DNA of 64,000 nt. Source: Ectothiorhodospira sp. BSL-9 (GTDB lineage: Bacteria; Pseudomonadota; Gammaproteobacteria; Ectothiorhodospirales; Ectothiorhodospiraceae). Both the position numbers and the translations under genes were made by a program. Of the stretch, positions 1 through 64,000 are shown piece after piece; positions within the stretch are counted from its first letter, which is position 1, and every line of letters begins with the position of its first letter. The stretch covers positions 124,001-188,000 of the forward strand of contig NZ_CP011994.1 of assembly GCF_001632845.1 (NCBI RefSeq). The letters are read 5' to 3'. The notes beneath the pieces are model-generated. The model was not told where the DNA came from and did not search any database. It saw only the letters and a list, made by a program, of their open reading frames with translations.

Positions 1-390
1 CAGTCCATTCACCACGCCCAGGTAATTGATCTCCACAATGCGTTTGAACAGGGCGGGATCGAATTCCTCCAGCCCCATGGGCTCGTAGTCCCCCTGATTG
101 AGGATGGCCATATCCACCGGCCCCACATGGGCCTCGATCTCCTCCACCAGCGTCTTCAGCCCGGCATCGTCGGTGACATCTCCGGGGAAGGCCTGGATGC
201 GCCCGGGCCCGGAGGCCTCGGCGGCCAGGGCCTCCAGCTTGTCCCGACTACGGGAGGTGACCGCCACACACCAGCCAGCGGCGGCCAGGCGCAAGGCCAG
301 GGCACGGCCGATGCCGGTACTGGCCCCCACCAGCCACACGACCCCGGCAGTGTTCGCGGCCGCACCCTTTGTCTGCGTCTGCTCTGCCAT
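1..390 (-). CDS. Short-chain dehydrogenase/reductase (SDR), 3' end beyond window
   Basis: The minus strand is open from an ATG at 390 to the window edge, giving the first 130 residues of an NAD(P)-dependent short-chain dehydrogenase. The Rossmann glycine motif (VGASTGIG) lies about 20 residues in, and the INYLG segment typical of the SDR core is at the end of the visible part, so the catalytic Ser-Tyr-Lys region is off the window. The substrate cannot be told. It is divergent from the MerR-type regulator, with an operator-like palindrome between them and a perfect TATAAT on this strand at 435-430. SDR genes of this kind occur in LitR-controlled light-response clusters, which suggests co-regulation with the photolyase block. 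Confidence 0.85.
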   Translation of the reverse strand, partial: MAEQTQTKGAAANTAGVVWLVGASTGIGRALALRLAAAGWCVAVTSRSRDKLEALAAEASGPGRIQAFPGDVTDDAGLKTLVEEIEAHVGPVDMAILNQGDYEPMGLEEFDPALFKRIVEINYLGVVNGL

Positions 391-429
391 GACCTGATAC
401 CCTCCCGCCTCGCTCGAGGCTACACAAAA

Positions 430-450
430 ATTATACAACGGTTGTACAAT
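430..450. promoter_or_regulatory. Operator-like inverted repeat between SDR and MerR/LitR-like gene
   Basis: ATTATACAAC (430-439) and GTTGTACAAT (441-450) form an inverted repeat with 9 of 10 positions paired around a single base. Read as half sites it is TATACA-N5-TGTACA, an 11-bp register. It overlaps a perfect -10 (TATAAT) for the leftward SDR gene and a -10-like TACAAT (445-450) for the rightward regulator, so a protein bound here would affect both promoters. The same half sites recur at 3685-3722. Binding by the adjacent regulator is inferred. Confidence 0.65.
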
Positions 451-456
451 CACGAC

Positions 457-1407
457 ATGACGCCGACACCCCCAGCCAAGGTCTCGCCGCCCGGGACTGA
501 CGGGCTGTTCCCCATCCGCACGGTCACTTCCATGACCGGAGTGCACCCGGTCACCCTGCGTGCCTGGGAACGGCGTCACGGGCTGATCCGTCCGCAACGC
601 ACACCCAAGGGACATCGACTCTACAGCACCGGGGACATTGATCGCATCCGCCAGGTGCTCGAACTGCTGGATCAGGGCATTTCCATCGGCCAGGTGGGTA
701 AGCTGCTGGACGCCCCCGACCCGCCAACGCCCACGCAGGGCACCCCGGACCATGGCCCCTCCTGCGCCTGGGCCGACTACCGGGCAAGGCTGTCGGCTGC
801 GGCCCTGCAGTTTGACAGCCAGGCCCTGGAACGGGTTTACGCCGACGCCATGTCGATCTTCCCGGTGCAACAGGTCATTCCCCAGTTGCTCTGGCCCGCG
901 CATACGGCGCTGCGTGATCAGGCCGGGAACACGCCCCTGTCAGCCGCTGCCCAGGCCTTCTTCCAGGGCTGGGCCCGCTACACCCTGGCGTCCCGGTTTC
1001 GTCACGAACTGAGTCATGCCCAGGGGCCGCCCCTGGTCCTTGCGCCCTTCCCGGAGCAGGGTGAAACCCTGGACCTGGACATGCTGGCCCTGCTGGCCGC
1101 CACCCAGGGCCTGCAGGTGTTGTGGCTGGCCAGCCCCGTCACCCTGGATACCCTGGAGGCCACCATGAACCAGGTTCCGGCCCGGGGCCTGATCCTGGTG
1201 GGAGAGGACCGCCTGTCCCGAGACATGCTCACCCGGGGCCTGCCGTCCTGGTCGGGCAGGATCAACACCCCGGTGCTGGCCGCCGGCCCCAGCGCCCACC
1301 AACACCGCCGCGCCCTGACCGGGGCTGGCCTGATTCCCCTGGAACGCGACCCCTGGCAGGCCACGCGTCAGCTGGAGGCCCATCTGCGCACGGCTCAAGC
1401 TGATTGA
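457..1407 (+). CDS. litR: MerR-family regulator, class II LitR-like (light-response regulator)
   Basis: A 316-residue regulator with an N-terminal MerR winged helix-turn-helix (about residues 18-85, with FPIRTVTSMTG and LRAWERRHGLI) and a C-terminal region built like the cobalamin-binding module of LitR/CarH proteins. The cobalamin marks seem absent: there is no DxHxxG, and the Trp-x9-Glu-His light-sensing motif is not recognisable. This fits class II LitR proteins, which work with a separate LOV photosensor in Pseudomonas; no LOV gene is in this window. The ATG at 457 has no Shine-Dalgarno, but a TACAAT -10 ends seven bases before it, so the mRNA may be leaderless. The stop overlaps the convergent phrB stop by 13 bp. 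Family assignment is good; the light role rests on neighbours. Confidence 0.75.
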   Translation: MTPTPPAKVSPPGTDGLFPIRTVTSMTGVHPVTLRAWERRHGLIRPQRTPKGHRLYSTGDIDRIRQVLELLDQGISIGQVGKLLDAPDPPTPTQGTPDHGPSCAWADYRARLSAAALQFDSQALERVYADAMSIFPVQQVIPQLLWPAHTALRDQAGNTPLSAAAQAFFQGWARYTLASRFRHELSHAQGPPLVLAPFPEQGETLDLDMLALLAATQGLQVLWLASPVTLDTLEATMNQVPARGLILVGEDRLSRDMLTRGLPSWSGRINTPVLAAGPSAHQHRRALTGAGLIPLERDPWQATRQLEAHLRTAQAD

Positions 1408-2846
1408 CGCAGGATCTCCCAGGCCGCCAGGGCCTCGCGGCGACTGACCGCCAGATCCACGATGGGTCGCGGATAATCTCGTCCAGGTCGGATGCCAGCG
1501 CTGCGCCACACGGAGTCCGGGGTCTGCCAGGGCTTGTGCAGGTACTTGTCCGGCAGGTTCTTGAGTTCCGGCACCCAGCGACGCACGTAGTCACCCTTTG
1601 GGTCAAAGCGCTCCCCCTGGAGCACCGGATTGAACACGCGAAAATAAGGGGCAGCATCTGCCCCGCAGCCGGCCGTCCATTGCCAGCCCAGGGTATTGCT
1701 GGCCAGGTCCGCGTCCACCAGGGTGTCCCAGAACCAGCGGGCGCCTTCGCGCCAGTGGATGAGCAGATTCTTGGTGAGCAGCGAGGCGGTGATCATGCGT
1801 ACCCGGTTGTGCATCCAGCCGGTGGTCCATAACTCGCGCATCCCGGCATCCACGATGGGCAGGCCGGTACGGCCCTGTTGCCAGGCCTGCAGGGCGTCGT
1901 CATCCCGTGGCGGCCAGGGGAAATCCTCGAAACGGGTATCCAGGGGATTCAAGGGCGTGTGGGGAAAGTGAAACAGCAGGTGATGTCCGAACTCGCGCCA
2001 GCCCACCTCACCGAGAAAGGCCTTCACTGAGGCATCCGCCCCCCGGTGCCGCCCCTCCGCCACCGCCCGATGACAGGCGTGAACCACCTGCCGGGGGCTG
2101 ATCTCGCCAAAGTGCAGATGCGGTGAAAGACGGGATGTACCGACCCGATCAGGCAGGTTGCGGGCTTCCCCATAGTCGGCCAGGGCATGAGCCAGGAACC
2201 CCTCCAGGGCCTCGTGAGCCCCCTCCTCCCCCGGCGTCCAGGCCTCGGCCAGTCCCGCATCCCACGGGATGGTGGGCAGCAGCCCCAGACTGCCCAGGGC
2301 CTCGCCACGGCAGTCTTCCGACGCCGACACAAACCGCCCGGGCCGGGGCTGCAGACTGACGTCCAGGGCCCCCTGGGCCTGACAGGCCTTCCAGTAGGGG
2401 GTGAACACCCGGTAGGGGTCGCCGGAGCGGTTTTGCACCGCCCACGGCTCCAGGAGCAGCGCCCCATTGAAACTGCGCGTCTGGACACCCTGCGCCTGCA
2501 GGACCTGCTTGATGCGGGTGTCCCGGCGGATACTGTCGGGCTCGTAGAGCCGATTCCAGTGCACATGCGACGCGCCGGTCTCGCGGATCAGATCCTGGAG
2601 GGTTTCCAGGCTGGGGCCGCTGCGAATCACCAGGGGGGCCCCCAGTTCGGCCAGATCCTGGCCCAGTTGAGCCAGGCTGTGATGTAACCACCAGCGCGAC
2701 GCCGCGCCCGGCGTCCAGTCCCCCTCCTCCTCCGGGGCATGGATATAGACCGGCACGATGCGCTCGGCCTGCTCCAGGGCCGCCATGAGGGCGGGGTTAT
2801 CCGCCAGGCGCAGATCCCGCCTGAACCAGATCAGTGCAGTGGTCAT
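1395..2846 (-). CDS. phrB: Deoxyribodipyrimidine photolyase
   Basis: A 483-residue flavoprotein that splits UV-induced cyclobutane pyrimidine dimers using blue light. It has the N-terminal antenna domain (opening TTALIWFRRDLRL) and the C-terminal FAD domain, with the conserved TSRLSPHLHFGEIS segment near residue 237 and VDAGMREL near 332. Length matches class I CPD photolyases. The start is the ATG at 2846 because AAGGAG lies eight bases upstream; a GTG nine bases earlier sits directly on that site. It lies 48 bp downstream of folE on the same strand and is probably co-transcribed with it. FolE makes the first committed pterin intermediate, and a folate antenna is used by many class I photolyases, so the pairing makes biochemical sense. 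Confidence 0.95.
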   Translation of the reverse strand: MTTALIWFRRDLRLADNPALMAALEQAERIVPVYIHAPEEEGDWTPGAASRWWLHHSLAQLGQDLAELGAPLVIRSGPSLETLQDLIRETGASHVHWNRLYEPDSIRRDTRIKQVLQAQGVQTRSFNGALLLEPWAVQNRSGDPYRVFTPYWKACQAQGALDVSLQPRPGRFVSASEDCRGEALGSLGLLPTIPWDAGLAEAWTPGEEGAHEALEGFLAHALADYGEARNLPDRVGTSRLSPHLHFGEISPRQVVHACHRAVAEGRHRGADASVKAFLGEVGWREFGHHLLFHFPHTPLNPLDTRFEDFPWPPRDDDALQAWQQGRTGLPIVDAGMRELWTTGWMHNRVRMITASLLTKNLLIHWREGARWFWDTLVDADLASNTLGWQWTAGCGADAAPYFRVFNPVLQGERFDPKGDYVRRWVPELKNLPDKYLHKPWQTPDSVWRSAGIRPGRDYPRPIVDLAVSRREALAAWEILRQSA

Positions 2847-2894
2847 GCCCGTCACTCCTTGTGGCCGAATACCCGAGACAAACCCAAAGCCTCC

Positions 2895-3518
2895 TCAATG
2901 GCTGCGGCGAATCAGTTCCAGGAACTCCGAGCGGGTGCGGGCATCATCACGGAAGTTACCCAGCATCACCGAGGTGAGCATGGCAGAATTCTGCTTTTCC
3001 ACCCCACGCATCATCATGCACATGTGCCTGGCCTCGGCCACCACCCCCACGCCCCGCGCGCCGGTGACGTCCATCACTGCCTGGGCGATCTCCCGGGTCA
3101 GGCTCTCCTGAATCTGCAGGCGCCGGGCGAACATGTCCACGATGCGGGCGATCTTTGACAGGCCGATCACCTTGCCATCGGGGATATAGGCCACATGGCA
3201 CTTGCCGATGATCGGCAATAAATGATGCTCGCAGAGCGAATACAGTTCGATGTCCTTGACCAGCACCATTTCATCGCTGTCGGAGGCGAACAGCGCCCCG
3301 TTCACCAACTCCTCAAGGGACTGATGATAGCCACTGGTAAGGTACTGCATGGCCTTGGCGGCCCTGAGCGGCGTGCCCTGAAGCCCCTCGCGACCGGGGT
3401 CCTCCCCCAGCCCTTCGAGCATCAGGCGATAGTGTTCGGCAAGCTCATCAGCCGACATGGGCGCATGAGCCTCCACCGGCTCCTTGCCCCCGGCAATCTT
3501 CGTGACCGTCTTTGTCAT
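2895..3518 (-). CDS. folE: GTP cyclohydrolase I (FolE)
   Basis: A 207-residue enzyme converting GTP to 7,8-dihydroneopterin triphosphate, the first step of tetrahydrofolate synthesis. The zinc-binding residues are visible as Cys96 and His99 in LCEHHLLP and Cys167 in [10 protein letters not shown], so this is the zinc-type IA enzyme. A GGAG lies ten bases before the ATG. It heads a leftward folE-phrB unit whose promoter must lie in the 233-bp region shared with the divergent FAD oxidoreductase operon, which carries TGTACA sites. folE copies inside photolyase/LitR clusters are often a second, inducible paralogue; whether the genome has another copy is not visible here. Confidence 0.96.
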
Positions 3519-3684
3519 GGCCTTTTCTCCGTGCAGGTGACAGCATGTATGTTGGACCGCTCCATCCTCTCATGACCGCGGCGGCGCGCAACGCTTTCCG
3601 GCCGCGCTCTTGTCCCGGGTCTTGCCACCATCGTATGGTCACGATCATGGGCAGCCGCTTGAAAAGCAGCGCTCCTAAAAACCT

Positions 3685-3722
3685 TGTACAATAAAAATCA
3701 AAGCTTGTACAGTTAATGTATA
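3685..3722. promoter_or_regulatory. TGTACA-type operator array between folE and the FAD oxidoreductase operon
   Basis: Three half sites occur: TGTACA at 3685-3690, TGTACA at 3706-3711 and TGTATA at 3717-3722. Their starts are 21 and 11 bp apart, so they fall close to the same DNA face; the last pair (N5 spacing) repeats the architecture at 432-448. A possible leftward folE promoter, TTAACT (3717-3712) and TATTGT (3694-3689) with a 17-bp spacer, lies inside the array. A TATAAG at 3719-3724 may serve the rightward operon. LitR/CarH-type proteins bind TGTACA-like repeats, which makes the regulator at 457-1407 the likely binder. Confidence 0.6.
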
Positions 3723-3751
3723 AGTATCCTTTTCAGGACTAGGGGAATCAC

Positions 3752-5095
3752 ATGGCTCGCGAACGCATCGCCGTCATCGGCGCAGGGATCTCGGGACTGG
3801 CCAGCGCCTGGCTGCTGTCACGACAATACGATGTGACAGTGTTCGAGAAGAATGATTACATCGGCGGCCACACCAATACCGTCGATGTGCCCGGAGACCA
3901 GGGCCCTCGCGGGGTGGATACCGGGTTCATGGTCTTCAATCACCGCAACTACCCCCACCTCAAGGCCCTGTTCGCCCATCTGGGCATTGAGTCACAGCCT
4001 ACGGACATGTCCTTCTCGGCCTCCGTGGGCGGGGGTCGACTGGAGTACGCGGGTTCGGACCTGAATACCCTGTTTGCCCAGCGACGCAATCTGTTCAACC
4101 CCCGATTCCTGCGCATGCTGCGGGATATCATCAGGTTCAACCGCACCGGCAAGGCCCTGCTCCAGAGCGGCGACGTGCCCCAGGTGACGCTGGGCGGGTA
4201 CCTGATTCAGGAGCGTTATGGTCCGGGGTTTCGCGATGATTACCTGCTACCCATGGCAGCTGCCATCTGGTCCTGCCCCACCCATCGCATGCTGGATTTC
4301 CCGCTGGAATCCTTCCTCAACTTCTTCTCCAACCATGGGTTGCTGGACCTGGCCGACCGCCCCCAGTGGCACACGGTCAAGGGTGGCAGCCGAGAGTACG
4401 TCCGGCAGATGCTCAAGGCCCTGCCCGACGGAGTGCATGCGAATCGTCGGGTCGTGGCGGTCCAGCGCCAGGAGGGGCAGATTCGGGTGATCACCGATGA
4501 CCAGGGAGAACACCTGTTTGACCAGGTGGTGTTCGGCTGCCACGCCGATGAGGTGCTGGGCATGCTGGAGGACCCCACCGAGGCCGAATCCCGGATTTTG
4601 CAGTGCTTCACCTACCAGCCCAACCGCACCCTGCTCCATACCGACGTGCGCCTGATGCCGCGCATGAAGCGGGTTTGGTCATCATGGAACTACATGGCCC
4701 GACAGCGTTCCGCCGATGCCCCGGCCAATGCCGTGTCGGTCACCTATTGGATGAACCGGCTGCAGGCCCTGGATGAATCCAAGGACTACCTGGTGAGCCT
4801 CAACCCGCTGATCGAGCCGCGGGAGGAGACCATCATTCGCGAGATCCGCTACCATCATCCAGTGTTCGACCAGCGCGCCATGGAGGCCCAGAAGCAGCTC
4901 CCCGAGTTGCAGGGTGCCGACCGCATCTGGTTCTGTGGCGCATGGACGGGATACGGCTTCCACGAGGACGGCCTGCGCTCGGCCATTCAGGTGGCCGGAC
5001 GCCTGGGTGTCTCACCGCCCTGGAGCATCCCCCGCGAGGCCACCGGAGACGAGGCGGCGCAGCCGGCCGGCGCGGTCGGGACGGAGGCGTCATGA
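3752..5095 (+). CDS. FAD-dependent oxidoreductase (flavin amine oxidase-like)
   Basis: A 447-residue flavoprotein with an N-terminal dinucleotide-binding glycine motif (GAGISG, residues 10-15) and the following acidic strand end (VFEKNDYIGGHTNT), as in the amine oxidase/phytoene desaturase superfamily. The C-terminal FAD-contacting segment (WFCGAWTGYGFHEDGLRSA) is present. The substrate is unknown. It heads an operon with DUF1365, a Cfa-like methyltransferase and DUF3833, joined by one- and four-base overlaps. That association recurs in many bacteria and suggests oxidation or desaturation of a membrane fatty acid before or after methylation. GGGG lies seven bases before the ATG. A polyene or carotenoid substrate is possible, but fatty acid is favoured by the neighbours. 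Confidence 0.88.
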   Translation: MARERIAVIGAGISGLASAWLLSRQYDVTVFEKNDYIGGHTNTVDVPGDQGPRGVDTGFMVFNHRNYPHLKALFAHLGIESQPTDMSFSASVGGGRLEYAGSDLNTLFAQRRNLFNPRFLRMLRDIIRFNRTGKALLQSGDVPQVTLGGYLIQERYGPGFRDDYLLPMAAAIWSCPTHRMLDFPLESFLNFFSNHGLLDLADRPQWHTVKGGSREYVRQMLKALPDGVHANRRVVAVQRQEGQIRVITDDQGEHLFDQVVFGCHADEVLGMLEDPTEAESRILQCFTYQPNRTLLHTDVRLMPRMKRVWSSWNYMARQRSADAPANAVSVTYWMNRLQALDESKDYLVSLNPLIEPREETIIREIRYHHPVFDQRAMEAQKQLPELQGADRIWFCGAWTGYGFHEDGLRSAIQVAGRLGVSPPWSIPREATGDEAAQPAGAVGTEAS

Positions 5096-5901
5096 GCGCT
5101 CCCGAAGGACACCCCGGAGCCCCCATGGGCCTGGCGGACATGGAGGATGGACGCCTCTACCGCACCCGGGTCATGCACCGGCGGCTGTTTCCCGTGGATT
5201 ACCGCTTCATCTACCGGGTCTTCAGCCTGGTGGTGGACGTGGACCGGCTGGATGCCCTGGACCGGCGACTCCGGCTGTTGTCAGTGAACCGCTTCAACCT
5301 CCTGAGCCTTGATGATCGCGACCACGGCGCCCGTGATGGCACCCCACTGCGCCCCTGGGCGGAGACGCAACTGGCCCAGGCGGGCGTGGACCTGGACGGT
5401 GGTCGCATCTTCCTGCTGGCCTTCCCGCGGGTGCTGGGCTACGTCTTCAATCCCCTGAGCCTTTTCTACTGCCTGCACCGGGACGGTAGCCTGCGGGCCA
5501 TCATCTGTGAAGTGAGCAATACCCTGGGGGATTGCCATCACTATGTCCTCCACAACCAGGATCAACCCATGGACTGGCCGGTGCGTGCCAGTCAGGACAA
5601 GCTCTTCTACGTCTCTCCCTTCATCGAGATGGATGCACGCTATCAGTTCCGGCTGTCGGAACCGGGACAGGGTCTGAGTGTTCTCATCCATGAATACCAG
5701 CAGTCGAAACTCATGCTGGCCGCCAGCCAGACCGGTCATGTGCGTCCGCTCACCGACCATGAGCTTCTCAAGGCCGTGGCCACCATGCCCCTGATGACCT
5801 TCAAGGTGATCTTCGGCATTCACTGGCAGGCCCTGAAGATCTGGTGGAAAGGCGGCAAGTACTACAGCAAGCCCAGCTCATCCTCAGAGGAGATGAACTG
5901 A
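5092..5901 (+). CDS. DUF1365 family protein
   Basis: A 269-residue protein matching the DUF1365 family: an N-terminal RLYRTRVMHRRLFPVDYRF segment, the FPRVLGYVFNPLSLFYC core near residues 110-125 and CEVSNTLGDCHHYVL following. Its biochemical function is not established. The start at 5092 overlaps the upstream stop in an ATGA, which implies translational coupling; a longer in-frame ORF from 4942 would overlap the previous gene by about 150 bp and is rejected. The stop shares one base with the next ATG. DUF1365 genes nearly always sit beside a flavin oxidoreductase and a Cfa-like methyltransferase, so a part in modifying membrane lipids is the reasonable inference. Confidence 0.88.
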   Translation: MSAPEGHPGAPMGLADMEDGRLYRTRVMHRRLFPVDYRFIYRVFSLVVDVDRLDALDRRLRLLSVNRFNLLSLDDRDHGARDGTPLRPWAETQLAQAGVDLDGGRIFLLAFPRVLGYVFNPLSLFYCLHRDGSLRAIICEVSNTLGDCHHYVLHNQDQPMDWPVRASQDKLFYVSPFIEMDARYQFRLSEPGQGLSVLIHEYQQSKLMLAASQTGHVRPLTDHELLKAVATMPLMTFKVIFGIHWQALKIWWKGGKYYSKPSSSSEEMN

Positions 5902-7130
5902 TGTCCCTGGAACAGACACCCACCCAGCCCCGTACCCTGGGCGCCCGCACCGGTGGCTTTGCCATGCGTTTCCTGCTGCGGCGGCTACGGGGCCTGCACT
6001 CGGGAGAGTTGCTGGTGATCGGCCCCGATGGCAGCGAACATCGGGTGCAAGGCACGCACCCCGGTGGCCGTGGCACCATCCGGATCCACCGCCCCGGCGT
6101 CCTGCTGCGGCGCCTGCTGTCCCGGGGCCTGGTGGGCCTGGGAGAGGGCTATATGGTGGGGGACTGGGACACGCCGGATCTGCAGGCCCTGCTGACCATG
6201 GGCTCGGTGAATCAGGAATACATCCGCAGCCTGGTCTACAGCGCCTTCTGGTCCCGGGTGGCCGATTTCCTTCGCCACCAGTTCCGTGCCAACAGCCGCG
6301 ATGGCAGCCGCCGCAATATCTCGTTCCACTACGACCTGGGCAACGACTTCTACCGCCTCTGGCTGGACAAGACCATGACCTACTCCTGCGCCCTGCTGGA
6401 GCAGGAGGATGAACCCCTGGAGGCGGCCCAGCAACGCAAATACGCCCGTCTGCTGGAACATCTGGACGCGGCCCCCGGTTCACACATCCTGGAAATCGGC
6501 TGTGGCTGGGGCGGCTTTGCCGAATACGCCGCCCGCCAGGGCCACCGGGTGACCGGTGTCACCCTCTCCCGGGAGCAGCTGGACTATGCCCAGGCACGCC
6601 TGGAGGCGGCGGGCCTGGCCGACCGCGTGGATCTGCGCCTGCAGGACTACCGGGACGTGAACGAACAGTTTGACCATGTGGTGTCCATCGAGATGTTCGA
6701 GGCGGTGGGCGAACGCTGGTGGCCCACCTGGTTCGAGACGGTGCGCAAGAGCCTCAAGCCCGGAGGCCGCGCCGCCGTGCAGGTGATCACCATCGACGAA
6801 GGCGCCTTCGGCTATTACCGCCGGGCCGCAGATTTCATTCAGCTGTATATCTTCCCCGGCGGCATGCTGCCCACGGTGGATATCTTCAGCGAATGCGCGG
6901 ACAAGGCCGGGCTGACCCTTCGTCACAGCGAATTTCATGGAGAGCATTATGCCCGCACCCTGGACCGCTGGTACCAGCGGGTGCAGGAACAATCCAGCGC
7001 GATTCTCTCCCTGGGCTCCTATGACGAGCGCTTTTTGCGCACCTGGGAGTTCTACCTGGCCTATTGCGAGGCGGGCTTCCGCTCCCGCAACACGGATCTG
7101 ATGCACGCCGTGCTGGAAGCGCCCGCCTGA
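5901..7130 (+). CDS. cfa: Cyclopropane-fatty-acid synthase family methyltransferase
   Basis: A 409-residue SAM-dependent methyltransferase of the CFA synthase family, which modifies double bonds of phospholipid acyl chains at the membrane surface. The domain opens with FHYDLGNDFYRLWLD; the SAM motif LEIGCGWGGFAEYAA is near residue 196 and SIEMFEAVGERWW near 262. The start at 5901 shares its A with the previous stop. The product could be a cyclopropane fatty acid or, given the neighbouring FAD oxidoreductase, a methylated fatty acid further processed as in the alphaproteobacterial furan-fatty-acid route; the sequence does not decide. The photooxidative context agrees with a role in membrane protection. 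Confidence 0.9.
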   Translation: MSLEQTPTQPRTLGARTGGFAMRFLLRRLRGLHSGELLVIGPDGSEHRVQGTHPGGRGTIRIHRPGVLLRRLLSRGLVGLGEGYMVGDWDTPDLQALLTMGSVNQEYIRSLVYSAFWSRVADFLRHQFRANSRDGSRRNISFHYDLGNDFYRLWLDKTMTYSCALLEQEDEPLEAAQQRKYARLLEHLDAAPGSHILEIGCGWGGFAEYAARQGHRVTGVTLSREQLDYAQARLEAAGLADRVDLRLQDYRDVNEQFDHVVSIEMFEAVGERWWPTWFETVRKSLKPGGRAAVQVITIDEGAFGYYRRAADFIQLYIFPGGMLPTVDIFSECADKAGLTLRHSEFHGEHYARTLDRWYQRVQEQSSAILSLGSYDERFLRTWEFYLAYCEAGFRSRNTDLMHAVLEAPA

Positions 7131-7162
7131 TGATTCAGTCGCCGTCACCCTGGAGGTGAGCC

Positions 7163-7645
7163 ATGAAGATCGAGGCATTCAAAGACCGCAAGCCCACCCT
7201 TGACCTGGAGGCCTATTTCGATGGTCAGGTGAAGGCCTGGGGCCTGTTTCAGGATCGTTTTGGCACGGTGCACCGCCAGTTCACCGTGGACATCCTGGGG
7301 CATGTGGAGGGAGATGAGCTGGTGCTGGAGGAGGATTTCATCTACGACGATGGCGAGAAGGATCGACGCGTCTGGCGCCTCAAGCGCCTGGATGCACAGC
7401 ACTACGAGGGTCGTGCCGACGACGTGGAGGGGGCAGCCAAAGGCAAGCTCTGCGGACAGGCCTTCAATTTCACCTATGTCCTGCGCCTGCCCATCAGCGG
7501 CCGCATCTGGCGGGTCAATTTCGACGACTGGATGTTCATGCACGAGGACGGCGTGCTGGTAAACCGGGCGGTGATGAGCAAGTTCGGTATCCGCCTGGGC
7601 GAAGTGACCCTGTTCTTCCGGCGAGCTGGTGACAGCACTGCGTGA
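7163..7645 (+). CDS. DUF3833 family protein
   Basis: A 160-residue protein assigned to DUF3833 on its FKDRKPTLDLEAYFDG opening, repeated tryptophans, and RVNFDDWMFMHEDGVLVNRAVMSKFGI near the C-terminus. Function is unknown. Many family members are lipoproteins, but this one starts directly in the domain without a signal peptide or lipobox and is probably cytoplasmic. GGAG lies eight bases before the ATG. It follows the Cfa-like gene by 32 bp and is the last gene of the operon. A lipocalin-like beta fold would suit the pattern and could bind a modified lipid, but that is speculation. Confidence 0.82.
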   Translation: MKIEAFKDRKPTLDLEAYFDGQVKAWGLFQDRFGTVHRQFTVDILGHVEGDELVLEEDFIYDDGEKDRRVWRLKRLDAQHYEGRADDVEGAAKGKLCGQAFNFTYVLRLPISGRIWRVNFDDWMFMHEDGVLVNRAVMSKFGIRLGEVTLFFRRAGDSTA

Positions 7646-7674
7646 TGAATCCCTCCCAACGGGGCCGCCACCGG

Positions 7675-7762
7675 GGGAATGATTTTCCCACCAAGACTAG
7701 CCCTCGGGCGCCGTTTATTGGATACTTACCAGAATAAAGATAAGGCCATCGGGAATGATTTT
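7675..7762. repeat. Direct repeat of a 12-bp motif upstream of the HiPIP gene
   Basis: GGGAATGATTTT occurs at 7675-7686 and again at 7751-7762, 76 bp apart, in the 245-bp region between the DUF3833 and HiPIP genes. Between them is an A/T-rich stretch with TTTATT and AATAAA. No convincing -35/-10 pair was identified. The repeat may be a regulatory site, but nothing in the window confirms this. Confidence 0.5.
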
Positions 7763-7890
7763 TATCAGTGACCGAAGGCTGACAGCAAGACGGGCCCAGC
7801 CCGCTTAATCGGGATCACCGGATGATCAGGGCAGAGAACCCCGCGCCGGCCCCCGTTGATATCATCGCGAGACGCTAGGAGTATAAGAGA

Positions 7891-8193
7891 ATGAAAAAGC
7901 AAGACCTTAGCCGTAGAAGCTTCCTGAAGTTCGGTGTCGCCGGCCTGGTGGCCGTGCCCGTGGCCGGCCTGGGCTGGACCACCACCGCCGCTGCCGCCGA
8001 GCGCCTGGATCCCGAATCCGCCGAGGCCCAGGCCCTGCAGTACGTGCACAAGTCCGAAGTTGACGACCAGAACTGCCTCAACTGCCTGCTGTACAACGAT
8101 CCCAGCCAGGAAGAGTGGGGCCCCTGTGCCGTATTCCCCGGCAAGGTCGTGGCCGCTGAAGGCTGGTGCACCGCCTGGGTTGCCCGCGGCTGA
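7891..8193 (+). CDS. hip: High-potential iron-sulfur protein (HiPIP), Tat-exported
   Basis: A 100-residue precursor of a small periplasmic [4Fe-4S] electron carrier that in purple bacteria re-reduces the photosynthetic reaction centre. The twin-arginine signal is textbook (SRRSFLK at residues 7-13, then a hydrophobic stretch) with likely cleavage near residue 36. The four cluster cysteines are 62, 65, 79 and 93, spaced C-x2-C-x13-C-x13-C, with GWC at the last one as in the family. AGGAG is nine bases before the ATG. It stands alone, followed by a strong terminator. Its presence is one of the best indications of a phototrophic or halophilic purple sulfur lineage; Ectothiorhodospira species often carry more than one HiPIP. 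Confidence 0.95.
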   Translation: MKKQDLSRRSFLKFGVAGLVAVPVAGLGWTTTAAAAERLDPESAEAQALQYVHKSEVDDQNCLNCLLYNDPSQEEWGPCAVFPGKVVAAEGWCTAWVARG

Positions 8194-8248
8194 TCAGCCC
8201 CGGATGACCGATCTGCAGCAGCGCCCGCCTTCGGTGGGCCTGCTGTTC

Positions 8249-8275
8249 AAGACCCGCCCCGTGCGGGTCTTCTCG
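8249..8275 (+). terminator. Rho-independent terminator after HiPIP gene
   Basis: AAGACCCGC (8249-8257) pairs perfectly with GCGGGTCTT (8263-8271) around a five-base loop and runs into TCTCGTTT. It lies 56 bp past the HiPIP stop and only about 17 bp before the next ATG, so it could also attenuate read-through into the downstream pair. Confidence 0.8.
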
Positions 8276-8291
8276 TTTGGAGGCCCTCACC

Positions 8292-8834
8292 ATGTACGCC
8301 ACCTCCGCTCAACCCCTGATGGAACACCCGGAGCGCTATCTGCTCGGTCGCACCGACGGCGATATCACACTGGAGACGCCCGATCAGCTGCGTCTGACGG
8401 TGCAACGCATGGTGGAACAGGGTCGGCGCAGCCTCTGGGTTACCAGCCGGCACCTGGATCCGGCGATCTTCGACAACCCGGCGGTGGTGGAGCCCATCTC
8501 CCGGCTGGCCCGCAGCAGTCGCCATGCGGACATCCGCATCCTGATCCAGGACAGCGACCCGCTGCGGGGTACAACCCACCGCCTTATCGCCCTGGCCCAG
8601 CGCCTGAGCAGCCGCGTTCAGGTCCGCCGCATGGGGGAACAGGGCCGGCGCTCCGGTGCCGAGGCCTTTCTCGTCGCCGATCGCCAGGGGTTCATCCATC
8701 AGCCCCAGGCCCTGCGTTATCAGGCAGTGGCGAATTTTCACGCCCCCCGGCAGTCCAAGCTTTTGAGTGAGCAGTTCATACTCTCCTGGGATGCGGGAGA
8801 ACCCGATCCCCACCTGCGGCGGCTGCACCTGTGA
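8292..8834 (+). CDS. DUF7931-like protein of unknown function
   Basis: A 180-residue protein resembling the domain that in pseudomonads follows a GNAT acetyltransferase domain (DUF7931-like, distantly phospholipase-D-like). Recognisable segments are the YLLGRTDGDITLETP opening, RSLWVTSRHLDPAIFDN, and RILIQDSDPLRGTTHRLIALAQRLSS. No HKD motif is present, so phospholipase activity is unlikely, and there is no signal peptide. The start is the ATG at 8292 with GGAGG eight bases before it, preferred over a TTG 15 bases upstream. Its stop overlaps the GTG of the next gene by four bases. Its role is unknown. Confidence 0.72.
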   Translation: MYATSAQPLMEHPERYLLGRTDGDITLETPDQLRLTVQRMVEQGRRSLWVTSRHLDPAIFDNPAVVEPISRLARSSRHADIRILIQDSDPLRGTTHRLIALAQRLSSRVQVRRMGEQGRRSGAEAFLVADRQGFIHQPQALRYQAVANFHAPRQSKLLSEQFILSWDAGEPDPHLRRLHL

Positions 8835-9643
8835 TCCACCCCCTGAAAACCCCCTGGCCTGCCCTCCTCCTGCTCGGCGCCCTGCTGACGGGCATGGGGG
8901 GTGGCGCCCTGGCCCAGGAAACCCGGGCGCAGGTGATCGCCCTGGAGCATCGCCCCGCCAGCGAGCTCATGCCGCTACTGCGGCCGCTCATGGGTCCGGA
9001 CGACGTCCTCACCGGCCAGGGCTTCCGCCTGGTGGTGCGCACCGACGCCGACACCCTGGACGCCCTGCAGGCCGTCATACGCGACCTGGACACCGCGCCC
9101 GCCAACCTGCGGGTAAGCGTGCGCCGGGGCGGCGATAGCGATGTCCGGGACCGGGAAGCGGGCCTGCAGACCGATGATGACGGGAACCTCCGGATTCGCG
9201 GCATCCATCGCATCACCACAGACCGGGGCATGGAGACACACAGCCTGCGTGTGCTGGAGGGTCAGGTGGCCTTTATCCGCGGGGGTGAATCCATCCCCCG
9301 AGGCAGCCAGCGGGTGGTGCGCGTGCCCGGTGGGATGGCCCTGGAGCAGGCCGTGCATTACGAAGATCTGGAAAGGGGTTTTCTGGTGCGCCCACAACGC
9401 ATGGGGGGCGATCGGGTGCGCCTGGACATCCGCCCGGTGTTCGAGCGGGAGGCCCCCACCGGCGGCGGCCGGGTGGAACGCCAGGCGGCGCAATCCACCC
9501 TGACTGCCCCCATGGGAGAGTGGGTTCCCCTGTCCAGCGTGAGCCATGACGGACAACAACGGGATCACAGGGTCATCACCACCCGACGCCATGACACATG
9601 GCAGGATACCGATCTCTTCATCCGGGTGGACCGGGTGGATTGA
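8831..9643 (+). CDS. Exported protein with secretin N-terminal-like domain
   Basis: A 270-residue protein with a Sec-type signal peptide (hydrophobic core about residues 10-24, likely cleavage after GGALA). The mature N-terminus (QVIALEHRPASELMPLLRPLMGPDDVLTGQGFRLVVRTDADTL as a pattern, residues 35-78) resembles the short beta-alpha N domains of secretins. The C-terminal secretin pore is missing and the rest is basic and beta-rich. Translation probably starts at a GTG overlapping the previous stop (GTGA), so the two products should be made together. No pilus or type II secretion genes are nearby. It could be a periplasmic adaptor or a relic; function is not known. Confidence 0.72.
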   Translation: MIHPLKTPWPALLLLGALLTGMGGGALAQETRAQVIALEHRPASELMPLLRPLMGPDDVLTGQGFRLVVRTDADTLDALQAVIRDLDTAPANLRVSVRRGGDSDVRDREAGLQTDDDGNLRIRGIHRITTDRGMETHSLRVLEGQVAFIRGGESIPRGSQRVVRVPGGMALEQAVHYEDLERGFLVRPQRMGGDRVRLDIRPVFEREAPTGGGRVERQAAQSTLTAPMGEWVPLSSVSHDGQQRDHRVITTRRHDTWQDTDLFIRVDRVD

Positions 9644-9653
9644 TCCTGTGGCA

Positions 9654-9683
9654 TTGACGCCCGGTGCAACCCCCTCCTACTAT
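9654..9683 (+). promoter_or_regulatory. Sigma-70-like promoter for the Anbu protease gene
   Basis: TTGACG (9654-9659) and TACTAT (9678-9683) are separated by 18 bp and lie 32 bp before the Anbu ATG. The -35 begins 11 bp after the preceding stop, so the protease gene appears to be its own transcription unit. Confidence 0.6.
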
Positions 9684-9715
9684 GCCTTACCGCTGCTCAG
9701 GAACCACATCCCTCA

Positions 9716-10525
9716 ATGACCTATTGCCTTGCCATCACCATGGACGCCGGGCTCGTTTTTGCCTCGGACTCACGCACCAATGCCGGTGCCGATCAGGTGA
9801 GCACCTACAGCAAGATGCACACCTTCGAAGTGGAGGAGGATCGTGTCTTCGTTTTACTCGCCGCCGGGAACCTGGCCACCACCCAGGCGGTGCTGGCGCG
9901 CCTCAAGCGCGACATCGAGGACAGCGCGGAGGAGAGCCTGCACACAGTACGAGGCATGTCCGACGCAGCCGAGTACCTGGGCCGGGTGAACCGTGAAGAG
10001 CAGGAGAAACATGGGGAGGCACTCACCAAGGCCGGATTCCGGGCCGATGCCTCGTTCATCATCGGCGGGCAGTTCGTCGGGCAGGAACCGGAGCTCTACC
10101 TGGTCTATCCCCAGGGCAATTTCATCACGGCTTCGTCCCATACACGCTTCCTGCAGATTGGCGAAAGCAAGTATGGCAAACCCATTCTGGATCGCATCAT
10201 CAGCCCCGAAGGCAGCCTGGGTGACGCCGCGCGCTGCGCCCTGGTGTCCATCGACTCCACCATGCGCTCCAACGTCACCGTGGGCCCGCCCATCGAGGTG
10301 ATTGTCTACGAGCGCGACAGCCTGACTTTCGAGCACTACCTGTGCCTGGAGGCGGACGACGACTATCTCACCGATCTGAAGCGGTCCTGGGACGACAACA
10401 TCAAGGCCGCCTTCCGAGACCTGCCCCGCTTCGACTGGGAGGCTGCTCGCGGACGCAAACGCCGCGGCACGGAAGTCACCGTCAACCGCCGCAGTACGCG
10501 CAAGCCCTCCAAGAGGACCGGCTAA
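9716..10525 (+). CDS. anbu: Anbu-type proteasome-like protease
   Basis: A 269-residue Ntn-hydrolase of the predicted proteasome-type protease family known as Anbu. The N-terminus MTYCLAI places Thr2 as the nucleophile once Met is removed; Asp18 (ASDSRT) and Lys33 (YSKMHTF) match the proteasomal Asp17 and Lys33 positions. FRADASFIIGGQ and PPIEVIVYERDSL are further family segments. Published Anbu structures show open helical rings; the physiological substrate is unknown. It is convergent with the alpha-E gene, with 33 bp between stops. Anbu normally travels with alpha-E, circularly permuted ATP-grasp and transglutaminase genes; only the first two are present here. The Lys/Arg-rich tail after residue 250 is worth noting. 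Confidence 0.93.
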   Translation: MTYCLAITMDAGLVFASDSRTNAGADQVSTYSKMHTFEVEEDRVFVLLAAGNLATTQAVLARLKRDIEDSAEESLHTVRGMSDAAEYLGRVNREEQEKHGEALTKAGFRADASFIIGGQFVGQEPELYLVYPQGNFITASSHTRFLQIGESKYGKPILDRIISPEGSLGDAARCALVSIDSTMRSNVTVGPPIEVIVYERDSLTFEHYLCLEADDDYLTDLKRSWDDNIKAAFRDLPRFDWEAARGRKRRGTEVTVNRRSTRKPSKRTG

Positions 10526-10558
10526 GCCCCGCCGGCCCGGGTGCGCCTGGCCCAGGGC

Positions 10559-11509
10559 TCACGCCGCCTTGTCCAGGCGGAACCAGGTCTCTGCCACGAG
10601 GCCATGCAGTTCCGCCATCTCCTTTTGCAGATCATCGATGAAACGATGCAACTCCTTGGGCTCCAGCAGCTTGTCCACCTGGGAGTCCACGGCATGGCGC
10701 TTCACCTGCATGGCCATGCGCAGGGGGATGTCATTTCGGGGCAGGTTGGCCAGACTGTGTTCCACCTCCGCCAGGGCATGACCGATGGAACGGGGAAATT
10801 CCGGATCCTGCACCAGGAAACGCAGTACATCGGCCGCGTTGATCCTCCGCCGCACATGCTGACGGTACATCTGGAAGGCGCTCAGGGATTTGAGGATGTT
10901 GATCCACAGCAATCCCTCAAAGGGGGAGGCATCCTCGTCCGCATCCTTGCCACGGGCCAGCAACCCCACGGCGCCCACATCCAGCAGACGTGACGTCATG
11001 TCCGCCCGTTCCAGATTGCGCCCGGCCTTGATCAGATCATAGGCATGGTCATGGCTCATGGTGCCCGCCAGCATCCCGGTGATCTGCTGACAGCGGCTGC
11101 GGATCTGGGACAGGTAGCGATAACGCCCCCGCTTGCCCTCCCCCGCATCCAGGTTGAAGCGAGCATAAAGATGCAGTTCGTTCACCGTTTCCCACACCTC
11201 GGTGGGCACCCGATCCCGCGTGGTGCGCACGTTCTCCCGGGCGCTGTTCAGGGCATTGAGGATCGATCCCGGGTTGGCGGGGTCACCCAGGAGAAACTTG
11301 ACCACATTGGCCTCGTTGTACTCGGGGTAGCGCTCCTCGAATATCGCCTCACTCCCCGTGATGGACACCAGCCCGGCCCAGGAAACCCGGGTTTGATAGG
11401 GCATGTCCAGGGCCAGATGGTTGAAGGCGGTGACCATACGGGCCGTGTTTTCGGTCCGCTCGATATAGCGGGCCATCCAGTAAAGCCGTTCTGCGACGCG
11501 TGAAAGCAT
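10559..11509 (-). CDS. Alpha-E domain protein (COG2307)
   Basis: A 316-residue, mostly alpha-helical protein opening with the diagnostic MLSRVAERLYWMARYIERTENTAR pattern, followed by the WETVNELH and TMSHDHAYDLIKAGRNLERADMTSRLLD segments. Its function is unproven; comparative genomics places it in peptide-synthesis-like modules with ATP-grasp ligases and Anbu. The start is the ATG at 11509, four bases after the ATP-grasp stop; a longer frame would overlap that gene. The four-base gap indicates co-transcription with the ATP-grasp gene. It has no signal peptide. The acidic residues in the conserved helices give the family its name. Confidence 0.9.
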   Translation of the reverse strand: MLSRVAERLYWMARYIERTENTARMVTAFNHLALDMPYQTRVSWAGLVSITGSEAIFEERYPEYNEANVVKFLLGDPANPGSILNALNSARENVRTTRDRVPTEVWETVNELHLYARFNLDAGEGKRGRYRYLSQIRSRCQQITGMLAGTMSHDHAYDLIKAGRNLERADMTSRLLDVGAVGLLARGKDADEDASPFEGLLWINILKSLSAFQMYRQHVRRRINAADVLRFLVQDPEFPRSIGHALAEVEHSLANLPRNDIPLRMAMQVKRHAVDSQVDKLLEPKELHRFIDDLQKEMAELHGLVAETWFRLDKAA

Positions 11510-11513
11510 GTAT

Positions 11514-12968
11514 TCAGTCCCGGGTATCCGTGTCAACGATCCAGGTGTCCTTGCTGCCACCCCCCTGCGAAGAGTTCACCACCAGGGACCCCTTGCGCAG
11601 GGCAACCCGTGTAAGACCTCCCGCGGTCACATCCGTGCGCACCCCCTGAAGCACGAAGGGGCGAAGATCCAGGTGTCGGGGCTCCAGGTGTCCGTCACAT
11701 AGCGTGGGTGACGTGGACAGCTTGAGGGTGGGCTGGGCGATGTAATTACGCGGATCGCGCTTGATGAGCTCGGCAAACTCCTCCAGCTGGGTGGGCGTGG
11801 CGTGGGGGCCGATGATCATCCCATACCCTCCCGACTCGTTGGCCGGTTTGACCACCAGTTGATCCAGGTTGGCCAGCACGTGTTCCCGCTCCTTGTCGTC
11901 CATGCACAGATAGGTGGGCACGTTGGGCAGGATCGGCTCTTCGTCCAGATAGTAGCGGATCATCTTGGGCACGAAGGCGTACACCACCTTGTCGTCGGCC
12001 ACGCCGGCCCCCGGAGCATTCACCAGGGCCACGTTACCGGCGCGCCAGGCCCGCATCACCCCGGACACGCCCAACCTGGATTCGGGGTTAAAGGCCTCCG
12101 GATCAAGGAACAGATCGTCGATGCGACGATAGATCACATCCACCCGTTCCAGACCGTCGATGGTGCGCATGTACACGCAGTCATCATCGCCCACCACCAG
12201 GTCGGCCCCTTCCACCAGCTCTGCCCCCATGCGCTGGGCCAGATAGGCGTGCTCGAAATAGGCGGAGTTGTAGATCCCCGGCGTGAGCACCACCACCTCG
12301 GGATAATCCAGGGGTCGGGGCGAAAGGCTGGCCAGCATGTCAAAGAGCTGGGAGGGGTATTCGTCCACAGGCTGAATGCTGTAATTCTCGAACAGCTCCG
12401 GAAACACCCGCTTGGTGACCTGACGATTCTCCAGCATATACGACACGCCCGAGGGCACCCGCAGGTTGTCCTCCAGCACATAGAAGCTGCCATCGGCATC
12501 ACGCACCAGGTCGGAACCACAGATATGCGCCCATACCCCGTGGGTGGGCTGGATGCCCCGGCATTGCTCGCGGAAGTTACGGGACTGGGCCAGCACCTCG
12601 GCCGGGAAGATCTTGTCCTTGACGATGCGCTGTTCATTGTAGATGTCGTTAATGAACATATTCAGGGCCGTGAGGCGCTGGCGCAGCCCGGCCTCCACGC
12701 GGCTCCATTCACTCTGCGGGATGATCCGGGGGATGATGTCGAAGGGCCAGGCGCGGTCAATGTTCCCGCCTTCCGTGTACACCGTAAAGCTGATGCCCAT
12801 CTCCATGATGGCATGCTCGGCGGCCTGCTTGCGCTCGTGTATCTCGGCGTCGCCGAGGGATCGCAGATAATCGGTCAGGGTCTGGGCCGCCGGGCGTGAA
12901 ACGCCCGGGGCGCTGATGAGCTCATCGTAAAATCCGTTGGGGTCGTACGCCTTCCAGTCGATGCTCAT
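11514..12968 (-). CDS. Circularly permuted type 2 ATP-grasp protein (COG2308)
   Basis: A 484-residue protein of the circularly permuted ATP-grasp family that accompanies alpha-E and Anbu. Visible marks are the IDWKAYDPNGFYDELI start, GVWAHICGSDLVRDADGSFYVLEDN as a pattern near residue 140, and LVVKPANESGGYGMIIG near residue 382, the ATP-binding lysine and glycine loop. Such proteins are predicted to ligate a carboxylate to an amine, possibly making a peptide or peptide tag; the true substrate is unknown. The ATG at 12968 is chosen because it gives the family N-terminus; an ATG 36 bases upstream is possible. Two hairpins separate it from the PmtA-like gene upstream. Confidence 0.9.
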   Translation of the reverse strand: MSIDWKAYDPNGFYDELISAPGVSRPAAQTLTDYLRSLGDAEIHERKQAAEHAIMEMGISFTVYTEGGNIDRAWPFDIIPRIIPQSEWSRVEAGLRQRLTALNMFINDIYNEQRIVKDKIFPAEVLAQSRNFREQCRGIQPTHGVWAHICGSDLVRDADGSFYVLEDNLRVPSGVSYMLENRQVTKRVFPELFENYSIQPVDEYPSQLFDMLASLSPRPLDYPEVVVLTPGIYNSAYFEHAYLAQRMGAELVEGADLVVGDDDCVYMRTIDGLERVDVIYRRIDDLFLDPEAFNPESRLGVSGVMRAWRAGNVALVNAPGAGVADDKVVYAFVPKMIRYYLDEEPILPNVPTYLCMDDKEREHVLANLDQLVVKPANESGGYGMIIGPHATPTQLEEFAELIKRDPRNYIAQPTLKLSTSPTLCDGHLEPRHLDLRPFVLQGVRTDVTAGGLTRVALRKGSLVVNSSQGGGSKDTWIVDTDTRD

Positions 12969-12992
12969 AAGGGACTCTTGAATGGGTGGGTC

Positions 12993-13015
12993 CGTCGTCC
13001 CCAACGGGGACGACG
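12993..13015 (-). terminator. Hairpin between PmtA-like and ATP-grasp genes
   Basis: CGTCGTCCCC (12993-13002) pairs perfectly with GGGGACGACG (13006-13015) around three bases. A second perfect palindrome (nine-base arms, 13031-13049) overlaps the end of the methyltransferase gene. Neither has a U-run, so they may be transcription pauses or mRNA-stabilising structures rather than true terminators. Confidence 0.45.
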
Positions 13016-13033
13016 AGCAGATAGCGAACGGGA

Positions 13034-13711
13034 TCAGCCGGGCTGATCCGCCGCGCGAGGTGTCAGTGGCTGCTCCGGTTCCGCCAGCGGCGCCTCGCCA
13101 TTTCGGTAATGCACCAGCTTCCAGTAACCGAACAGGTTGGTCTTGTGCACGCCCACACGGTTAAGCCCGGGAAGCTCGGGCAGGCTATCCAGCTCCATGT
13201 CGGGCCTGAAACCCACCAGGCGTGACAGGGGCCGCAGGGCCCGCTCTACCCGGCGCACCACAGGGTGACTGGAGGCGAAGTGGTTGATGACCAGCACATC
13301 CCCACCGGGGACACACACCCGCTGCATCTCCCGCATGAGTTTGTCGGGATTGGGCACCACGGAGGCTACATACATGGCCACGACACAGTCAAAACTGTCG
13401 TCGGCGAAGGCCAGGCATTCGGCGTCCATCTCCAGGAGCGCTTCCACCTGCTTGAGCTGCCCCTCCTCGGCGCGTTGCTTGGCGATCTGCAGCATCTCCG
13501 GGCTCACATCGATACCCACCACCCGGGCATCCTCCCGGTAATCGGGCAAGGACAGCCCGGTGCCCACTCCTACCTCGAGGACGCGTGGCGCCGGTTCCGC
13601 GTTCACCATTTCCATGGCCAGGCGTCGGCCACCCGCGAAGATGGGGCCAAACACGGCGTCGTAATATCTCGCATAGCGCCGGTAGGCGCTCTTGATCGAG
13701 GAGAGATCCAT
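13034..13711 (-). CDS. pmtA: PmtA-like phospholipid N-methyltransferase
   Basis: A 225-residue class I SAM-dependent methyltransferase resembling Rhodobacter-type phosphatidylethanolamine N-methyltransferase. It has the YARYYDAVFGPIFAGGRR opening, SAM motif VLEVGVGTGLSLPDY near residue 45, GIDVSPEML, and MDAECLAFADDSFDCVVAMYV. Enzymes of this type methylate phosphatidylethanolamine towards phosphatidylcholine at the membrane. UbiE/COQ5-type enzymes are related, so the substrate is inferred. A promoter-like TTGAAA (13771-13766) and TAAAAC (13748-13743), 17 bp apart, precedes it on this strand. It may read through to the ATP-grasp and alpha-E genes despite the hairpins between. Confidence 0.78.
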   Translation of the reverse strand: MDLSSIKSAYRRYARYYDAVFGPIFAGGRRLAMEMVNAEPAPRVLEVGVGTGLSLPDYREDARVVGIDVSPEMLQIAKQRAEEGQLKQVEALLEMDAECLAFADDSFDCVVAMYVASVVPNPDKLMREMQRVCVPGGDVLVINHFASSHPVVRRVERALRPLSRLVGFRPDMELDSLPELPGLNRVGVHKTNLFGYWKLVHYRNGEAPLAEPEQPLTPRAADQPG

Positions 13712-13742
13712 GAGATGCTTTCCAATATGGGATTATGCACCT

Positions 13743-13771
13743 GTTTTAACGACTAGTGTCTTCACTTTCAA
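13743..13771 (-). promoter_or_regulatory. Possible promoter for the PmtA-like gene
   Basis: On the minus strand TTGAAA (13771-13766) and TAAAAC (13748-13743) are 17 bp apart and 32 bp before the ATG at 13711. The match is moderate. Confidence 0.4.
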
Positions 13772-13847
13772 GTGACCCGCTCGATAAAACGACCATTCAC
13801 CGGGAGTCAACCACGCTTCCCCGAGCCCAACCGAGAAAACAACGACC

Positions 13848-14807
13848 ATGATCACGCAGGCCAACTTTCACCCGGCGCGCTGGTTGCGGGGCAGCCATGT
13901 GCAAACCATCCTGCCCAACCTGTTGCGCCCTCGTCATTCGATCCCGTTGCGCCGCGAGCGCATGGAACTGCCCGATGGCGATTTCCTTGATCTGGACTGG
14001 GCGCCCAACGCAGATGGCCCGCTGGTGATCCTGTTTCACGGCCTGGAGGGATCCAGTCGCTCCCCCTATGCTGCGGGGCTGATGCACCGGCTGCACGACC
14101 AGGGCTTTCAGGCCCTGACCATGCACTTTCGCGGCTGCGGCGGCGAACCCAACCGTCTGCCCCGCAGCTATTTTGCCGGCGATACCGGGGACATGGCCTG
14201 GGTGGTGGAACAACTGACCCAGCGGTTTCCCGAGCGGCCGGTGGCGGCCATCGGTGTCTCCCTCGGCGGCAATGCGCTGCTGAAATGGCTGGGCGAAACG
14301 GGCAACGCCAGCCCCCTGTCGGCGGCGGTGGCCATCTCCGTGCCCTTCGACCTGGACAAGGCCGCACGACGCATGGAGAAAGGCTTGTCGCGCCTGTACC
14401 AGGGCTACCTGGTGGGGCGACTGAAGCGCTCCACCCAGGCCAAATGCAGCCGCATGGCCCTTCCCATCGACTGCACCAATCTGCCAGGCTTGCGCACCTT
14501 TCGGGAGTTCGATGATGCCGTCACCGCCCGGCTGCATGGTTTCAAGGATGTGGACGACTACTATGGGCACTGCAGTTGCCGACAGTACCTGCGTGGCATC
14601 CAGGTCCCCACCCTGATCCTGCATGCGGTCGACGACCCCTTCATGAGCCCGGATGTCATCCCCACCGAAGCGGAGCTGTCGTCCTCGGTCAACCTGGAAC
14701 TGGCGCGCCATGGGGGGCATGTGGGCTTCATGGAGGGCTGGGGCAGCTACTGGCTGGAGCGCCGTGTGCCTCGTTGGTTGCAAGGCAGCCTGGCAACGGG
14801 TGCTTGA
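13848..14807 (+). CDS. yheT: YheT-type alpha/beta-fold hydrolase
   Basis: A 319-residue hydrolase of the YheT/ABHD1-3 family. The opening FHPARWLRGSHVQTILP, the LFHGLEGSS oxyanion loop, the nucleophile elbow GVSLGGNALLKWLGE (Ser near residue 137), an Asp in LHAVDDPFMS and His in ARHGGHVGF complete the catalytic triad. The natural substrate in bacteria is unknown; a lipid or ester is plausible. It is divergent from the PmtA-like gene with 136 bp between starts, and it is followed 89 bp later by the symporter gene. Confidence 0.9.
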   Translation: MITQANFHPARWLRGSHVQTILPNLLRPRHSIPLRRERMELPDGDFLDLDWAPNADGPLVILFHGLEGSSRSPYAAGLMHRLHDQGFQALTMHFRGCGGEPNRLPRSYFAGDTGDMAWVVEQLTQRFPERPVAAIGVSLGGNALLKWLGETGNASPLSAAVAISVPFDLDKAARRMEKGLSRLYQGYLVGRLKRSTQAKCSRMALPIDCTNLPGLRTFREFDDAVTARLHGFKDVDDYYGHCSCRQYLRGIQVPTLILHAVDDPFMSPDVIPTEAELSSSVNLELARHGGHVGFMEGWGSYWLERRVPRWLQGSLATGA

Positions 14808-14896
14808 GAGTTGATGAACAGCCATTAAACTGTCCTTGAGGTTGGTCAAAAAAACGAACGCAATCACCACCCGCCCGACAGGGGAGGCAACACACC

Positions 14897-16300
14897 ATGA
14901 TGCAGGGACTTCTCGCGGTTAACGATTGGGTCAACAACATCGTCTGGGGCCCTCCTTTCATGATCCTGCTGGTGGGCACGGGGCTGTACCTCACCATCCG
15001 GCTTGGCTTCTTCCAGTTCACCCATCTCTTCTTCGCCTGGCGACGCACGTTCGGAACCCTCTTCCGTCGCGACCAGAAGGTGGAGAAGGGGGCCATCACA
15101 CCGTTTCAGGCCGTCACCTCTGCCATGGCGGCCACCATCGGGGTGGGCAATATCGCCGGGGTGGCCACAGCCATCGCCCTTGGCGGACCGGGGGCCGTGT
15201 TCTGGATGTGGATCGTCGCCCTGGTGGGCATGGCCACCAAGTTGGCCGAGGCCACGCTGGGCCTCAAATACCGCCAGATGGAGTCGGACGGCCGGGTTTC
15301 GGGCGGGGTCTTCTATTACATTGAGTACGGCCTGGGCAAGAAATGGAAATGGCTGGCCCTGCTCTATGCCTTCCTGGCGGGCCTGGCGGCCTTTGGCATC
15401 GGCAACATGGTGCAGGCCAACACCATGGCCCATGCCCTGGAGACCAGCATGGGCGTGCCCAACTGGGTGACCGGCCTGGTGGTCATGTTCTTCGTCGGCC
15501 TGGTCACCCTGGGGGGCATCAAGCGCATCGCCGTGACCGCCGAGCGCATCGTGCCCACCATGGCCCTGATCTATGTGATCGGCGCCATCGGCATCCTGGT
15601 GAGCTTTTACGACCAGATCCCCGGAGCATTTGCGCAGATTTTCGCGGGTGCCTTCACCCCGGCGTCGGCCATCGGCGGCTTTGCCGGTGCCACCGTGGCA
15701 GGTGCCATTCGCTATGGCATTGCCCGGGGCATCTTCTCCAACGAGGCGGGCCTGGGGTCGGCCTCCATCGTCCACGCCCAGGCCCGCAACAAGCCCTATG
15801 CTCAGGGTCTGTGGGGGATGTGGGAGGTCTTCATCGACACCCTGGTGGTGTGCACCATGACGGCCCTGGTGATCCTGGTGACCGGCGTGATTCAGACCGG
15901 GCAGACCGGCGCGGAACTCACCAGCAGCGCCTTCGCCAGCGGCCTGCCGGGCCTGGGCGGCTGGATCGTCCTGATGGCCATCGTGCTGTTCTCCTACACC
16001 ACCATGCTCACCTGGAACTTCTACGGTGAGAAGAGTTGGGAGTACGCCTTCGGCAAGCGGGTCATCCTGCCCTACCGGATCATCTTCGTGGGCTTCCTGT
16101 TCCTTGGAGCCATCGGCGGGCTGACCACCGTCTGGGATGTCTCCGACACCCTCAACGGCCTGATGGCAGCGCCCAACCTGATCGCCCTGGTGCTGCTGGC
16201 CGGTGTGCTGGCCAAGGAGAAGGTTCAGTACATGAAGGAAGAACGTGAGAAGGCCATGGCGGCCCGCAAGGGGTCGGATGACGACAAGGGTAGCGGGTAA
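14897..16300 (+). CDS. Alanine/glycine:cation symporter (AGCS family)
   Basis: A 467-residue inner-membrane transporter with about 10-11 hydrophobic segments, importing alanine or glycine with Na+ or H+. The AGCS hallmarks are visible: WGPPFMILLVGTGLYLTIRLGF at the N-terminus, TSAMAATIGVGNIAGVATAI near residue 75, GIFSNEAGLGSASIVHA near residue 280. GGGAGG lies 11 bases before the ATG. The tail is charged and probably cytoplasmic. No glycine riboswitch fits in the 89-bp leader. In halophilic or alkaliphilic lineages such sodium-coupled carriers are common; the exact substrate is not shown. Confidence 0.93.
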   Translation: MMQGLLAVNDWVNNIVWGPPFMILLVGTGLYLTIRLGFFQFTHLFFAWRRTFGTLFRRDQKVEKGAITPFQAVTSAMAATIGVGNIAGVATAIALGGPGAVFWMWIVALVGMATKLAEATLGLKYRQMESDGRVSGGVFYYIEYGLGKKWKWLALLYAFLAGLAAFGIGNMVQANTMAHALETSMGVPNWVTGLVVMFFVGLVTLGGIKRIAVTAERIVPTMALIYVIGAIGILVSFYDQIPGAFAQIFAGAFTPASAIGGFAGATVAGAIRYGIARGIFSNEAGLGSASIVHAQARNKPYAQGLWGMWEVFIDTLVVCTMTALVILVTGVIQTGQTGAELTSSAFASGLPGLGGWIVLMAIVLFSYTTMLTWNFYGEKSWEYAFGKRVILPYRIIFVGFLFLGAIGGLTTVWDVSDTLNGLMAAPNLIALVLLAGVLAKEKVQYMKEEREKAMAARKGSDDDKGSG

Positions 16301-16313
16301 GGCAAACCTGGCC

Positions 16314-16365
16314 CCTGCCTGCTCCCCACGGGCCTTACCGGAAGGCCTTGCAAGGAGCAGGCAGG
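16314..16365. terminator. Nested stem-loop after the symporter gene
   Basis: CCTGCCTGCTCC (16314-16325) pairs perfectly with GGAGCAGGCAGG (16354-16365), enclosing a smaller stem GGCCTT (16331-16336)/AAGGCC (16342-16347). It sits between convergent genes and lacks a U-tract on either strand. A bidirectional transcription end or mRNA 3'-end stabiliser is likely. Confidence 0.55.
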
Positions 16366-16384
16366 GTGGCTCACGAGTTCACCC

Positions 16385-16579
16385 TCAATCGCTGGAGGTC
16401 TCGGCCTCACTGCCCGGGCCCCAGGCAAAGATCCCCAGACCCAACACAATCACGAGCAGGGCAGGACTCAGGTAACCGATTACACCCAGGCCACTCATCT
16501 CCAGCGGAATATTGCCCGCTCGCATCAACAGCCAGGTCAGACCCACCAGAAATACACCGATACCGATACCGATTCGCAC
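16385..16579 (-). CDS. Small two-helix membrane protein, hypothetical
   Basis: A 64-residue product with two hydrophobic segments (about residues 3-21 and 31-52) joined by a short loop, and an acidic tail (EAETSSD). Translation starts at GTG with GAGG about nine bases upstream, which supports a real gene. I do not recognise the family. It stands between the convergent symporter gene and the cytochrome b5-like gene, from which it diverges; the 268-bp region upstream has no other gene. A bacterial two-helix protein of this size could be a transporter accessory factor, but that is a guess. Confidence 0.55.
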   Translation of the reverse strand: MRIGIGIGVFLVGLTWLLMRAGNIPLEMSGLGVIGYLSPALLVIVLGLGIFAWGPGSEAETSSD

Positions 16580-16847
16580 GTCTGCAACCTCATTGCCGGG
16601 GCAGCGCGCTCCGCGCCGCCGTTCAGGACGGATGTCATCCGACCCAGAATGCTAGCTGAGAACATGGGCTTGCGCGAATCCAGCCCGCTTCATCGTTGTC
16701 CGGGATCATTGAATCGCCCCTTCCAGCGCGGCCGGTTTCTATTCAGGTGCGGGTCAGATCCCTTATGTTATAGGGGTTGGACTACGGCTCGTGGCGATGC
16801 CCAGCCGCTCCCATCTCCTGAAACGTTTCCGCCCAAAGGATGACTCC

Positions 16848-17255
16848 ATGCCCTCGACCCGCTTCGCCCCTTTCGTCTCTCCCCGTCAATGGGGGCTGGC
16901 TGCGTTCCTCGGGACAACACTGTTCGTCTCCCCTCTTGCAACGATGGCCGATGAGGCGGACGAGGCACTGCCGGTGATCACCCGGGAGGAACTGGCACAA
17001 CATGATCAGCCGGAGGATTGCTGGAAGGCGATTCATGGCAAGGTGTATGACATCACCGACTATCTGCCACGCCACCCGGGCCCTCCTGCGATGGTGCTGC
17101 ACTGGTGCGGACGGGAGTCCACCAAGGCCTGGGAGACCAAGGGTTACGGGGCACCCCATAGCGCCGCCGCGGAGATCCTGCTGGAGGATTATCTGATCGG
17201 TATTCTTGAGGGGAAGAGTGAGTCGGAGCTATCGGCAGATGGGGAGCAAGACTGA
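16848..17255 (+). CDS. Periplasmic cytochrome b5-like protein (cytochrome b558-like)
   Basis: A 135-residue precursor with a Sec signal peptide (hydrophobic core about residues 15-31, cleavage near residue 33) and a cytochrome b5 heme domain. Heme-ligand candidates are His76 in the HPGPP motif (HPGG in eukaryotic b5) and His104 in GAPHSAAAE. Cys58 and Cys87 are the only cysteines and could form a disulfide. As I recall, Ectothiorhodospira cytochrome b558, a soluble bacterial b5 homologue, has a disulfide and a short insertion before the second heme histidine, and this protein fits. AAAGGA precedes the ATG at 16848; an ATG 57 bases upstream would spoil the signal peptide. Its electron partners are unknown. 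Confidence 0.9.
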   Translation: MPSTRFAPFVSPRQWGLAAFLGTTLFVSPLATMADEADEALPVITREELAQHDQPEDCWKAIHGKVYDITDYLPRHPGPPAMVLHWCGRESTKAWETKGYGAPHSAAAEILLEDYLIGILEGKSESELSADGEQD

Positions 17256-17275
17256 ACCTCGGGGGCGCCCCGCCC

Positions 17276-17313
17276 CTCATCCCCGGCCCTTCTCCCCGGA
17301 GGGGAGAAGGGAG
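17276..17313. repeat. Dispersed palindromic intergenic repeat, copy 1
   Basis: An imperfectly conserved 38-bp element containing a perfect hairpin: CCCTTCTCCCC (17287-17297) pairs with GGGGAGAAGGG (17301-17311). It lies between the cytochrome b5-like gene and the end of pnp, both of which point into it. A nearly identical copy is at 48774-48810. It could end transcription from both sides, and it looks like a REP-type intergenic repeat. Confidence 0.75.
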
Positions 17314-17342
17314 ATTCGCGTGCACCACTGCGGAGGGAAAAC

Positions 17343-19433
17343 CTACTCGCCCTGACCGACTGCCTTCATGCTCAGGCGGATACGGCCCTGCTTGTCCACT
17401 TCCAGCACCTTCACCTTGACCGTCTCGCCTTCCTTCACCTTGTCCGACACACTCTCCACCCGCTCTTCGGAGATCTGGGAGATATGCACCAGGCCATCAC
17501 GACCGGGCAGGATGGTGACAAAGGCGCCGAAGTCCATGATCTTGGCAACGCGACCCTCGTAGACCCGGCCCACTTCCACATCGGCGGTGATCTCCTCGAT
17601 GCGGCGCTTGGCCTCCTCGCCGGCTTCCTTGTCCACCGAGGCGATCTTGATCACACCGGAATCGTCGATATCGATGGTGGCACCGGTTTCCTCGGTGAGG
17701 GCACGGATGGTGGCGCCACCCTTGCCGATCACGTCCCGAATCTTCTCCGGGTTGATGCGCAGGGTAATGAAACGCGGCGCATAAGCGGACATTTCGCCGC
17801 GAGGCGTGGTAATGACCTTGCCCATCTCCTTCAGGATATGCAGCCGGCCTTCGCGGGCCTGGCCCAGGGCCTTTTCCATGATCTCGCGGGTGATGCCGTC
17901 GATCTTGATATCCATCTGCAACGCAGTGACACCGTCTTCGGTACCAGCCACCTTGAAGTCCATGTCACCCAGGTGATCCTCGTCCCCGAGGATGTCGGAC
18001 AGCACCGCGAAGCGGTCCTGCTCCTTGATCAAACCCATGGCGATACCGGCCACCGGGGCCTTCAGGGGCACGCCGGCATCCATCAGCGCCAGGCTGGTGC
18101 CGCAGACCGAGGCCATGGAACTGGAGCCGTTGGATTCGGTGATCTCCGAGACCACCCGCAGCACATAGGGGAAGTCCTCGTCTGCCGGCATCACACCCTG
18201 CACGCCCCGCTTGGCCAGACGGCCATGACCAATCTCGCGGCGCTTGGGCGTGCCCACCATGCCGGTCTCACCGGTGCAGTAGGGAGGGAAGTTGTAATGC
18301 AGCATGAAGCGCTCGCGGCGCTCGCCCTCGATGGCATCGATGATCTGGGAATCCCGATCCGTGCCCAGGGTCGCAGTGACGATGGCCTGGGTTTCACCCC
18401 GGGTGAACAGCGCCGAGCCGTGGGTACGAGGCAACACGCCCACGCGCACGCCAATGGGGCGCACGGTGGTGGTATCGCGACCGTCGATGCGCGGCTTACC
18501 GTCCAGAACCAGGTTGCGCACGATGCGCTTCTCGATATCGTGGAAGACTTCCTTGATCTCGTCAGCCTCGGGGGAGCCTTCCTCACCATCGGCAAGACGG
18601 GCCTTCACCTCATCACGCAATTCCTTGATGCGCGCGGTCCGCTCCTGCTTTTCGGCAATCTGGTAGGCGGCGGTCAGATCCGACAGGCAGGCCTCTTCCA
18701 CGCGGGTGCGCAGGTCCTTGTCCTCTTCCGGCGGCTGCCAGTCCCAGGCAGGCTTGCCAGCTTCGGCAGCCAGTTCGCGAATGGCGTTGATGGCCACCTG
18801 CATCTGCTCATGACCGTACATCACGGCGCCCAGCATGACCTCTTCCGAGAGCTCGGTCGCCTCAGACTCCACCATGATGACGGCATTTTGGGTACCGGCC
18901 ACCACCAGATCCAGCTGGGAATCCTTCAGCGGGGTGATGTCGGGGTTCAGCAGGTATTCGCCATCCTGATAGCCCACCCGGGCAGCGCCGATGGGGCCGG
19001 CAAAAGGCATGCCCGACAGGGCCACCGCAGCGGAGGCTCCCAGCAAGGCCGGGATATCCGGGTCCACTTCCGGGTTCAGTGACATGACCGTCGCCACCAC
19101 CTGCACCTCATTGGTGAAGCCCTTGGGAAACAGGGGCCGCAGGGGGCGGTCGATCAAGCGACAAGTCAGGGTTTCCTTCTCGGAGGGCCGCCCCTCGCGC
19201 TTGAAGAAACCGCCGGGGATACGCCCTGCTGCGTAAGTCCGTTCCTGATAGTTGACCGTCAGGGGGAAGAAATCGCGCCCCGGCACGGCCTCCTTGCGGC
19301 CTACGGCCGTCACCAGCACCACGGTACCGGCCACATCGACCATGACGGCGCCGGTGGCCTGACGGGCGATCTCGCCGGTTTCGAGGGTGACGGTATGCTG
19401 ACCGTACTGGAACGACTTGGTAATTGACTGCAC
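17343..19433 (-). CDS. pnp: Polyribonucleotide nucleotidyltransferase (PNPase)
   Basis: A 696-residue phosphorolytic 3'-5' exoribonuclease, central in mRNA decay and the degradosome. Two RNase PH domains flank a helical linker; the second carries [12 protein letters not shown] near residue 430, followed by a KH domain ([19 protein letters not shown] near residue 560) and an S1 domain ([18 protein letters not shown] near residue 620). A GTG at 19433 is chosen because [19 protein letters not shown] is the family N-terminus and GGGA precedes it; an ATG 39 bases upstream is the alternative. It follows rpsO by 55 bp, as in most proteobacteria. In E. coli its leader is autoregulated. Confidence 0.97.
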
Positions 19434-19488
19434 GTTGTATCCCGGTTGGCTTGTTCTGAGTGGACTCGGCAAGGGCGTTGCCAGGTAC

Positions 19489-19758
19489 TTAGCGGCGCAG
19501 ACCCAGGCTGCTGACCAGATCCTGATAGCGCTGCTGATCCTTGCTCTTGAGATAGTCCAGCAGCTTGCGGCGCTGGTTGACCATCTTCAACAGACCACGG
19601 CGGGAATGATGATCTTTCTTGTGCGTGGAGAAGTGCCCCATCAGGTGCTGGATACGCGCGGACAACAGCGCCACCTGAACCTCCGGGGAACCGGTGTCGG
19701 CGGCGTCGCGCTTGTACTTCTCAACGATCTCGGACTTCACTTCACTGCTCAGGGACAT
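19489..19758 (-). CDS. rpsO: 30S ribosomal protein S15
   Basis: An 89-residue primary 16S rRNA-binding protein that nucleates the platform of the small subunit. Length and sequence are canonical, with [22 protein letters not shown] and [18 protein letters not shown] lies ten bases upstream of the ATG. It is followed by pnp. The 115-bp leader after truB holds a stem (seven-base arms TGCCCCC/GGGGGCA) and a TAGAAT -10-like hexamer on this strand, so a promoter of its own is likely, as known in E. coli. Confidence 0.98.
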
Positions 19759-19827
19759 TCTTGAAAACTCCTGGGATGGGATCCGGCCAAACGGGGCCGC
19801 TGCATTCTTTTCTGAAGGCTCGCGATT

Positions 19828-19833
19828 CTATCA
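19828..19833 (-). promoter_or_regulatory. Possible -10 element before rpsO
   Basis: ATTCTA on the plus strand gives TAGAAT on the minus strand, 70 bp before the rpsO ATG and just after a GC-rich stem that ends the truB message. No good -35 is seen, so the call is tentative. Confidence 0.35.
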
Positions 19834-19873
19834 TGCCCCCCTTTTCAGAACAGGGGGCAGTGGGATGGCGTGA

Positions 19874-20794
19874 TCAGGTGGGCTGGACAATCAGCCGCTT
19901 GGGGGCCACCCGGCCATCATCCAGCAGCCGACCCACCCCCAGGAAGCGATCCCCGGGGCCGTATAGCCGCAGGTGACCCCGATGCGTCAGGCCAGGCACA
20001 AACACCGCCTGCCCCTGCCCCAGGTAAAAGGCACTATCGGCATCCAGTGTGACCGCCGGCCAGTGGACCAGGGCTTCATCCAGGGGCCTCAGGGCCTCAT
20101 CCAGGGCCTGCGGGCCCTGCTCCGCCAGGGCCTCGATCTGCTCCAGGGTGACCATCTGCGGATCTTCGAAGGGCGTCAGGCCAATGCGTCGCAGGGCGAT
20201 CACATGGGCGCCGCAGCCCAGCACCTCGCCAATATCTTCCACCAGGGTGCGGATATAGGTGCCCTTGGAGCAGACGACATCCAGGGTCAGAGTGTCGTCA
20301 TCGTAATCCAGGCAGCGCAGGTCATGGATGGTCACCGGTCGGGGCGGTCGTTCCACCTCCTGCCCCTTGCGAGCCAGATCGTACAGCCGCTGGCCCTGAT
20401 GCTTGAGCGCCGAGTACATGGGCGGAATCTGCTCGATAGGCCCGCGAAACCGGGCCAGGACCGACTCGATCTGCGCGTCATCCAGAGCGGGGATCGCCCG
20501 GGTGTCGATCACCTCCCCCTCGGCATCGCCGGTCAGGGTTTTCTGCCCCAGGCGGCAGACAGTGTGATAGCGCTTGTCGGCATCCAGCAGAAACCCGGAG
20601 ACCTTGGTGGCCTCACCAAAGCACAGGGGTAACAGGCCGGTGGCCAGGGGATCCAGGCTGCCGGTGTGGCCTGCCTTGCGGGCCCGAAACAGGTACTTCA
20701 CCCGCTGCAGGGCCTGGTTGGAGGTGTATCCCTGAGGCTTGTCCAGCAGGATCAGGCCGTGGACGTCACGGCGCTGGATTTTCGGTTTGCTCAT
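19874..20794 (-). CDS. truB: tRNA pseudouridine(55) synthase
   Basis: A 306-residue enzyme that forms pseudouridine 55 in the T-loop of tRNAs. The catalytic aspartate is in [20 protein letters not shown] near residue 48, and [11 protein letters not shown] and a C-terminal PUA-like region are present. The start overlaps the rbfA stop by four bases (ATGA). The gene belongs to the rimP-nusA-infB-rbfA-truB-rpsO-pnp unit for translation and RNA metabolism. Confidence 0.97.
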
Positions 20795-21186
20795 TGAGGA
20801 TCTTTGTCGTCGGAGGCATCCGGATGGCGCGCGCGGTCGCTGGCTACCGCCTCATCAATGAGGGCCGACAGCCGGGCCCCCTTCTCCTGGGTATCATCGT
20901 AGCGAAAATGCAGTTCCGGCACGGTGCGGATGCGCATTCGACGACCCAGTTCGCGACGCAGGAACCCGGCCGCCTGACGCAAGCCCTGGGTGGTTCCCTC
21001 GATGGCGTCCTGATCCCCCAGCACGGTGAAGAAGACCTTGGCATGGGCCAGATCACGACTGACCTCGACCCCCGAGAGGGTCAGCATGCCCACACGGGGA
21101 TCCTTGACCTGCTCGCGGATCAGTTCGGCCAGCTCCCGCTGGATCTGGTCGCCCACTCGTTGTGAACGTGAAAAATCTTTGGGCAT
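20791..21186 (-). CDS. rbfA: 30S ribosome-binding factor A
   Basis: A 131-residue single KH-fold protein that binds the immature 30S subunit and helps 16S 5'-end processing. It has the [17 protein letters not shown] start and [17 protein letters not shown]. The C-terminal tail is acidic and polar. It is coupled to truB by an ATGA overlap and lies 63 bp after infB. Confidence 0.96.
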
Positions 21187-21249
21187 GTCAAAAACCCCGG
21201 GCGTTGGATGCCATGGCGTGACGTCGGTTCATGTGGCGTGCCCCCGACT

Positions 21250-23973
21250 TCAGAGGGACCGCGCCACCTCGACCCGATGGTAGACCTCGATCTGGTCGCC
21301 GGGCTTCACATCATTGTAGTTCTTCACGGCGATACCGCATTCGGTACCGGTCTTGACCTCGTTGACGTCATCCTTGAAGCGACGCAGGGACTCCAGTTCA
21401 CCCTCATAGACCACCACGTTGTCACGCAGCACGCGGATGGGATTGCCCCGGCGCACACTCCCTTCGATGACCAGGCAGCCGGCTACCGCGCCAAACTGGG
21501 AGGACTTGAACACATCCCGAACCTGGGCCAGACCGATGATCTCCTCGCGCATCTCCGGTGACAACAGACCCGAGAGGGCCTGCTTCACATCGTCGATGGC
21601 CTCATAGATCACGCTGTAGTAGCGCAGGTCCACATCCATGTCGCTGGCGGCCTTGCGGGCCCCGGCATCGGCACGCACGTTGAAGCCGATGATGATGGCA
21701 CTGGAGGCCGTGGCCAGGTTCACGTCGGATTCGGTGATACCCCCCACGCCCGCAGACACGATCTTGACCTTCACTTCGTCGGTGGAGAGTTTCTCCAGCG
21801 AGTCGCGCAAGGCTTCGGCAGAGCCCTGAACATCGGCCTTCAACAGAATGTTGACCACCGAGGCGGCCCCTTCCTGCATCTGACTGAACAGATTCTCCAG
21901 CTTGGCAGCCTGCTGAGTGGCCAGCTTGGATTCGCGGAACTTGCCCTGACGGAACAGGGCCACTTCACGGGCCTTGCGCTCGTCCTGAACGACCAGCATG
22001 TCGTCGCCGGCGTTGGGCACGCCCGACAGACCCAGCACCTCCACGGGCATGGAGGGCCCGGCAGACTTCACCGGCTTGCCGTTCTCGTCGAACATGGCCC
22101 GCACGCGACCGAACTCCTGGCCGGTGAGGATGACGTCGCCCTTCTCCAGGGTGCCGGACTGAATCAGCAGTGTCGCCACGGCGCCACGGCCCTTGTCCAG
22201 TTTGGATTCCACCACCACGCCACGGGCCTGCCCCTGGTGATGGGCCTTGAGCTCCATGAGCTCAGCCTGCAACTGGATCGCCTCCAGCAGGCGGTCGATA
22301 CCCTCGCCAGACTTGGCAGAGACGTGCACGAACTGCGTCTCGCCACCCCACTCTTCCGAGATGACGTTGTGCTGCGCCAGTTCGCTCTTCACCCGTTCCG
22401 GGTCGGCTTCCGGCTTGTCGATCTTGTTGACCGCCACCACGATGGGCACCTCGCCCGCCTGGGCGTGCTGGATGGCTTCCAGGGTCTGAGGCATCACGCC
22501 GTCGTCCGCCGCCACCACCAGCACCACCACGTCGGTAACCTTGGCACCGCGGGCACGCATGGAGGTGAAGGCCGCGTGGCCCGGGGTGTCCAGGAAGGTG
22601 ACACCCGCGCGATCCTTGAAGGGCACGTGATAGGCACCGATGTGCTGGGTAATGCCCCCGGCCTCGCCTTCGGCCACCTGGGTCAGGCGGATATGGTCCA
22701 GCAAGGAGGTCTTGCCGTGGTCCACGTGGCCCATCACAGTGACCACCGGAGGACGGAGCACGGCTTCGCCAGCCTGCTCGACTTCCAGGGAAAGCTCCTC
22801 TTCCACCTCGGCTTCCTGCATGGGCTTGGCGATATGCCCCATTTCCTCCACCACGAGGGTGGCGGTATCCTGATCAATGGACTGGTTGATGGTGGCCATC
22901 ACGCCCATACCCATCAGCGTCTTGATCAGTTCAGGCGCCTTGATGGCCATCTTCTGGGCCAGTTCGCCCACGGTCATGGTCTCGGGGATACCGACCTCAC
23001 GCACCACGGGCGCCGTGGGTCTTTCAAAGCCGTGCTTGCTGGGCGTGACGGCAGCCGCTGCACGGCCACCCTTGCCCTTGCCACGACGTCCCCGCTTGTC
23101 GCTGGAGACGTGCAGTTCCTCGCGCTTGGACTTGCCCGCATCTTCCCGCTCCTTGCCGCGACGACGCTTGCCACGAGGCTGGTCGCCCGCGGGCGGCGGG
23201 GTCGCGGGGGCTGCCGGGGCAGCAGGAGGAGGAGGCGCAGCGGCGGCTGCAGCAGCGGCACGCACCTCGGCCTCGCGACGAGCGAGTTCCTCGGCGGCCT
23301 GCCGGGTTTGCTGCTCGGCCTGCTGACGGGTTTCCTGTTCTGCTGCCTTGAGGACTTCGGCTTCCATCGCCTTGCGCTGCTCTTCCGCCTGGCGCGCGGC
23401 CTCTTCGGCCTGACGCTGCTCCTCGGCGGCGCGTGCTGCGGCGAGCGCCTCGGCTTCCGCCTGTTCCTGCTCAGCCGTCTTGGCCTCCTCGACCACGGGG
23501 GCCTGCTCGGGCTCGGCCGGCGGCTCTGCGCGCGGTTCTGCCGGGGCGTCCGCGGTGGGCTCGACAGCCTTCGGCTGCGGAGATTCCGGGACGTTCTCGG
23601 GCTTCGCTTGTGGCGGGCCGGACTCGGCCGCCGGAGTCGGCGCCTCAGGCTGTTCGGGCTCGGCTGCCCCGCCCTTGACGTAGGTGCGGCGCTTGCGCAC
23701 CTCCACACTGACGGTCTTCGCGCGCCCTTGGGCGCCCGCCACCTTCAACTCGGTCGTGCTGCGGCGACGTAGTGTGATACGTCGCCCCTGGCCATCCTCT
23801 TCGGACTTGCCATGGGCCTTTCGCAGGTGTTCGAGCAGCTTGAACTTCTGCTCCTCGGTCACCATTTGATCGGGATCGGAGACGGACACACCCGCTTCGG
23901 AGAGCTGCTCAAGCAGCCGCTCCACGGGTGTTCCCACCATCTCTGACAACTGTTTCACCGTAACGTCGGTCAT
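21250..23973 (-). CDS. infB: Translation initiation factor IF-2
   Basis: A 907-residue GTPase that brings initiator fMet-tRNA to the 30S subunit. In order: an N-terminal IF2N domain ([11 protein letters not shown]), a long low-complexity linker (about residues 90-300) rich in Ala, Glu and Arg, a second IF2N region, the G domain ([12 protein letters not shown] near residue 415, [17 protein letters not shown]), then domains II-IV. The length is normal for gammaproteobacteria. Its ligand, tRNA-fMet, is encoded upstream in the same locus. It lies 92 bp after nusA. Confidence 0.98.
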
Positions 23974-24065
23974 GTGCCGTTACCTCCGATCTGAATGCTT
24001 CCGCGGACCGGGCCCCGACCTGTGGCCTGGGGCGCGCGCACGGCAGGCGCGCTGGTCCTTCTTAC

Positions 24066-25571
24066 TTACGCGTCTTTTGTCTGGTCCGCAAACCAGGGGG
24101 CACGAGCCGCCATGATCAGGCTGGCTGCCTGCTCCGGGTCGACCGATGCCTGTTCCACCAGGTCGTCCACCGATTGCTCGGCCAGGTCCTCCATGGTGCA
24201 GATCCCGCGAGCAGCCAGGCGATGCGCCAACTCGGAGTTCATGCCCTCCATCTCCAGGAGGTCGGCCGCTGGCGTGCCACCGGTATGCTGCTCCTCCGAG
24301 GCGATGGCCTTGGTCAACAGGGCATCACGGGCGCGGCGGCGCAACTCCTCGACGATCTCGTCGTCGAATTCCTCAATCTGCATGATCTCGGCGGTGGGCA
24401 CGTAGGCCACTTCATCGATACTGGAGAAACCTTCCTGCACCAGGATGGCAGCCACTTCCTCATCCACGTCCAGGCTGTCCATGAACATCTGCTGGAGTTC
24501 GGCCGTTTCGTGTTCGTTCTTCTCCACGGCCTGCTTCTCGCTCATCACATTCAATTCCCAACCCGTGAGCTGCGATGCCAGACGAACGTTCTGACCGCCA
24601 CGACCGATGGCCTGGGAAAGCTTCTCCTCAGCCACGGCGATGTCCATGCTGTTGCGGTCCTCGTCCACCACAATGGACAGCACCTCCGCCGGCGACATGG
24701 CATTGATGACGAACTGGGCAGGGTTTTCGTTCCAGAGAATGATATCGATGCGCTCACCGGCCAGCTCGTTGGAGACGGACTGCACCCGGGAACCACGCAT
24801 GCCCACGCAGGCACCCACCGGGTCCAGGCGAGGGTCGTGGGAGCGTACGGCGATCTTGGCGCGCATGCCCGGGTCGCGGGCTGCCCCCATGATCTCGATC
24901 AAACCCTGCCCCACTTCCGGCACTTCCAGCTTGAACAGCTCCACCAGGAACTCGGGCACGGTGCGACTCACAAACAGCTGCGGACCGCGCTGCTCGGTCC
25001 GCACCTCGCGCAGATAGCCGCGCAGTCGGTCGTTGGGGCGCACCGTCTCCCGGGCGATCATCTCGTCGCGAGGGATCAGGGCCTCGGCATTGCTCCCCAG
25101 GTCCAGAAACACGCCGTTGCGTTCGGAACGCTTCACCGTGCCCATCACCAGTTCGCCCACGCGATCCTGAAACTCATCCACGACCTTGGCCCGCTCAGCC
25201 TCCCGCACCTTCTGCACAATGACCTGCTTGGCGGTCTGGGCAGCGATGCGACCGAACTCCACCGACTCGATGGGCTTTTCGATGTATTCACCCACCTGAA
25301 TGTCCGGGTGATTCTGAATCGCGTAGGAATAGAGGATCTGCCGCTCGGGGCTTTCGAACTCCGGATCTTCGTCATCCACCACGCACCAGCGACGGTAGGT
25401 CTCATAGTCGCCGGTCTCCCGGTGAATACTGACGCGCACGTCGATCTCGCCGCCGTGCTTCTTGCGTGTGGCGGAGGCCAGAGCGGACTCAATGGCCTCA
25501 AAGATCACGCTCTTGTCGACGCCCTTCTCATTGGAGACGGCGTCCACCACCAGCAGGATTTCTTTGCTCAT
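24066..25571 (-). CDS. nusA: Transcription termination/antitermination factor NusA
   Basis: A 501-residue RNA-polymerase-binding factor for pausing, termination and antitermination. An N-terminal RNAP-binding domain ([25 protein letters not shown]), S1 domain ([16 protein letters not shown]), two KH domains ([18 protein letters not shown] and [17 protein letters not shown]) and two C-terminal acidic helix-hairpin-helix repeats are visible. It follows rimP by 131 bp. Two hairpin terminators upstream of rimP suggest that NusA may autoregulate its operon, as in E. coli. Confidence 0.98.
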
Positions 25572-25702
25572 TCAAACGTCTCCACATGAATTGCCCCGGC
25601 GCGGCCTGCTCGGCGGCGTCCGGCTCACAGCGCCCGGTGATTGGCCACCATGGCGACCTGGGGTGAATCCGACGCCGGACTCATCCGGCATGATCCAGGC
25701 TT

Positions 25703-26164
25703 TCAGAAGCTGGGCACCAATCGTGCCCGGGAAACCGATTCCAGGGGGATGCGCACAGACCCTTCACCATCATCCAGGGTGAGCACCACCGCCTCATCCT
25801 CCACAGACTCGATCACGCCCTTGAAGTTGCGCTGACCCTCCACGGGCCAGATGGTGCGGACACGAACACGGGCACCCGGGTAACGCCGGTAATGGGCCGA
25901 CTCGAAGAGCGGGCGGTCCATACCGGGCGAAGACACCTCCAGGCGATAGGGCACCGGGATGGGATCTTCCACGTCCAGCACGCCACTCACCTGATCACTC
26001 ACGGCGGCGCAGTCGTCCAGCGTGACGCCTTCCGGGCCGTCGATAAAGATCCTCAAGAAGGCGCTGGTGCGCTGAACCCGATACTCCAGGCCCCACAACT
26101 CGTAACCAAGCCCTTCGACCACGGGACGAATCAGACGCGTCAATTCCAGGGAGTCCTGCCGCAC
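25703..26164 (-). CDS. rimP: Ribosome maturation factor RimP
   Basis: A 153-residue 30S maturation factor with an N-terminal alpha/beta domain (LTRLIRPVVEGLGYELWGLEY) and a C-terminal SH3-like barrel (GARVRVRTIWPVEGQRNFKGVIE). No ATG fits the family N-terminus. A GTG at 26164, with GGGG five bases upstream, gives the usual length; a GTG six bases earlier is possible, and an ATG at 26212 would read through a terminator stem. It heads the nusA-infB operon downstream of tRNA-fMet. Confidence 0.93.
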   Translation of the reverse strand: MRQDSLELTRLIRPVVEGLGYELWGLEYRVQRTSAFLRIFIDGPEGVTLDDCAAVSDQVSGVLDVEDPIPVPYRLEVSSPGMDRPLFESAHYRRYPGARVRVRTIWPVEGQRNFKGVIESVEDEAVVLTLDDGEGSVRIPLESVSRARLVPSF

Positions 26165-26179
26165 ATGCACCCCACAAAC

Positions 26180-26203
26180 AAAAAATGGGCCCCAGGGCCC
26201 ATT
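26180..26203 (-). terminator. Terminator/attenuator immediately before rimP
   Basis: On the minus strand AATGGGCCC and GGGCCCATT (26203-26195 and 26192-26184) form a nine-base perfect stem with a tiny loop, followed directly by a U6 run (26185-26180). It ends only about 15 bases before the rimP start, so it should control entry into the rimP-nusA-infB operon. Confidence 0.75.
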
Positions 26204-26293
26204 CAAGAACATCGCCGTAGCAGCCGCCTTGCGCCCGGCGCCCCCTGTCGGGGTCGCGTGAAACAGACGTTAAAGACACTGCCGCGGCTAAGA

Positions 26294-26317
26294 AAAAGGC
26301 CCCAAAAGGGGCCTTTT
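26294..26317 (-). terminator. Terminator downstream of tRNA-fMet
   Basis: AAAAGGCCCC (26294-26303) and GGGGCCTTTT (26308-26317) pair perfectly around AAAA; the minus-strand transcript ends in a U5 run. It starts nine bases past the tRNA CCA end, so it ends the tRNA transcript. It works in tandem with the hairpin at 26180-26203. Confidence 0.85.
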
Positions 26318-26325
26318 ACGGTACC

Positions 26326-26402
26326 TGGTAGCGGGGGCAGGATTCGAACCTGCGACCTTCGGGTTATGAGCCCGACGAGCTGCCAGACTGCTCCACCCCG
26401 CA
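26326..26402 (-). tRNA. metY: tRNA-fMet (CAT), initiator
   Basis: A 77-nt tRNA with anticodon CAT in CTCATAA and an encoded CCA (26328-26326). Initiator marks are present: three G-C pairs in the anticodon stem (GGG/CCC), the A11-U24 pair, and no Watson-Crick pair at 1-72. The latter is a T1-T72 mismatch rather than the C1-A72 of E. coli. The T-arm is GCAGG-TTCGAAT-CCTGC. Position upstream of rimP-nusA-infB matches E. coli metY. Confidence 0.95.
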
Positions 26403-26415
26403 ACTGAGGCTGTGA

Positions 26416-26444
26416 ATACTACGCATCTTTTCCGGGGACTGCAA
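26416..26444 (-). promoter_or_regulatory. Promoter of tRNA-fMet
   Basis: On the minus strand TTGCAG (26444-26439) and TAGTAT (26421-26416) are 17 bp apart, and the tRNA 5' end follows 13 bp after the -10. This is a strong sigma-70-type promoter for a tRNA gene. Confidence 0.7.
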
Positions 26445-26472
26445 CCCCTGATTCACACTTTTCTTTAAATGA

Positions 26473-26832
26473 TCAATCCGCCGTTTCCGAGGCAGCATGA
26501 GGCACTCGACTGCGACGAACCAGATGCTTGCGCAGATCGTGGCGGTAGATGAACCCCGGGAAGGCGGACACAGCGAACAAGGAGAGGGTAATGGCGTAGA
26601 ACTGCCAGCCCTGCCCGTGGACATTGCCGGTCATGTAGTTTTCCAGCGCCCAACCCAGTGCCAGGGCCACCCCATACAGGACACCCCACTCCGCGAACCG
26701 CCAGCCCGGCGCCTTTCTGCCGCCGGGTGCAGAGAAGAAAAAGAACACCCTGTCGGTCATCCAGGGCAGGTTGGCGGCCAGGATCATGGCGGCCAGGTAA
26801 AACCATACGGCAATCTGCAACGTATCCATCAA
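26473..26832 (-). CDS. DUF2818 family membrane protein
   Basis: A 119-residue protein with three or four hydrophobic segments, matching DUF2818 by its LQIAVWFYLAAMILAANLPWMTDR opening and GWALENYMTGNVHGQGWQFYAI. Function is not known. It follows nuoN by 56 bp on the same strand, a position where the family is often found in beta- and gammaproteobacteria, so a link to complex I assembly or stability is a fair inference. Either of two adjacent ATGs (26832 or 26829) may be the start. Confidence 0.85.
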   Translation of the reverse strand: MMDTLQIAVWFYLAAMILAANLPWMTDRVFFFFSAPGGRKAPGWRFAEWGVLYGVALALGWALENYMTGNVHGQGWQFYAITLSLFAVSAFPGFIYRHDLRKHLVRRSRVPHAASETAD

Positions 26833-26888
26833 TCAGTTCCGGTTTTCCGTGAGTTTGGACCCCGCCGGATGCGCGGGGTCCGCACAGC

Positions 26889-28334
26889 CTATCTCGCGGC
26901 GGCCGTCAGGGCCATCAGCAGGCCGGGGAAGATCCCCAGGCCGATGACCAGCAACCCGTTAATGGACAGCACCACGTTGATGCCGGTTCCCTGGGGCAGC
27001 GGCGCCGTGTCCGTGGGCTTGTCAAAGTACATGTACTTGACCACCCGCAGATAGTAGAAGGCCCCGATCACCGACATGAGGACCGCAAACACCGCCAGCC
27101 AGACAAACTCCACCTGCACCACCGACTGCAGCACCGCCAGCTTGGCATAGAAGCCCACGGTAGGCGGCACACCGGCCATGGAAAACATCAGCAGGAGCAT
27201 GATGAACGCGAACCACGGGCTGCGATCATTCAATCCCTTGAAGTCCTCGATATTGTCCGCCTCAAAGCCCTTGCGTGACAGGAAAAGGACCATGCCGAAG
27301 GCTCCCGCCGAAGTGATGGCATACACAATCACGTAGAACATGGCGGCGGCGTAGCCCGCCTCGGTCCCCGACATCAGCCCCATGACGATGAAACCCACAT
27401 GGGCGATGGTCGAATAGGCAAACATCCGTTTGATGTTGGTCTGGGCGATGGCCACCACGTTACCCAAGGCCAGGGAAAGCACCGCCAGGATCAGCAGCAT
27501 GCCCTGCCAGTCGCCGTGCAAGGGCCCCAAACCATCCACCAGCAGACGCATGGCGATGGCAAAGCCGGCAATCTTGGGCGCAGCGCCGATGAACAGGGTC
27601 ACCGGCGTGGGCGCCCCATGATAGACATCGGGCAACCACATATGGAATGGCACGGCCCCCAGCTTGAAGCCAAGACCCACCACCACGAAGGCCAGGGCGA
27701 ACACCAGGGCAATATTGTGATCCGCCGAGCCCGCTGCCGCAGCCACCACACCCTGGGTCACACCGGCGATATCCAGGGTGCCCGTGATCCCGTAAAGCAG
27801 CGACATGCCATAGAGCAGCATGCCCGAGGCAATGGAGCCCAGCACGAAGTACTTCATGGCCGACTCGGAGGCCACGGGGGAGTCTCGATCAAAGGCCACC
27901 AGGGCGTAAAGACAGAGAGCCAGGAGTTCCAGCCCCAGGTACAGGGTGAGCAGGCTGTGGGCCGAGATCATGATCAACATCCCCAGCACACCGAACAGGC
28001 CCAGTACGTAGAACTCACCCTTGTGCAGATCCCGACTTTGCAGGTAGGGCCTGGAGTAGAGGAACACCGCCGCGGATATCAGCAGCACCACGGACTTGAG
28101 CAGATCCGACATGGGATCGGCCACAAAGCTGTCACTGAAGGTGAGCCGGGTCTCCGGGGCCGCCAGGATCACCGTGAGGACAAAGGTGCCCAAGAGCGTG
28201 AACTGGGTGAGCCCGTAGGTGATGTCCCGACGCGCCTGGGGGATGAACAGATCCGCGACCAGGATGGCGCAAGCCATGCCCAGCAGGAACAGCTCGGGGA
28301 TGATGGGAACGAAATCCGGTATCTCAAAGGTCAT
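26889..28334 (-). CDS. nuoN: NADH-quinone oxidoreductase subunit N
   Basis: A 481-residue antiporter-like membrane subunit of complex I with about 14 transmembrane helices. The proton-channel core is recognisable ([16 protein letters not shown] near residue 135, [25 protein letters not shown] near residue 230, [16 protein letters not shown] near residue 300). It is the last nuo gene, 18 bp after nuoM, and is followed by DUF2818. Confidence 0.97.
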
Positions 28335-28352
28335 ATCGGTATCCAGGAACGC

Positions 28353-29867
28353 TTAGAGCTTGGAGACGGCGATATGCCGCACCAGGTTTTCCACGGTGGC
28401 GTCCAGTACGTCCAGCAGCGGCGCCGGCCAGACCCCCAACAGGAGGATGGCAAAGGCCAGCACGCCGAGGATCCAGAATTCCCGCCGGTTCAGGTCCTGC
28501 AATTGGGCCACGTTGTCGTTGGCCACCTCGCCATAGATCACCCGTTTGACCAGCCACAGGGTATAGGCGGCGGCCAGGATCAGCGTGGTGGCGGCCAGCA
28601 GGGCGATCCAGAAATCGGCACGGAAGGCCGCCAGGATGACCATGAATTCGCCCACGAAACCAGAAGTACCGGGCAGACCCGTGTTCGCCATGGCGAACAG
28701 CACGAAGAACGCTGCAAACCAGGGCATGGTATTGGCCACGCCGCCATAGTCGGCGATCTGCCGGCTGTGCATGCGGTCATAGAGCACGCCCACGCTGAGG
28801 AACATGGCCGCCGAGATCAGGCCGTGGGAGATCATCTGCACCATCCCGCCGCTGATCCCAAGCCCGGCACCCTGCCAGTCGCCGGTGTTGTTGTAGATCA
28901 TGAAGACGATGAAGAAGCCCAGGGTCACGAAGCCCATGTGCGCAATGGAGGAGTAGGCAATGAGCTTCTTCATGTCCTTCTGCATCAGCGCCACCAGGCC
29001 CACGTACACCACTGCGATCAACGACAGGGTGATCATCAGCCAGTCCAGAGCCATGGCCGCATCCGGGGTAATGGGCAGGGAGAAGCGCAGGAAGCCATAG
29101 CCGCCGATCTTGAGCATGATGGCCGCCAGGATCACGGACCCACCGGTAGGCGCCTCCACGTGGGCATCCGGCAACCAGGTGTGCACCGGGAACATGGGAA
29201 TCTTGACCGCGAAGGCCAGCAGCATGGCCAGGAAGATCAGTGTCTGGGCGGTCATGCCCAGTGGGGTGTGATGGAAATCCAGAATCGCGAAGCTGCCCGC
29301 CTGGGTATAGAGGTAGATCAGGGCAATCAACAGGAAGACCGAACCGAAGAAGGTGTAAAGGAAGAACTTCAGGGTGGCGTAGATCCGGTTGGGACCACCC
29401 CAGATGCCGATCACCAGGAACATGGGGATCAGCATGGCCTCAAAGAAGACGTAGAACAGGACGGCATCCAGAGCGGAAAACACCCCATTCATCAGGCCCG
29501 CCAGGATGAGGAACGACGCCATGTACTGGGACACCCGGTACTGGATCACCTCCCACGCCGCCAGCACCACCAGCATCGTGGTGAAGGTGGTCAGCAGGAT
29601 CAACGGCATGGAAATACCGTCCACCCCCAGGTGGTAATGGATGTCGAAGGTACTGATCCAGGGGACCCATTCCACGAACTGCATCTCGTGGGTGGAGCGG
29701 TCGAAGAGCGCAAACAATGGCAGGCTCAGCAGGAAGGTCAGGACCGCGATCGACAGGGACAGGCGCCGGGATGCCTCCGGCACCCGATCACCCACGAACA
29801 ATACGATGAGTCCACCGATAATCGGCGTCCATATCACCAGAGACAAAAGTGGCCAGTCAGCAAACAT
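28353..29867 (-). CDS. nuoM: NADH-quinone oxidoreductase subunit M
   Basis: A 504-residue antiporter-like membrane subunit. It shows HYHLGVDGISMPLILLTTF, the channel glutamate in FFEAMLIPMFLVIGIWGG near residue 145, VHTWLPDAHVEAPTGGSVILA near residue 230 and MKKLIAYSSIAHMGFVTLG near residue 295. Length and order are standard. It translocates protons in complex I together with NuoL and NuoN. It lies 58 bp after nuoL. Confidence 0.97.
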   Translation of the reverse strand: MFADWPLLSLVIWTPIIGGLIVLFVGDRVPEASRRLSLSIAVLTFLLSLPLFALFDRSTHEMQFVEWVPWISTFDIHYHLGVDGISMPLILLTTFTTMLVVLAAWEVIQYRVSQYMASFLILAGLMNGVFSALDAVLFYVFFEAMLIPMFLVIGIWGGPNRIYATLKFFLYTFFGSVFLLIALIYLYTQAGSFAILDFHHTPLGMTAQTLIFLAMLLAFAVKIPMFPVHTWLPDAHVEAPTGGSVILAAIMLKIGGYGFLRFSLPITPDAAMALDWLMITLSLIAVVYVGLVALMQKDMKKLIAYSSIAHMGFVTLGFFIVFMIYNNTGDWQGAGLGISGGMVQMISHGLISAAMFLSVGVLYDRMHSRQIADYGGVANTMPWFAAFFVLFAMANTGLPGTSGFVGEFMVILAAFRADFWIALLAATTLILAAAYTLWLVKRVIYGEVANDNVAQLQDLNRREFWILGVLAFAILLLGVWPAPLLDVLDATVENLVRHIAVSKL

Positions 29868-29925
29868 GTGCTCTTCCCGTTGGAATCCCGCGTTTAACCG
29901 TATCGTGGTGCAAGAGGTGCCGACC

Positions 29926-31923
29926 CTACAGCGCGAAGGCCAGGATCAACACCAGCAGCCCGATGATCATGGCGAAGGCATAGTGGTACAGGTAGCCCGT
30001 CTGGCCGAGGCGCAGACGACCCGATACCCAGCCCACCGCGCGGGCACTGCCGTTGACGATGACCGTATCGATCAGCAGCGTGTCGCCAAAGCGCCACAAC
30101 CACTGCCCCAGACGGCGCGCCCCACCGGCGAACACGACATCATTGAACTCGTCGAACCCATACTTGCGGTCCAGCATGTTGTATGCCCAAGGCAGGGTGT
30201 CCCGCGCCTTCTGGGCCAGTTCCGGCCGCTTCATGTACACGTACCAGGCCGTGCCCAGGCCCGCCATGGCCAGCCAGAAGGGCGGCATCATGATGCCGTG
30301 GACAATAAAGCCCAGCACACCGTCGTAGCCCTCACCCAGCCTGGCCAGCACATCGCGGCTCTCGTCCACGAACAGGGCGTCTGCAAAGAAGTCACCGAAC
30401 AGCAAGGGGCCCACAAAGTACCCGGCCAGCACGGAAGGGATGGCCAGCAGGATCAAGGGCACGGTGACCACCCAGGGTGATTCGTGGGGTGTGCCACCCT
30501 GTCCATGACCGTGCCCTCCATGATCGCCACCCTGTCCGTGATCCGCGTGGGACACCTGCCGGAAACGCTCCTCGCCATGGAACACCATGAAGAACATCCG
30601 GAAGGTGTACAGGGCCGTGACGAACACACCCGCCAGCACCAGCACATAGGCGAACGTGGCCCCCGGGGTCGAGGACAGGTGCACCGCCTCGATGATGCCG
30701 TCCTTGGAGAAGAAACCGGCCAGCCCCGGGAAGCCGATCAGCGCCAGGGAGCCAATCAAGGCCGTGGCGTAGGTGATGGGCATGTACTTGCGCAACCCGC
30801 CCATGCGCCGCATGTCCTGCTCATGATGCAGGGCCATGATCACCGAGCCGGCCGCCAGGAACAGCAGGGCCTTGAAGAAGGCATGGGTCATCAGGTGGAA
30901 CATGCCCGCCGCATAGGCCGAGGCACCCAGGGCCACGGTCATGTAACCCAGCTGGGATAGGGTGGAATAGGCCACCACCCGCTTGATGTCGTTCTGCACC
31001 AGGCCGACCAGACCCATGAAGAAGGCGGTGATGGCGCCGATGACCAGGATGAAGCTCAGGGCTGCCACCGAGTATTCATACAGGGGCGACATGCGCGCCA
31101 CCATGAAGATACCCGCAGTCACCATGGTGGCGGCGTGGATCAGGGCCGAGATGGGCGTCGGGCCTTCCATGGAATCCGGCAGCCATACGTGCAGGGGCAC
31201 CTGCGCCGACTTGGCCATGGCGCCGATGAACAGCAGGATGCAGGCCACCGTCAGCAGCGACCACTCGCTGCCCGGCAGGATGCTGATGGTGGCATCGGCC
31301 ATGGTATCGGCCTGGGCGAAAACCTCCATGTAGTCCAGGCTGGCGGCGTGGAAGACCACCGCGCCGATCCCCAGCACAAAGGCGAAGTCGCCCACCCGGT
31401 TGACGATGAAGGCCTTCATGTTGGCGTAGATGGCCGTGGGCCGCTTGAACCAGAAGCCGATCAGCAGATAGGACACCAGGCCCACCGCCTCCCAGCCGAA
31501 GAACAGCTGCAGGAAGTTGTTGGCCATCACCAGCATCAGCATGGAGAAGGTGAACAGCGAGATCAGGGCGAAGAAGCGCTGGTAACCCGGATCATCCCGC
31601 ATGTAGCCGATGGTGTAGACATGCACCATCAGGGACACGAACGTGACCACCAGCATCATCATGGCGGTGAGATTGTCCACCAGGAAGCCGATCTCGAAGC
31701 GGATGCCATCACTCACCAGCCAGGTGTAGACGGTCTCGTTATAGACCTCCCCACCGGCCATGGCGTGGTACCAGAAGACTACCAGGGAGAGCACGAAGGA
31801 GATGGCGACGCCGGCAATGGTGACACTGTGGGCGCCCACGCGGCCCACCTGACGCCCGAAAAGTCCGGCAACGATGGCCCCCAGCAAGGGCGCCAGCACA
31901 ATGGCAAGATAGAGCGTCTCCAT
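29926..31923 (-). CDS. nuoL: NADH-quinone oxidoreductase subunit L
   Basis: A 665-residue antiporter-like subunit with the lateral helix typical of NuoL. FFGWEAVGLVSYLLIGFWF, QVPLHVWLPDSMEGPTPISALIHAATMV and NDIKRVVAYSTLSQLGYM are conserved channel segments. A His/Gly-rich loop (around 30480-30560, near residue 460) precedes the C-terminal helices; such loops are common in bacterial NuoL and may bind metal. It starts three bases after nuoK. Confidence 0.97.
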   Translation of the reverse strand: METLYLAIVLAPLLGAIVAGLFGRQVGRVGAHSVTIAGVAISFVLSLVVFWYHAMAGGEVYNETVYTWLVSDGIRFEIGFLVDNLTAMMMLVVTFVSLMVHVYTIGYMRDDPGYQRFFALISLFTFSMLMLVMANNFLQLFFGWEAVGLVSYLLIGFWFKRPTAIYANMKAFIVNRVGDFAFVLGIGAVVFHAASLDYMEVFAQADTMADATISILPGSEWSLLTVACILLFIGAMAKSAQVPLHVWLPDSMEGPTPISALIHAATMVTAGIFMVARMSPLYEYSVAALSFILVIGAITAFFMGLVGLVQNDIKRVVAYSTLSQLGYMTVALGASAYAAGMFHLMTHAFFKALLFLAAGSVIMALHHEQDMRRMGGLRKYMPITYATALIGSLALIGFPGLAGFFSKDGIIEAVHLSSTPGATFAYVLVLAGVFVTALYTFRMFFMVFHGEERFRQVSHADHGQGGDHGGHGHGQGGTPHESPWVVTVPLILLAIPSVLAGYFVGPLLFGDFFADALFVDESRDVLARLGEGYDGVLGFIVHGIMMPPFWLAMAGLGTAWYVYMKRPELAQKARDTLPWAYNMLDRKYGFDEFNDVVFAGGARRLGQWLWRFGDTLLIDTVIVNGSARAVGWVSGRLRLGQTGYLYHYAFAMIIGLLVLILAFAL

Positions 31924-31926
31924 GTC

Positions 31927-32232
31927 TTACCCCTTCATCTCGTCCAGATCCTGGACATTGATGGTCTCTCGGTTACGGAAAACCAGGACCAGGATGGCCA
32001 GCCCGATGGCTGCCTCGGCAGCGGCCACGGTGAGGATGAAGAACACGAACACCTGGCCAGCCAGGTCCCCCAGGTAGTGGGAGAAGGCCACGAAATTCAT
32101 GTTCACCGCCAGGAGCATCAGCTCGATGCACATGAGCAGAATGATCAGGTTTTTCCGGTTCAGGAAGATCCCGGTCACGCTGAGCGCGAACAGGATCGCC
32201 CCCAGAACGAGGTAATGCGACAGAGGAATCAT
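31927..32232 (-). CDS. nuoK: NADH-quinone oxidoreductase subunit K
   Basis: A 101-residue, three-helix membrane subunit with the conserved [22 protein letters not shown] (its glutamate is essential in E. coli) and [11 protein letters not shown]. It separates from nuoJ by a 110-bp gap, unusual for this otherwise packed operon, and is followed at once by nuoL. Confidence 0.97.
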
Positions 32233-32342
32233 GCTTGGTCCCGTTGTTGGCCCTGCGCAGGTCTCTCGACGGTGCCCGCTCGGGTGGTTTTGTTCAGCCC
32301 TGACTTCCCGGCACCGGCGGTGTCACCGGACCGGGGCGCCCT

Positions 32343-32942
32343 CTACCCTTGTTTCTTTTCCGATTCCATTTTCACCATGCGTACCCGGTCTTCCCGCCGG
32401 ATCTGGATCTGTTTGGCCGGATCCAGATAGCGGGTGTCGGGGCGCTTCCGCAGGGTGAGCACGATGGCGGCGATGATGGCCACCAGCAGGATCACTGCGG
32501 CGATCTCGAATGGATAAACGTATTCGGTGTACAGCAACTGACCCAAGGCCTCGGTGTTGCTGTAGTCGGCGCTGGCCGGGACCGGCGGTTCCACCTGGAA
32601 GACCTGGGCACCCACCACCATGGCCATGACCACCATCATGCCCACCGCCACCACGATGCCCACCGGCAGGAGCTTCATGAAGCCCTCACGGATACGCGAC
32701 ATATTGATGTCCAGCATCATGACCACGAACAGGAACAGCACCATGACCGCGCCCACGTAGACCAGCACCAGCAGGATGCCGAGGAATTCCGCCTCCAGCA
32801 TGATCCAGTGGGCAGCCGTGGCAACGAAGGCCAGCACCAGAAACAGTGCCGCATGCACAGGGTTGCGCACGGTGATCACCGCCACGGCAGATCCCACCAG
32901 GACCACCGAGAAGAAATAAAACAGGAATGCTTCGAAAGTCAT
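32343..32942 (-). CDS. nuoJ: NADH-quinone oxidoreductase subunit J
   Basis: A 199-residue subunit with five transmembrane helices and the conserved ILLVLVYVGAVMVLFLFVVMML helix that contains the pi-bulge. The start is the ATG at 32942 (MTFEAFLFYFF); the longer in-frame ORF runs back into nuoI. The C-terminus is unusually charged and extended (residues about 170-199). Confidence 0.96.
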   Translation of the reverse strand: MTFEAFLFYFFSVVLVGSAVAVITVRNPVHAALFLVLAFVATAAHWIMLEAEFLGILLVLVYVGAVMVLFLFVVMMLDINMSRIREGFMKLLPVGIVVAVGMMVVMAMVVGAQVFQVEPPVPASADYSNTEALGQLLYTEYVYPFEIAAVILLVAIIAAIVLTLRKRPDTRYLDPAKQIQIRREDRVRMVKMESEKKQG

Positions 32943-32961
32943 GTGATCCGGGGCCTCCTCA

Positions 32962-33453
32962 TCAACGATAGGGCGCGTCGACCGCCCGGGCCGCGGCGAT
33001 TTCTTGTTCGTACTTGTCACCAATGGCCAGGAGCTTGTCCTTGGTCATGATCTGCTCACCCCGGTTTTCGAAGTGATAATGCTGGATATGGGTCTCGACG
33101 ATGGAGTCCACCGGACAGGCCTCCTCGCAGAATCCGCAATAGATGCACTTGAACAGGTCGATGTCGTAGCGCGTGGTGCGTCGAGTGCCATCATCACGCT
33201 GCTCCGACTCGATGGTGATCGCCAGCGCGGGGCACACGGCCTCGCAGAGCTTGCAGGCAATGCAGCGCTCCTCACCGTTGGGATAACGGCGCAGGGCGTG
33301 CAGCCCGCGGAACCGGGGCGATATGGGGGTCGTCTCGTCCGGATACTGCACCGTGATCTTGCGCTCGAAGAGGTGGCGGCCGGTCAATTTCATGCCCAGC
33401 AGCAGCTCCCAGAGCAGGAAGGTCTTGAAGAACTGACGAATGGCCGTGCCCAT
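32962..33453 (-). CDS. nuoI: NADH-quinone oxidoreductase subunit I
   Basis: A 163-residue peripheral-arm subunit with two [4Fe-4S] motifs, [12 protein letters not shown] near residue 64 and [12 protein letters not shown] near residue 103, carrying clusters N6a and N6b. The ATG at 33453 is chosen because GGAGG lies eight bases upstream; an ATG 18 bases earlier sits before that site. Confidence 0.97.
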
Positions 33454-33467
33454 GATGAAAACCTCCT

Positions 33468-34532
33468 TCACGCGAACCAGGGTCCGACGCCGATGGCCAC
33501 GGCGACACCCGCGACAAACAGCCAGACAATGGTCACGGGAATAAGCACCTTCCAGCCCAGGCGCATGATGTGGTCATAGCGATACCGGGGGAAGGTGGCG
33601 CGGAACCAAAGGAAAAGGAACAGGAAGAAGGCCGTCTTGATCAGGAACCAGTGGATGCCACTGTCGAGAAGCCAGCCGAGCACCGGAATGGCGAAGGCGG
33701 ACTCGGGCAGGATCCCCTCGAACGGCGACAGCCATCCTCCCAGGAACAGCAGGGCGGTGAGGGCCGAGATGAGGATCATGTTGGCGTACTCGGCCAGGAA
33801 GAACACGGCAAATGCCATGCCCGAGTATTCCACGTGGAAACCCGCGACGATTTCCGACTCCCCTTCCGCCACGTCGAAGGGTGCGCGGTTGGTCTCGGCC
33901 ACCCCGGAGATGAAGTACACCAGGAACAGGGGGAACAGCGGCAGCAGGAACCAATGATAGACGCTGCCCTGCTGAGCCATCACGATCTCCCCCACGTTGA
34001 GGCTGCCCGCAGCCATGATCACCCCCACCAGGGCGAACCCCATGGCGATCTCGTAGGAGATGATCTGGGCCGCCGAGCGCATGGAACCCAGCAGCGCGTA
34101 GCGGGAATTGGAGGCCCAGCCCGCGATGATGATGCCGTACACCCCCATGGAGGTGAGGGCCAGCAGGAAGAGCAGGCCGGCGTTGATATCCGCCAGTACC
34201 ATGCCATCGTCGAAGGGCACCACCGCCCACGCCGCCAGGGCCGGAGCAATGGCCAGTACCGGAGCGATCAGGAACAGGTACCGGTTGGCATTGGTGGGGA
34301 TCACCACCTCCTTGGTGAGCAGCTTGAGCGCATCGGCAATGGGCTGCAGCCAGCCTCGGGGACCGACCCGGTTGGGGCCCACCCGCACCTGCATGTAGCC
34401 GATGATCTTGCGCTCGGCGAAGGTGGTATACGCCACCGCCAGCATCAGCGGTGTGAGGATTGCCATGATCTTGAGGTTGATCTGTACGATCAACGGCAAC
34501 CCTTCCCAGAACTGAATCATGGCTTGCTGCAT
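33468..34532 (-). CDS. nuoH: NADH-quinone oxidoreductase subunit H
   Basis: A 354-residue membrane subunit that forms the quinone-chamber entrance. It has [36 protein letters not shown] near residue 37 (as a pattern) and [26 protein letters not shown]. The start at 34532 gives the family length; a longer frame overlaps nuoG. It lies 16 bp after nuoG. Confidence 0.97.
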
Positions 34533-34548
34533 GCTTGAACCCTGATCG

Positions 34549-36933
34549 TCAAACCTTGTGGAATTCCACCGGCCCGTGGGACGGCCCCAGGCCGCAGGTG
34601 ACACTGACGCCCGCAGGCAGCCAGGCACACCCCTCGGGGATGCTCTCGTCGATCACCAGCGGCATGCGTGCGGTCAGTTTGCCCTGACGCACCACCACCT
34701 CAGTGGCCTCGGACAGATCCAGGCTACGTGCCTGGACCGCATTGATCCGCGCCGCATCGCCGTCTCCGGCGTCTGGCGTGGCCTGCAGCGGACGCGAACG
34801 ACGCACCAGCGAATCAATCGCATACAGACCCACCGATGACACCCGCTGCAGACCGGCGGCCTTGGGTGGCACCGGCAGCTTGCTGCCGTCATGGTGTACC
34901 CGCGTGTCGAAGTCACCCACCCCGGCCTCTGCCAGACGTGCCTTGACCTCGTCGCGAACCTGCTCGGACGACAGATACTCGAAGCCGGCAAGATCACACA
35001 TGTTTCCCAGCACCCGCAGCACCTTCCAGGCAGGGCGCGCTTCGCCCGGGGGCGTGGCGGCACCCTTCACGCTCTGCCAGCGACCCTCGGCATTCACGTA
35101 GGTACCGGCGGTCTCGACAAAGGTGGACACGGGCAGGAGCACATGGGCCACCTTGCGCAAGGACTCCCCGGCAAATGGCGTCAGGGCCACCACGAAATCG
35201 GCGTTCTCGAGGGTCTGCATCGCCTGGGCGGGATCGGCACAATCCAGATCGGGTTCCACGTTCAGCAGCACACACCCCTTGGGAGCGCCCGATAACCAGT
35301 CACCCGCCGGCTGCCCGGCCGTCTCCAGGTCCGCCCCGCCGGGGCCCCGATGGGGCACGGCACCGGCCAGCCAGGCACCCGCGGCATTGCCGCCCTCGGA
35401 GAGATAACCCAGGGTGGCACCCGTGAGATCGGCGATGACACCCCCCAGGGCGCGCAAGAGCGAGAACTGAGGATGATGTTGAGCCTGGATGCCCAGCAGG
35501 ATGCGTGCATCGCCCTCCCCTGCCAGCCTCTCGGCCATGGCGCGGGCCTCGTCGGTGATCTGGGCGGCCTTGAGCAGATCCGCGAAACCGCGCGGCGTGC
35601 TGCCGCCGGCCTTTTCCAGGGCCGCGGCGGCCACCGCTGCCAGTGTCATCACCATGCCCTGGGGATCCACCACCACCCGGGGCTCCACCGGGAAATGGAA
35701 AGGGAAGTCGCGGGAATTGATGGCCATGATGGCTGCGCCTTCCAGCGCGGCCTTGCGCAGACGATGCGCCGCCAGGGGTTGATCCTTGCGAATATTGGAG
35801 CCCACCAGCAGACAGGCGGAAACCTGCTCCAGGGATTCCAGGCTACCGCCCAGATAGGGGAACAGCGGGGCACGATCCTGATCCGAGAAGTCGGATTGGC
35901 GCAGGCGGTGATCCAGGTGATGGATGCCCAGGCCACGCAGCCACTGCTGCGCCAGATAGAGTTCCTCCAGGCTGGCCTGGGGAGAGAGCAAGGCCCCACA
36001 GGCCTCGGCAGGTTGATCCCGCAATCCTTCCACCACGCGGGTCAACGCCGTTTCCCAGTCAGTGACCACCCACTCACCCTTCTGGCGAATCATGGGTTGA
36101 GTCAGGCGATCTTCGGCAGACAGACCGGTGTAGCTGAAGCGATCCCGGTCGGAGATCCAGGTCTCGTTGACGCCGTCATTTCGCCGGGGCACAACGCGCA
36201 TGGCGTGCCCGTTGTAGGTGTGCAGATAGAGATTCGAGCCGACACAGTCATGAGGGGCCACGGTGGCGTGCTGGACCAGCTCCCAGGCCCGATAGGTGAA
36301 GCGCGAGGGCTTGGCGGTCAGGGCGCCCACCGGGCACAGATCAATCACATTGCCGGATAGCTCGGAAGCCACGGTCTTGGCCACGAAGGTGCCGATCTCC
36401 ATGTTCTCGCCGCGGCCCGTGGCACCCAGCTCGCGCATGCCGGCGATCTCGTCGCCAAAGCGCACACAGCGGGTGCAATGGATGCAGCGGGTCATCTCAG
36501 TGGCGATCAGCGGGCCGATATCCTGATCCTTCACCGCCCGCTTGGGTTCGCTGTAGCGGGAGATGTCCTCCCCAAAGCCCATGGATACATCCTGCAGCTC
36601 GCACTCCCCGCCCTGATCACAGACCGGGCAGTCCAGGGGATGATTGATCAGCAGAAACTCCATGGTCGCCTTCTGCGCGGCCAGGGCCTTGGGCGAGCGG
36701 GTATAGACCTTCATGCCCTCGGCCACCGGTGTGGCGCAGGCGGGCATGGGCTTGGGTGCCCGCTCCACCTCCACCAGGCACATGCGGCAGTTGGCGGCCA
36801 CGGACAGCTTGTCGTGATAACAGAACCGCGGGATGTGGATACCCGCCGCGTCCGTCGCACGGATCAGCATGCTCCCCTTTTCCGCCTTCAAGGGGATACC
36901 GTCGACCTCGAAATTGACCAGATCCTCACTCAT
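34549..36933 (-). CDS. nuoG: NADH-quinone oxidoreductase subunit G
   Basis: A 794-residue peripheral subunit. The N-terminal [2Fe-2S] ferredoxin domain ([20 protein letters not shown] near residue 38), the His/Cys [4Fe-4S] segment ([18 protein letters not shown] near residue 97), and [16 protein letters not shown] near residue 151 lead into a molybdopterin-oxidoreductase-like domain that has lost its cofactor role. Length and order are typical of proteobacterial complex I. Confidence 0.97.
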
Positions 36934-36965
36934 GCTTCGCTTCCCGTTGCACCGAACGCCATGGG

Positions 36966-38246
36966 TCAGGCCGCGTCTGCCACGAGGCTGCGGCCATGCT
37001 CGATGTAGTGTTGGAACTCATGCCTGAAGTGCTTGACGAAACTGCGCACCGGCATGGCGGCAGCGTCCCCCAGGGCACAGATGGTGCGACCTTCGATCTT
37101 GGCGGCCACGTCGTCCAGACGCTCCAGGTCTTCCATGCGACCCTGCCCTTCCACGATCCGGGTCAGTACCCGGTACAACCAGCCGGTGCCTTCCCGGCAG
37201 GGTGTGCACTGGCCACAGGATTCGGCGAAGTAAAACCGCGAGATCCGCTGCAGTGCCCTGACCATATCGGTGGTCTCATCCATCACGATAACGGCACCGG
37301 AGCCGAGCATGGAGCCCGCCTTGACGATGGCGTCGTAATCCATATGGGTCTTGAGCATGATGTCACCGGGCACCACCGGCACCGAGGAGCCACCGGGAAT
37401 CACGGCCTTGAGCTTGCGCCCCTTCCAGACGCCGCCCGCCATCTCCAGCAGTTCGCTGAAGGGCGTGCCCAGAGGGACCTCGAAATTACCGGGCTTTTCC
37501 ACGTGACCGGACACCGAAAACAGCTTCTCGCCCCCGGATCGCTCCACACCCATGTCGGCAAACCACTGCCCGCCCTCGCGGATGATGATCGGCACCGAGG
37601 CCAGGGTCTCGGTATTGTTGATGGTGGTGGGACGACCATAGAGCCCGAAGTTGGCGGGGAACGGCGGTTTGAAACGCGGCATGCCCTTCTTGCCTTCCAG
37701 GGAGTCCAGCAGCGCGGTTTCCTCACCGCAGATATAGGCACCGGCGCCCAGTGTGGGGTACAGGTCGAAATCAATGCCCGAGCCCTGGATATTCTTGCCC
37801 AGCCAGCCATGCTCATAGGCCTCCTTCACGGCCTGGGAGAATCGCTGATAGGGCTCGTCCAGGAACTCGCCGCGCATGTAGTTGTACCCCACCGTCGCGC
37901 CGATGGCGAAGCCGGCGATGGCCATGCCCTCCACGAGGGCGTGGGGGTTGAAACGCAGGATATCGCGGTCCTTGCAGGTGCCCGGCTCGGACTCATCCGA
38001 ATTACAGACCACGTATTTCTGCCCGGGCGCCGTGCGGGGCATGAAACTCCACTTGAGGCCTGCAGGAAAACCGGCTCCGCCCCGCCCACGCAGGTTCGAG
38101 GCCTTGACCTCCTCGATCACCGCCTCCTGGGACAGCTCACCCTTGAGGATCTTCCCCAGGGCCTGATAGCCACCCACCTTGAGGTAGTTCTCGTAGGTCC
38201 AGGGTTCGTCAAAACCCCGGGTGATGAAACAGATACGATTCGCCAT
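36966..38246 (-). CDS. nuoF: NADH-quinone oxidoreductase subunit F
   Basis: A 426-residue flavoprotein subunit that binds NADH and [16 protein letters not shown] (NADH/FMN site, near residue 56), [21 protein letters not shown] near residue 170, and [14 protein letters not shown] (cluster N3, near residue 345) are present. ATG 38246 follows the nuoE stop by seven bases; the longer frame is rejected. Confidence 0.97.
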
Positions 38247-38253
38247 GGCCGCC

Positions 38254-38760
38254 TCAGTCCAGCTTGTCGAGGATCTCATCCACCCGCTCGGGGGTGAGAT
38301 GCTCGTGATAGACGTGGTTCACCTGCATCATGGGGGCGCCGCAGCACCCGGCCAGGCATTCTTCCTCACGCTTGAGGAAAAAACGGCCGTCGGGGGTCGA
38401 CTCGCCCAGGCCCACACCCAGCTTCTTCTCCAGGTGTTCCAGGATCTTGTCGCCGCCCCGCAGCATGCAGGAGATGTTGGTGCACACCGAAATGCTGTGC
38501 TTGCCCACCGGCTCCAGTTCGAACATGGAGTAGAAGCTGCCCGCCTCGTAGACGGCGATCTCGGGCATGCCGATATAGTCGGCCACCGCGTCCATCATCT
38601 CGGTGGACAGATGACCATGCTCGTGCTGAACCGCCCGCAGCGCACCCAGCACAGCGGACTGACGCTGATCCTCCGGGTAGCGGGCGAGCCAGTCGTCGAT
38701 CTCATGGCGGATGTGCTCGCTGAGCAGGTCGGACTTGCGTTGAGTCGGATTGGCTGACAT
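38254..38760 (-). CDS. nuoE: NADH-quinone oxidoreductase subunit E
   Basis: A 168-residue thioredoxin-like [2Fe-2S] subunit. The cluster N1a ligands are in [11 protein letters not shown] and [14 protein letters not shown]. The opening helix region ([33 protein letters not shown] as a pattern) is normal. Its ATG shares one base with the nuoD stop. Confidence 0.97.
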
Positions 38761-40013
38761 CAGCGGTCGATCTCCCCAAAAACGATATCCAGGCTGCCGA
38801 TCAGGGTCACCACGTCGGCCAGCATGTGCCCTCGGGACATTTCATCCAGGGCCGAAAGGTGCACGTAACCCGGCGGCCGCACCTTCACCCGATAGGGCTT
38901 GTTGGCCCCATCGGAAATCATGTAAACGCCGAACTCCCCCTTGGGATGCTCCACCGTGGCGTAGGCTTCTCCCTCCGGCACACAGTAGCCCTCGGTGAAG
39001 AGCTTGAAGTGGTGAATCAGGGATTCCATATCCGCCTTCATCTCTTCCCGAGCCGGCGCCATGATCTTGCGATCGTCCACACGCACCGGGCCGGGATTGT
39101 TCTTCAGCCATTCCACGCACTGGCGGATGATCCGGTTGGACTGGCGCATTTCTTCCATGCGCACCAGGTAGCGATCGTAGGAGTCGCCGTTAACGCCCAC
39201 AGGGATGTCAAAGTCCACGCGATCGTAGGCGGCGTAAGGCTGTTTCTTGCGCAGGTCCCACTCCACCCCCGAGCCACGCAGCATGGGCCCGGTGAAGCCC
39301 AGCTGCAGCGCGCGCTCCGGACCGACCACACCGATACCCACCGTGCGCTGGCGCCAGATGCGGTTCTCGGTGAGCAGGGTCTCGTACTCATCCACCTTGG
39401 TGGGGAAGCGTTCGGTGAAGGCCTCGATGAAGTCCAGCAACCCACCCTGGCGCTCCCGGTTGAGAAAGGCCACATCGGCCTTGCTCTTCCAGCGGGACGG
39501 CTGATACTGGGCCATGGTGTCGGGCAGATCCCGGGCCACACCGCCGGGGCGGTAATAGGTGGCATGCATGCGCGAACCACTCACCGCCTCGTAGCAATCC
39601 ACCAGGTCCTCACGCTCGCGGAAGCAGTACAGGAACATGGTCATGGCCCCCACATCCAGGGCGTGGGTGCCCAGCCACAGGAGGTGATTCAGGATGCGGG
39701 TGATCTCATCAAACATCACCCGGATGTACTGGGCTCGCAGCGGCGGCTCGATGCCCAGCAGACGCTCGATGGCCATGCAGTAGCCGTGCTCGTTGCACAT
39801 CATGGACATGTAATCGAGCCGATCCATGTAACCAATGCTCTGGTTGTAGGGCTTGCTCTCGGCCAGCTTCTCCGTTCCACGATGCAGCAGGCCGATGTGC
39901 GGATCGGCTCGTTGCACCACCTCGCCATCCATCTCCAGCACCAGGCGCAATACGCCATGGGCCGCCGGATGCTGGGGACCGAAGTTCAGGGTGTAGTTGC
40001 GAATCTCAGGCAT
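38760..40013 (-). CDS. nuoD: NADH-quinone oxidoreductase subunit D
   Basis: A 417-residue peripheral-arm subunit, related to the large subunit of [NiFe] hydrogenase, that forms the quinone site with Nuo[23 protein letters not shown] near the N-terminus and [13 protein letters not shown] and [18 protein letters not shown] follow. The ATG at 40013 overlaps the nuoC end by eight bases. NuoC and NuoD are separate here, not fused as in E. coli. Confidence 0.97.
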
Positions 40014-40734
40014 CGGCGGATGTCTCCTCGGCCGAGTCATCCAGATAACGGTGATCGTCGCGGATGACCCGAGGTACCAGCACACGGGGCTCGATGGTCA
40101 CCGGCTGATAGATCACCCGCTGTTGCTCCGGGTCGTAGCGCATCTCCACATGCCCCACCAGGGGGAAGTCCTTGCGGAAGGGGTGACCCACGAAACCATA
40201 ATCAGTCAGGATCCGACGCAAATCCGGGTGCCCCTCGAAAACGATTCCGAAAAGGTCGAAGGCCTCACGCTCGAACCAGTTGGCGCAGGACCACACCTCC
40301 ACCACTGATGGCACCATGGGGAATTCGTCGTCGGGACAGAAGCAGCGCACGCGCAGGCGGTGGTTGTGGGCGATGGACAGCAGGTGATAGACCGCAGCGA
40401 AGCGCGGCCCCTCGTGCCCTCCGGCAGCGGGGGCCTCGTCGAAGGTGAAGCGCCCGAAGGTGGCCTCTTCCACACCGCGACTGAAGCCCTCGCTGCTGGA
40501 GGCCTCCGTGGCCCATTCGGTCACGCCGTAGGCCATATAATCCACGCCGCAGACATCGACGAGGATCTCAAAACCCAGTTCGGGATCGTCCCGCAGCATG
40601 CGCGCCAGGGGCAACCAGTCGTCCGGCGCCACCTGAATGGTGATCTCGCCACGCGCCTGGGTCAGACCCTGCAGCCGGCCCTTGAACTTTTTCTCCAGGC
40701 ACGCGGCCAGTCTGTCGAGTTTCTCGCTCATCAT
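40006..40734 (-). CDS. nuoC: NADH-quinone oxidoreductase subunit C
   Basis: A 242-residue 30-kDa subunit with the conserved [37 protein letters not shown] pattern near residue 143 and [19 protein letters not shown] mid-protein insertion (about residues 72-95, Ser/Glu/Gly-rich) is longer than in many homologues. Two adjacent ATGs allow a start at 40734 or 40731. The separate nuoC/nuoD state is normal outside enterobacteria. Confidence 0.96.
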
Positions 40735-40758
40735 GAGATCCTGGCTGGAGGCCGCCCG

Positions 40759-41235
40759 TCAGCGGGCGATGGTATGGGTGCGACGGATCTTGTTCTGCAG
40801 TTGCAGGATTCCGTACAGCAGCGCTTCGGCAGTGGGTGGACACCCGGGGACATAGATGTCCACGGGGACGATGCGATCGCAGCCACGCACCACCGAATAG
40901 GAGTAATGATAGTAACCACCGCCGTTGGCACATGACCCCATGGAAATCACCCAGCGCGGCTCAGGCATCTGGTCGTACACCTTGCGCAGCGCGGGGGCCA
41001 TCTTGTTGACCAGTGTGCCGGCGACAATCATCACATCCGATTGCCGGGGACTGGGTCGGAACACCACGCCCATGCGGTCCATGTCGTATCGCGCTGCACC
41101 GGTATGCATCATCTCGATGGCGCAACACGCCAGCCCGAACGTCATGGGCCACAGGGAACCCGTGCGGGCCCAGTTGATCAGCTTGTCGGCAGAGGTGGTG
41201 ACAAAGCCTTTTTCAAGGACGCCTTCTATTCCCAT
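40759..41235 (-). CDS. nuoB: NADH-quinone oxidoreductase subunit B
   Basis: A 158-residue subunit that holds the terminal [4Fe-4S] cluster N2. The tandem cysteines are in [12 protein letters not shown], the other ligands in [19 protein letters not shown] and [13 protein letters not shown]. The ATG at 41235 overlaps the nuoA stop by ten bases and gives the usual N-terminus ([20 protein letters not shown]). Confidence 0.97.
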
Positions 41236-41582
41236 TCCAGGGCCCCCTTCTTCCACTCGTAAATGAACCCGATCACCAGAATACCCAGGAACATGGCCAT
41301 GGCCAGAAGCCCGAACATTCCAATGGAATCCAGGGCGACGGCCCAGGGAAAGAGAAACGCGATTTCCAGATCGAAGATGATAAAGAGGATGGCGACCAGG
41401 TAGAACCTGACGTCAAATTTGATGCGGGAGTCCTCAAAGGCCTCGAAACCGCATTCGTAAGGGGAGCCCTTGGCGGCGTCAGGGCGACTGGGCCCCACTG
41501 CCATGCCCAGAGCGAGAGGAATCACCCCAACGAGCACGCCGATGCCGATGAACACCAGTACAGGCAGGTAGTTTTCGAGCAT
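41226..41582 (-). CDS. nuoA: NADH-quinone oxidoreductase subunit A
   Basis: A 118-residue subunit with three transmembrane helices, the conserved [32 protein letters not shown] pattern in the first loop and second helix, and an acidic end. The start at 41582 ([11 protein letters not shown]) is standard. It is the first gene of the nuo operon, with a promoter about 140 bp upstream. Confidence 0.97.
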
Positions 41583-41721
41583 GTTCCTCTCCTCCCACCC
41601 CATGGCTGTGCATGCGGCAGGCCTCGGTGATGCTATGTGTGCATGCGCAGGCACGCACGCCACTTAGTTTTTAGTTATCGGGGCCGATTGAAAGTGCCCT
41701 GATTTTCTCAAAGCCCGGGGG

Positions 41722-41751
41722 AGTCTATGGCACCCGTTATAAGGGTGTCAA
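41722..41751 (-). promoter_or_regulatory. Promoter of the nuo operon
   Basis: On the minus strand TTGACA (41751-41746, consensus) and TAGACT (41727-41722) are 18 bp apart, about 140 bp before nuoA. The region between tRNA-Leu and nuoA (263 bp) has no gene; this promoter makes nuo independent of the upstream tRNA transcript. Confidence 0.65.
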
Positions 41752-41845
41752 CCATCAGAATACACTAATACCTTGATACAGCTGGAGTTTTTTTGTGCAG
41801 CGCCGCAAGAAATGGCCGGAACGACAGCGACGCCTGAATGAAGAA

Positions 41846-41930
41846 TGGTGCAGATGGCCGGACTCGAACCGGCACGGCTTTCGCCACCGCCCCCTCAAGA
41901 CGGCGTGTCTACCAATTCCACCACATCTGC
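41846..41930 (-). tRNA. leuU: tRNA-Leu (GAG)
   Basis: An 85-nt class II tRNA with anticodon GAG in CTTGAGG, a long variable arm (GGCGAAAGCC region), a complete acceptor stem GCAGATG/CATCTGC, and encoded CCA (41848-41846). It lies 132 bp after secG, as leuU does in E. coli, and probably shares the secG transcript. Confidence 0.96.
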
Positions 41931-42062
41931 ACGATGCATCACGAACGCGGGGCCTGTGACGCCCCGCTCACCCGAGGCAACGCCATGGCGCCGCGGGCAA
42001 CTCCTCCTCCCAACTCCTTTGGACAGGCCCCCCGAAGGTGACCTGCCTGGGTGGCATCCCTC

Positions 42063-42422
42063 TTAGTTGGGGACGTCCACCGGGCCGACATCCTCCCCGG
42101 AATCATCATCTTCCGGAGGCATGGTGGCCGGTTGTTCAACACGCTGGGGTGTCGTATCGATCAGATCAATGACGCTCGGAGCATCCGGCCTATTGGCCAC
42201 CAGGTAGGTGAGCACCAGGCTATTGATGATGAACCCCGTGGCGGTCAATGCCGTGGCCCGGGTGAGCAGATTGGCTGAGCCCCGGGCCCCGAAAACGGTA
42301 GCCGAGGCGCCGCTGCCAAAGGCCGCTCCCGCATCAGCTCCCTTGCCATGCTGCAACAAAACCAGCACGATCAAACCGATGGACAAGACTACCTGAACTA
42401 CCAATAAAATGCTATACAGCAT
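42063..42422 (-). CDS. secG: Protein-export membrane protein SecG
   Basis: A 119-residue SecYEG subunit with two transmembrane helices (about residues 3-23 and 55-76) around LLQHGKGADAGAAFGSGASATVFGARGSANLLTR as a pattern. The C-terminal tail is acidic and Pro-rich. It aids SecA-driven preprotein translocation. It lies three bases after tpiA and upstream of tRNA-Leu. Confidence 0.96.
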   Translation of the reverse strand: MLYSILLVVQVVLSIGLIVLVLLQHGKGADAGAAFGSGASATVFGARGSANLLTRATALTATGFIINSLVLTYLVANRPDAPSVIDLIDTTPQRVEQPATMPPEDDDSGEDVGPVDVPN

Positions 42423-42425
42423 GGT

Positions 42426-43184
42426 TTATCCTGCTTGACTGGCGGCCTTGCAGATCGCAAGGAAGTCAGCCGCCTTGAGTGAGGCGCCGCCGATCAGGCC
42501 GCCATCGATATCCGCTTGGTTGAACAACTCGGCTGCGTTGTCGGCTTTAACGCTGCCTCCATAAAGAATCTGCACACCCGCTGCCACAGAGGCGCTGTGC
42601 TCCGCCAGCCGCTCCCGAATGAAGGCGTGCACGGCCTGGGCCTGATCCGGCGTGGCGGTGCGACCGGTACCAATGGCCCAGACAGGCTCATAGGCGACCA
42701 CTGCGTCACGAAACGCCTCCACGCCCTCCAGATCCAGCACGGCGTCCAGTTGCCGGGCCACCACCTTTTCGGTGATATCCTGCTCGCGCTCTTCCAGCAG
42801 CTCGCCCACGCACAGGATGGGCTTGAGCCCATGACGACGCGCCGCCGCGAACTTGCGGGCCGTGAAGGCATCATCCTCACCATAGAGGGTACGCCGTTCG
42901 GAATGCCCAACAATCACGTAGTGGCAACCCAGATCCTTGAGCATGGCACCGGACACCTCACCGGTGTGAGCGCCCTCGTCCTGATCGGAAAGATCCTGGG
43001 CACCCAGGGCAATCGCCGATCCAGTCAGTGACGACACCTGCTCCAGGTAGACGAAGGGCGGACAGACCGCCACATCGACCGAATCAAGACCAGCCGCCTG
43101 AGCCGCCACGTCGTGCATCAGGGTCTGGTTCGCCGAGCGCGAACCGTTCATCTTCCAGTTACCAGCCACCAGGGGTCTACGCAT
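42426..43184 (-). CDS. tpiA: Triosephosphate isomerase
   Basis: A 252-residue TIM-barrel enzyme interconverting dihydroxyacetone phosphate and glyceraldehyde 3-phosphate. Active-site Lys11 is in GNWKMNG, the catalytic His in VIVGHSERR near residue 95, the Glu in [10 protein letters not shown] near residue 165, and the phosphate loop in YGGSVKADN. It follows glmM after 137 bp with its own possible promoter, then couples closely to secG. Confidence 0.98.
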
Positions 43185-43290
43185 GGATCATCTCCGTGAA
43201 ATGGACACCCACCCGGCTGAACACAGAGGACACATGCATCCCTCGCGGGAGCAATCGGGCCCTTGTCGTCCCCGGATCATGAAGCGGGGA

Positions 43291-43319
43291 ATCCTACCTG
43301 CGCGCGGCCGATAAATCAA
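43291..43319 (-). promoter_or_regulatory. Possible promoter for tpiA-secG
   Basis: On the minus strand TTGATT (43319-43314) and TAGGAT (43296-43291) are 17 bp apart, about 107 bp before the tpiA ATG, in the gap after glmM. Match to the consensus is four of six for each hexamer. Confidence 0.4.
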
Positions 43320-43321
43320 TT

Positions 43322-44683
43322 TCAGGATGCGCGCTCCGCTGCGCGGCGAACGCAGTCCGCCAGGTCCTGGGCAAGACGCCCCACCAGGGCCATGTCGGAT
43401 CCCTCCACCATCACCCTCACCAAAGGCTCGGTGCCCGAGGGCCTGAGGAGTACGCGACCACGGCCTGACAGGGTGGATTCAGCATCCCTGACCGCCTCGC
43501 GCACGGTCTGGGTATCCAGCAAGCCGTGGGGGCGGGCACTTGGGTTGACGGGCACGTTCACCAGGGTTTGCGGGTATTTTTCCATGCCCCGCTGCAATTC
43601 GGAAAGCGGCCGCCCGGTAGCCCCCATCACCTCCAGGATCTGCAGCGCCGAGATGATCCCGTCGCCGGTACAGGTGCGGTCCAGGCAAATCAGATGCCCG
43701 GAGGACTCCCCCCCCAGCAGCCAGCCTTCTTGATGCAGGGCCTCCATGACATAGCGATCGCCCACGGCCACCCGCCGGAAGGGAATGCCTGCCGAGTCCA
43801 TGGCCTGCTCCAGACCCAGGTTGCTCATCAGGGTGCCCACCACGCCCCCTTGTAGGATGCCACCCCGGTGGCGCGCCAGAGCGATGATGCACAGGGCCTG
43901 ATCTCCATCCACCACATCGCCGCGCTCATCCACCAGGATCAGACGGTCCCCATCCCCATCCAGGGCGATACCCAGGTCCGCCTTGTGGGATAGCACAGCG
44001 GCCTGAAGCTCACGAGGATGCAGCGCACCGCAACCCTCGTTGATATTGAATCCATCGGGCCGCACACCCACGGGAATCACCTGGGCACCGAGTTCCTCGA
44101 ACACATGGGGCGCCACGGCGTAGGTCGCGCCATTGGCACAATCCACGACGATACGCAGGCCATGCAGGTTGGTACCGGTCGGGATGGTGCTCTTGCAAAA
44201 CTCGATATAGCGACCGGCCGCATCCACCACCCGTTCCACCTTGCCCAGATCCGCGGAATCCACGGTCTCCATGGGCTGATCCAGGGCGGCCTCGATGGCC
44301 AGTTCCACCGGGTCGGGCAACTTATTGCCGTTGGTGCAGAAGAATTTGAAACCGTTGTCGTAGTAGGGGTTATGGGAGGCGCTGATCACGATCCCCGCCG
44401 AGGCTCGGAAGGTACGGGTGAGATAGGCCACCGCGGGGGTCGGCATGGGGCCCAGCAAGCGGATATCCACCCCGGCCGCCGACAAGCCGGCCTCCAGGGC
44501 CGACTCAAACATGTAACCGGACACACGGGTGTCCTTGCCGATCAGCACCAGGCCCTCGCCATCGGGGGCCAGCACCCGCCCCGCCGCCCAGCCCAGGCGC
44601 AGGGCGAAGTCCGGCGTCATCGGGTAACGACCCACCCGTCCGCGAATGCCGTCGGTACCAAAATACTGTCTTTCCTGAGTCAT
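43322..44683 (-). CDS. glmM: Phosphoglucosamine mutase
   Basis: A 453-residue enzyme converting glucosamine 6-phosphate to glucosamine 1-phosphate for peptidoglycan and lipopolysaccharide precursors. The phosphorylated serine is Ser103 in [13 protein letters not shown], the Mg site is [10 protein letters not shown] near residue 240, and the sugar loop is GGESSGHLI. The ATG at 44683 gives the family N-terminus ([11 protein letters not shown]); the in-frame extension overlaps folP. It lies 64 bp after folP. Confidence 0.97.
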
Positions 44684-44747
44684 CAATCCAAGCCTGTCCT
44701 GGTCAAGAGGGGTTCGGCGGAGCGAAGCGGCACGCTTGTCCGAATTT

Positions 44748-45584
44748 TCAGTGAATGAACGGCTGACCCACCGCCCGGAGCACGCGCAGGGCGTCCCGGG
44801 TGGCAGCCACGTCGTGCACGCGCAGGATGCTGGCCCCCTGCTGGGCAGCCAGCAGGGCCGCAGCCACGCTGCCCTGGATTCGCTCCGGGGCTGGCCGCTC
44901 ATCACCCAGCATCCGGCCGATCATGGTCTTGCGCGACATCCCCACCAACAGCGGCAGTCCCTCCACGGCCAACTCCGGGAGACGGCGCAACAGGGTGAGA
45001 TTGTGCTCCAGGTTCTTGCCGAAACCAAAACCCGGATCCAGCAGCAGGCGATCGGCCGAAATGCCTGCGGCGCGACAGGCCACCACCCGCTCGGCCAGAA
45101 AGTCGCGCACCTCGGCCACCACGTCCCCGTATTGGGGATCCACCTGCATGCTGCGGGGCTGACCCTGCATGTGCATCAGGCACACAGGGACCCCGCACCG
45201 CGCGGCCATCTCCAGAGCCCCTGGGTCCTGCAAGGCCCGCACGTCGTTGATCAGGGTGGCGCCGGCGGCGCAGGCGGCCCGCATCACTGCGGCCTTGCTG
45301 GTGTCCACGGAAATCGGTACCGGCACCCGGGGCGCCAGGGCCTCAATGATGGGTACCACCCGGGTCAGTTCCTCCTCGACGGGCACGGATGCAGCACCGG
45401 GGCGCGTGGACTCGCCGCCCACATCAATGAAATCGACCCCCTCCTCCACCATGCTGAGCGCGTGCTCAATGGCCTGGGCAGGATGAATGAAGGCGCCCCC
45501 ATCGGAGAAGGAGTCCGGGGTGACGTTGAGGATGCCCATGATACGGGGCTGGGCGAGATCGACGGTGTACTGACCAAACTGCAT
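44748..45584 (-). CDS. folP: Dihydropteroate synthase
   Basis: A 278-residue TIM-barrel enzyme condensing para-aminobenzoate with 6-hydroxymethyl-dihydropterin diphosphate in folate synthesis. [14 protein letters not shown] near the N-terminus, [17 protein letters not shown] and DPGFGFGKN are conserved. The ATG at 45584 is preferred on homology; an ATG 33 bases upstream (45617) is possible and neither has a good Shine-Dalgarno. It follows ftsH across a long hairpin. Confidence 0.96.
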
Positions 45585-45657
45585 GACGAAACCATGGCCG
45601 TGAAAGAGATGGATCATAACCGGCCATGGGCACTCATGGCCATGCCGGGGCCAGACG

Positions 45658-45687
45658 CAGAGAAGCCGCCCAAGGGCGGCTTCTCTG
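45658..45687 (-). terminator. Hairpin between ftsH and folP
   Basis: CAGAGAAGCCGCCC (45658-45671) pairs perfectly with GGGCGGCTTCTCTG (45674-45687) around two bases, a 14-bp stem. It starts 43 bp past the ftsH stop. The minus-strand flank is not U-rich, so partial termination or mRNA processing between ftsH and folP is likely. Confidence 0.55.
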
Positions 45688-45729
45688 TCTTACCGGTTCA
45701 AGATGCCGCCAACAGACGGCATCCGGGGC

Positions 45730-47658
45730 TCAGGTCTGACTGGCAGGGCCGCCAATGATGCCCTTGCCTTCCTTGTCCTTGCCATCACCCTTGGCACTGG
45801 CGTCACCGTCGCCGGACCCGGGTTCATCACCACCGGTCCAGCCGTCCGGATCGCGGGGCTCACGCCCTTCCATGATGTCGTTGATCTGCTCCACATCGAT
45901 GGTCTCGTACTTCATGAGCGCCTGGGACATGGTGTGCAGTTTATCCATGTGCTCTTCAAGGATGGTTTTTGCCCGCTCGTAGCTGGAGTCGATCACCCGG
46001 CGGATTTCCTCGTCGATGGCATGGGCCGTCTCGTCGGACATCTGCTTGTGCTGAGTCACCTGACGCCCCAGGAACACCTCGCCTTCATCCTCACCGTAGG
46101 CCAGCGGACCCAGACGGTCGGACAGACCCCACTTGGTGACCATGTTGCGGGCAATGGAGGTGGCCCGTTCGATGTCGTTGGAGGCACCCGTGGTCACCTT
46201 ATCCGGCCCAAAGATGATCTCCTCGGCGATACGGCCGCCAAACAGGGAGCAGATCTGACTTTCCAGGCGCGTCTTGCTGTGACTGTAGCGATCCTCGTCC
46301 GGCAGGAACATGGTGACGCCCAGGGCCCGCCCACGGGGGATGATGCTCACCTTGTAGACCGGATCATGCTCCGGCACCAGACGACCGACAATGGCATGCC
46401 CCGCCTCGTGATAGGCGGTGAGCTTCTTCTCGTCCTCGCTCATGACCATGGATTTGCGCTCGGCGCCCATCATGATCTTGTCCTTGGCCCGCTCGAAGTC
46501 GATCATCTCCACCAGGCGCTTGTTGGCCCGGGCGGCAAACAGGGCTGCCTCATTGACCAGATTGGCCAGGTCGGCCCCCGAGAAACCGGGCGTACCACGG
46601 GCGATCAGATCGGGCTTGACGTTGTCATCCACCGGCACCTTGCGCATGTGCACCTTGAGGATCTGCTCGCGGCCACGCACATCCGGCAACGGCACCACCA
46701 CCTGACGGTCGAAGCGACCGGGGCGCAGCAGCGCCGGGTCCAGCACATCGGGGCGGTTGGTGGCAGCAATGACGATGATGCCTTCCGTCCCCTCGAAGCC
46801 ATCCATCTCCACCAGGAGCTGGTTCAGCGTCTGTTCGCGCTCATCATGGCCACCGCCCATGCCGGCACCACGCTGGCGGCCGACGGCATCGATCTCGTCG
46901 ATGAAGATGATGCAGGGCGCGTGCTTCTTGGCCTGCTCGAACATGTCACGCACCCGGGAGGCACCCACACCCACGAACATCTCGACGAAGTCGGAGCCGG
47001 AGATGCTGAAGAACGGCACCTTGGCCTCGCCGGCGATGGCCTTGGCCAGCAGCGTCTTACCGGTACCCGGGGAGCCCACCATCAGCACACCACGGGGAAT
47101 CTTGCCGCCCAGCTTCTGGAACTTGCTGGGATCGCGCAGGAAGTCCACCAGCTCGCTGACTTCTTCCTTGGCCTCGTCGCAACCGGCCACGTCGGTGAAG
47201 GTGATCTTCACCTGGTCCTCACTCATCATGCGCGCCTTGCTCTTGCCAAAGGACATGGCGCCGCGACCACCGGCCCCACCCTGCATCTGACGCATGAAGT
47301 AAATCCACACGCCGATCAGCAGCAGGAACGGGAACCAGCTGATGAGGATATCCGTGAACAGGGAGCGTTGCGCCGGCTCATCGACGCGGATCTCAACGTT
47401 GCTGTTGAGCAGATCGCCAATCAGGCCGGGATCATTGGGGGCATGGGTACGGAACTGCTCACCGTTGATGGTGCGCCCCTCGATGGTCTTGTCCTCGATA
47501 AACACGCTATCGATGCGTCCGGCCTTCACCTCGCTGATGAATTCCGAATAGGACCAGGCCTGGGCCTCCTGCTGCTGCGGTGTGAAGTTGTTGAACACCG
47601 ACATCAGCACGATGGCAATAACCGCCCAGATAATCAGGTTTTTTACCAGCTCGTTCAA
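45730..47658 (-). CDS. ftsH: ATP-dependent zinc metalloprotease FtsH
   Basis: A 642-residue inner-membrane AAA+ protease that degrades unassembled membrane proteins and regulators such as sigma-32 and LpxC. Two transmembrane helices (about 7-23 and 103-121) flank a periplasmic domain; Walker A is GSPGTGKT near 195-202 (proline where many have GPPG), Walker [12 protein letters not shown] near 251, and the zinc site HEAGH is 417-421. The start is a TTG at 47658 with GAGG seven bases before it; no ATG or GTG gives the conserved [13 protein letters not shown]-terminus. It lies 46 bp after rlmE, as in most gammaproteobacteria. Confidence 0.97.
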
Positions 47659-47704
47659 GGGTCTACCTCGACTATTCCGTGGTGTGCTGTTGGTTTCACA
47701 GACC

Positions 47705-48340
47705 TTACACCAGTTTGCGGCCCCTGGCCAACGCATACACCTCGCGGGAGCGGGCCCGGGAAGCCTGGGGTTTACGAATCTGTACCTTGTTGAATTGCCC
47801 GCGCAGGGTCTTCACGTACTCGTCGAACCCTTCGCCATGGAAAATTTTGACCAGGAAATCCCCGCCAGGTTTCAACACCCGTCCGGCGGTGTCCAGGGCA
47901 AGCTCCGCCAGGTACATGGCGCGCGGCTGATCCACCGCATCCATCCCACTGATATTGGGGGCCATATCGGAAAGTACAAGGTCAGCGGGCTCATCCCCCA
48001 TCTCGGACCCCATGGCGGCGAGGATGGCATCCAGCACCTCATCCTCGCGAAAATCCCCCTGCACGAAGGTAACACCCTCCAGGGGAGCCATCTCCAGGAT
48101 ATCCGAGGCAATCACACAGCCCTTGCGACCCACCAGGCCGGCGGCATACTGGCTCCAGCCCCCGGGGGCCGACCCCAGATCCAGCACCCGCATCCCGGGG
48201 CGGATCAGCCGGTCCCGCTCCTGGATCTCCTGGAGCTTGTAGACGGCCCGGCAGCGCCAGCCCTCTTCCTGGGCCTGCTGCACGTAAGGGTCGCTGAAAT
48301 GTTCCTTGAGCCAGCGTTGGCTGCTTTTGCTGCGGGGCAT
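47705..48340 (-). CDS. rlmE: 23S rRNA 2'-O-ribose U2552 methyltransferase
   Basis: A 211-residue RrmJ/FtsJ-type methyltransferase acting on U2552 in the peptidyl-transferase A-loop. SAM motif [15 protein letters not shown] is near residue 51, and [15 protein letters not shown] and [14 protein letters not shown] carry the Asp and Lys of the K-D-K-E tetrad. It is divergent from yhbY and leads into ftsH. Confidence 0.97.
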
Positions 48341-48480
48341 GGTGGGCGGGGTCTGTGAATGGAATAACGGGTCAGGATACCTTAACCGGACGCGCCTTGG
48401 GGCGACACCACTTGAGAGTTGACGTGAGACCCCTCAAACTGCGCGGCCTGTCCATCTCAGTCGGAACCTTGTTCACCACC

Positions 48481-48771
48481 ATGCCCACCCCTCAGCAGAT
48501 CAAACACCTTCGCACGCTGGCCCATGACAAGAAGCCCGTGGTCAGTCTCGGCCGACACGGCCTGACCGATGCCGTGCTGGAAGAACTCGACATCGCCCTG
48601 AACCATCATGAACTCGTCAAGGTGAAGGTGGGGGTGGGCAATCGTGAGCTGAGGGATCAGGTGGTGGCGCAGATGTGCGAACGAAGCGGCGCCACCCTGG
48701 TGCAGCGGGTCGGAAACATCGCCACCCTGTTCCGGCGCAATCCGGAAAAACCGGTGGTGAAGCTGCCCTGA
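48481..48771 (+). CDS. yhbY: YhbY-family ribosome assembly RNA-binding protein
   Basis: A 96-residue CRM-domain protein that associates with pre-50S particles. LRTLAHDKKPVVSLGRHGLTDAVLEELDIALNHHELVKVKV is the family pattern, and GATLVQRVGNIATLFRRNPEKP ends it. The start is the ATG at 48481; upstream in-frame sequence has no homology. It is the only rightward gene in a long leftward stretch, divergent from rlmE. Confidence 0.95.
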   Translation: MPTPQQIKHLRTLAHDKKPVVSLGRHGLTDAVLEELDIALNHHELVKVKVGVGNRELRDQVVAQMCERSGATLVQRVGNIATLFRRNPEKPVVKLP

Positions 48772-48773
48772 TA

Positions 48774-48810
48774 CTCATCCCCGGCCCTTCCCCCCGAGGG
48801 GAGAAGGGAG
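48774..48810. repeat. Dispersed palindromic intergenic repeat, copy 2
   Basis: Nearly identical to the element at 17276-17313: CTCATCCCCGGCCCTTC start and a stem with GAGGGGAGAAGGGAG at the end. It begins three bases after the yhbY stop. A second G/C-rich palindrome (48840-48866) follows before the convergent greA end. Both copies lie between convergent genes. Confidence 0.75.
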
Positions 48811-48880
48811 CGAGAAAGGGACTGTCCCCGCTTTGAAGCCCCTCTGCCCTGCGGGGAGAGGGGTTGGGGTGAGGGGGCAC

Positions 48881-49353
48881 TCAAACGTATCGGACGGCCA
48901 CGACCTCGTAGTGCTTTTCGCCCGCTGGGGCATTGAAGGTGAATTCATCCCCCTCCTCCTTGCCGATCACTGCGCGGGCAATGGGGGAGTTCACGGAGAT
49001 GCGGCCCGCCTTGATGTCGGCCTCATCGTCGCCGACGATCTGGTAGGTCACTTCCTGATCCGAATCCAGATCCAGCAATTCCACGGTGGCACCGAACACC
49101 ACCTTGCCACCCGCATTCAGCGTGGTCACGTCGATGATCTGCGCGTTGGAGAGCTTGCTCTCCAGATCCTTGATGCGCCCCTCGATGAACCCCTGCTGCT
49201 CCCGGGCAGCGTGATACTCGGCATTTTCCTTCAGGTCACCGTGTGCGCGCGCCTCGGCAATGGCGGCGATCACCCGGGGGCGATCCTCACTCTTGAGCTT
49301 TTGCAGTTCTGCCTTGAGCAGTTCGGCCCCGCGGACCGTCAGTGGCGTCTTGC

Positions 49354-49357
<4 letters not shown>
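48881..49357 (-). CDS. greA: Transcription elongation factor GreA
   Basis: A 158-residue factor that rescues backtracked RNA polymerase by stimulating transcript cleavage. The N-terminal coiled coil with the [22 protein letters not shown] tip (Asp and Glu acid residues) and the C-terminal FKBP-like domain are present. Its ATG overlaps the carB stop (ATGA), so it is coupled to the carbamoyl-phosphate synthase genes. Confidence 0.97.
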
Positions 49358-52578
<3,221 letters not shown>

Positions 52579-52663
52579 GAAATGTCTTACCGTGGGCAAC
52601 GCGGCGCGCGAGGCGCGCCGGTGGGCGAATGGGGTCTGGCGAGGCCGGAGGCCAGCAACGTCC

Positions 52664-53815
52664 TCAGGACGCGCGGGCTCTCATCATGTCAACGAACCGG
52701 TCGAATTCCGGGGCCACGTCGGTGGGCCCGGGCGAGGCCTCCGGGTGTCCCTGAAAACTGCGTGCCGAGCGATCGGTCAGCTCGATCCCCTGCAGGGTGC
52801 CATCGAACAGGGAACGGTGCGTGGGCCGCACATTGTCGGGCAGGTCGGCGTCGTCCAGGGCGAAGCCGTGGTTCTGGCTGGAGATCATCACCCGTTGGGT
52901 GGCCAGATCCTGCACCGGGTGGTTGGCCCCATGGTGACCGAATTTCATCTTCAGGGAGCGGGCACCGGCGGCCAGCCCCAGGAGCTGATGACCCAGGCAG
53001 ATGCCGAAGACGGGCACGTCCTTGTGATCCAGCAACTCACGGATCGCCCCAATCGCATAATCACAGGGCTCCGGGTCGCCTGGGCCATTGGAGAGCAGCA
53101 CGCCATCGGGCTTGAGGGCAAGCACATCCGCCGCCGGCGTCTTCGCGGGCACCACAGTGATGCGGCAACCCCGGTCCACCAGCATGCGCAGGATATTGCG
53201 CTTGGTGCCGAAATCGTAGGCCACCACATGGTAGGGCTGATTCTCGGGGGCCTTGCGATGCCCCTCGCCCAGCACCCAGGTGCCCTCGTTCCAGCTATAG
53301 GTCTCCTGGGTCGTGACCTCCTTGGCCAGGTCCATGCCCTTGAGCCCGGCAAAGCCCCGGGCGGCCTCGATGGCCTTCTGTTCGTCCACTGCCCCGGCCA
53401 TGATGCACCCGTTCTGGGCACCCTTTTCACGCAGCAACCGGGTCAGTCTGCGGGTATCCACGCCGCTGATGGCCACCACGTTGTGACGGGCCAGGTAATC
53501 GGGCAGGCTCTCGGTGGCCCGCCAGTTGGACATGCGCGCAGGCACGTGCCGAACGATCAATCCGGCCGCCTGGGGGGCAGTGGATTCCTCGTCCTCCGGG
53601 TTGACCCCGGTATTGCCGATGTGAGGGTAGGTGAGCGTGACCAACTGACGCGAATAGGAGGGATCGGTGAGGATCTCCTGGTAACCGGTCATGGCGGTGT
53701 TGAACACCACCTCGCCCACGGTGAGACCTTCAGCACCCACGGCATAACCGTGAAAGAGGCTGCCATCTTCCAATGCCAACAAGGCGGGTGTGGTTTTCAA
53801 GCTGACCTCCGACAC
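52664..53815 (-). CDS. carA: Carbamoyl-phosphate synthase small subunit
   Basis: A 383-residue glutamine amidotransferase subunit delivering ammonia to CarB. The class I GATase triad is present: Cys in [14 protein letters not shown] near residue 272, and His/Glu in [12 protein letters not shown] near residue 360. It has a promoter of its own 50-75 bp upstream and begins the carA-carB-greA unit. Confidence 0.98.
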
Positions 53816-53862
53816 GCATACAGAAGGGGCGGGACGAGACCAGCCCGACCAGCCCGGATAGG

Positions 53863-53890
53863 ATTAGACAACAACGTAAGGATGGGTCAA
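53863..53890 (-). promoter_or_regulatory. Promoter of carA-carB-greA
   Basis: On the minus strand TTGACC (53890-53885) and TCTAAT (53868-53863) are 16 bp apart, about 48 bp before the carA ATG. Hexamers match the consensus at five of six positions each. Confidence 0.6.
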
Positions 53891-53949
53891 ATAGTAGCGG
53901 ATCGGGCCCGGGGGTGTCCAATGCCACCCCCGGCCGCCGGGGCCTGACA

Positions 53950-55904
<1,955 letters not shown>

Positions 55905-55999
55905 GATTACCGTGGGTCACTCAGAAACGGTAAAGCCCGCAGGCCACCTCCCTCCCCCAGGGGGGACAAAGACGGCCAGCGGACCCTGATTGCCTGACA

Positions 56000-56023
56000 C
56001 GGGGCCGTCCAGTGACGGCCCCG
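56000..56023 (-). terminator. Hairpin between dnaK and dnaJ
   Basis: CGGGGCCGTC (56000-56009) pairs perfectly with GACGGCCCCG (56014-56023) around CAGT, ten bases after the dnaK stop. There is no U-run on the minus strand, so it may lower dnaJ expression or protect the dnaK mRNA 3' end. Confidence 0.55.
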
Positions 56024-56032
56024 CGCGCGGGT

Positions 56033-57979
<1,947 letters not shown>

Positions 57980-58035
57980 GGTGATTCTCCAGATTTCAAA
58001 TGTTTTTCAAGACTGTATTCGTGAGGACTACCCCG

Positions 58036-58064
58036 TACGTGGGGGCACTCCCGGGCTTTTCAAC
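58036..58064 (-). promoter_or_regulatory. Sigma-32-type heat-shock promoter for dnaK
   Basis: On the minus strand GTTGAAA (58064-58058) and CCCCACGTA (58044-58036) are 13 bp apart. The sigma-32 consensus as known from E. coli is CTTGAAA and CCCCATNTA, so 6 of 7 and 7 of 8 defined bases agree. It stands 57 bp before the dnaK ATG. Confidence 0.65.
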
Positions 58065-58091
58065 CCCTGACGGTGTCATTGCGCGATGGCT

Positions 58092-58682
58092 TCATTGCCC
58101 GGCGCCCGGATCCTGCGACGCGGGCGGCTCCGCGGCCGGGGCCCGGCTGACGATCACCATGGCGGGGCGCAGCAAGCGGTCATTGAGGACATAGCCCTTC
58201 TGCATCACCGTCATGACCGTATTGGGTTCCAGTTCGGCGTTTTCCTGCATGGACATGGCCTGGTGCCGCTCCGGATCGAAGCGCTCCCCTTCGGGATCCA
58301 CTTCCTCGATACCCTGCTTGGCCATGGCCTGAACCAGCATCTTCAGGGTCAATTCGGTGCCTTCGCGGATCTTGTTCACATCCGCCTCGCCCTGGGCCGC
58401 GTCCAGCCCCATCTCCAGGCTGTCGCGCACCGGCAGCAATTCGCCGGCAAACTTCTCCAGGGCGTACTTGTGGGCCTGCTCCACGTCGCGCTTCATGCGC
58501 TTGCGCAGGTTCTCCAGCTCCGCCTGACTGCGCACCAGCTTGTCCCAGTATTCCCGGGCCTCACCCTGAGCCTCTTCCAGTTGCTTGAGCAGCGTGGCCG
58601 GATTGAATTCCGCCTGCTGTTCCTGCGGGGCCTCGGTATCCTCTGCGGCCTGCGCATCATCTTTGTGTTCGTCGTTCGCCAT
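58092..58682 (-). CDS. grpE: Nucleotide exchange factor GrpE
   Basis: A 196-residue homodimeric exchange factor for DnaK. An acidic Gln-rich N-terminus leads into the long coiled coil (QLEEAQGEAREYWDKLVRSQAELENLRKRMKRD as a pattern) and the beta domain with PNTVMTVMQKGYVLNDRLLRPAMVIVS. It lies between hrcA and dnaK, the classical grouping. Confidence 0.97.
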   Translation of the reverse strand: MANDEHKDDAQAAEDTEAPQEQQAEFNPATLLKQLEEAQGEAREYWDKLVRSQAELENLRKRMKRDVEQAHKYALEKFAGELLPVRDSLEMGLDAAQGEADVNKIREGTELTLKMLVQAMAKQGIEEVDPEGERFDPERHQAMSMQENAELEPNTVMTVMQKGYVLNDRLLRPAMVIVSRAPAAEPPASQDPGAGQ

Positions 58683-58828
58683 GACAACTCCGCTCGGCTA
58701 TTACGTGACTGGTTCCTGGCCCCCCGCTCCGGGGCGCGGGGCCCTTGTTCTCGACATGACAAAGCCACGGAACGCCGGTCGGCCACCGCCGCCAGGCCCG
58801 AGGCCCTCTCCTGCCCCCTATGTGGGAT

Positions 58829-59887
58829 TCAATTTCGGGAATTCAAGGCCGCGCCCAACAGCTTGGCGGTGATGTCCACCACCGGGATGATGCGCTCGTA
58901 GGCCATGCGGGTGGGCCCGATCACTCCCAGCACACCCACCACCTGGCCGCCCACGTTGTAAGGCGCCGTCACCACGCTGCAGTCATCCAGCACCTTGTGG
59001 CCCGATTCCTGACCAATAAAGATCTGCACCCCCTGGGCGCTGATGCAGGTATCGAGCAGGGTGAGCAGGTCCCGCTTTTCGGTAAAGGCCTCGAACAGGC
59101 TGCGCAGTTTCTCCACGCTGGACAGCTCCGCATAGTCCAGCAGGTGGATCTGCCCCGTGAACACCACCTGATCGTCCTGCCCTTCATCGCTGAAGGCCTG
59201 CTCACCCAGCTGGATGGCGGCCAGCATCATCGTGTTCATGTGCTCGCGCACCGCCTTCATCTCCCGCAGCACCTGCTCACGGGCCTGACGCAGGTCCAGC
59301 CCCGCCAGGTGCTCATTGAGATAGTTGGCCATCTGCTGCAACTCGCTGTGGGAATATTCCCGGTCCAGTTGCAGAATGCGGTTTTGCACCTCGTTCTTGT
59401 TCATCACCAGGATCGCCAGCACCTGGCGCCCTGATAACTTGAGAAATTCGATCTGCACCAAGGCAGCATGATCCCGCCGCGGCACCCGCACCATGCCCGC
59501 CATCTGCGTGACTGCCGAAAGCAGATCGGACGCCGACTCCACCAGCGACTTGGTGTCCAGCTCCGGGTTCAGCCGCTCCTTGAGGGTGCGTACTTCCTGG
59601 CTGTCCAGGGGCTTGATCTCCAGCAGCGAATCCACGAACAGACGATATCCCTGGGCCGTGGGCACCCGACCGGCCGAGGTGTGGGGCGAACTGACCAGCC
59701 CCATCTCCTCCAGATCCGACATGACGTTGCGGATCGAGGCGGGGCTCAGATCCAGGCCCGCGGTGCGCGCCAGGGTGCGCGACCCCACTGGCTGACCCTC
59801 GCGGACATAACTCTCCACCAACGCCCGCAACAGCCGGCGGGCGCGATCATTGAGAGGCTGCGTGTTGCTAGTGTGGGTCGTCTTCAT
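58829..59887 (-). CDS. hrcA: Heat-inducible transcription repressor HrcA
   Basis: A 352-residue repressor that binds CIRCE elements and needs GroEL. An N-terminal winged helix (LNDRARRLLRALVESYVREGQPVGSRTLAR, with SPASIRNVMSDLEEMGLV) precedes a GAF-like domain. The ATG at 59887 has AAGGTGG upstream; an ATG 15 bases earlier lies inside the CIRCE site and is rejected. hrcA together with a sigma-32-type site implies dual heat-shock control in this organism. Confidence 0.97.
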   Translation of the reverse strand: MKTTHTSNTQPLNDRARRLLRALVESYVREGQPVGSRTLARTAGLDLSPASIRNVMSDLEEMGLVSSPHTSAGRVPTAQGYRLFVDSLLEIKPLDSQEVRTLKERLNPELDTKSLVESASDLLSAVTQMAGMVRVPRRDHAALVQIEFLKLSGRQVLAILVMNKNEVQNRILQLDREYSHSELQQMANYLNEHLAGLDLRQAREQVLREMKAVREHMNTMMLAAIQLGEQAFSDEGQDDQVVFTGQIHLLDYAELSSVEKLRSLFEAFTEKRDLLTLLDTCISAQGVQIFIGQESGHKVLDDCSVVTAPYNVGGQVVGVLGVIGPTRMAYERIIPVVDITAKLLGAALNSRN

Positions 59888-59895
59888 GGGCCACC

Positions 59896-59922
59896 TTGGC
59901 ACTCATCAGGGTAGAGTGCCAA
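59896..59922. promoter_or_regulatory. CIRCE element (HrcA operator)
   Basis: TTGGCACTC (59896-59904) and GAGTGCCAA (59914-59922) form a perfect inverted repeat with a nine-base spacer, extended two bases at each side. The consensus is TTAGCACTC-N9-GAGTGCTAA; the third base is changed symmetrically in both arms. It lies just downstream of the hrcA -10, so HrcA should repress its own gene. Confidence 0.92.
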
Positions 59923-59928
59923 GGCCGC

Positions 59929-59956
59929 ATGTTACTCCTGCGCCCCCGACTGTCAA
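59929..59956 (-). promoter_or_regulatory. Sigma-70 promoter of hrcA
   Basis: On the minus strand TTGACA (59956-59951, consensus) and TAACAT (59934-59929) are 16 bp apart. The CIRCE element starts seven bases after the -10, over the expected transcription start. Confidence 0.75.
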
Positions 59957-60036
59957 GAAACCCCCTCGCCCCACGCAGCGACCGGGCCATGATCGGACCC
60001 ATACACTCCCGAGCGGATTTCCACCATAATCCAGCC

Positions 60037-60918
60037 ATGAACCAGCACTTTCAAACCATTGGCATCATCGCCAAGACCGGCGACCAGCCCCTCGCCGACA
60101 TCCTGGAAGCCCTGGTGTCGCACCTTCGGCACCATCAGCGACACATTCTGCTCGACAGCAGCGCACTGCCCTGGCTGAGCGACACAGACGGCTGCGAGCA
60201 CGCCTCCCGTGAAGAGATCGCTGCCCGTGCCGACCTGGCCATCATTGCCGGAGGCGACGGCACCTTCCTGGCGGCCGCTCGCACCCTGGTGGACGCCGGT
60301 GTGCCACTACTGGGCATCAATGCCGGGCGCCTGGGTTTTCTGGTGGATGTCTCTCCCCACGAGATGCTGGGTCGCCTGGACGAGATCCTCTCGGGGCTCT
60401 ATGTGGAGGATGACCGCCAGATGCTCACCGCCCGCGTCATGCGTGGCGACCAGGTGGTGGCAGAGGGAGACGCCCTCAATGACGTGGTGATGCATATCCG
60501 CGACGTGGTGCGCATGATTGAATTCGACACCTGGATCGACGGCCGCTTCGTGAACACCCAGCGGGCCGATGGCATGGTGGTGGCCACCCCCACCGGCTCC
60601 ACCGCCTATGCCCTGTCCGGGGGCGGCCCCATCCTCTCCCCCTGCCTGGAGGCCGTGGTACTGGTGCCCATCTGTCCCCATGGCCTGAGTAATCGCCCCC
60701 TGGTGGTACCGGCTGGCGCCCGCATCGAGATCGCCGTCAACGAGCACAGTCGCACCCGGGCCCAGGCCGCCCTGGATGGTCAGGACACCATCGACATGGA
60801 GCCTCTGGACCGCGTCATCATCGAGAGCAAGCCCCGCAAACTTCACCTGATCCACCCCACCGGTTACGACTATCTGCAGATCCTCCGGGTAAAGCTGGGC
60901 TGGGGTGAGCAACCCTGA
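60037..60918 (+). CDS. nadK: NAD kinase
   Basis: A 293-residue kinase that makes NADP from NAD and ATP (or polyphosphate). GGDGTFL (residues 72-78) holds the catalytic Asp, and ADGMVVATPTGSTAYALSGGGP near residue 180 binds the nucleotide. The start is the ATG at 60037; the in-frame region upstream carries the hrcA promoter and CIRCE. It is divergent from hrcA. Confidence 0.97.
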   Translation: MNQHFQTIGIIAKTGDQPLADILEALVSHLRHHQRHILLDSSALPWLSDTDGCEHASREEIAARADLAIIAGGDGTFLAAARTLVDAGVPLLGINAGRLGFLVDVSPHEMLGRLDEILSGLYVEDDRQMLTARVMRGDQVVAEGDALNDVVMHIRDVVRMIEFDTWIDGRFVNTQRADGMVVATPTGSTAYALSGGGPILSPCLEAVVLVPICPHGLSNRPLVVPAGARIEIAVNEHSRTRAQAALDGQDTIDMEPLDRVIIESKPRKLHLIHPTGYDYLQILRVKLGWGEQP

Positions 60919-60934
60919 GCCGGGTGCGCAGGGA

Positions 60935-60954
60935 TACTGTATGTGATTACAATA
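60935..60954 (+). promoter_or_regulatory. LexA-box-like site before recN
   Basis: The core CTGT-N8-ACAA (60937-60952) lies in a 20-bp site that matches 15 of 20 positions of the gammaproteobacterial LexA consensus. It overlaps a TACAAT -10-like hexamer (60948-60953), 30 bp before the recN ATG. recN is a known SOS gene in E. coli, which supports the assignment. Confidence 0.65.
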
Positions 60955-60984
60955 GAGCGAATCTGACAGCGGACACCCGAGGCC

Positions 60985-62673
60985 ATGCTCACTCATATCC
61001 ATATCCGTGACTTCGCCATCGTCGATGAACTCTCGCTGGATCTGACTGATGGCATGACCGCCCTCACCGGGGAGACCGGCGCTGGCAAATCCATCCTGGT
61101 GGACGCCCTGGGCCTTGTCCTGGGAGACCGGGCCGACAGCAGCACGGTGCGCCACGGGGCACCGCGCGCCGAGGTGAGCGTGCAGATCGAGATCGGCAAC
61201 GAGGCTGCGGCCTCTGCCTGGCTGGAGGAACAGGGTCTGGACAGCAGCGAATGCCTGCTGCGTCGGGTGGTCAACCGCGACGGCAAGAGCCGGGCCTGGA
61301 TCAACGGCAGCCCGGCCACCCTGCAATCCCTCAAGACCCTGGGGGAAATGCTGGTGGATATCCACGGCCAGCACGCCCACCAATCGCTGCTGCGCAAGGA
61401 GGTGCAACGTCGCATTCTGGATGAATACGCAGACCACCCCAAGCGGCTTTCGGCCATGCGCCAGGCTCACGGCCAGTGGCAAAAGCTGGCCCGGCGCCTG
61501 GCGGAACTGAGCGAGGACAGTCAGACCCGGGATGCCCGCCGGGACCTGCTGCGATTTCAGGTGGATGAACTCCAGACACTGGAACTGGGCCCGGAGGAAT
61601 GGCCACAACTGGAGGAGGAACATGGTCGGCTGGCCCATGCCGGCAAACTCATGGAACTGGCGGAATCCGCCTACCAGGACCTGTACGAGCGCGATGGCAG
61701 CGCCGAGTCCCTGATCGGGCACTTTGCCAGCGAGCTGGAGCAAGGGCAGGCCCTGGATGCACGCCTGGACGAGCCCCGGGAACTGCTGGCCACCGCCCAC
61801 ATACAGATCCGCGAGGCGGCAGGCTGGCTGCGACGCTATGCCGATGGCCTGGAGATGGACCCGGCCCGCCTGGAGTTCGTGGAGTCACGCATGGCCGCCA
61901 TTCAGGACCTGGCCCGCAAGCATCGGGTGGAGCCGCAGGCACTGCCACAGGTGCTGGAACAAATGCAGGCCGAGTTGACCGACCTGGAAGAAGGCATGGG
62001 CAATCTGGACGAGCTGCAGCAGGCAGTGGAGGGTGCCCTGGCAGACTGCCACAAGGCGGCTCAGGCCCTTCACCAATCCCGGCGCAAGGCCGCCGACCGG
62101 CTTTCTCGCGCGGTCACGGAGGCCATGCAGGGCCTCGGGATGGAAGGTGGGTGTTTCGAGTGCCATGTGGAGACACAGCCCGAGGTCCAGCCCACCGCCC
62201 ATGGCACCGATCAGATCAGCTTCCAGGTCAGCGCCAATCCCGGCCAGCCGGTTCAGCCCCTGGCCCGGGTGGCCTCCGGGGGAGAACTGTCCCGCATCAG
62301 CCTGGCCATCCAGATGATCGCCGCCCGCGCACTGCCCACGGCCACGCTGATCTTCGACGAAGTGGACACCGGCATCGGTGGCGCTGTGGCCGAGGTGGTG
62401 GGCCGGCAATTACGCACCCTGGGGGAACACCGTCAGGTGCTGTGCGTCACCCACCTGCCCCAGGTGGCCGCCCAGGCCCACCACCACCTGCAGGTGAGCA
62501 AGCACAAGGGCCGGGATCACACCGCCACGAGCATCCAGCCTCTGGTGGACGATCACCGCGTAAGGGAACTGGCCCGCATGCTGGGGGGGGTCGAGATCAC
62601 CGACCAGACCCTCGCCCATGCTGCGGAAATGGTGAACCGGGTGGGGCCGGCGAAGGACTCATCCAACCCCTGA
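60985..62673 (+). CDS. recN: DNA repair protein RecN
   Basis: A 562-residue SMC-like ATPase for double-strand break repair. Walker A is GETGAGKS (residues 29-36), the long central coiled coil spans roughly 150-380, the ABC signature is LARVASGGELSRISLAI near residue 428, and Walker B LIFDEVDTGIGG near 455. It is convergent with fur, stops six bases apart. Confidence 0.97.
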   Translation: MLTHIHIRDFAIVDELSLDLTDGMTALTGETGAGKSILVDALGLVLGDRADSSTVRHGAPRAEVSVQIEIGNEAAASAWLEEQGLDSSECLLRRVVNRDGKSRAWINGSPATLQSLKTLGEMLVDIHGQHAHQSLLRKEVQRRILDEYADHPKRLSAMRQAHGQWQKLARRLAELSEDSQTRDARRDLLRFQVDELQTLELGPEEWPQLEEEHGRLAHAGKLMELAESAYQDLYERDGSAESLIGHFASELEQGQALDARLDEPRELLATAHIQIREAAGWLRRYADGLEMDPARLEFVESRMAAIQDLARKHRVEPQALPQVLEQMQAELTDLEEGMGNLDELQQAVEGALADCHKAAQALHQSRRKAADRLSRAVTEAMQGLGMEGGCFECHVETQPEVQPTAHGTDQISFQVSANPGQPVQPLARVASGGELSRISLAIQMIAARALPTATLIFDEVDTGIGGAVAEVVGRQLRTLGEHRQVLCVTHLPQVAAQAHHHLQVSKHKGRDHTATSIQPLVDDHRVRELARMLGGVEITDQTLAHAAEMVNRVGPAKDSSNP

Positions 62674-62679
62674 TGCGCC

Positions 62680-63123
62680 CTACCCGTTTTCTTCCTCGTC
62701 TTTCTTGTCACAGGGGCACGGGTTCTGGCTGCACTGACCGTAGATGATCAGGGCATGATCCTTGATGGCGTAGCCCAGACGGTCGGCAATGGCCTGCTGT
62801 CGCTCCTCGATCAAGGGATCCACGAACTCATCCACTCGTCCGCATTTAACGCATACGATGTGATCGTGATGCCGCCCGCGCTCGAGCTCGAATACCGCCT
62901 GGTTGCCTTCAAAGTGATGGCGGCTCACCAGGCCGGCGGCCTCAAACTGGGTCAATACCCGGTAGACGGTGGCCAGACCGATCTCCTCCCCGGCCTCCAG
63001 CAACTCCCGGTAGATGGCCTCCGCGCTCATGTGGTGATCCTCCTCCTTTTCCAGGATCTGCAGAATCTTGACCCTGGGCAACGTCACCTTGAGTCCGGCC
63101 TTTTTGAGGTCTTGGGTTTCCAT
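62680..63123 (-). CDS. fur: Ferric uptake regulator Fur
   Basis: A 147-residue iron-sensing repressor. The winged helix (LKKAGLKVTLPRVKILQILE and GLATVYRVLTQFEAAGLV) and metal-binding HHDHIVCVKCGRVDEF are present. The C-terminal GQCSQNPCPCDKK holds three further cysteines, of which the first pair could complete a structural zinc site. It is divergent from bamE, a pairing common in gammaproteobacteria. Confidence 0.97.
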   Translation of the reverse strand: METQDLKKAGLKVTLPRVKILQILEKEEDHHMSAEAIYRELLEAGEEIGLATVYRVLTQFEAAGLVSRHHFEGNQAVFELERGRHHDHIVCVKCGRVDEFVDPLIEERQQAIADRLGYAIKDHALIIYGQCSQNPCPCDKKDEEENG

Positions 63124-63145
63124 CGGAGGGATTCTCCATGCGGGG

Positions 63146-63166
63146 CTACACCCTGGCTTGGTGTAG
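63146..63166. promoter_or_regulatory. Inverted repeat between fur and bamE
   Basis: CTACACC (63146-63152) and GGTGTAG (63160-63166) form a perfect seven-base inverted repeat with seven bases between. It overlaps a TAGAAT -10-like hexamer (63164-63169) for bamE. It does not match the Fur box well; the binding protein is not known. Confidence 0.4.
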
Positions 63167-63232
63167 AATTCCGCGCTGTGTGGTGTTCGGGACAGGACCC
63201 ATCTTGCAATTCACGGCTTACTGGAAGCAATC

Positions 63233-63562
63233 ATGGCAAGACTGATTCTCTATTCTATCCTTATCGCCGGCCTGCTGCAGGGTTGCAGCGGCGGGCTGTT
63301 TTCGGTTTTCAAACCGGACGTGCAACAGGGCAACGCCCTCAATGAAGATCAGGTGGAACAGCTCCAGGAGGGCATGACACCCCGCCAGGTGCGTTTTCTG
63401 CTGGGCGAGCCCGTACTCAAGGATCCCTTCCAGGGGGACCGGCGCTGGGATTACGTCTATTACCTCAAGCCCGGCGATGGCCCCGTGGAGCGCCGGCGCC
63501 TGACCGTTTTCTTCGAGCAGGGGCAGGTGAGCCGGATCAGCGATACAGGGAAGTATCAGTGA
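63233..63562 (+). CDS. bamE: Outer membrane assembly lipoprotein BamE (OmlA)
   Basis: A 109-residue lipoprotein of the BAM complex. The signal ends in the lipobox LLQGC with Cys18; the mature part has LQEGMTPRQVRFLLGEPVLKDPF and RWDYVYYLKPGDG, typical of the SmpA/OmlA fold. It is divergent from fur and convergent with rnfH over a shared hairpin. Confidence 0.97.
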   Translation: MARLILYSILIAGLLQGCSGGLFSVFKPDVQQGNALNEDQVEQLQEGMTPRQVRFLLGEPVLKDPFQGDRRWDYVYYLKPGDGPVERRRLTVFFEQGQVSRISDTGKYQ

Positions 63563-63568
63563 TCCGGT

Positions 63569-63594
63569 AGCGGGCCGCTACTGGGCGGCCCGCT
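63569..63594. terminator. Hairpin shared by bamE and rnfH ends
   Basis: AGCGGGCCGC (63569-63578) pairs perfectly with GCGGCCCGCT (63585-63594) around six bases. It starts seven bases past the bamE stop and overlaps the last rnfH codons; no strong U-tract follows on the plus strand. Confidence 0.5.
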
Positions 63595-63871
63595 GCTTGC
63601 GCACTGCCTTGGGGTCGGCGATCAGCGGCCGGTAGATTTCCACCCGGTCCCGATCACGCAAAGGGGCGTTGAGCTTGGCCAGCTTGCCATACACACCCAC
63701 CTTGTTGCTGGCCAGGTCGATCTCGGGGCACTGATCCAGGATCCCCGATTCCTGAATCGCCTGTTCCACGGTGCCCCCTTCCGGCAGGGACACCTCCAGC
63801 ACCACCTGCTTCTCGGGCCGGGCGTAGGCCACTTCCACTCGCAACCCCGATGGCTTGTCAGCGGGCACCAT
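63578..63871 (-). CDS. rnfH: RnfH family protein (ubiquitin-fold)
   Basis: A 97-residue small protein of the RnfH/YfjF family with a beta-grasp fold: [30 protein letters not shown] and [24 protein letters not shown]. Its precise job is unsettled; it is named after rnf clusters but is usually found next to ratA as here. Its start overlaps the ratA stop by 14 bases, which indicates coupled translation. Confidence 0.93.
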
Positions 63872-64000
63872 AGACCACCCGGGCGCGTTTCACGAAGGAA
63901 TCCACCAGACTGTTGGCCACCTGGTGGAACACGGGCCCAATCACCGTGCTCATGATGCGGTTGGAGAACTCGAACTCCAGGTCCAGGGACACCCGGGTGG
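63858..64000 (-). CDS. ratA: RatA-type START-domain protein, 5' part beyond window
   Basis: Only the C-terminal 46 residues are visible on the minus strand, ending at TGA 63860-63858. The pattern [36 protein letters not shown] matches the end of RatA/COQ10-type ubiquinone-binding proteins, and the neighbour rnfH is its usual partner. In E. coli RatA has been described as an inhibitor of 70S ribosome association. Confidence 0.85.

Follow-up and report, generated by a model that had tools for sequence, protein, structure and literature searches.

Does a single regulator govern the photoprotective genes that stand together at this locus, and does it respond to light? The window, a stretch of 64,000 nucleotides from Ectothiorhodospira sp. 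BSL-9 (genome G000), had been described in a first-pass annotation as carrying a light-stress cluster of a probable phototroph. The host is a phototroph, a purple sulfur bacterium near Ectothiorhodospira haloalkaliphila, and two reaction-centre genes (PF00124, L/M; E 2.5e-109 and 1.4e-99) were found in the same genome. All eight genes named in that annotation were observed to score above the Pfam cut-offs at about the coordinates given here. They encode an SDR oxidoreductase (1-390, minus strand; whole gene G000:C1:123599-124390, with its C-terminal part beyond the window edge), a LitR/CarH-like MerR-type regulator of 316 aa (457-1407, plus), a DNA photolyase (phr; 1395-2846, minus), a GTP cyclohydrolase I recognized by its family profile (FolE; 2895-3518, minus), an FAD oxidoreductase (3752-5095, plus), a DUF1365 protein (5092-5901, plus; E 1e-81), a Cfa-like SAM methyltransferase (5901-7130, plus) and a DUF3833 protein (7163-7645, plus), the last two from profile matches. 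The best PDB match of the photolyase is 4u63 (478 bits), with 1dnp at 312 bits. The SDR shares 92-97% identity with its counterparts in E. marina and E. haloalkaliphila, and the cluster extends leftward past it, outside the window, to a SnoaL-like gene (G000:C1:123162-123602).

The FAD oxidoreductase, the DUF1365 protein and the Cfa-like methyltransferase are probably UfaD (a desaturase), UfaO and UfaM of the furan-fatty-acid pathway, with the DUF3833 gene as the last gene of the ufa unit. These assignments were made by matching domain families to the available text of PMC7380195, in which UfaD is related to phytoene dehydrogenases and desaturases, the UfaO domain is named as DUF1365, UfaM is the SAM-dependent fatty acyl methylase, and furan-lipid chemistry is described together with a singlet-oxygen role. 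All three genes are found together in the cluster, and the membrane-lipid modification proposed at first can thus be sharpened to a probable furan-lipid pathway. When the DUF1365 protein was used as query in a plasmid search, 96 records with a match were obtained.

The reading directions suggest four units: SDR-SnoaL leftward, LitR rightward, folE-phr leftward and ufaD-O-M-DUF3833 rightward. Three units around two divergent control regions had been proposed previously; both control regions (391-456 and 3519-3751) were recovered, whereas the number of units was not. Each control region contains a predicted LitR-type operator. Operator 1, TGTACA-N5-TGTATA, forms an 11-bp repeat between SDR and LitR (432-448, minus strand) and operator 2, TGTACA-N15-TGTACA-N5-TGTATA, has half-sites 21 and 11 bp apart (3685-3722, plus strand). 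The pattern TGTAYA-N5-TGTAYA was observed only twice in 3,550,080 bases, once per divergent control region, against 0.23 matches predicted from composition at the G+C of the window and none in either of two reversed-pattern controls. In addition, the operator 1 pattern was found in none of 100 shuffled windows. This restriction of one operator to both control regions agrees with the shared regulator that had been suggested.

Looser patterns were less specific. TTGTACA-N{6,30}-TTGTAC gave one genome match, at operator 2, and one in the control, while TRTACA-N5-TGTAYA with at most one mismatch gave six places against two in the control, three of the six carrying a mismatch. A third exact match to the latter pattern (G000:C1:266190) lies inside an ORF reading like an integron integrase and, judged by eye, did not resemble a regulon member. 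The Pseudomonas-type operator, looked for as T(G/A)TACA-N12-TGTA(C/T)A, is absent from the cluster, where the half-sites stand at N5. The only N12 site of the genome (G000:C1:2938544) is located among further TATA-type repeats before ORFs and was likewise rejected by eye. Both N5 operators overlap predicted -10-like hexamers, with TATAAT of the SDR unit (430-435, minus strand) overlapping operator 1 and TATAAG of the ufa unit (3719-3724, plus strand) overlapping the last half-site of operator 2. A consensus promoter was not found in 3500-3770.

The same gene set was observed in the same order in E. haloalkaliphila and E. marina, and the comparison across relatives that had been called for thus shows more than chance conservation. 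Thiodiazotropha-type symbionts carry most of the set in a different order, with no folE within the stretches compared. N5 sites, with variable spacer letters, are present at both control regions in all ten genomes of the order in which a LitR-ufa cluster was read. Among the 30 LitR loci examined, of 39 LitR matches, 25 have an N5 site and five (L050, L051, L052, L054 and L060) are without one. The congener G003 has no LitR match and no N5 site and keeps SDR, SnoaL, phr, folE, ufaD-O-M and DUF3833. At its ufaD the half-sites read TGCATA and GGTATA and the TATAAG hexamer is kept; one distal TGTACA and one TGTATA also remain, and this operator loss is a single case. The retention of the cluster in G003 and the single-copy folE would both fit constitutive expression or control by another regulator, with LitR acting elsewhere and the cluster reflecting inherited gene order only. 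That explanation is improbable, as no exact operator was found elsewhere in the genome and none remains in the relative without LitR. The cluster is very probably under LitR control.

How far this control reaches differs among the genes. FolE is the only PF01227 match found in the genome and is therefore probably also needed for housekeeping. The phr gene runs opposite to its orientation at the other LitR loci in which a close phr was read, and lies behind folE without an operator of its own, so LitR control of phr is not evident. LitR may still act on folE-phr from the shared control region, with a weaker case. The proposed coupling of DNA repair, pterin supply and lipid modification under one regulator is thus retained for the operators in both control regions and loosened for phr and folE. 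The HiPIP gene (7891-8193, plus strand; profile match) follows the cluster in all nine genomes of the genus in which the cluster was read. Its adjacency had been pointed out correctly, but no TGTACA element was found upstream of it in 7646-7890; membership in the regulon was rejected on this basis and HiPIP is probably a syntenic neighbour.

The single LitR match in the host genome has a MerR-type HTH at its N-terminus (PF13411, 56.4 bits against a cut-off of 21.6) and CarH proteins as its best PDB matches, in line with the LitR-type regulator first annotated. Its C-terminal B12-binding domain appears to be lost. PF02310 was not listed by Pfam at E up to 10. For the residual four-helix B12-binding_2 domain (PF02607) of Class II LitRs, a match of 13.2 bits (E 0.1; cut-off 23) was observed. 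In a Class I CarH mechanism LitR would sense light itself through adenosyl-B12. The MerR domain and a weak CarH similarity (74 bits on the NCBIfam CarH profile, cut-off 400) speak for this, but the B12-contact residues of CarH, namely the Trp, the Glu-His pair and the His, are replaced in the aligned window LitR. We rejected this mechanism as extremely improbable. The dN/dS of LitR against E. marina is 0.19, the highest among the six cluster genes compared (0.07-0.19). A plasmid search with LitR matched 218 records, two of which cover at least 80% of the protein; among the records listed, Caballeronia alone reached this coverage.

If LitR does not sense light directly, a short LOV protein may do so, as in Pseudomonas. 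The host carries one such protein, LOV-A (G000:C1:3071514-3071969), a short LOV of 152 aa that has the cysteine motif NCRFLQ and lacks an effector domain. These features would suit an unchanged Pseudomonas mechanism in which LOV-A binds LitR in blue light and lifts repression, and so would the joint presence of LitR and a short LOV in 35 of 47 genomes (Fisher p 0.003) when both LOV families are lumped. However, LOV-A falls outside the PpSB family. It scores 113-120 bits against chains named 'Sensory box protein', which we take to be Pseudomonas PpSB-type LOVs, whereas the LOV-B representative L084 scores 179-198 bits. In a 40-row tree, where long branches call for caution, LOV-A and LOV-B form separate groups with 100/100 support. 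The labels were given by score among the matches listed, those beyond being weaker (LOV-A, E up to 1e-70, 16 genomes; LOV-B, about 1e-57 to 1e-61, 36 genomes), and the tree covered 32 of the 52 labelled LOVs (16 of each family), the other 20 LOV-B being assigned by score.

Once the families are separated, the inference of an intact Pseudomonas system is reversed for this clade. LOV-A does not track LitR in the 47 genomes (12 with both, 25 with LitR only, 4 with LOV-A only and 6 with neither; p 0.72) whereas LOV-B, with matches in its range in 36 of the 47 genomes of the order using a profile with a LOV-B row, does so (32, 5, 4 and 6, respectively; p 0.006). These p-values ignore shared descent, and the weak LitR matches of G028 and G045 were scored as absence of LitR. 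G003 lacks LitR and retains LOV-A, and an SRPBCC-type gene lies beside LOV-A in 15 of 16 loci, the sixteenth (L070) ending at a contig edge. The N5 operator was found at none of the 16 LOV-A loci and at none of seven unrelated loci. Among the matches listed, none in the LOV-B range came from G000, G001, G004, G005 or G006, all of which have LitR, and in G005 and G006 neither short LOV was found. E. haloalkaliphila ATCC 51935 and E. marina DSM 241 likewise carry LitR and both operators, and no LOV-B was found in them. The unchanged mechanism therefore appears rather unlikely here.

In favour of LitR control through such operators, N5 sites were observed in the sister genus g3 at 13 of 14 LOV-B loci (L091 is without one), each of the 13 just upstream of the Tll0287-like gene paired with LOV-B. 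An N5 site also lies upstream of the folE-containing unit in both g3 folE loci examined. Against it, no N5 site was found at L112 (G043) and L113 (G009), the LOV-B loci outside g3, and L032, where LitR, folE and LOV-B are neighbours, has none.

Alternatively, LitR may answer a non-light cue such as redox, flavin or lipid oxidation state, which would make this a stress regulon. The five phototrophs that keep LitR and operators without LOV-B are consistent with this, as is the presence of furan fatty acid genes in the core sigmaE-ChrR singlet-oxygen regulon in the available text of PMC6852236. No named ligand is indicated by the sequence, and the LitRs given a function in the accessible part of PMC9758184 are light-linked; we consider such a cue unlikely. 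Light control of the cluster is likely, and we regard it as probable that this is a LitR-repressed photoprotection cluster, with furan fatty acids as the probable main output, released by a light or photo-oxidation signal.

The sequence shows the gene content, phototrophy, and operators that are confined to this cluster in the genome, conserved, and lost in a relative without LitR; that LitR binds and represses there, that light is the signal, and which lipids result are what we infer. LitR lacking the B12-contact residues would bind TGTAYA half-sites 11 bp apart and, through operators overlapping the -10-like hexamers, would keep the SDR, litR and ufa promoters off, which would also limit its own synthesis. 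A signal that depends on light or photo-oxidation would take LitR off and allow the lipids to be made; once in the membrane phospholipids, the furan lipids would react with singlet oxygen, and photolyase and pterin synthesis would accompany them. As no PpSB-type LOV anti-repressor was found in the genome, some other route to LitR is probable for the signal, and it may run through a short LOV outside the PpSB family, through a LOV histidine kinase or through a cue that involves no LOV. We tentatively propose that in one Ectothiorhodospira branch LitR may have been uncoupled from the PpSB-type LOV and rewired to another input, with regulon, operators and furan-lipid output kept. Inputs that can be named are a different LOV, a LOV histidine kinase, and a photosynthesis or photo-oxidation signal. 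Within the genus, natural variants exist in which LitR is accompanied by LOV-B, LitR occurs but LOV-B does not, or the cluster lacks LitR; they allow a direct test of the missing sensor, and the two operators make predictions that binding and expression experiments can take up at once.

Among the closest known systems is that of Pseudomonas. In the available text of PMC9758184, the light-induced LitR targets of P. mendocina include phrB, an SDR, an FAD oxidoreductase and ufaM at one locus and folE at another, with phrB and ufaM induced 25-33 fold. The present regulator resembles Class II LitRs (PmlR/PplR), described there as MerR-type without a complete B12-binding region, and TGTACA half-sites also lie over promoter elements in Pseudomonas. 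The likeness to the Pseudomonas (P. mendocina and P. putida) light regulon noticed at first thus holds for the overlapping targets and the regulator type, but not for the partner: the PpSB-type short LOV anti-repressor that pairs with Pseudomonas LitR was found neither here nor in four LitR-bearing congeners. Because of this, the light regulon is a putative one. Furthermore, the Pseudomonas half-sites are 18 bp apart (N12) according to the same text, against 11 bp (N5) here, phr is here inverted behind folE, and P. putida is described with three LitRs, whereas this phototroph has one LitR match. Repressors of the LitR type are known from bacteria that do not photosynthesize.

The Salinivibrio cluster (MerR-phrB-NTF2-SDR-FAD-DUF1365-Cfa-like-...-DUF3833) also ends, in the stretch read, with DUF3833, but it has N12 sites, its genes all run in one direction, and a DUF523/DUF1722 gene stands ahead of the MerR gene. 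Thermus thermophilus, with Class I CarH, shares the MerR domain and a carH near phr and differs in the B12-contact residues. The order D-O-M is suggested for Rhodopseudomonas palustris by the numbering RPA2571-2570-2569 in the accessible part of PMC7380195; compared with the known UfaM/UfaD/UfaO pathway, the one predicted here has a DUF3833 gene behind it and an operator of the LitR type in front. A MerR/ChrR blue-light response is described for Vibrio cholerae in part of PMC5241685.

In Rhodobacter sphaeroides, sigmaE-ChrR likewise has furan fatty acid genes as an output in a purple phototroph (PMC6852236 and PMC7380195, available text), and the photolyase gene phrA, going by the title of a paper cited in PMC6852236, also belongs to its regulon, but the regulator is unrelated to LitR. 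ChrR control of the present cluster was rejected, since ChrR (TIGR02451) has no match in G000; among 14 control genomes, this profile matched in Caulobacter only. In Rhodobacter, protective furan lipids are governed by sigmaE-ChrR, which senses damage; in purple sulfur bacteria the evidence given here would place them under a repressor of the LitR type. The two offer a clean comparison, among phototrophic organisms, between a reaction to damage and its anticipation.

Each gene that the first-pass annotation had named at window 1-7645 (SDR, LitR-like regulator, photolyase (phr), GTP cyclohydrolase I (folE), FAD oxidoreductase, DUF1365, Cfa-like and DUF3833) was found to match its family. The two divergent control regions described there were also observed, but the reading directions suggest four transcription units rather than three. 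The SDR gene extends beyond the left window edge and a SnoaL-like gene comes next. The host was rightly taken for a phototroph, as two reaction-centre genes are present in its one-contig 3.55 Mb genome (G000), of which the window covers G000:C1:124001-188000. The pattern TGTAYA-N5-TGTAYA (N5 site) has two matches in all of G000, one at window 432-448 and the other at 3706-3722, while the reversed pattern and 100 shuffled windows gave none. In the promoter of the putative ufaD-ufaO-ufaM genes (ufa promoter), a third half-site lies at window 3685, 21 bp upstream, which would put all three on about the same helical face. Ahead of ufaD the last half-site overlaps TATAAG, ahead of the SDR gene it overlaps TATAAT, and a TACAAT ends 6 nt ahead of the litR start codon; a consensus promoter scan of the control regions picks up the litR promoter only. 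No half-site was found upstream of HiPIP, which argues against this gene being part of the regulon.

Wherever a LitR-ufa cluster was read in the order, the N5 site was observed in both control regions, in ten of ten genomes (G000, G001 (E. haloalkaliphila, locus L023), G004 (E. marina, L031), G002, G005, G006, G008, G009, G043 and G044); it was also observed at 25 of the 30 LitR loci read across the order. When spacers of N3 to N7 were permitted at 20 loci, all 21 matches were N5. Across the conserved sites the half-sites hardly vary and the spacer letters do. No N3-N7 site was found in L103 (G045, weak LitR match) or in the LitR-bearing L108 (G023), where a lone TTGTACA lies near the LitR start. 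Outside the order the elements are present with a variable step: Thiodiazotropha-type loci show 9, 10 and 13 bp, L030 has 12 and L029 has 11, while L032 holds one element only.

The window LitR carries a MerR domain and its best PDB matches are CarH, but B12-binding_2 gave just a trace below the threshold. Aligned with T. thermophilus CarH, it has lost the W, E-H and H residues, which we take to be B12 contacts. The protein fits class II LitR as described in PMC9758184. It shares 94% identity with the LitR of Ectothiorhodospira haloalkaliphila and 82% with the E. marina protein, so the host probably belongs to Ectothiorhodospira or lies very close to it. Against E. marina, its dN/dS of 0.19, the highest of six cluster genes, indicates purifying selection. 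Because of this selection, and because the operator half-sites are identical in these three genomes, the repressor seems to be still in use in this branch, where no LOV-B-range match was found. In L029, a LitR relative (1151-2029) retains the CarH-like W, E-H and H and has an N5 site directly upstream (1100-1116), which hints that the 11-bp spacing may be common to B12-type LitRs too.

Two short-LOV families, LOV-A and LOV-B, were observed in the order. One LOV-B representative scores 176-198 bits against its top twelve 'Sensory box protein' PDB chains, which are presumably of the Pseudomonas PpSB type, and LOV-B groups with them in the tree. In L032, LOV-B adjoins LitR. LOV-B tracks LitR (32 genomes with both, 5 with LitR only, 4 with LOV-B only and 6 with neither; p 0.006). 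LOV-A, the short LOV of the host, is more distant from these chains (best 119.8 bits). It shows no association with LitR (p 0.72), and the LitR-less G003 has retained it. In the host (row at L020:2687-4972, locus G000:C1:3067001-3077000) it follows an SRPBCC-type gene, and in the window clade an amine-oxidase-like FAD gene also precedes it; the SRPBCC-LOV pair was observed in 15 of 16 LOV-A loci and may form a separate light pathway. No LOV-B-range match was found in G000, G001, G004, G005 and G006, all of which have LitR and operators. Each of the five has a LOV domain as part of a larger ORF, with 378 to 840 aa of open frame. That of the host (L120:1455-3106, locus G000:C1:2829001-2833500) reads by eye as a histidine kinase with a frame broken near its end, either a real break or a sequencing error; in E. 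haloalkaliphila and E. marina the gene stays open, over 551 aa. Light is likely the cue that releases LitR in the branch without LOV-B.

In the sister genus g3, where none of 30 genomes gave a reaction-centre match, the cluster genes are scattered. An N5 site lies upstream of the folE-containing unit in both folE loci read; by eye, the unit holds a DUF3429-like gene in L094, with a ufaD-like gene on the opposite side, and a peroxidase-like gene in L093. Thirteen of 14 g3 LOV-B loci (L079-L090 and L092) have the site, each time directly upstream of a Tll0287-like (PF11845) gene preceding the PpSB-type LOV; in L084 the Tll0287-like gene has a CxxCH motif. Comparison loci had none (LOV-A 0/16, unrelated 0/7). 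Together with those at LitR loci, these sites link the operator with LitR, folE and the LOV anti-repressor on evidence from outside the window. As no N5 site was found in L032 or in the LOV-B loci of G043 and G009, outside g3, our fairly high confidence in a LitR regulon was lowered slightly.

In the host, E. haloalkaliphila and E. marina (3/3), phr (window 1395-2846) lies behind folE on the strand opposite to litR, whereas in the remaining LitR loci read, a close phr, where there is one, points the same way as litR. The gene is thus inverted in the window clade, which places it with the folE unit instead of beside litR, and photolyase may therefore have left LitR control or joined the folE promoter. 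The proposal of one regulator for the whole cluster holds in part, its limits being this inversion, a folE promoter at which no operator of its own was found, and folE as the sole PF01227 match in the genome.

G003, a phototroph of the same genus, keeps SDR, SnoaL, phr, folE, ufaD, ufaO, ufaM, DUF3833 and HiPIP in unchanged order, with no LitR match at E 1e-20 and no N5 site remaining. Its ufa promoter keeps TATAAG and the distal TGTACA, the two proximal half-sites being TGCATA and GGTATA; in the SDR/phr region the half-site spacing is gone and one TGTATA is left. Such decay, a single event, would be the pattern expected after loss of the cognate repressor. Two further phototrophs of the order with reaction-centre genes, G007 (genome only ~2.0 Mb) and G046, have neither a PF01227 folE match nor a LitR match.

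As described in part of PMC7380195, UfaM methylates vaccenate chains of phospholipids, UfaD, a phytoene dehydrogenase relative, desaturates the product, and UfaO, a DUF1365 protein, forms the furan with oxygen taken from O2; the furan lipid disappears upon exposure to singlet oxygen. The window order of FAD oxidoreductase, DUF1365 and Cfa-like is that of R. palustris ufaD (RPA2571), ufaO (RPA2570) and ufaM (RPA2569), judged by the RPA gene numbers there, and from domains, order and context the three are probably UfaD, UfaO and UfaM. Salinivibrio has two N12 operator-like sites (L117:6957-7030) ahead of a row DUF523/DUF1722-MerR-phrB-NTF2-SDR-FAD-DUF1365-Cfa-like-...-DUF3833. The Pseudomonas LitR binding sequence, T(G/A)TACA-N12-TGTA(C/T)A in an excerpt of PMC9758184, also differs from the N5 of the window cluster. 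Among the open-access matches listed, titles and abstract starts gave no description of such a regulon in purple sulfur bacteria. The earlier observation is confirmed and its interpretation partly supported: judged from sequence, the cluster would be a known kind of light regulon in a phototroph, in which the canonical sensor was not found, the photolyase is displaced and the operator spacing has changed.
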